Notes under the pieces: generated by a model | The model's input: only the letters and a program-made list of their open reading frames with translations | What the model was told of the DNA's origin: nothing | Databases searched by the model: none | Part shown: piece by piece, positions 1 through 21,842 of the stretch | How positions within the stretch are numbered: position 1 is the first letter of the stretch | Layout: each line of letters starts with the position of its first letter | Program-made: the position numbers and the translations under genes | Source: Streptomyces sp. NRRL F-5630 | GTDB taxonomy: Bacteria > Actinomycetota > Actinomycetes > Streptomycetales > Streptomycetaceae | Assembly (NCBI RefSeq): GCF_000719475.1 | Contig: NZ_JOGO01000090.1 | Span: 1 to 21,842 of the forward strand | Direction of reading: 5' to 3' | Length of the DNA: 21,842 nt

Positions 1-53
1 CGGAACAGCGTCCACAACTCCTCCGGCACCAGACGCTCCACCAGATCAGCCAT
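1..53 (-). CDS. IS5-family transposase, N-terminal fragment (cut by window edge)
   Basis: Reading leftward from the ATG at 51-53, the first 17 codons give MADLVERLVPEELWTLF. I recognise this as the usual N-terminus of Streptomyces IS5-type DDE transposases, which goes on as a helix-turn-helix region followed by a catalytic DDE domain. Only this N-terminus lies in the window; the rest is beyond base 1, so I cannot say whether the transposase is intact. There is no obvious Shine-Dalgarno before the ATG. The family assignment rests on a short but characteristic peptide. Confidence 0.7.
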   Translation of the reverse strand, partial: MADLVERLVPEELWTLF

Positions 54-97
54 GCACGGCTCAACGAGCGACTACGCCAATAGAAACGGCCTCTTAG
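1..97 (-). mobile_element. Insertion sequence, transposase-proximal end
   Basis: The transposase start at 53 is followed outward by about 40 bp of less GC-rich sequence with codons unusual for this genome (AAT, AGA, TTA in the rightward frame). It ends near ggcctcttag (88-97), after which typical very GC-rich coding sequence begins. I place the element boundary around 90-97. With only one end in the window, neither the terminal inverted repeat nor the target duplication can be verified. Confidence 0.55.
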
Positions 98-279
98 CGG
101 GCGCCCCCTTGGCCACCCTCCCCGCCGATCCCGCCCCCGAGGTCCCCGCCGCCCGCGCCGCGCTCCGCCTCACGCAGACGCCCTGCCAGCGCTGCGGCAC
201 CCTCGTCGCCGGGCTCAACGGCCGCTACGCCTGCCCGGTGTGCGACTGGGCGAACCCCTGGAAGGACGGCGCCCGCTGA
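52..279 (+). CDS. Small zinc-ribbon protein with IS-derived N-terminus (chimeric)
   Basis: This 75-residue frame ends in a zinc ribbon with two CxxC knuckles: CQRC at about residues 45-48 and CPVC at about 61-64, separated by a short beta-hairpin (GTLVAGLNGRYA). Small actinobacterial hypothetical proteins of this shape are common; the function is unknown, though nucleic-acid or protein binding is usual for such ribbons. The only ATG (52) lies inside the insertion sequence, and residues 1 to about 15 (including a TTA codon at 94-96) are encoded by IS sequence. Between the IS boundary and the ribbon the only possible in-frame start is TTG at 109. The native start was probably lost or displaced by the insertion. 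There is no Shine-Dalgarno at 52, so expression is doubtful. Confidence 0.5.
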   Translation: MHGSTSDYANRNGLLAGAPLATLPADPAPEVPAARAALRLTQTPCQRCGTLVAGLNGRYACPVCDWANPWKDGAR

Positions 280-294
280 ACCGGCGCCCGGCCG

Positions 295-807
295 TCAACT
301 CCCCAGCTTGCGCAGGCTTTCGCCCGTGAGCCGGTACTCGGTCCAGCCCGTGTGCGGCAGAGCGCCCATGGACTCGTAGAAGGCGACGGTCGACGTGTTC
401 GAGTCGAGCACGGACCATTCGAGGCGTTCGTAGCCGCGCTCCACGCACGTGCGGGCGAGCGCGGCGAGCAGCGCCTTGCCGTGGCCGCCGCCCCGGGCCG
501 TGGGGCGGACGTAGAGGTCCTCCAGGTAGATGCCCGGACGCCCGCGCCAGGTCGAGAAGTTGCGGTACCAGAGCGCGAAGCCCGCCGTCGCGCCGTCCGG
601 AGTCTGCGCGAGGTACGCGCACGCCATCGCGTCCTCGCCGAAGAGCGCCTCGCCGATCTCCTCCTCGGTGGCCCGCAGCTCGTGCAACGACTCGTGGTGC
701 GCGGCGAGTTCCGTCACCATCGCGTAGATCTCGACCAGGTCCTCCGGTTGCGCGGTCCTGATCCGGCCCTGGTACCCGCCGCTCGCGCGCCCGCTCGTCT
801 CACTCAT
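295..807 (-). CDS. GNAT N-acetyltransferase, diamine/SSAT-like
   Basis: A 170-residue single-domain GNAT enzyme, expected to transfer acetyl from acetyl-CoA to an amine. Motif A is clear: LEDLYVRP (95-102) followed by RGGGHGKALL, with the acetyl-CoA pyrophosphate loop RxxGxG at 105-110. FYESMGA (143-149) supplies the tyrosine usually acting as general acid. The GIYLEDLYV wording and the FALWYRNFSTWRG stretch resemble the spermidine/spermine and thialysine acetyltransferases (PaiA/SSAT type), so a polyamine-like substrate is plausible but not shown. The ATG at 807 is chosen because the fold begins around residue 15. There is no Shine-Dalgarno, but TAGCCT (minus strand, 814-819) sits 6 nt before the ATG, as in leaderless Streptomyces promoters. 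It stands alone, convergent with the zinc-ribbon frame. Confidence 0.88.
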   Translation of the reverse strand: MSETSGRASGGYQGRIRTAQPEDLVEIYAMVTELAAHHESLHELRATEEEIGEALFGEDAMACAYLAQTPDGATAGFALWYRNFSTWRGRPGIYLEDLYVRPTARGGGHGKALLAALARTCVERGYERLEWSVLDSNTSTVAFYESMGALPHTGWTEYRLTGESLRKLGS

Positions 808-822
808 CCGCGCAGGCTACCG

Positions 823-843
823 GCCGGAACAAGACATTCCGGC
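823..843. repeat. Perfect inverted repeat upstream of the GNAT gene
   Basis: GCCGGAA (823-829) and TTCCGGC (837-843) are perfect 7-bp arms around a 7-nt spacer. The repeat lies just upstream of the presumed -10 box (814-819) of the GNAT gene, where a regulator could bind. It could equally form a small RNA hairpin on a rightward transcript. Confidence 0.45.
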
Positions 844-894
844 AAGGCGGGGCGGGGGCCGCGGAGGAGGCGTTGCGGGCCGCGCGAAAAAGGG

Positions 895-925
895 TTGGAA
901 GGCGGCAGGCCCCGGCTGATAGCTT
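895..925 (+). promoter_or_regulatory. Candidate promoter for leader peptide and hydrolase
   Basis: TTGGAA at 895-900 is a reasonable -35 element. GATAGC (918-923) or TAGCTT (920-925) could serve as -10, giving spacers of 17 or 19 bp. Transcription would then begin about 30 nt before the leader ORF at 965. This is motif-based only. Confidence 0.35.
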
Positions 926-964
926 GCGGTCGACCGTGACACCGCCCGAGGAGGTGAGGGACCC

Positions 965-1024
965 ATGAACGCTGTTTCGACGTGGGTGCTCCCCCTTTCG
1001 CGTCACGGCCGGCGGCCGAGGTAG
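965..1024 (+). CDS. Candidate 19-residue leader peptide upstream of hydrolase
   Basis: ATG at 965 is preceded by a very strong Shine-Dalgarno, GAGGAGGTGA (949-958), at ideal spacing. The frame runs 19 codons to TAG at 1022-1024, encoding MNAVSTWVLPLSRHGRRPR. It is in a different frame from the hydrolase that follows, and it ends a few bases before alternative hairpins that precede the hydrolase ribosome-binding site. That layout fits translation-coupled attenuation. The peptide contains one Trp, two Leu, two Pro and an Arg-rich tail but no long run of one amino acid, so no effector is evident. Confidence 0.5.
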   Translation: MNAVSTWVLPLSRHGRRPR

Positions 1025-1028
1025 GCCC

Positions 1029-1064
1029 GCCGGGAGCGCCTGAACACCCGGCACTCCCGAAAGG
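1029..1064 (+). promoter_or_regulatory. Mutually exclusive hairpins and RBS before hydrolase (attenuator-like)
   Basis: GCCGGG (1029-1034) can pair with CCCGGC (1047-1052). The overlapping CGGGAG (1031-1036) can instead pair with CTCCCG (1054-1059). The two stems share bases and cannot form together. The second stem touches the hydrolase ribosome-binding site GAAAGG (1059-1064). A ribosome stalling or finishing on the leader peptide (stop at 1022-1024) could therefore select the structure. There is no U-tract, so control at translation initiation is likelier than intrinsic termination. The pairing is seen in the sequence; the mechanism is inference. Confidence 0.45.
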
Positions 1065-1071
1065 CACCACC

Positions 1072-1872
1072 GTGCACTCTCTTCGCTTCACCGCCGAATC
1101 CCTCACGGACGGCGTGCTCACCCGCGACTTCGCCCTCGGCGACGTCCCCGGCGTCCTCTGGTCACCGGCCCCGTCCGCCCTGAATCCCTCCTCCCCCTCG
1201 CCCGCCCCGCTCGTCCTCATGGGCCACGGCGGCGGCGCCCACAAGAAGCACCGCGCCATGACGGGCCGCGCCCACGGCCTCGTGCCCGGTCACGGCTTCC
1301 ATGTCGCGGTGCTCGACGCGCCCGGCCACGGCGACCGGCCGCGCGGGGCGCGGGACGAGCGGGACATCACCGCGCTGCGCGAGGCACAGGCGGCGGGCGC
1401 GCCCGAGGGCCCCGTCGTCGTCCCGTACAACGCCCGGCTCGCCTCGATCGCCGTGCCCGAGTACCGCGCGGCACTCGACGCGCTTCTCGGACTCCCGGAG
1501 ATCGACGGGCCCGTGGGGTACGTGGGCGTCGGTCTCGGCACCGCGATCGGCGTGCCGCTCGTGGCGGCCGAGCCCCGGATCAGGGCCGCCGTCCTCGGCC
1601 TGCACTGGCCGGACGCGCTGATCGAGGCCTCGCGGCGGATCACCGTGCCGGTCGAGTACGTGGTGCAGTGGGACGACGAGCGGATTCCGCGCGAGGCGTG
1701 CCTAGCGCTGTTCGACGCCTTCGGCTCGCGGGAGAAGAGCCTGCACGCCAACGCGGGCAAGCACGTCGACTTCCCCCGCTACGTGGAGGCGGACAGCGCC
1801 GCGCGCTTCCTGGGCCGGCACCTGAGGCCGGCGGCGGACGGGACGGAGGCGACGGCGGCCGCAGCGGCCTGA
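1072..1872 (+). CDS. Alpha/beta-hydrolase fold protein lacking the usual nucleophile
   Basis: A 266-residue alpha/beta-hydrolase-fold protein (dienelactone-hydrolase-like group). I chose GTG 1072 because the conserved N-terminus starts at HSLRFTAE and GAAAGG (1059-1064) is well spaced. LVLMGHGGGAHK (48-59) is the oxyanion-hole region and LDAPGHGDRP (81-90) follows. An acidic residue in VVQWDDE (197-203) and the His in GKHVDFP (229-235) sit where the triad acid and base belong. The nucleophile elbow, however, reads GVGLG (152-156): Gly154 occupies the normal Ser position of GxSxG, coded GGT, one base from AGT. Ordinary esterase chemistry is therefore doubtful and the protein may be inactive, binding-only, or use another residue. 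It sits behind a leader peptide and attenuator-like hairpins. The substrate is unknown. Confidence 0.85.
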   Translation: MHSLRFTAESLTDGVLTRDFALGDVPGVLWSPAPSALNPSSPSPAPLVLMGHGGGAHKKHRAMTGRAHGLVPGHGFHVAVLDAPGHGDRPRGARDERDITALREAQAAGAPEGPVVVPYNARLASIAVPEYRAALDALLGLPEIDGPVGYVGVGLGTAIGVPLVAAEPRIRAAVLGLHWPDALIEASRRITVPVEYVVQWDDERIPREACLALFDAFGSREKSLHANAGKHVDFPRYVEADSAARFLGRHLRPAADGTEATAAAAA

Positions 1873-1935
1873 CGGGTACGGGCGGAGCCGGGGCAGCCGC
1901 GCGGATGCGGGTCCCCGGCCCCGCCCCCTCACCCT

Positions 1936-2871
1936 CTACCGCCCCACCGCTCCCGCCACCTCACCCCACATCCGTGCCACCTCGCGCCCCGCTTCCACCT
2001 CCCACAGCACCGTCTGGAGGACGCGTCCCCGCGTCCATGCCGCCGCCCGCTCGCGGTCCGCGCCGACCGCCTCGGCGAGGACAGCGAAGCGGCGGGCGGT
2101 GTCGGTCGGGTCGTAGCGGTTGGTGAGGGCGGGGAGGAGGTCGAAGGCGGGGTCGCCCGCGAGGGGTTTGGGGTCGATGGCGAGCCAGGGCGCGCGGTGG
2201 GCGGCGAGGACGTTGCCGTAGTGGAGGTCCCAGTGCAACAACCGCTCCCCGGCGGGGCCTTCGGTCCGTACGTCCCGGAGCGCGGCGGCGCAGTCGGCGA
2301 TCAGGGCGCGCGTCGCCTCGTCGCGCGGGGCGGCCTCCGCGGCGCGTACGAGGAGGTTGTCGGCGACGTCGTCGAGGCGCCGCAGCCCGGCGGGGGCGCG
2401 TACGGCGGTCAGGCGCGCGAGGAGCGCGGCGAGCGGGCGCAGCGCCGCGCGCACGTCCGGGAGGCTGTTCAAGTCCCGTGCCTCGTCGAGCCGTTCGAGC
2501 AGCAGCCACGAGACCTCGGGACCGGGGCGCCCCACCCCACCCCCATTCCCCACGGTCTCCACGTCCTCGCGCAGGACCCGTACCGCTCCGTCCCCGTCCC
2601 AGGCGCGCAGGGCCGCGCCCTCGTCCGCCGTCTCCTCGGTCCTCAACTGGACTTTGAGGACGGCGCGTTCGCCGTCCGCCGTGCGTACGGGCAGGACGAG
2701 CGCCGCGACGCCGTGGCGCACGCGCCCCTCGGGTCGCAGGGACCACCGCTCCAGGCGCCGCGCGACCATCGCGGGGACGGCGGCGACGAAGGCGGCGCCC
2801 GCCGCGCCCTCGTACCGGCGCTGGCCCTCGGCGAAGCGGGCGGGCACGGCGAAGGGGACGGTAGGGGCCAT
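1936..2871 (-). CDS. Aminoglycoside/hydroxyurea phosphotransferase (APH(6)-type kinase)
   Basis: A 311-residue kinase-like protein of the APH_6/hydroxyurea phosphotransferase family, which transfers gamma-phosphate from ATP to streptomycin-like aminoglycosides or hydroxyurea; many Streptomyces members have no proven substrate. Visible features are the N-lobe lysine in AVLKVQL (Lys73) with a downstream Glu in the TADEGAA helix (about 84), the Brenner catalytic loop HWDLHYGN (213-220, Asp215 and Asn220), and the metal-binding IDPKP (232-236), followed by the family-typical LAGDPAFDLLPAL. I start at ATG 2871 because the upstream in-frame extension is low-complexity and the family begins near VPFAVP. 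There is no Shine-Dalgarno; TACCCT (minus strand, 2878-2883) lies 6 nt upstream, suggesting a leaderless transcript. It is divergent from the flavin oxidoreductase. Confidence 0.88.
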   Translation of the reverse strand: MAPTVPFAVPARFAEGQRRYEGAAGAAFVAAVPAMVARRLERWSLRPEGRVRHGVAALVLPVRTADGERAVLKVQLRTEETADEGAALRAWDGDGAVRVLREDVETVGNGGGVGRPGPEVSWLLLERLDEARDLNSLPDVRAALRPLAALLARLTAVRAPAGLRRLDDVADNLLVRAAEAAPRDEATRALIADCAAALRDVRTEGPAGERLLHWDLHYGNVLAAHRAPWLAIDPKPLAGDPAFDLLPALTNRYDPTDTARRFAVLAEAVGADRERAAAWTRGRVLQTVLWEVEAGREVARMWGEVAGAVGR

Positions 2872-2977
2872 ACGGGAAGGGTACGGGCGCCGCCCTACCC
2901 GTCGCCGCGCCGACCGGATACCGTCCCCCACCTGCGCGGCGCCGTGACGCCGTGCCGCAGCGAGGAGGCGGTCGGGG

Positions 2978-4375
2978 ATGGATGGCAGGGACGTCGTGAA
3001 CGGCGGGATCTCGTACTGGTGGGCGCGCGAGGGGTTGCCCGCGCCGCGCGAGCCGCTCGGCGGGGACACGCGGGCCGACGTGTGCGTCGTCGGGGGCGGG
3101 TACACCGGGCTGTGGACCGCGTACTACCTCAAGCGCGCGCTCCCGTACCTCGACATCGCCGTCCTCGAACGCTCCTTCTGCGGCTACGGCGCCTCGGGCC
3201 GCAACGGCGGCTGGCTCTACAACGGCATCGCCGGGCGGGAGCGGTACGCCCGGCTGCACGGCAGGGACGCCGCTGTGCGCCTCCAGCGGGCGATGAACGA
3301 GACAGTGGCCGAGGTCGTGGCGGCGACGGAGGCGGAGGGGATCGACGCCGATCTCGTGCGGGGCGGGGTGCTCGAAGTCGCGACGACGCCCGCGCAGGCG
3401 GCGCGCCTGCGGGCCTTCCACGCCGAGGAGTTGGCGTACGGGGAGAGCGACAGGGAGCTGTACGGGGCGCGGGGGACGGCGGCGCGGATACGGGTCGCCG
3501 GGGCCGTCGCCTCGACGTGGACGCCGCACGGGGCGCGACTGCAACCGGCCAAGCTGGTGCGGGGTTTGGCGGCGAAGGCGGAGGAGATCGGCGTACGGAT
3601 ATACGAGTCGACGCCGGTCAAGGAGATCCGGCCGCAGCACGCGGTGACGCCGTACGGGACGGTGCGCGCCCCGTACGTGCTGCGCTGCACCGAGGGGTTC
3701 ACGGCGGGGCTGAAGGGGCAGCGGCGCACGTGGCTGCCGATGAACTCCTCGATGATCGTGACGGAGCCGCTGCCCGCCGGGTTCTGGGAGCAGGCGGGGT
3801 GGGAGGGGCGCGAGACGCTGGGGGACTTCGCGCACGCGTACCTGTACGCGCAGCGGACGGCGGACGACCGGATCGCGCTGGGCGGCAGGGGCGTCCCGTA
3901 CCGCTACGGCTCGCGCACGGACAACGACGGCCGTACGCGGCCGTCGACCGTCGCGGAGCTGCGCGAACTCCTCGTGCGGCTCTTCCCGCAGCTCGCGGGG
4001 GCGCGGGTGGCGCACGCGTGGTCGGGGGTGCTCGGAGTGCCGCGCGACTGGTGCGCGTCGGTGTGCCTGGACAGGTCGACGGGGCTCGGCTGGGCAGGCG
4101 GTTACGTGGGCTCGGGCGTCGCGACGAGCAACCTGGCCGCGCGCACGCTGCGCGACCTGGTGTGCCAGGACTCGGGCCAGGGCGGCCCGACGGAACTCAC
4201 GGCGCTCCCCTGGGTCGACCACCGCGTCCGCAAGTGGGAGCCGGAGCCGCTGCGCTGGCTCGGCGTCCACGGCATGTACGCGGCCTACCGCGCGGCGGAC
4301 CGCGCCGAATCCCGCACCCACACGCCGGAAACGGCACGGCTGGCACGCTGGGCGGACCGGGCGGCTGGGCGGTAG
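2978..4375 (+). CDS. FAD-dependent oxidoreductase, DAO family (PuuB-like)
   Basis: A 465-residue flavoprotein of the D-amino-acid oxidase family. The N-terminal Rossmann motif is VVGGGYTGLWTAYYL (about 37-51), followed by an acidic strand end in IAVLERSFCGYGASGRNGGW, where ASGRNGG contacts FAD. The C-terminal half has the second FAD contact WAGGYVGSGVATSNLAARTLRD. ASGRNGGW and the overall length resemble gamma-glutamylputrescine oxidases and related amine oxidases, so oxidation of an amine or amino-acid C-N bond with release of H2O2 is likely; the substrate is unknown. ATG 2978 follows GAGGAG (2962-2967); GTG 2996 is a weaker alternative. It is single, divergent from the kinase gene and convergent with the FBP gene. 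Its stop codon lies in a 19-bp tandem repeat. Confidence 0.88.
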   Translation: MDGRDVVNGGISYWWAREGLPAPREPLGGDTRADVCVVGGGYTGLWTAYYLKRALPYLDIAVLERSFCGYGASGRNGGWLYNGIAGRERYARLHGRDAAVRLQRAMNETVAEVVAATEAEGIDADLVRGGVLEVATTPAQAARLRAFHAEELAYGESDRELYGARGTAARIRVAGAVASTWTPHGARLQPAKLVRGLAAKAEEIGVRIYESTPVKEIRPQHAVTPYGTVRAPYVLRCTEGFTAGLKGQRRTWLPMNSSMIVTEPLPAGFWEQAGWEGRETLGDFAHAYLYAQRTADDRIALGGRGVPYRYGSRTDNDGRTRPSTVAELRELLVRLFPQLAGARVAHAWSGVLGVPRDWCASVCLDRSTGLGWAGGYVGSGVATSNLAARTLRDLVCQDSGQGGPTELTALPWVDHRVRKWEPEPLRWLGVHGMYAAYRAADRAESRTHTPETARLARWADRAAGR

Positions 4376-4422
4376 CCACCAGAGCGGGCGGTAGCCCCCG
4401 GCACGGGCGGTAGCCCCCGGCG
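4366..4422 (+). repeat. Three tandem 19-bp repeats spanning a stop codon
   Basis: Three head-to-tail 19-bp units lie at 4366-4384, 4385-4403 and 4404-4422. They share GGGCGGTAGCC at their start; units 2 and 3 differ only at the last base. The TAG in unit 1 is the stop of the flavin oxidoreductase. A C/G-rich CCACCG-type low-complexity tract continues to about 4515, up to the convergent FBP gene. Confidence 0.8.
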
Positions 4423-4523
4423 GAGCCCGAGAGCGGCACGAGACCGTCCCACGCCGCGCCACCGGACCGCCGCTCCGCCCCGCCACCGCGCCACCGCGCC
4501 GCCCCGCCACCGCCCCGACAGGC

Positions 4524-5021
4524 TCACGCCTCCCCGTTCAGTACCCGCCCCACGAACTCCTCCAGGTTCGCCGTCATCCGCGCGACCTTCTCCTCCACCG
4601 TCAGCGACTCGTGCATTCGGCCCGAGCCCAGGTCCTTCTTGCCACGCACGTAGAGCGGGCACGCGAGGTCCTCGCACAGGTACGTGCCGACGGAGTTGCC
4701 CTGCTTGCCCGCCTTGCCCGCGCGGGGCGCGACCATCAGGGCCACGCCGCCGGAGTGCGGCGTGAGGCAGATCGAGCACAGGCCGCGCCGCGTCTGCCAG
4801 GCCGCCGTCGCCGGGCGGCGCAGGGTCAGGGCGAGCGTGCGGCCGTCCACGACCGTCGCGAGGTAGGCCCGGTCCGGGGCCTGCGGGTCGCGCCAGCCGA
4901 AGTAGTCCAGGTCCTCCCAGGGGCGTTCCGCCAGGTCACGGGGAATGTGGAGGCGCTTGGCCTCGCCCTTCGAGCAGTTCACGAAGGCGGCCCGGATCAC
5001 GGAGTCAGTCAACGGCTTCAT
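4524..5021 (-). CDS. FBP-domain zinc-finger protein
   Basis: A 165-residue protein of the FBP family, named after the C-terminal zinc-finger domain of elongation-factor-like fibronectin-binding proteins. A four-cysteine treble-clef-type finger is visible: LCSIC (Cys82, Cys85) and LCEDLAC (Cys116, Cys121), followed by the basic stretch YVRGKKDLG. These domains are thought to contact ribosomes or RNA, but for stand-alone actinobacterial members the role is not established. The start is ATG 5021; longer frames run into the promoter. On the minus strand TTGCCT (5052-5057), a 17-bp spacer and TAGCCT (5029-5034) form a good promoter, with the start codon 7 nt beyond and no Shine-Dalgarno, so the mRNA is probably leaderless. 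The promoter overlaps a 21-bp inverted repeat shared with the divergent TetR gene. Confidence 0.88.
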   Translation of the reverse strand: MKPLTDSVIRAAFVNCSKGEAKRLHIPRDLAERPWEDLDYFGWRDPQAPDRAYLATVVDGRTLALTLRRPATAAWQTRRGLCSICLTPHSGGVALMVAPRAGKAGKQGNSVGTYLCEDLACPLYVRGKKDLGSGRMHESLTVEEKVARMTANLEEFVGRVLNGEA

Positions 5022-5028
5022 ACAGGGC

Positions 5029-5057
5029 AGGCTAAATTGCCTATAGGCTGTAGGCAA
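5029..5057 (-). promoter_or_regulatory. Promoter of the FBP gene (TTGCCT-17-TAGCCT)
   Basis: Read leftward, the -35 TTGCCT is at 5057-5052 and the -10 TAGCCT at 5034-5029, with a 17-bp spacer. Transcription would begin at or next to the ATG at 5021. The whole spacer and the -35 lie within the inverted repeat at 5037-5057, so a bound repressor would block RNA polymerase. Confidence 0.6.
5037..5057. promoter_or_regulatory. 21-bp inverted repeat, likely TetR operator
   Basis: Perfect 7-bp arms TTGCCTA (5037-5043) and TAGGCAA (5051-5057) flank TAGGCTG, so TAGGC also recurs as a direct repeat at 5044 and 5051. It sits between divergent FBP and TetR genes and covers the FBP -35 and spacer. Position, size and symmetry fit autoregulation by the adjacent TetR protein. 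The palindrome is seen; the binding partner is inferred from adjacency. Confidence 0.65.
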
Positions 5058-5110
5058 ATGGTTTACTGGCGCAGGAAACAGCGGGGCGAGCGAAGGGACA
5101 GGGCGGGCCG

Positions 5111-5692
5111 ATGGGACGAGTGGGACTGAGTACGGAGCGGCTCGTGCACGCCGGGGCCGAACTCGCCGACGAGGAGGGCTTCGCACACGTCACGCTCTCG
5201 GCGCTGGCGCGCCGTTTCGGCGTGAAGCCCGCGAGCCTGTACGCCCACGTGAAGAGCTCGGACGACCTCCGCACCGGCATCGCGCTGCTCGCGCTCGACG
5301 AGCTGGCCGACCGGGCCACCGACGCGCTCGCGGGCCGGGCGGGCAAGGACGCGCTGTCCGCCTTCGCGGAGGCGTACCGCTCGTACGCGCACGAGCACCC
5401 CGGCCGGTACGCGGCGACCCGCCACCCGCTGGACCACGCGACGGCCCTCGCGAGCGCGGGCCCCCGGCATTCCCGGGCCTCGCGCGCGCTCCTGCGCGGC
5501 TACGCGCTCGACGAGCCCGACGCCACGCACGCCGTGCGGCTGCTCGGCAGCGTCTTCCACGGCTTCGTCGACCTGGAGCTGAGCGGCAACTTCGCCCACA
5601 GCGCGCCCCCCGCCGAGGAGAGCTGGCACCGCACCCTCGACGCGCTCGACCACCTCCTGCGCACCTGGCCGACGGCGCCCGCGACCGGCTGA
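5111..5692 (+). CDS. TetR/AcrR-family transcriptional regulator (WHG-type C-terminal domain)
   Basis: A 193-residue regulator. The N-terminal helix-turn-helix is clear at about residues 8-53, with FAHVTLSALARRFGVKPASL and YAHVKSSDDL giving the TetR recognition-helix pattern. The C-terminal ligand domain (FHGFVDLELSGNF, WHRTLDALDHLL) matches the WHG-type TetR C-terminus often found beside FBP genes in actinomycetes. It probably represses both itself and FBP through the inverted repeat at 5037-5057. The SGNH esterase starts 53 bp after its stop on the same strand and may be cotranscribed. No strong Shine-Dalgarno precedes ATG 5111; GTTTACT near 5061-5067 could contain the -10. The ligand is unknown. 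Confidence 0.9.
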   Translation: MGRVGLSTERLVHAGAELADEEGFAHVTLSALARRFGVKPASLYAHVKSSDDLRTGIALLALDELADRATDALAGRAGKDALSAFAEAYRSYAHEHPGRYAATRHPLDHATALASAGPRHSRASRALLRGYALDEPDATHAVRLLGSVFHGFVDLELSGNFAHSAPPAEESWHRTLDALDHLLRTWPTAPATG

Positions 5693-5745
5693 AGCCGCTC
5701 GGCCCGCCCCCTCACCCACCCTTCCACCAAAATCCCGGAACCACC

Positions 5746-6915
5746 ATGCTCACCACCGTTCCCCTCACCGCCGACCTGATCCGTGGCGCGCTCGAACTGG
5801 AGCCGACTGCGCACGGCCTGCTCCCCCACCGGCTGCCCGCCGCGGCCCGCGCCCAGAACACGGACCCCCAGCTCGCGATGGCAGAGAGCCAGCCCTCCGG
5901 GGTGCGGCTCGCCCTGCGGACCGCCGCGACCGTCGTCGAGCTGGACACCCTCCCCACCAAGCGCCTCTACCCGGGCGCGCCCCCGCGCCCCGACGGCGTC
6001 TACGACCTGCTCGTGGACGGCGAGCCGATCGCGCGCGGCACGGTCCCCGGCGGGCGGACCCTCGTCATCGACCTCGCGACCGGGCGCGGCGAGATCCAGC
6101 CGGGCGCCGAGCCGGGCACGCTGCGCTTCGACGGGCTCGACCCGCGCGAGAAGGACGTCGAGATCTGGCTGCCGCACCAGGAGACGACCGAACTCGTCGC
6201 GCTGCGCGCGGACGCCCCGGTGGAGCCCGTGCCCGCGCGGGGACGCAGGGTGTGGGTGCACCACGGGAGTTCGGTGAGCCACGGTTCGGACGCGGCGAGC
6301 CCGAGCACGACGTGGCCCGCGCGGGCCGCCGCGCTCGCGGGCGTGGAGCTCGTCAACCTCGGCTTCGGCGGCGGGGCCCTGCTCGACCCGTTCACCGCGC
6401 GTGCGCTCAGGGACACCCCCGCCGACCTCCTCAGCGTCAAGTTCGGCATCAATCTCGTCAACGCGGACCTCATGCGGCTGCGCGCCCTCGGCCCCGCCCT
6501 CCACGGCTTCCTCGACACGGTCCGCGAGGGCCACCCTGAGACGCCGCTCCTCGTGATCTCGGCCCTCTACTGCCGCATCCACGAGGACACCCCCGGCCCC
6601 GCCGCCTTCGACACGACGGCCCTCGCGGAAGGACGGCTCAGCTTCCGCGCGACCGGCGACCCGGCCGAGGTCGCGGCCGGACGCCTGACCCTGCGGACCG
6701 TCCGCGAGGAGATGGCCCGCGTCGTCGCGAGCCGCGCCGCGAGCGATCCGCACCTGCACTACCTCGACGGCACGGAGCTGTACGGGGCGGAGGACTACGC
6801 GGCCTGCCCCCTCCCCGACGAACTCCACCCGTCCCCGGAGACCCACCTCCGCATCGCGGAGCGCTTCGCCGCGACGGCCTTCGGCCAGACGGGAGCCTTC
6901 GCAGCGCGCGGCTGA
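5746..6915 (+). CDS. SsfX3-like SGNH/GDSL esterase
   Basis: A 389-residue two-domain protein. Residues about 20-160 form a beta-sandwich-like region with the family phrasing LPTKRLYPG and DGVYDLLVDG. Residues about 168-380 form an SGNH hydrolase domain. SGNH block I is VHHGSSVSHG (171-180; nucleophile likely Ser175), block II Gly is in NLGFGGGALLDP, block III is KFGINLVNAD (with Asn236), and the block V Asp-His pair is in LPDELHP (Asp358, His361). This arrangement matches SsfX3, a GDSL-type acyltransferase/esterase from Streptomyces, and the many uncharacterised actinobacterial relatives. It probably hydrolyses or transfers an acyl ester. No signal peptide is seen, so it should be cytoplasmic. 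It follows the TetR gene by 53 bp and may be under its control. Confidence 0.87.
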   Translation: MLTTVPLTADLIRGALELEPTAHGLLPHRLPAAARAQNTDPQLAMAESQPSGVRLALRTAATVVELDTLPTKRLYPGAPPRPDGVYDLLVDGEPIARGTVPGGRTLVIDLATGRGEIQPGAEPGTLRFDGLDPREKDVEIWLPHQETTELVALRADAPVEPVPARGRRVWVHHGSSVSHGSDAASPSTTWPARAAALAGVELVNLGFGGGALLDPFTARALRDTPADLLSVKFGINLVNADLMRLRALGPALHGFLDTVREGHPETPLLVISALYCRIHEDTPGPAAFDTTALAEGRLSFRATGDPAEVAAGRLTLRTVREEMARVVASRAASDPHLHYLDGTELYGAEDYAACPLPDELHPSPETHLRIAERFAATAFGQTGAFAARG

Positions 6916-6980
6916 GGGGGATACGGGCCCAAGAGGCACGGGCCTGAGGGGGCGACGGAGCCGAGCCGCCAAGCCTGCCG

Positions 6981-7069
6981 CACCGTCCGCCCCGGCCCCG
7001 CGAGCCCTGCGCCCGCCTCCGCCGCGCCGAGCCTGGGGGGTGGCCGGCGGAGCGGGAGGGCGGACGGTG
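6981..7069. repeat. Long inverted repeat with nested arms
   Basis: CACCGTCCGCCC (6981-6992) is exactly complementary to GGGCGGACGGTG (7058-7069). Nested inside, CTCCGCCG (7017-7024) pairs with CGGCGGAG (7045-7052), and CCCG just outside it pairs with CGGG after a one-base bulge. The result is a two-tier hairpin of nearly 90 nt downstream of the SGNH esterase. There is no T-run, so it may be an intrinsic terminator of the actinobacterial kind or a processing/stability element. Confidence 0.6.
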
Positions 7070-7294
7070 GAGGAGAGCGGACTCGGGGGCGGGACGGACG
7101 GTACGCGGTGCGGGGAGCAGGGGGACGGTAGTAACTCCCCGCACCCACATGACTACCGCTGGTGCGCCGTGACGAACCCCACGCGTACGAGTGGTTTGAA
7201 CGGCGTCCCGATGGGCCAGGGCTGCTTCCGCACGCCCTGCGACAGCGGACCGCACCTGTCCGCTTCCGGTCCTACCGTCCCGGGTGTCGCGACA

Positions 7295-7311
7295 CCGCCC
7301 GCCACGGGCGG
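7295..7311 (+). repeat. Hairpin upstream of the VOC gene
   Basis: CCGCCCG (7295-7301) and CGGGCGG (7305-7311) are perfect arms around a CCA loop, 41 bp before the VOC start. It could be a 5'-UTR stem or the end of an upstream transcript. Confidence 0.4.
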
Positions 7312-7352
7312 GGCGCCGCCCCCACACGTACCGCCGGAACCCAAGGACCGTC

Positions 7353-7757
7353 ATGGACTTCGTCTCGCTCCGCATCGTCACCACCGACGTGGCACGTCTC
7401 GCCGCGTTCTACGAGAAGGCCATCGGCGCGCGGGCCGCCTGGGCCACCGAGGACTTCGCCGAGGTCGACACCCCGCACGGGACCCTCGCCCTCGCCCACG
7501 CCCGCACCCTCGCGGACTTCGCCCCCGGCGCCTGCCGCCCCGGCGCGAACGAGAGCGTGATCATCGAGTTCCGCGTGCCCGACGTGGACCGGCTTCGCAC
7601 GACCCTCTCCGGCACCGAGATCGTCGCGGAGCCCACCACCATGCCGTGGGGGAACCGTTCCTGCCTGGTCCGCGACCCCGACGGCAACCTCGTCAACTTC
7701 TTCACGCCGGTCTCGGAGGCCGCCAAGGCCAAGTACGGCCTCTCCGCCACCTCCTGA
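7353..7757 (+). CDS. VOC-family (glyoxalase/bleomycin-resistance/dioxygenase fold) protein
   Basis: A 134-residue protein with the two beta-alpha-beta-beta-beta modules of the vicinal oxygen chelate fold. Module 1 begins SLRIVTTDVARLAAFYEKAIG (from residue 5) and module 2 begins SVIIEFRVPDVDRL (68-81), ending in the family signature LVRDPDGNLVNFFTPV (105-120). Members are glyoxalases, dioxygenases or antibiotic-binding proteins, and the fold alone does not say which. ATG 7353 follows AAGGA (7343-7347) at good spacing and is where the family's N-terminus starts. It is a single gene, convergent with the sugar porter, with a strong hairpin between them. Confidence 0.88.
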   Translation: MDFVSLRIVTTDVARLAAFYEKAIGARAAWATEDFAEVDTPHGTLALAHARTLADFAPGACRPGANESVIIEFRVPDVDRLRTTLSGTEIVAEPTTMPWGNRSCLVRDPDGNLVNFFTPVSEAAKAKYGLSATS

Positions 7758-7772
7758 CCCCCCCCGCGAGCC

Positions 7773-7796
7773 CGCGAGGGCCCTCGGGCCCTCGCG
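7773..7796. terminator. Bidirectional hairpin between VOC and sugar porter genes
   Basis: CGCGAGGGCC (7773-7782) and GGCCCTCGCG (7787-7796) are perfect 10-bp arms with a CTCG loop. A second short stem, GGCGG-ACT-CCGCC, follows at 7798-7810. The position between convergent stops (7757 and 7815) fits termination for both genes. There is no U-tract, as is common in Streptomyces. Confidence 0.7.
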
Positions 7797-7814
7797 CGGC
7801 GGACTCCGCCGACC

Positions 7815-9272
7815 TCAGACGCTCCGCCTCGGCTCCCTCGCCACGCGCCGGTGCGTCTCCCCCGTCATGTCCTCCAGCTCGCGGTTCTTCGTCTCCGGGA
7901 CCTTCCCCAGGACGAAGACGAAGCTCACGATCGCGAAGAAGGCGAAGGCCCCGTAGAGCCACGACAGGCCGACGTTCCGCGTCAGCGGCTCGAACGAGAA
8001 CGTCACGATGAAGTTGAAGATCCAGTTCGCCGCCGTCGACAGGGCCAGCGCCATCGCCCGCATCCGGTTCGGGAACATCTCGCCGAGCATGACCCACATG
8101 ACGGGGCCCCACGAGAGGGCGAAGAAGACGACGAAGGCGTTGGCGCCGATGAGGGCGAGCGGCCCGTACGGGTCGGGGAGGCTGACGTTCTTGCCGGAGC
8201 CGTGCTGCTGCGAGAAGGCGATGGAGGTCAGGAGCAGCGCGCAGAACATGCCCAGCGAGCCGATCAGGAGCAGCCTGCGGCGGCCGACCTTGTCGACGAA
8301 GAGCATCGAGACGACCGTCATGACGACGTTGATGCCGGCCGTGATGACCGAAGTCGTGAAGGAGCTGGACTCCGAGAAGCCGACCGACTTCCACAGCGTC
8401 GTCGAGTAGTAGAAGATCGCGTTGATGCCGACGAGCTGCTGGAAAGCGGCGAGCGCGATGCCGACCCAGACGAGCGACTGGAGCCCGAAGTGCGGGCCGC
8501 GCACGTCCTTGAAGGTCGCCTTCGGCTCCTTGCGGAGCGTGTCGCGGATCTGCTGGACCTTCGTCCGCCCGTCCGCCGCGCCCGAGACGCGTTCCAGGAC
8601 GCCCGCGGCTTCCTCGTCCTTGCCCTTGAGCACGAGGTAGCGGGGCGATTCGGGGATGGACAGCGCGAGAATCCCGTAGACCGCCGCCGGGATCACGCCG
8701 ACGAGGAACATCCACCGCCACGCCTGGAGCCCGAACCACAGGTCCTGCGAGGAGCCGCCCGCCGCGCCCGCGAGCCCCTTGTTCGAGCTGAGCACGACGA
8801 GCTGGCCGATCGTGATCGCGAGCTGCTGGAGCGAGCCGAGGATGCCGCGCTCGGCGGCGGGCGCGACCTCCGCGATGTAGGCGGGCGCGATGACGGAGGC
8901 GATCCCGATGCCGAGGCCGCCGATCACGCGCCACACCAGCAGGTCCGGTACGGAGAACGCGAGACCGGAACCGACCGAGCTGACGATGAACATGACCGAG
9001 CCGAGCAGCATGACCCGCCGCCGCCCCCAGCTGTCCGCGAGCCGCCCCGCGTACCAGGCGCCCACCGCGCAGCCGAGGAGCGCGATCGAGACGACGAAAC
9101 CGCTCAGGAAGTCCCCGAGGCGGAAGTGGGAGCCGAGGGCGTCGACCGCGCCGTTGATGACCGAGGAGTCGAAGCCGAAGAGGAAGCCGCCGACCGCGGC
9201 CGCGATCGAGACGCCGAGCGCCTTCCCCTTGTGACCACCTGCCGCCGTCGCCGGTTCGGGGCTCGTCGCCAT
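7815..9272 (-). CDS. MFS sugar porter (GlcP/XylE-like sugar:H+ symporter)
   Basis: A 485-residue, twelve-helix transporter of the sugar-porter branch of the major facilitator superfamily. Signatures are GGFLFGFDSSVINGA in helix 1, GRLADSWGRRRVML in loop 2-3, the PESPRYL motif after helix 6, GINAIFYYST in helix 7, DKVGRRRLLLIG in loop 8-9 and VPETKNRELEDM at the C-terminus. These are the features of bacterial glucose, xylose and arabinose H+ symporters, and the closest match I recall is the Streptomyces glucose permease GlcP. The exact sugar is inferred. ATG 9272 is chosen because GGAAGG lies about 9 nt upstream on the coding strand and homologues begin close to the first helix. An operator-like palindrome lies about 190 bp upstream at 9462-9480. 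Confidence 0.92.
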   Translation of the reverse strand: MATSPEPATAAGGHKGKALGVSIAAAVGGFLFGFDSSVINGAVDALGSHFRLGDFLSGFVVSIALLGCAVGAWYAGRLADSWGRRRVMLLGSVMFIVSSVGSGLAFSVPDLLVWRVIGGLGIGIASVIAPAYIAEVAPAAERGILGSLQQLAITIGQLVVLSSNKGLAGAAGGSSQDLWFGLQAWRWMFLVGVIPAAVYGILALSIPESPRYLVLKGKDEEAAGVLERVSGAADGRTKVQQIRDTLRKEPKATFKDVRGPHFGLQSLVWVGIALAAFQQLVGINAIFYYSTTLWKSVGFSESSSFTTSVITAGINVVMTVVSMLFVDKVGRRRLLLIGSLGMFCALLLTSIAFSQQHGSGKNVSLPDPYGPLALIGANAFVVFFALSWGPVMWVMLGEMFPNRMRAMALALSTAANWIFNFIVTFSFEPLTRNVGLSWLYGAFAFFAIVSFVFVLGKVPETKNRELEDMTGETHRRVAREPRRSV

Positions 9273-9461
9273 CCGCACGTACCTTCCACTCGGACCACGG
9301 GATGCCCGCCGCGCGCACCACGGCCGCGGCGGCACGGACTTCCCCTTCCGAGGAGTACATCCAGTTCTGATCACTTCCGCCTGTACGGGTGCGCCGAATG
9401 GCGGAGTTCATGCCTCTCCCCGGTCACCTCGCCTCCCCGGGACAGAGAAAGTAAGGGATGC

Positions 9462-9480
9462 TAGCGACCACTGGTCGTTA
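9462..9480. promoter_or_regulatory. 19-bp operator-like palindrome
   Basis: TAGCGACCA (9462-9470) and TGGTCGTTA (9472-9480) are inverted around a single C with one mismatch; the core CGACCA-C-TGGTCG is perfect. The form is typical of TetR- or GntR-type operators. Rightward, GGGACA (9439-9444) and TAGCGA (9462-9467) are 17 bp apart, so the site would overlap a -10. No regulator gene lies next to it in this window. Confidence 0.5.
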
Positions 9481-9515
9481 CCGAAGGGTGGCGTGAGCAC
9501 TCCGGGAGGGGTCTC

Positions 9516-9629
9516 ATGACGAGCACGAGCACGGCGGGAAGCGGGGACGGGGCGGGAAGCGGGCGCGGGGTGCCCGGCGCTGGTGGGCACGGGGAACTGA
9601 CCCCCGCCCCGATCCCGACCCCGCCGTGA
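9516..9629 (+). CDS. Possible 37-residue ORF, unknown (regulator remnant?)
   Basis: ATG 9516 follows GGGAGGGG (9504-9511) closely and runs to TGA at 9627-9629. The peptide starts MTSTSTAGSGDGAGSG, is Gly/Ser/Pro-rich and has no recognisable domain. It starts 35 bp to the right of the palindrome at 9462-9480, exactly where a divergent autoregulator gene would be expected. It may be a decayed regulator N-terminus or simply spurious. Low-complexity composition keeps confidence low. Confidence 0.2.
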   Translation: MTSTSTAGSGDGAGSGRGVPGAGGHGELTPAPIPTPP

Positions 9630-9651
9630 ACGGCTGCCCCCGCCCGCGTCC

Positions 9652-10497
9652 TCACTCCACGTCCCCCACCCCCAGTTCCTCTTTCAGCGCCGCCGCCACC
9701 TGGGCCCACCCCGTCAGCGACCGCCGCGCGCTGCGGCCGTCCGCGTACGTCGTGGTCAGCTCGGCCCGTTCCGTCGTGCCGTTCACGGGCGGCTCCCCGA
9801 GCAGGGCGAGGTGGGCGTCGGCCGTCGTCCGCTGGACGACGAGGCGGCGGGTGAAGGGGGAGCGGGGGTGGGTCGCGACGTACCAGTTGGCGACCTCGCT
9901 GTCGACGGACGGCGTGGGCGTCGTCGACAGGACGTACTGCGTCTCCCAGCCGTCCGGCTTCAGGGCGGCGAGGCTCCAGCGGTCCTCGTGCCGGACGAGG
10001 CGGTGGCGGCGGCCGTGCGCGGCGCGTTCGGCGCCGTCGCACAGCGGGAGGGGTTCGGGCAGGGCGCCGGGCGCGCCGAATCCCGCGTCGGCGAGGTGGA
10101 TGCCCTCCTCCGTGGCGACGGCGAGCGCGAGGTGGGTCGCGGGGCGGCTGGCCCAGCCCTCGTCCCCGACCCCGAGCACGACGCGTCCGGCGAGCGGGCG
10201 CACCGTGAAGCCGAGCGCGGTGAGCGCGGCCGAGAGCAGCCCGTTCAGCTCGAAGCAGTACCCGCCGCGCCGCCGCCGTACGAGCTTGTCGGCGAGGGCG
10301 GCCACGTCGAGCGCGGGCACGACACCGCGCACGGGGTCGAGGTTCTCGAAGGGGACGGCGCGCAACTGGGCCCGCTGGACGGCGCGGAGGGTCGCGAGCG
10401 TGGGCGGCAGCGCGGACGGCGCGGCGCCGATGCCGAGGCGGTCGAGGTAGGCGGCGAGGTCGAGAGCGGTCTTCGCGGACCGGCTGCTGCTGCTCAT
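9652..10497 (-). CDS. nat: Arylamine N-acetyltransferase
   Basis: A 281-residue NAT enzyme, which moves acetyl from acetyl-CoA to arylamines, hydrazines or arylhydroxylamines through a cysteine intermediate in the cytoplasm. The Cys-His-Asp triad is complete: Cys81 in RGGYCFELN, His122 in ATHLALAV and Asp137 in LADAGFG. The upstream VPFENLDP (48-55) is the normal N-terminal NAT signature, and the length is that of prokaryotic NATs. ATG 10497 has no Shine-Dalgarno; on its strand TAGGGT (10504-10509) is 6 nt upstream, consistent with a leaderless transcript. It is divergent from the MazG-like gene, with a 100-bp gap. Amide-synthase relatives serve ansamycin clusters, but nothing of that kind is nearby, so a detoxification role is likelier. 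Confidence 0.92.
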   Translation of the reverse strand: MSSSSRSAKTALDLAAYLDRLGIGAAPSALPPTLATLRAVQRAQLRAVPFENLDPVRGVVPALDVAALADKLVRRRRGGYCFELNGLLSAALTALGFTVRPLAGRVVLGVGDEGWASRPATHLALAVATEEGIHLADAGFGAPGALPEPLPLCDGAERAAHGRRHRLVRHEDRWSLAALKPDGWETQYVLSTTPTPSVDSEVANWYVATHPRSPFTRRLVVQRTTADAHLALLGEPPVNGTTERAELTTTYADGRSARRSLTGWAQVAAALKEELGVGDVE

Positions 10498-10597
10498 ACG
10501 GCGACCCTAGGCGGACAAGCGCACGGGTCCGGGTCCCCCGGGCTGCCCCGCGCCCACGAGACCGGCCCTCGCCCGCCCGGTCGATAGGCTCGCTCCC

Positions 10598-11068
10598 ATG
10601 ACGGACACCGCCCCCACCCCCACCAGCACGGCCCCCACCGGCTCCGCCCCCTCCCCCGCCGCCTACCTCCGTGCCTTCCACTCCGCCTTCGGGCTGCACA
10701 TGCGGGTGACGCCCGGCACGGTGGACGAGGCGACGGCGGCGCTGCGGCGGACGCTGCTCGCGGAGGAGTTCGCCGAGGTGGACGAGGCGGCCGGGGAGGT
10801 GGCGGCGGACGCGGGGGCGCTCGCCCACTTCGCGCAGGAACTCGCCGACCTCGTCTACGTCACGTACGGAACGGCCCTCACACACGGCATCGACCTCGAC
10901 GCCGTGCTCGCCGAGGTGCACCGCGCCAACATGTCGAAGCTCGGCCCCGACGGCACTCCGGTGCGCCGCGCCGACGGCAAGGTCATGAAGGGCCCGCACT
11001 ACCGCGCCCCCGACATCGCGGCCGTGCTGCGCGCGCGGGGCTGGGAGCCGGCCGAGGCGGGGCAGTGA
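10598..11068 (+). CDS. MazG-like/PRA-PH-type nucleotide pyrophosphohydrolase
   Basis: A 156-residue all-alpha NTP-pyrophosphohydrolase superfamily protein. The metal-binding EExxE-type motif is in LLAEEFAEVDEA (about 53-64), and the second half, with its acidic residues, is in FAQELADLVYVTYGTALTHGIDL (about 78-100). VHRANMSKL follows, as in MazG-like and phosphoribosyl-ATP pyrophosphohydrolase-like families. The likely reaction is cleavage of an NTP or related nucleotide to NMP plus PPi, perhaps as house-cleaning; the substrate is not determined. Residues 1-20 are a Thr/Pro/Ala-rich disordered leader. ATG 10598 has no Shine-Dalgarno, but TAGGCT (10585-10590) is 7 nt upstream, so it is probably leaderless. 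It is convergent with the HAD phosphatase gene at a 36-bp gap. Confidence 0.87.
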   Translation: MTDTAPTPTSTAPTGSAPSPAAYLRAFHSAFGLHMRVTPGTVDEATAALRRTLLAEEFAEVDEAAGEVAADAGALAHFAQELADLVYVTYGTALTHGIDLDAVLAEVHRANMSKLGPDGTPVRRADGKVMKGPHYRAPDIAAVLRARGWEPAEAGQ

Positions 11069-11104
11069 CCCCCGCCGCGACCGGCTCCCCGGGGCCCGCG
11101 ACGG

Positions 11105-11911
11105 CTACTCCACGAAATACGTCGGGTTCGGCAGCTTGTAGCCCTTGTCCGCGTAGCCGCCCGTGAGGTCGGACTGCTGGTCGCCGAAGTTGCCGACGAG
11201 GCGGTAGCCCTGGGACTCGATGTACTTGCGCGTGCCCGCCTTGTACTCGACGGTCGTGCAGGTCCAGCTCGTCGCCGTGGCGCAGTTCCTCAGGTACGAC
11301 GGCGGGTTCGTCTTGTTCTTGAGGAAGAGGTGCTCGGCGTCGAGCGGCACGTCGTAGCCGGTCTTCGCGAGGTTCTTCTCGGCGCCCGCGCGCTGCGGCT
11401 CGCTCAGGCCGGTGAGGAAGAAGACCTCGACGCCCTGCTCGCGCGCGTAGGTGACGAGGCCGGGCATCCCGAAGACGGCGGGGCGGTTCGCCTGGTCGAC
11501 GTAGGCGTTCCAGGAGGCGTCGTTGTAGACGTAGTTGGTGCGGCGCTCGTAGTCGAAGCTGAGGAGCGCGGTGTCGTCGATGTCGAGGACGATCGCGGGC
11601 TTGGCACCGTGGTGGCCGTGGCCGTGGCCGTAGCGCTGCGCCGCCTTGCGGATGTCGGCCCTGGCACCCTTCTCGATCCGGGCGAGGTCCTTGGCGTAGT
11701 CGCTGTCCGCCGAGGCGGTCCAGGTGCCGTCGGCGTGCTTCTCGGCGCCGTAGTAGGCGTCGATCTGCTTCGTCAGGAGGCCGATGTTCTGCGGCTCGTG
11801 GCCGGCGCGCGGTGCGCTGCCCTGCGCGCCGGCCGCGCCGACCCCGTGGACGAGGGTGCCGGCGAGGGCACAGGCGGCGGTGAGGCCGGCCGCTTTGAGG
11901 GACTTCCGCAT
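11105..11911 (-). CDS. Secreted HAD-family acid phosphatase (class B-like, subfamily IIIB)
   Basis: A 268-residue secreted phosphatase. The N-terminus MRKSLKAAGLTAACALAGTL is a Sec signal peptide, probably cut near AQG (about 29-31). HAD motif I is VLDIDDTAL (Asp110 nucleophile, Asp112), motif II FFLTGLS (Thr167), motif III lysine in VEYKAGTRKYIE (Lys224) and motif IV GNFGDQQSDL (Asp244, Asp248), all in order. This matches the acid-phosphatase/vegetative-storage-protein group that dephosphorylates organic monoesters outside the cell. A histidine-rich GHGHGHHG (95-102) just before motif I is unusual. I chose ATG 11911 because the signal peptide starts there and AAAGG lies upstream; longer frames add a non-signal extension. 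It is downstream of the FG-GAP gene on the same strand with a 118-bp gap. Confidence 0.88.
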   Translation of the reverse strand: MRKSLKAAGLTAACALAGTLVHGVGAAGAQGSAPRAGHEPQNIGLLTKQIDAYYGAEKHADGTWTASADSDYAKDLARIEKGARADIRKAAQRYGHGHGHHGAKPAIVLDIDDTALLSFDYERRTNYVYNDASWNAYVDQANRPAVFGMPGLVTYAREQGVEVFFLTGLSEPQRAGAEKNLAKTGYDVPLDAEHLFLKNKTNPPSYLRNCATATSWTCTTVEYKAGTRKYIESQGYRLVGNFGDQQSDLTGGYADKGYKLPNPTYFVE

Positions 11912-12029
11912 GAGGCGCCTTTCGCGAGAGCGAGGGGTTTCGGCCGCTTGTCTACGCGCATCGCGCCCCGCGCCACAAGCGCTGCGGCGAATCGATACCT
12001 GACCTATACACACACCGTCCGGTCGGCGG

Positions 12030-13520
12030 TCACTCCCCGGCGCTCCCCGCCGCCGTGACCCCGAGCGCCGTGAACGCGGTCATGTCCGTGTCGTCACCGG
12101 GCCGTACGACCCACAGGTACACGTATCCCCGGTTCCCGCCGCCCGCCGTGCCCGGCCCCCAGCCGAGCAGGATCTCGTCCTTGCCGTCGCCGTCGAGATC
12201 GCGGGCGGCGAGCGGGCGGGCGCCCCGGTCGTCCTTCCGGATCTTCTTGCCGTCGTGGTCGGCGGGTCCCGAACGCCGTGCGACGGGCCGCGGTTCGCCG
12301 CTCACCGGGTCGGCGAGGACGGGGCCGTCCGGGGCGTCGAGGAGGAGGGCGTCCTTGCCGTCCCCGTCCGGGTCGGCGGCGAGGAAGGTGCGCAGGGTGG
12401 CCGACACGCCGGTGCCGTTCTTCGGCAGGCGGTGCGTGGTCGTCGGGCCCTCGCCGGGGTGGATCGCGTACGAACCCTCGGTCCCGGGGGCCTCGGTCCC
12501 GTGGCCGGGCTCGTCGTTGCGGCTTCCGTCGTCGCCGGTCGCGAGGTCCCACACGCCGTCGCCGTCGAAGTCGCCGAACGTATAGGCGTTCCCCTTGCGG
12601 GTCCGCTCGCCGCCGCCCGCGAAGAGGGCCTTGCCCGGCCCGCCCCGGTAGAGCGTCCCGGCGGTCTGCTCGCCGTCGTCCTGATCGTGGACGAAGAGCG
12701 GTGTCGGGGTGTGCGCGCCCCCGGGGTCGAGCGGGGCGACCGCGAGTCCGCCGACGCCGTCGTCGAGCGTGATCCTCTCCGTCCGGGCGAAGCTGCCGTC
12801 GCGCGTGAAGGGGCCGTAGAGGATGGCCACCACCCCGTGCAGGAGGCTCGCGTCGTCCCCGTACACGGCGAGATCGGGGTGCCCGTCCCCGTCGAAGTCC
12901 CCGCGCCGCACGCCGCTCACGCTGAGGGCCGGGTCGGTGCGGAGCGCCTTCGCGGCGCCGCGCGGCCCGGCCGGTCCGCCCCAGGTGACGAAGGGGACGC
13001 CGCGCTGGTTCGCGAAGTCGCCCGTGGAGAGCCCGCGTTCGGCGTTCTCCCGGTACGTGTCCGTGGAGACGACGTCGGGGAAGCCGTCCCCGTCGAGGTC
13101 GGCGGTGACAAGGTCGGCGGGCACGGCGCCGGGCGGTTCGTCCCGCCCGCCCCCGGCCCGCAGCCCGAGCGCTTCGCGCCCCAGGGCGGTACGCGTCGCG
13201 GGGTCGGGCCCGTGGGCGCCCCCGTAGAGGGTCGCGAACCGCGTCGGGGGGAAGGCGGTGGCCTTCGGTTTCCCGGCGGGCAGGACGAGCGACAGATCGG
13301 TGCGCCCGTCCCCGTTGAGGTCGTCGGGGTCCTTGGACCCCTTGCCGGGCGCGGGGGCCTGGCGCGCGGGTGGGGCGGAGGGGAGCGCGCCGGCCCTTGG
13401 CGTGCCGGGGGTGCGGGCCTTCGCACCGTGCGCGTCCGGCTCGCCCCCGCCCGTCCCGCAGGCGCCGAGCAGGAGCGCACCGGCAAGGGTCCCCGCGAAC
13501 AACCGCGCCTGTACGCGCAT
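12030..13520 (-). CDS. FG-GAP/VCBS-repeat lipoprotein
   Basis: A 496-residue surface lipoprotein. MRVQARLFAGTLAGALLLGA followed by Cys21 is a lipoprotein signal with lipobox LGAC. A Pro/Ala-rich linker comes next (about 28-62), then at least six calcium-binding FG-GAP/VCBS loops of the DxDGDG type: DLNGDGRTDL, DLDGDGFPDVV, DFDGDGHPDLAV, DFDGDGVWDLA, DPDGDGKDALLL and DLDGDGKDEILLG. These repeats usually build an integrin-alpha-like beta-propeller for protein or carbohydrate contacts on the cell surface; no catalytic domain is visible. ATG 13520 is well placed after GGAG; GTG 13526 would add two residues. It lies downstream of the GH16-GH18 pair on the same strand (225-bp gap) and may read through from it. 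Confidence 0.85.
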   Translation of the reverse strand: MRVQARLFAGTLAGALLLGACGTGGGEPDAHGAKARTPGTPRAGALPSAPPARQAPAPGKGSKDPDDLNGDGRTDLSLVLPAGKPKATAFPPTRFATLYGGAHGPDPATRTALGREALGLRAGGGRDEPPGAVPADLVTADLDGDGFPDVVSTDTYRENAERGLSTGDFANQRGVPFVTWGGPAGPRGAAKALRTDPALSVSGVRRGDFDGDGHPDLAVYGDDASLLHGVVAILYGPFTRDGSFARTERITLDDGVGGLAVAPLDPGGAHTPTPLFVHDQDDGEQTAGTLYRGGPGKALFAGGGERTRKGNAYTFGDFDGDGVWDLATGDDGSRNDEPGHGTEAPGTEGSYAIHPGEGPTTTHRLPKNGTGVSATLRTFLAADPDGDGKDALLLDAPDGPVLADPVSGEPRPVARRSGPADHDGKKIRKDDRGARPLAARDLDGDGKDEILLGWGPGTAGGGNRGYVYLWVVRPGDDTDMTAFTALGVTAAGSAGE

Positions 13521-13600
13521 CCCCACTCCGCTCCGTCCGGCGCCGCCGCCCCGCTCCCGTGTCCGAGCATTGTGCCGCCTCCCGGCCCACCGATACCGGG

Positions 13601-13640
13601 CGGGACGGGGACGACGGGAGCGGGACGCGGACGACGGGAG
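13601..13640. repeat. Two 20-bp tandem repeats in GH18/FG-GAP spacer
   Basis: Bases 13601-13620 and 13621-13640 are the same 20-bp unit with one mismatch (position 8, G versus C); the shared second half is acgacgggag. Degenerate pieces such as gcggcgggag continue to about 13682. The tract lies between the GH18 stop and the FG-GAP start. Confidence 0.6.
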
Positions 13641-13745
13641 CGGCGGGAGCCGGGGCGGGGGCGACGGGGAGCGGCGGGAGCGACCGGCTGGATACGGCTG
13701 CCCCCGTCGCCCCGCGCCCCCGACCGCCGTACTCCGCAGGGCGCC

Positions 13746-15143
13746 TCAGCCCGTGTACGCCGCCAGTGCCTTCGTGAACTCCCAGTCGCTCTGCGGGACT
13801 CCCGAGCACGTGTCGGCGCCGCCGCCCGTGCAGGGGCGGTCGCGGTTGACCGACCAGAAGGTGAGGCGGGCGAGGTGGTGCTGCTGGGCGTAGGCGGTCA
13901 TGGTGCGGAAGTCCGCGACCGTGATCGTCTCGCCGACGTCCGTCGTGCCGTTCATGGAGGAGATGCCCATGAGGCGGTACGCCTGGTCGTCGCTGTAACC
14001 GTAGGCGCTCTTCAGGGAGTTCTTCAGGCCCTCGGCCGCGCGCGTGGTCAGTGTGCCCATGTTCTGGCCGTTGCCGCCGAAGTTGAACGGCATGATCGTC
14101 CAGGCGTCGACCGTGAGGCCGGACCGCGCGGCCTTGGTGATGAGGCTCGTGTCGGGCCCGTTCTGGCCCGTGCCCATCGTGACGAAGACCTTCAGGCCGG
14201 GGTTGTCGGCCTTGACGGTCTTGAGCGCGTCGACCGTGCGCTGCTGGACGGTCGCGCTGTCGTACGCCTCCGCTTCGATGTCGATGTCGATCGCCTTCAG
14301 GCCGTACGCGCTGATGACCTTCTGGTACGCCCCGGCGAGCGCGCTCGCACTCGTGCAGGACTGCTCCAGCTTGTTGCCGCTCCAGCCGCCGAAGGACGGC
14401 ACGACGTCGCCGCCGTTCGCACGGACCGTCGTGATCGTCTGCTGGTCGACACCGCCGGTGAGCGGACGGCTGCCGTCCCACCGCGGGTCGCACGTGCCGT
14501 TGGAGAGGACGAAGGCGAGCGTGAACCACTTCACGCCGGTCGCGTTCGTGACCGTCGTCGGGCTCGGCGGGTTGCCCCAGCCGTTGTAGAGGTACGGGGC
14601 GACGGCGGCCGGCGCGCCCCCGGTGGGCGGAGTGGTCCCGCCTCCGGCGGAGGGCGCGTTCCACTTCTGGTTGGACGTGCCCGCGCAGGTCCACAACTGG
14701 ACGCGCGCGCCGTTCGCCGTGCTCTTGTCCTGCACGTCGGCGCACTTGTCCGCCTGCGGGTTGACCAGGTCCTTCGCGGCGGTGACGGTCCACTGCTGGG
14801 CGCCGGAGCCGTTGCAGTCCCACAGCTGGAGCTTCGCCCCGTCCGCCGTCGAGCCGCTCGGCACGTCGAGGCACTTGCCGAGCGCGCGGATGGTGCCGTC
14901 CGAGCCGACGTTCCACTGCTGCGCGGACGTCCCGTTGCAGTCGTACATCTGCACGGCCGTCCCGTTCGCGCTGCTCGCCGCCGCCACGTCGAGGCACTTG
15001 CCGCCGAGCCCGGTGATCGTGCCGGTCCCGGCCGCCGCCTCGGGTGCCTGGGCGATGCCGAGGGCGAGGAGCGGGGCGAGGAGCACCGGGAGGAGGCGGG
15101 CGCGGCGCGCGGTGAGGGCGCCGCGCGGGGTGGTCGCGGTCAT
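13746..15143 (-). CDS. Secreted GH18 chitinase with N-terminal CBM13 (ricin-B) domain
   Basis: A 465-residue secreted glycanase. A Sec signal peptide (LLPVLLAPLLALGIAQA) is probably cut around 36-39. Residues 42-163 form a ricin-B/CBM13 trefoil with three repeats and QxW-type ends (QQW about 75-77, QQW 116-118, QKW 159-161). A short GGGTTPPTGG linker follows, then a GH18 domain (180-465) with SFGGWSG (250-256) and the catalytic strand DIDIE (Asp286, Asp288, Glu290 as acid/base). The first Asp of the usual DxxDxDxE is Lys283 here, as happens in some GH18 branches. The expected reaction is hydrolysis of chitin beta-1,4 bonds with substrate-assisted catalysis. The start ATG 15143 overlaps the GH16 stop as ATGA, so translation should be coupled. 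Confidence 0.9.
   Translation of the reverse strand: MTATTPRGALTARRARLLPVLLAPLLALGIAQAPEAAAGTGTITGLGGKCLDVAAASSANGTAVQMYDCNGTSAQQWNVGSDGTIRALGKCLDVPSGSTADGAKLQLWDCNGSGAQQWTVTAAKDLVNPQADKCADVQDKSTANGARVQLWTCAGTSNQKWNAPSAGGGTTPPTGGAPAAVAPYLYNGWGNPPSPTTVTNATGVKWFTLAFVLSNGTCDPRWDGSRPLTGGVDQQTITTVRANGGDVVPSFGGWSGNKLEQSCTSASALAGAYQKVISAYGLKAIDIDIEAEAYDSATVQQRTVDALKTVKADNPGLKVFVTMGTGQNGPDTSLITKAARSGLTVDAWTIMPFNFGGNGQNMGTLTTRAAEGLKNSLKSAYGYSDDQAYRLMGISSMNGTTDVGETITVADFRTMTAYAQQHHLARLTFWSVNRDRPCTGGGADTCSGVPQSDWEFTKALAAYTG
14808..14882. repeat. 75-bp exact repeat, copy in GH18 CBM13
   Basis: Bases 14808-14882 are identical to 15299-15373 in the GH16 gene, 491 bp away. They encode the middle trefoil repeat of each CBM13. 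Flanking parts of the two domains are also close (same lengths, scattered substitutions), so the whole domain is duplicated and this part has been kept identical. Confidence 0.85.
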
Positions 15144-16462
15144 GAGACGGTCCACTTCTGGTTGGCGGTGCCCGCGCAGGTCCACAGCTGTGCGCGGGTG
15201 CCGTTGGCCGAGGAGTTGTCGGTGGCGTCCACGCACTTGTCCGCCTGGGGGTTCACGATGTCCTTCGCCCCGGTGACGACCCACTGCTGGGCGCCCGTGC
15301 CGTTGCAGTCCCACAGCTGGAGCTTCGCCCCGTCCGCCGTCGAGCCGCTCGGCACGTCGAGGCACTTGCCGAGGACGCGGAGGGTGCCGTCCCCGCCCAC
15401 CGACCACGCCTGGGCGCTCGTGCCGTTGCAGTCGTAGAGCTGCACCGCCGTGCCGTTGGCGTTGCTCGCCGCCGCCGCATCGAGGCACTTGCCGCCGATT
15501 CCCTTGATCGTCTTCGTGCCGGTGGGCGGCGGGGTCGTGCCGCCGCCGTCGCTCACGCGCACGTAGTCGACGACGAGCTGTTGCGGGAACTGCGTGGAGG
15601 AGTTCGGGTCGCCGGGCCAGTAGCCGCCCACCGCGAGGTTGAGGATGACGAAGAACGGCTTGTTGAAGGCCCACTGCCTGCCGCCGAGGTCGGCGGGCGT
15701 ACGGGTCTGGTAGACGTTGCCGTCCACCGACCACTTGATCGAGTTCGGGCTCCAGTCGATCGCGAAGGTGTGGAAAGCGTCCGCGAAGGCGGCGCCGCCG
15801 GGCAGCGAGTAGCCCGCGCCGATCCCGCCGGAGCCGGAGTAGCCGGGGCCGTGGATCGTGCCGTGCACGGTGCCCGGCTCGAAGCCGACGTTCTCCATGA
15901 TGTCGATCTCACCGGAGTTGGGCCATCCGACCGAGCCGATGTCGTCGCCGAGCATCCAGAACGCGGGCCACATGCCCTGCCCGCGCGGCAGCTTCATCCG
16001 GGCCTCGACATGCCCGTACTGCGAGGTGAAGCGGCCCGAGGTGTTGAGCCGCGCGGAGGTGTACTCGCACCGTCCGTACCAGCAGTTGTAGTTCCCCGGG
16101 TTCTCCTTCTTCGCGGTGATGACCAGGTGGCCCTGCCCGTCGAGAGCCGCGTTGTTGGTACCCGCCGTGTAGTACTGGCGCTCGTGGTTGTTGACGTTGT
16201 CGCCGGTCTCCGTGAGCCACTTCGAGCCGTCCACTCCGGCTCCGGCGGGTCCGTCGAAGTCGTCGGTGAAGGTCGCGGCGGCGGCGTTCACCGCGGCGGG
16301 GGCTCCGGCGGAGGCGGGGACGGGGGTGGGCGCGGCGGCCTGCGCGGCGGCGGGTGCCAGGGCGGCGAAGCCGAGACACGCGGCTGCGGCGAGCAGCGCG
16401 AGGGGGCGGGGGCGCCGGGAGGGGGATCTGCGGCGCCGGGCGGGGGTGCGCGAAACGCGCAT
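15140..16462 (-). CDS. Secreted GH16 endo-beta-1,3-glucanase with C-terminal CBM13
   Basis: A 440-residue secreted glycanase. The Arg-rich n-region and LALLAAAACLGFAALAPAAA form a signal peptide, probably cut near AQA-A (about 41-44). The GH16 domain (about 64-304) has GMWPAFWMLGDD (163-174) and the catalytic GEIDIMEN (184-191; Glu185 nucleophile, Asp187, Glu190 acid/base) in the laminarinase/lichenase pattern. A GGGTTPPPTG linker leads to a CBM13 trefoil (about 319-440) very close to that of GH18. The expected reaction is endo-cleavage of beta-1,3-glucan in fungal wall or laminarin, retaining mechanism, outside the cell. Its stop overlaps the GH18 start (ATGA). The start ATG 16462 has no clear Shine-Dalgarno. 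A promoter with a chitinase-type operator lies 300 bp upstream. Confidence 0.9.
   Translation of the reverse strand: MRVSRTPARRRRSPSRRPRPLALLAAAACLGFAALAPAAAQAAAPTPVPASAGAPAAVNAAAATFTDDFDGPAGAGVDGSKWLTETGDNVNNHERQYYTAGTNNAALDGQGHLVITAKKENPGNYNCWYGRCEYTSARLNTSGRFTSQYGHVEARMKLPRGQGMWPAFWMLGDDIGSVGWPNSGEIDIMENVGFEPGTVHGTIHGPGYSGSGGIGAGYSLPGGAAFADAFHTFAIDWSPNSIKWSVDGNVYQTRTPADLGGRQWAFNKPFFVILNLAVGGYWPGDPNSSTQFPQQLVVDYVRVSDGGGTTPPPTGTKTIKGIGGKCLDAAAASNANGTAVQLYDCNGTSAQAWSVGGDGTLRVLGKCLDVPSGSTADGAKLQLWDCNGTGAQQWVVTGAKDIVNPQADKCVDATDNSSANGTRAQLWTCAGTANQKWTVS
15299..15373. repeat. 75-bp exact repeat, copy in GH16 CBM13
   Basis: Partner of 14808-14882. Both copies lie in the same orientation inside coupled genes, so a recombination event between them would delete about 490 bp and fuse the CBM13 domains. 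Confidence 0.85.
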
Positions 16463-16573
16463 GGGGCATCACATCGCTTCCGTGGGGGCGGTGGGGGTGG
16501 GGGTCGCGCGATGGAGCGGGTGGAGCCGGTGGGGTGAGCGGGGCGGGAGGAGCGGCGGACCCAGCGGGTGCGG

Positions 16574-16619
16574 GGGACGGGACCGTGCGGGTGAGGGGCG
16601 GGACAGGACCGTGCGGGTG
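16574..16619. repeat. Duplicated 20-mer in GH16 5' leader
   Basis: Bases 16574-16593 and 16600-16619 match at 19 of 20 positions, differing only at G versus A within GGGAC[G/A]GGACCGTGCGGG. Their starts are 26 bp apart. They lie in the presumed untranslated leader of the GH16-GH18 mRNA. Confidence 0.65.
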
Positions 16620-16766
16620 GCGCGGGTGGAGCCAAGGGCGGAGCGGGTGGTGCGGCACGGTGCGCCCGCCCCGGGCGGGCTCGTGTCGCGCTCATGTCAC
16701 TGAACCCAACACCTGAACTCAGCCCGCCCGCTCGGGGCCGGCTCCGTTCACCTGTTGACGCTGTTG

Positions 16767-16812
16767 ATTTAAGAAGCGCCCCGGGAGCCCGTCAATACAT
16801 TCGTCTGGACCA
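16767..16812 (-). promoter_or_regulatory. GH16-GH18 promoter with chitinase-type/DasR-like operator
   Basis: Read leftward, TTGACG (16795-16790), a 17-bp spacer and TTAAAT (16772-16767) form a strong promoter, notably AT-rich for this DNA. Just upstream of the -35 is TGGTCCAGACGA (16812-16801). Ten of its bases, TGGTCCAGAC, match the direct-repeat element I recall from Streptomyces chitinase promoters. It also fits the DasR site core TGGTCTAGACCA at 10 of 12 positions. This predicts induction by chitin/N-acetylglucosamine and glucose repression. Only one copy is seen. Confidence 0.6.
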
Positions 16813-16992
16813 ATTCCGGGCACCCCCGGCCGGGGCGCCGCAGGGCGCGGCCCGGCACGGCTGCCCGGGGCCCCGCCGCACACACCGCGCGGCGACCATG
16901 ACTCCCCGGTAACGTCTCGAAAGGATCACGAAGCGAATATGTGGTGTGCATGACCGAAGTCAGGGCACCCGGAGCGACGGAGGTTGATAATC

Positions 16993-17163
16993 ATGGTTCC
17001 CCTGCTTCTCGTTCTTCTTCTCGCGCTGATCCTGTTCGGCGCCGGTTTCGCGGTCAAGATCCTCTGGTGGATCGCGATCGCCGTCCTGGTCATCTGGCTG
17101 CTCGGCTTCCTGTTCCGGTCCACCGGCACGGGCGGCAGGCGTGGGCGCTGGTATCGATGGTGA
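16993..17163 (+). CDS. Small hydrophobic membrane protein (lmo0937-like)
   Basis: A 56-residue protein, MVPLLLVLLLALILFGAGFA then VKILWWIAIAVLVIWLLGFLF, ending in a basic tail RSTGTGGRRGRWYRW. It has two membrane segments (about 2-20 and 23-41) with a tight turn and a cytoplasmic-type Arg-rich C-terminus. It resembles the short conserved hydrophobic proteins widespread in Streptomyces and other Gram-positives (lmo0937-type), whose function is unknown and often stress-linked. ATG 16993 follows GGAGG (16979-16983) at 9 nt. It is monocistronic: a strong terminator follows 34 bp after the stop. Confidence 0.8.
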   Translation: MVPLLLVLLLALILFGAGFAVKILWWIAIAVLVIWLLGFLFRSTGTGGRRGRWYRW

Positions 17164-17197
17164 GCTGACCACCGACCACCGCGGCCCTGACAGCGAG

Positions 17198-17240
17198 AAG
17201 GGGCGGATCACGGCCTGCACGCCGTGACCCGCCCCTTTTC
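17198..17240 (+). terminator. Rho-independent terminator after small membrane protein
   Basis: A 16-bp stem with one A-C mismatch: AAGGGGCGGATCACGG (17198-17213) against CCGTGACCCGCCCCTT (17222-17237), with an 8-nt loop, followed by TTTTC within 17236-17240. This is the best terminator in the window. In the other direction the tail is short, so it is only a partial barrier for the leftward ManD operon. Confidence 0.85.
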
Positions 17241-17435
17241 GTGCGCCCGGACGGCGGGCGCGGGCGCCCGGCCCGCCGGGCGAGGCGGTACGGGGCGGTC
17301 GCCGGTGGAGGTCGCACACGGTTCCGGTGCGGGCGTGCCCCGTACGCACCACTTCCCCCTACCCTGCCACGCTCCGCTCACCGACGTCCGGCCCCCGGCC
17401 GCCTGCCGCCTCCGCCCCGCCCGCGCCCGCTCACG

Positions 17436-18644
17436 TCACCAGTCGTGCACGGTCCCGTCCTGCAAGCGGTTCACCGGCAGGTACGCCGGGTCGTACGGGT
17501 GCGCGGCGGCCAGCTCCTCGTCGAGTTCCACGCCCAGGCCGGGCGCCTCGCCCGGGTGCAGGTGACCGTCCGTGAAGGTGTACGCGTGGCGGAAGACGCG
17601 GTGCGTCGTCTCCGTGTAGCCGCTGTACTCCTGGATGCCGAAGTTGTGGATGGCCAGGTCGAGATGGATGCCGGCCGCCATCCCGACGGGCGAGATGTCC
17701 TCGGGGCCGTGGATCGCCGACTTGATCTGGTACTGGCCCGCGAGGTCGAACAGGCGCCGCAGCGGGGTCACGCCGCCGAAGTGCGTGACGGCCGAACGGA
17801 CGTAGTCGATCAGCTGGTTGGTCAGCAGGTACTGGTAGTCGTGCACGGAGTTGAAGACCTCGCCGATCGCGAGCGGCGTCGTCGTGTGCTGCCGGACGAG
17901 CCGCAGCGCCTCCTGGTTCTCGGCCGGGGTGCAGTCCTCCAGCCAGAACATCCGGTACGGCTCCAGGTCCTTGCCGAGGCGCGCGGCCTGGAGGGGGGTG
18001 AGGCGGTGGTGCGCGTCGTGCAGCAGCGGCAACTCGGCGCCGAACTCGGCCCGTACGGCCTCGACGACGCTCGGCAGGTGGCGCAGGTACGCGGCCGTGT
18101 CCCAGTCCTCCACGAGCGGGCGCGGGTGCCCGTCCGGGCCCGTACCGGCCGCCGCGCCACCGACCCCGTAGACCGCCTTGAGGCCCGGGACGCCGGTCTG
18201 CACGCGGATCGCGGGGTAGCCGAGTGAGAGCTTCTCCCGTACCGAGTCGAGGAGTTCGGGTATGTCGCGACCGCTCGCGTGCCCGTACGTCATGACCTTC
18301 TCGCGGCTGGCGCCGCCGAGGAGCTGGTAGAGCGGCAGCCCGGCCGCCTTGCCCTTGATGTCCCACAGGGCCATGTCGACGGCGGCGATCGCGGCCATCG
18401 TGACCGGCCCGCGCCGCCAGTACGCGCCCCGGTAGAGGTACTGCCAGGTGTCCTCGATGCGGTGCGGGTCGCGGCCGAGCAGGAGCGGGGCGACATGGTC
18501 GCGCAGGTACGAGACCACCGACAGCTCCCGGCCGTTGAGGGTCGCGTCGCCGAGTCCGGTGAGGCCCTCGTCGGTGGTGATCTTCAGCGTGACGAAGTTG
18601 CGGCCGGGCGAGGTGACGACGACCTCGGCGGAGACGATCTTCAT
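17436..18644 (-). CDS. manD: Enolase-superfamily acid-sugar dehydratase, ManD/RspA type
   Basis: A 402-residue protein of the D-mannonate dehydratase subgroup, which dehydrates D-mannonate and/or D-gluconate to 2-keto-3-deoxygluconate. It aligns without gaps to family numbering: Mg ligands Asp210, Glu236 and Glu262; His212 in LLHDAHHRL; Arg147 and Tyr159 in the dehydratase loop; His312 in IHGPED; and the C-terminal DGTVHDW. Position 314 is Pro, as in RspA-type members, which I recall as low-activity or gluconate-preferring; high-activity ManDs carry Ala. ATG 18644 has an AAGGA-type site upstream. It is the last gene of the leftward transporter operon, 54 bp after permease 2, with a palindrome in the gap. 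Confidence 0.9.
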
Positions 18645-18656
18645 GGTGCGTGTTCC

Positions 18657-18668
18657 TTCTCGCGAGAA
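18657..18668. promoter_or_regulatory. 12-bp perfect palindrome before manD
   Basis: TTCTCGCGAGAA is a perfect palindrome in the 54-bp gap between permease 2 and manD. It overlaps a larger possible stem (CGAGAGAAG with CTTTCTCG on the leftward RNA) and ends next to the manD ribosome-binding site. It may be an operator for an internal promoter or an RNA stem that sets manD expression apart from the transporter. Confidence 0.45.
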
Positions 18669-18698
18669 AGTGGCTTCTCTCGCAGGTGGTAGGGGAGT

Positions 18699-19574
18699 TC
18701 AGCCCTTGGTGGCGCCGGAGGTCAGACCCGCGACGAGGTATTTCTGGCCGAGTACCGCGGCGAGCAGCACGGGGAGGGTGATGAGCGTCGCCGCCGCCAT
18801 GAGCCCGCCCCAGTCGGTGCTGGCGTAGGAGATGAAGTTGTAGAGCGTCACAGGCACGGTCTGCGTGTTCTCGTCGGCGAAGACCAGCGAGAACATGAAG
18901 TTGTTCCAGCTGAAGACGAAGGCGAGCAGGCAGGCCGTCGCGGTGCCGGGGGCGGCGAGCGGGAGGCTGATGCGCCAGAAGGCGCCGAAGGCCGAGAGCC
19001 CGTCCGTCCGCGCCGCTTCCTCCAGTTCGACGGGCAGCCCGGCGAAGAACCCGGTCATGATCCACAGGATGAGCGGCACGGCGGCGAACATGTGGCTGAG
19101 GACGAGCACGGTGTAGCTGCCGACGAGCCCGGCGCGCGCGAAGAGGTAGTACCAGGGGACGAGGAGCGAGACGGCGGGCACGATGCGCGCGATGAGCACG
19201 AGCGAGCCCGTGCGCCGCATCCCGAACCGCCCCACGGCCCAGGCCGCGGGCACGGCGAGGAGCGCCGAGAGCAGCGTGGACACGACGCCGATGAGGACCG
19301 AGTTCCCCATCGAGCGCAGCAGGGTCCCGGCGTCGAGGACGCTGCGGAAGTTCTCCAGCGTCGGCGTGAACCACAGCCCCACGGAGGGGTCGGTGACCTG
19401 CACGTTCGTCTTGAAGGCCGCGGCGAACATCCACACCATGGGCAGCAGGAAGACGAGCATGACGACGACGATCGCGACGGCCTTGAGCACCTTGCCGGCA
19501 CGGGCCCGGCGCAGGCGGCGGACGAGGACGGGGTCCACCGGCGTGGTCCTCGAAGCGGTGAGCGGGGCGCTCAT
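18699..19574 (-). CDS. ABC sugar transporter permease 2 (CUT1, MalG-like)
   Basis: A 291-residue inner-membrane permease with six predicted helices. The first helix is AIVVVMLVFLLPMVWMFAAAF (about 37-57). The EAA loop is EEAARTDGLSAFGAFWRISLP, which docks the ATPase, followed by the MalG-type end LFLxQKYLVAGLTSGATKG (here VLGQKYLVAGLTSGATKG). This end marks it as the MalG partner of a carbohydrate-uptake type 1 importer. ATG 19574 overlaps the stop of permease 1 as ATGA, so the two are translationally coupled and probably made in equal amounts. Confidence 0.92.
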   Translation of the reverse strand: MSAPLTASRTTPVDPVLVRRLRRARAGKVLKAVAIVVVMLVFLLPMVWMFAAAFKTNVQVTDPSVGLWFTPTLENFRSVLDAGTLLRSMGNSVLIGVVSTLLSALLAVPAAWAVGRFGMRRTGSLVLIARIVPAVSLLVPWYYLFARAGLVGSYTVLVLSHMFAAVPLILWIMTGFFAGLPVELEEAARTDGLSAFGAFWRISLPLAAPGTATACLLAFVFSWNNFMFSLVFADENTQTVPVTLYNFISYASTDWGGLMAAATLITLPVLLAAVLGQKYLVAGLTSGATKG

Positions 19575-20515
19575 GCGGCGGACTCCTTCCCGGAGCGGCG
19601 CAGCAGCACGACGACGCCGATGATGAAGAGCGTGAACAGGACGAGCACGGCTGCGGCGAGCCCGTACTCCTGGTAGTCGAAGGTCAGCCCGTAGGCGTAG
19701 ACGTTGAGGGTCTCGGCCTCGAAGTCCGAGCCGCCGCCGGGGCCCTTCGTCGCGTAGAGCAGGTCGAAGGTCTTCAGCGCGTCCACGGCGCGCAGGACGA
19801 GCGCGGTGCCCAGGGTGGGGAGCAGCATCGGCAGAATGACGAGCCGGAAGCGCTGCCAGCCCGTCGCGCCGTCCACCAGCGCGGCTTCCTCGGGCTCCTC
19901 GGGCAGCGTGCTGAGCCCGGCGAGGAGGAGCAGCGTCATCATCGGCGTCCACTGCCACACGTCGATGAGCATGAGCGTCGGCAGCGACTGCCCGACCGAT
20001 CCGAGGAACTCCTGGCGAGGGATGCCGACTTGGGTGAGCAGGTGGTTCGCGATGCCGTTCGTCGGGTCGAGGATGAGCAGCCACAGGATGCCGATCGCGA
20101 CCGGGGTCGTCAGGAGCGGGATCAACAGGACGGTACGGACCCAGCGTTGTCCCCGGAAAGGCTTGCGGAGCAGCATCGCGACCGCGAGCCCGAGGACGGT
20201 CTCCAGGACGACGGCGCCGATGGTGAAGACGGCGGTGCGCCCCGCGGCCGGCCAGAAGCGCCGGGTGTCCCCGAGCGCGTCGGTGAAGTTCTGCCCACCG
20301 ACGTGCTTGCTGGGCGCGTTGACCGCGCCGAAGGCGTCGGTGAAGCTGAGGTTCAGCGTGTAGAGCAACGGGAAAATGATCATCGCGGCGACGAAGAGGA
20401 GCGCCGGGGCGAGCATCAGCCACCGCAGCCGCCGGTTGCTCTGCTCGAACGTCTTCCGCTTGCCCGGCCGTTCGGCCTTCGCCGGGCGGACGGGGGCCAG
20501 GACGTCGGTGGCCAT
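19571..20515 (-). CDS. ABC sugar transporter permease 1 (CUT1, MalF-like)
   Basis: A 314-residue inner-membrane permease. After a basic N-terminal tail (RPGKRKTFEQSNRRLR) comes a first helix, WLMLAPALLFVAAMIIFPLLYTL. The characteristic FTDAFG follows, and the EAA loop is EEAALVDGATGWQRFRLVILP. This is the MalF-like partner of the next gene. ATG 20515 has a perfect Shine-Dalgarno (AAGGAGG on the coding strand) and shares one base with the stop of the binding-protein gene (TGATG). Confidence 0.92.
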   Translation of the reverse strand: MATDVLAPVRPAKAERPGKRKTFEQSNRRLRWLMLAPALLFVAAMIIFPLLYTLNLSFTDAFGAVNAPSKHVGGQNFTDALGDTRRFWPAAGRTAVFTIGAVVLETVLGLAVAMLLRKPFRGQRWVRTVLLIPLLTTPVAIGILWLLILDPTNGIANHLLTQVGIPRQEFLGSVGQSLPTLMLIDVWQWTPMMTLLLLAGLSTLPEEPEEAALVDGATGWQRFRLVILPMLLPTLGTALVLRAVDALKTFDLLYATKGPGGGSDFEAETLNVYAYGLTFDYQEYGLAAAVLVLFTLFIIGVVVLLRRSGKESAA

Positions 20516-21842
20516 CACGCCTCCTTGTGACGGTTGTCGCGGACGAGGAAGTCGGCGAACTCGGCGTCGGCGTCCCGGACGACGGAATCGACGGGCCGCC
20601 CCAGAATCCCGGCGACGAGAGGCCGGCCGACGATGTCGCGGGCACGGCCCACCTGGAGGACGCGCGGGCGGTCGTAGCCGATGCCGCGCTCGGCGTTCAG
20701 CCGCATGGCCTCGGCCAAGTCGTCGGGGAAGGCGGCGAGGGTACGGGGGTTCTGCCAGGCGGAGGTGCGGGCCCCGGGGATGCCGCCCTTCTGCACCTCG
20801 GCGACCATCTCCTTGCTGGCCGCCCAGAGGATGAACTCCCAGGCGTCGTCCTGGAGCCGGGAGAAGGCGTTGATGCCGAGGCTCCACGAGGGGATGTTGT
20901 GCGGGCGCGCCCCGGCGGGACCGGCGGGGAAGGGCGCGAAGCCGACCTTGTCGCGGACGGCCGAGACCTTCGGGTCGAGGAAGCTGCTGTAGATCGCGTC
21001 GGCGTCGATGTAGAAGGCGGCCTTGCCCTGCGCGAAGATCGGCATGGCCTGTTCCAGGCTCATGTTGGTCGCGCCGGGCGGGCCCGCGTCGTGGAGCAGC
21101 TTGCCGTAGTAGCGGTACGCGGCGAGCGCCTGAGGCGAACCGATCGCGGAGCGCCCTCCCTTGAGGAAGTCGCCGCCGTGCGAGTAGAGGAAGCTGGACC
21201 ACTGCGACACGGCCCCGTTGCGCTGCCCGCGCCCGACGTACCCGAAGAAGTTCTCGCTCTTGCGGGTGAGTTCGCGGGCGGTGGCATACAAGTCGTCGAG
21301 GGTGGCCGGGGGCCGTCCGCCGACGAGGTCCTTGCGGTAGTAGAGGGCGGGCCGCTCGGTGACGACCGGGACGCTGAGAATCTTGCCCTCGGTCAGGGAG
21401 ACGTCCCGGGCGGACCGCTGGAAGTCCTGCCAGGCGAAGCCGCCGTCCCCCTCGACCCGGTCGGTGAGATCGGCGAGCCAGCGGTTGTGCCCGAAGACGA
21501 GCTGCTCCTGCAGCGCGCGGACCATCATGACGTCGACGTCGGTCCCGGAGGCGTTGAGCTTGACGTTGTAGCTGGACGCGAGCTGGTCGGCGGTGAGCAT
21601 CTGCATACTGACGCGCCGCCCGATCCGCTCCTCGAACTCGGGCAACTTCTTCTTGATGGCCTGCGACCAGACATGGTTGATGGCCATGACCCGAAGGGGC
21701 GCACTCCTCGACGGAGGCCCGGAGGGAGCACCGCACGCGGCGAGGGCGGGAGCCGCGAGCGTGGCGGCGGGGACGGCGAGGGCGAGGCGGGAGAGGGAAC
21801 GGCGGGAGAGGGGGCGGGGGGCGAGGGGGCGCTTCGCTGGGG
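20515..21842 (-). CDS. ABC sugar-binding lipoprotein, 5' end beyond window
   Basis: The frame is open to the right edge, so the start codon lies beyond 21842; 442 codons are present. Near the edge it reads LSRRSLSRLALAVPAATLA then APALAAC, i.e. a twin-arginine-like RR motif, a hydrophobic stretch and a lipobox LAAC, so the mature protein is a lipid-anchored solute-binding protein. Downstream it has the family 1 binding-protein pattern (VDVMMVRALQEQLVFG, then YYRKDLVGG, YATARELT, WEFILWAASKEM). The internal ATG at 21687 would remove the signal peptide and is not the start. It heads the operon with two permeases and manD. No ATPase gene is seen; in Streptomyces a shared MsiK usually serves such systems. 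The ligand is probably a sugar or sugar acid fitting the ManD step. Confidence 0.9.
   Translation of the reverse strand, partial: PAKRPLAPRPLSRRSLSRLALAVPAATLAAPALAACGAPSGPPSRSAPLRVMAINHVWSQAIKKKLPEFEERIGRRVSMQMLTADQLASSYNVKLNASGTDVDVMMVRALQEQLVFGHNRWLADLTDRVEGDGGFAWQDFQRSARDVSLTEGKILSVPVVTERPALYYRKDLVGGRPPATLDDLYATARELTRKSENFFGYVGRGQRNGAVSQWSSFLYSHGGDFLKGGRSAIGSPQALAAYRYYGKLLHDAGPPGATNMSLEQAMPIFAQGKAAFYIDADAIYSSFLDPKVSAVRDKVGFAPFPAGPAGARPHNIPSWSLGINAFSRLQDDAWEFILWAASKEMVAEVQKGGIPGARTSAWQNPRTLAAFPDDLAEAMRLNAERGIGYDRPRVLQVGRARDIVGRPLVAGILGRPVDSVVRDADAEFADFLVRDNRHKEA

Follow-up and report, generated by a model that had tools for sequence, protein, structure and literature searches.

Attenuators of the erm type combine an upstream open reading frame (uORF) with four RNA segments that pair either as 1:2 and 3:4 or as 2:3, the ribosome-binding site of the regulated gene being held in the last helix; erm leaders work by peptide-specific arrest. 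A uORF-mediated attenuation of wblC/whiB7 was reportedly described by Lee, Lee and Roe in 2022. As far as the available excerpts of the papers cited here go, uORF-mediated attenuation of wblC/whiB7 also features in PMC7157823, where the WblC box is given as GAAAWY, 3 nt before the -35 element. The uORF attenuators of the ARE-ABCF type, are5sc and tiaA, act through an arrested start-codon ribosome and RNA refolding, and ribosomes on S. coelicolor uORFs are held at the start codon by drugs of the lincosamide, streptogramin A and pleuromutilin groups (PMC12421871). The GTC start codon of sigR in Streptomyces is repressed by IF3 (PMC5472188), and the reannotation of S. lividans describes amino-acid leader peptides (PMC8079986).

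We analysed a stretch of 21,842 nucleotides from Streptomyces sp. NRRL F-5630 (the window), in which a preliminary description had noticed a 19-codon ORF with a strong Shine-Dalgarno sequence, its stop ahead of hairpin material at 1029-1059, and a GTG downstream. All of these can be read in the sequence. That description proved right in kind and wrong in detail, the helices differing from those it had drawn. Family comparison identifies 935-1074 as a single copy of a widespread actinobacterial leader RNA (Table 1), and a model search finds one strong copy in the genome. Elsewhere in the window, a 75-aa ORF (52-279, plus strand) has a CxxC...CxxC ending that looks zinc-ribbon-like on reading.

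Table 1. Elements of the leader and its surroundings in the window
Feature	Position	Strand	Remarks
WblC/WhiB7-type promoter-like arrangement	886..925	+	predicted; relaxed pattern match
WblC-type box GAAAAA	886-891	+	last base off consensus GAAAWY; 3 nt before -35-like element
-35-like TTGGAA	895-900	+	
-10-like TAGCTT	920-925	+	
Closing stem P1, 5' arm CGTG	935..938	+	partner 1004-1007
Closing stem P1, 3' arm CACG	1004..1007	+	partner 935-938
Segment 1	950..967	+	uORF Shine-Dalgarno and start codon; 961-967 pairs with 981-987
uORF Shine-Dalgarno GGAGGTGA	950-957	+	read from sequence
uORF start codon ATG	965-967	+	inside helix 961-967/981-987
uORF, 19 codons and stop, peptide MNAVSTWVLPLSRHGRRPR	965..1024	+	read from sequence
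uORF stop TAG	1022-1024	+	read from sequence
Segment 2 GGGTGCTCCC	984..993	+	inside uORF; alternative partners segment 1 or, as 985-993, segment 3
Segment 3 GGGAGCGCC	1032..1040	+	alternative partners segment 2 (985-993) or segment 4 (1050-1058)
Segment 4 GGCACTCCC	1050-1058	+	directly abuts the gene's Shine-Dalgarno
Gene's Shine-Dalgarno GAAAGG	1059-1064	+	read from sequence
Alpha/beta hydrolase gene, putatively regulated	1072..1872	+	start codon GTG 1072-1074

Distribution of the leader and the genes behind it

A DNA search with positions 800-1250 matched 35 of 41 genomes somewhere along the query; several matches covered the leader alone, without the hydrolase, and some genomes held more than one match. 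The window and 43 of the 50 retrieved loci were aligned (alignment A1), and a model of these 44 leaders (R1) found the element in 168 of 199 Streptomyces genomes (E 0.001) and, across the class Actinomycetes, in 121 of 394 genomes and 43 of 137 genera (E 0.01). Model R2, made from PrmC-type leaders, matched 131 of the 394 genomes of the class. Model R3, made from 40 leaders of all gene classes, matched 52 of 158 genomes of the class (E 0.05) and 14 of 198 in a draw from the phylum, where three matches fell outside the class and were weak (E 0.0006 to 0.0075). These counts of genomes are minimum values from filtered searches. A pattern scan of named genomes gave at least 118 loci, and among the matches listed are Nocardia, Rhodococcus, Mycobacterium, Mycolicibacterium, Arthrobacter, Micromonospora, Amycolatopsis, Kribbella, Streptosporangium and others; when 41 of the loci were run against the models, 40 matched R1 or R2 (E 0.001 or better), the exception being L279, in a Dehalococcoidia bin. 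In PLSDB, 41 plasmid records match the leader, 37 of them across at least 80% of its length. For further comparison two alignments, A3 (18 leaders) and A4 (40 leaders), were picked by hand. After exclusion of the weak loci L055 and L056, 211 of 214 leaders could be parsed (all except L025, L041 and L229), yielding 187 unique leaders; these were collected by similarity, so that counts among them are of non-independent events. A near relative (genome G010) carries a copy 97.9% identical to the window leader (L009, 1323-1472, minus strand) in which the uORF stop TAG has become CAG, the gene's GTG is altered too and no downstream ORF was found by our script; it is a decaying copy.

A search of Rfam release 15 at gathering score returned no match in the window or in eight other loci of several classes, and at E up to 5 it returned three matches in five loci, all at chance level. 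In the loci searched, a known Rfam element is rejected as the identity of the leader, in agreement with the preliminary description, which had recognised no known riboswitch. The new RNAs reported from 50 bacterial genomes include Streptomyces motifs, and none of those checked, in the available excerpt, precedes the genes found here (PMC11109978). No description of the leader was found in the literature searched, subscription papers being mostly outside the search and publication elsewhere hence possible, and the peptide core STWVLP is absent from the same literature. The leader is a widespread and, it appears, so far undescribed RNA control element of actinobacteria.

The genes downstream belong to unrelated families: alpha/beta hydrolases, rifampin-monooxygenase-type (Rox-type) enzymes, GNATs, patatins and PrmC-like methyltransferases. 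Classes were assigned by regular expressions and vary with the script used: assignment by motif divides the 187 leaders into 65 hydrolase, 37 Rox-type, 36 PrmC-like, 12 GNAT, 9 patatin and 28 unassigned (the window included), and a looser script into 85 (the window included), 33, 31, 13, 9 and 16, respectively. Representatives matched TIGR03704 (PrmC-like, E 1.3e-121), NF033145 (Rox-type, rifampin monooxygenase family, E 2.5e-204; a 400-residue piece scores 679.5, the cut-off being 800), PF00583 (GNAT) and PF01734 (Patatin). The window hydrolase is 92% identical over 95% to a protein of Streptomyces sp. SID11385 that bears the name alpha/beta hydrolase and is a relative of esterase 4ao6 (E 3.1e-29); against Pfam and NCBIfam it has no match at E 0.01. 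On plasmid NZ_CP016083.1 (L354) the leader stands immediately upstream of a gene annotated rox. An alpha/beta hydrolase gene is found just upstream of this leader and rox.

In the converse test, R2 was found in 14 of 30 TIGR03704 loci, sampled from 57 genomes above the family cut-off, and R1 in 4 of 30 rifampin-monooxygenase-family loci, one of them on the strand opposite the gene. The converse association is thus partial, and many relatives of these enzymes stand without a detectable leader. The opposite-strand match (L387, 1105-1246, minus strand) is placed as though for the divergent neighbour. The window's own genome has a TIGR03704 (PrmC-like) gene above the family cut-off (L416, G000:C3:12977-13744), upstream of which there is no R2 match and no leader on reading the bases.

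A promoter scan covered 186 of the 187 leaders. The relaxed WblC-type pattern was present before 66 of 130 leaders with an AUG or GUG uORF start, compared with 0.23 in shuffles, and a stricter pattern before 19 of 130, compared with 0.03. By class, the relaxed pattern was found in 32 of 69 hydrolase, 26 of 33 Rox-type, 5 of 13 GNAT and 0 of 9 patatin leaders; before leaders with other starts it was found once in 56. AUG/GUG leaders thus seem often to be under WblC-like promoters, and their membership in the WblC/WhiB7 regulon is predicted. In the window itself a scan of 820-1150 with the plain sigma-70 consensus found no promoter; the WblC-type arrangement predicts a transcription start that speaks against one downstream of 1030, a position that would have undone the preliminary description. 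No terminator-like site was found in an intrinsic terminator scan of 820-1150 in the window, and on that ground a transcription attenuator of the ARE-ABCF and wblC type was rejected for the window.

The uORF and the competing helices

In 179 of the 187 leaders the first in-frame stop of the uORF falls near segment 3 (between 35 nt upstream and 3 nt downstream of its located position), against 15 and 36 for the other two frames. The same holds for the 57 leaders whose uORF starts with neither ATG nor GTG: the stop is so placed in 52 when read in frame, against 15 and 5 for the two alternatives. Of the eight leaders without a stop at the expected place, L143 has a mislocated segment 3, and four (L216, L220, L225 and L228) come from one short subclass with an AUC start whose uORF no longer stops at segment 3.

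Start codons of the uORF are ATG in 71 leaders, GTG in 59, ATT in 27, ATC in 25, GTT in 3, GTC in 1 and ATA in 1; the parser looks for a GRGGYG resembling a Shine-Dalgarno and for an RTN start codon, and starts of any other form would be missed. Their use follows gene class. All 36 PrmC-like leaders recognised start with ATT, ATC, GTT or GTC, and the divergent PrmC-type leaders L417, L418 and L419 start with ATT, ATC and ATT, respectively. ATG or GTG is found in 12 of 12 GNAT, 9 of 9 patatin and 36 of 37 Rox-type leaders (the remaining one having ATA), and in 51 hydrolase leaders versus 14 with other starts. The spacing between start and segment 2 is equally regular: segment 2 begins 16-20 nt past the first start-codon base in every one of the 187 leaders, and at 19 nt in 144, the parser tolerating about 12-23 nt.

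The codons of the uORF tell a different story from its frame. Synonymous changes make up 0.28-0.38 of the distinct changes in six subgroups, compared with 0.27-0.34 expected and 0.23-0.33 in the other frames, an excess that is slight and seen in five of the six. WVLP is kept in many leaders, and other subclasses read these bases in different frames, giving for instance VNTVTHGCSL or MHALSIPGAP. In the sequences compared, the frame of the uORF is kept and its peptide is largely free, with no strong coding selection. A peptide under coding selection, as membership in the erm type would have it, is hence unsupported, there being little or no synonymous excess and the frames differing between subclasses. 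Since there is little coding selection on the peptide, ribosome position is probably what is read, and the peptide is probably not the sensor. This fits the earlier remark that the peptide names no signal.

Single-sequence folding of the window could not decide on structure, because it exceeds dinucleotide shuffles at best moderately: z is -1.89 for 932-1080 (10 of 200 shuffles as stable), -2.16 for 1020-1078 (7 of 200), -1.42 for 983-1041 (20 of 200) and -0.30 for 945-1010 (64 of 200). It is the family comparison, and not the window alone, that raises structure above chance. Among the 44 leaders of A1, P1 is paired in 99.4% of cells and near-invariant, with one compensatory cell, and 1:2 in 98.7%. 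The consensus fold of these leaders contains P1 and 1:2 together with a portion of 3:4; helix 2:3 is drawn by a sub-alignment and by the PrmC-type consensus fold. Across the 44 closely related leaders 96.2% of the cells of 2:3 are paired and compensatory changes are absent; in the 40 leaders of all classes 2:3 is the best-paired helix, at 95.1%, with three compensatory cells at two pairs, a number reached in 3 of 500 shuffles. Single examples of matched changes in segments 2 and 3 are found in L230, L198 and L218.

We further exchanged pairing partners among the 187 leaders within gene class, in 100 trials, and compared the native mean energy with that after swapping. For 1:2 it was -16.75 natively and -16.25 (sd 0.08) when swapped, for 2:3 -20.52 and -20.17 (sd 0.09), and for 3:4 -25.20 and -23.93 (sd 0.14), and in each case 0 of 100 swaps were as good as the native pairing. 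The result for 2:3 was the same (0 of 100) when segment 3 was placed by a fixed consensus, which changes its position in 42 of 187 leaders. This test ignores the tree, so that kinship may inflate its scores, and the pairings foreign to the model are important as controls: these stay flat, the native value being reached in 81 (1:3), 100 (2:4) and 82 (1:4) of 100 swaps. Covariation is also seen in an outer helix that surrounds the Shine-Dalgarno of the gene (0 of 200 within-class swaps, 167 of 187 leaders). This helix is strong in Rox, GNAT and AUG/GUG hydrolase leaders (mean energies -15.1, -15.6 and -11.4), weaker in patatin leaders (-9.6), and weak in PrmC-like and AUU/AUC hydrolase leaders (-6.6 and -6.5) and in the window (-6.8 kcal/mol). 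The most conserved positions of the leader are the start signals of the uORF and the switching arms. Across the family, comparison of these leaders indicates that three mutually exclusive helices, 1:2, 2:3 and 3:4, are kept.

Of the two stems drawn in the preliminary description, 1031-1036/1054-1059 belongs to the core of the family-wide helix 3:4, with 82.2% of cells paired in the 44 leaders and 76.3%, with 11 compensatory cells, in the 40 leaders of all classes (0 of 500 shuffles). The other, 1029-1034/1047-1052, is ruled out as a family feature, as it is paired in 55.5% of cells with zero two-sided changes in the 44 leaders. Two helices had been overlooked, the competitor 985-993/1032-1040, whose 5' arm lies within the uORF, and 961-967/981-987, which holds the uORF start codon. 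The covariance comparison proposed at that time thus recovers a conserved uORF and paired changes, but in helices other than those drawn. Relatives of the window do keep the element, and the layout of a translational attenuator claimed for it is borne out by the in-frame uORF stops and the mutually exclusive, covarying helices.

A proposed gauge of ribosome position and its alternatives

We favour, with moderate confidence, a translational attenuator that gauges the position of the ribosome and not the peptide made. In the leaders compared, a reading frame kept together with its stop, three competing covarying helices and a constant geometry are features of the family; from them we infer that the uORF would be translated, in which direction the switch would turn and to what signal. 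In the resting RNA, 1:2 (the ribosome-binding site and start of the uORF with segment 2) and 3:4 would be paired, and 3:4, abutting or enclosing the gene's Shine-Dalgarno, would keep translation of the gene poor. A ribosome generally covers about 15 nt past the first base of the P-site codon. With such a reach, and with segment 2 lying 16-20 nt on, a ribosome parked at the uORF start would cover segment 1 and leave segment 2 exposed, which could then capture segment 3, so that 3:4 would be blocked and the gene translated. A ribosome moving further along the uORF would cover segment 2, and the gene would stay shut. The likely signal would be a block in initiation or in the formation of the first peptide bonds, for example by start-codon-arresting antibiotics, and this geometry, together with the reported drug arrest at start codons, makes start arrest our leading model.

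This ON/OFF direction is weakly favoured by folding calculations, and hardly at all in the case of the window itself. Computed with the start blocked (181 of 187 leaders), 2:3 pairing rises from 0.063 to 0.259, and unpairing of the gene's Shine-Dalgarno falls slightly, from 0.548 to 0.517; at equilibrium 3:4 stays dominant. A simple folding proof that the Shine-Dalgarno is released therefore failed, computed accessibility showing no switch. We also computed, for 152 of 187 leaders, what it costs to open the start region of the gene; with the uORF start blocked this cost was lower in 89 and higher in 22. It fell from 13.27 to 10.22 in PrmC-like and from 12.35 to 10.03 in AUU/AUC hydrolase leaders, fell by a small amount in AUG/GUG hydrolases and showed on average no effect in Rox (13.98 to 13.97) and GNAT leaders (13.33 to 13.62). 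Blocking codon 6 raised the cost by 0.7 kcal/mol on average. Blocking the stop outdid the start block, lowering it by 3.1 kcal/mol on average (lower in 115 of 152, higher in 17), with the largest effect in the AUG/GUG classes; PrmC-like leaders went from 13.27 to 11.70 and AUU/AUC hydrolases, in the reverse direction, from 12.35 to 13.16. For the window the values are 9.5 free, 9.4 with the start, 11.0 with codon 6 and 8.5 with the stop blocked. Given this dependence on class, the two branches may differ in detail, and sensing of termination keeps a small share of our belief.

In that alternative, which we consider rather unlikely, a ribosome slow to come off the uORF stop would cover the 5' side of segment 3 and melt 3:4, so that release-factor activity would be read. 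It draws on the computed gain from the stop block and on the position of the stop, which in 160 of 187 leaders sits 6-16 nt upstream of segment 3 as located, and would suit the PrmC-like methyltransferase genes, one gene class matching TIGR03704, a PrmC relative. However, it leaves no role for 2:3, the best-paired helix over all classes and a covarying one, and, as computed, the stop block lowers the cost less in PrmC-like leaders than in the AUG/GUG classes and acts the opposite way in AUU/AUC hydrolases. Covarying, mutually exclusive helices, and the AUU/AUC starts of one branch, are likewise left unexplained if the uORF merely loads ribosomes that re-initiate at the gene, with the helices as tuning. 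Such coupling, for which one could cite the very strong uORF Shine-Dalgarno, the window stop about 50 nt upstream of the hydrolase gene's start and the argument, in the available excerpt of PMC4833913, that leader ORFs raise expression, seems to us improbable.

Strong conservation of an RNA ahead of unrelated genes would also be expected of a metabolite riboswitch or a protein-binding RNA in which the ORF is incidental. We find this quite improbable, as leaders with AUU/AUC-type starts retain frame and stop too, conservation is highest in the signals that start the uORF and in the arms that switch, and Rfam gives no match in the loci searched. Very improbable, finally, is an arrest specific to the peptide, of the macrolide type or through amino-acid shortage, in which the nascent peptide or given codons would stall the ribosome: the retention of WVLP in many leaders speaks for it, but the synonymous fraction stays close to expectation, elsewhere those bases fall in another frame, and segment 2 would be hidden by a ribosome midway along the uORF.

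Returning to a gauge of ribosome position, we tentatively propose, as a possibility that we hold with some doubt, that one ancestral leader has spread through the class as an interchangeable gauge of initiation with two settings. The AUG/GUG form, often WblC-controlled, would stand before enzymes of the drug-modifying type, and the AUU/AUC/GUU/GUC form before PrmC-like methyltransferases, with IF3-discriminated initiation as its signal. The reading of AUU/AUC starts as a signal of IF3 activity is inferred from the sigR precedent, as presented in the available part of PMC5472188.

Comparison with known systems

If this model is true, a class-wide regulatory RNA would add a translation-sensing layer to the antibiotic response of actinobacteria, placed before enzymes that include rifampin monooxygenase relatives. 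Such a mix-and-match sensor would tell which enzymes cells make under an initiation block, and would bring to light natural, widely conserved uORFs with non-canonical starts ahead of genes related to release-factor methylation.

We file the leader as ribosome-mediated attenuation, a new version of a known type of mechanism. With erm-type attenuators it shares a uORF and four segments, 1:2 and 3:4 opposing 2:3, and perhaps a gene's ribosome-binding site in the last helix, the outer helix around it varying in strength between classes and being weak in the window. Unlike them, its segment 1 is the start region of the uORF itself, conservation does not extend to its peptide as such, and a single leader type serves at least five gene families. 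The antibiotic-responsive are5sc and tiaA (PMC12421871) and cplR (PMC10201436) attenuators likewise have very short uORFs; in the available excerpts they act by premature transcription termination, whereas no terminator-like site was found in the scanned part of the window. Attenuation of wblC/whiB7 occurs in the same bacteria, with a uORF and in the same stress regulon. There, in contrast, transcription of a regulator gene is attenuated, and here the leader is common to many target-type genes and seemingly translational. Finally, sigR resembles the second branch of the family in having a non-canonical start codon with a regulatory role, but its GTC starts the protein itself, whereas AUU, AUC, GUU or GUC would here start a uORF.
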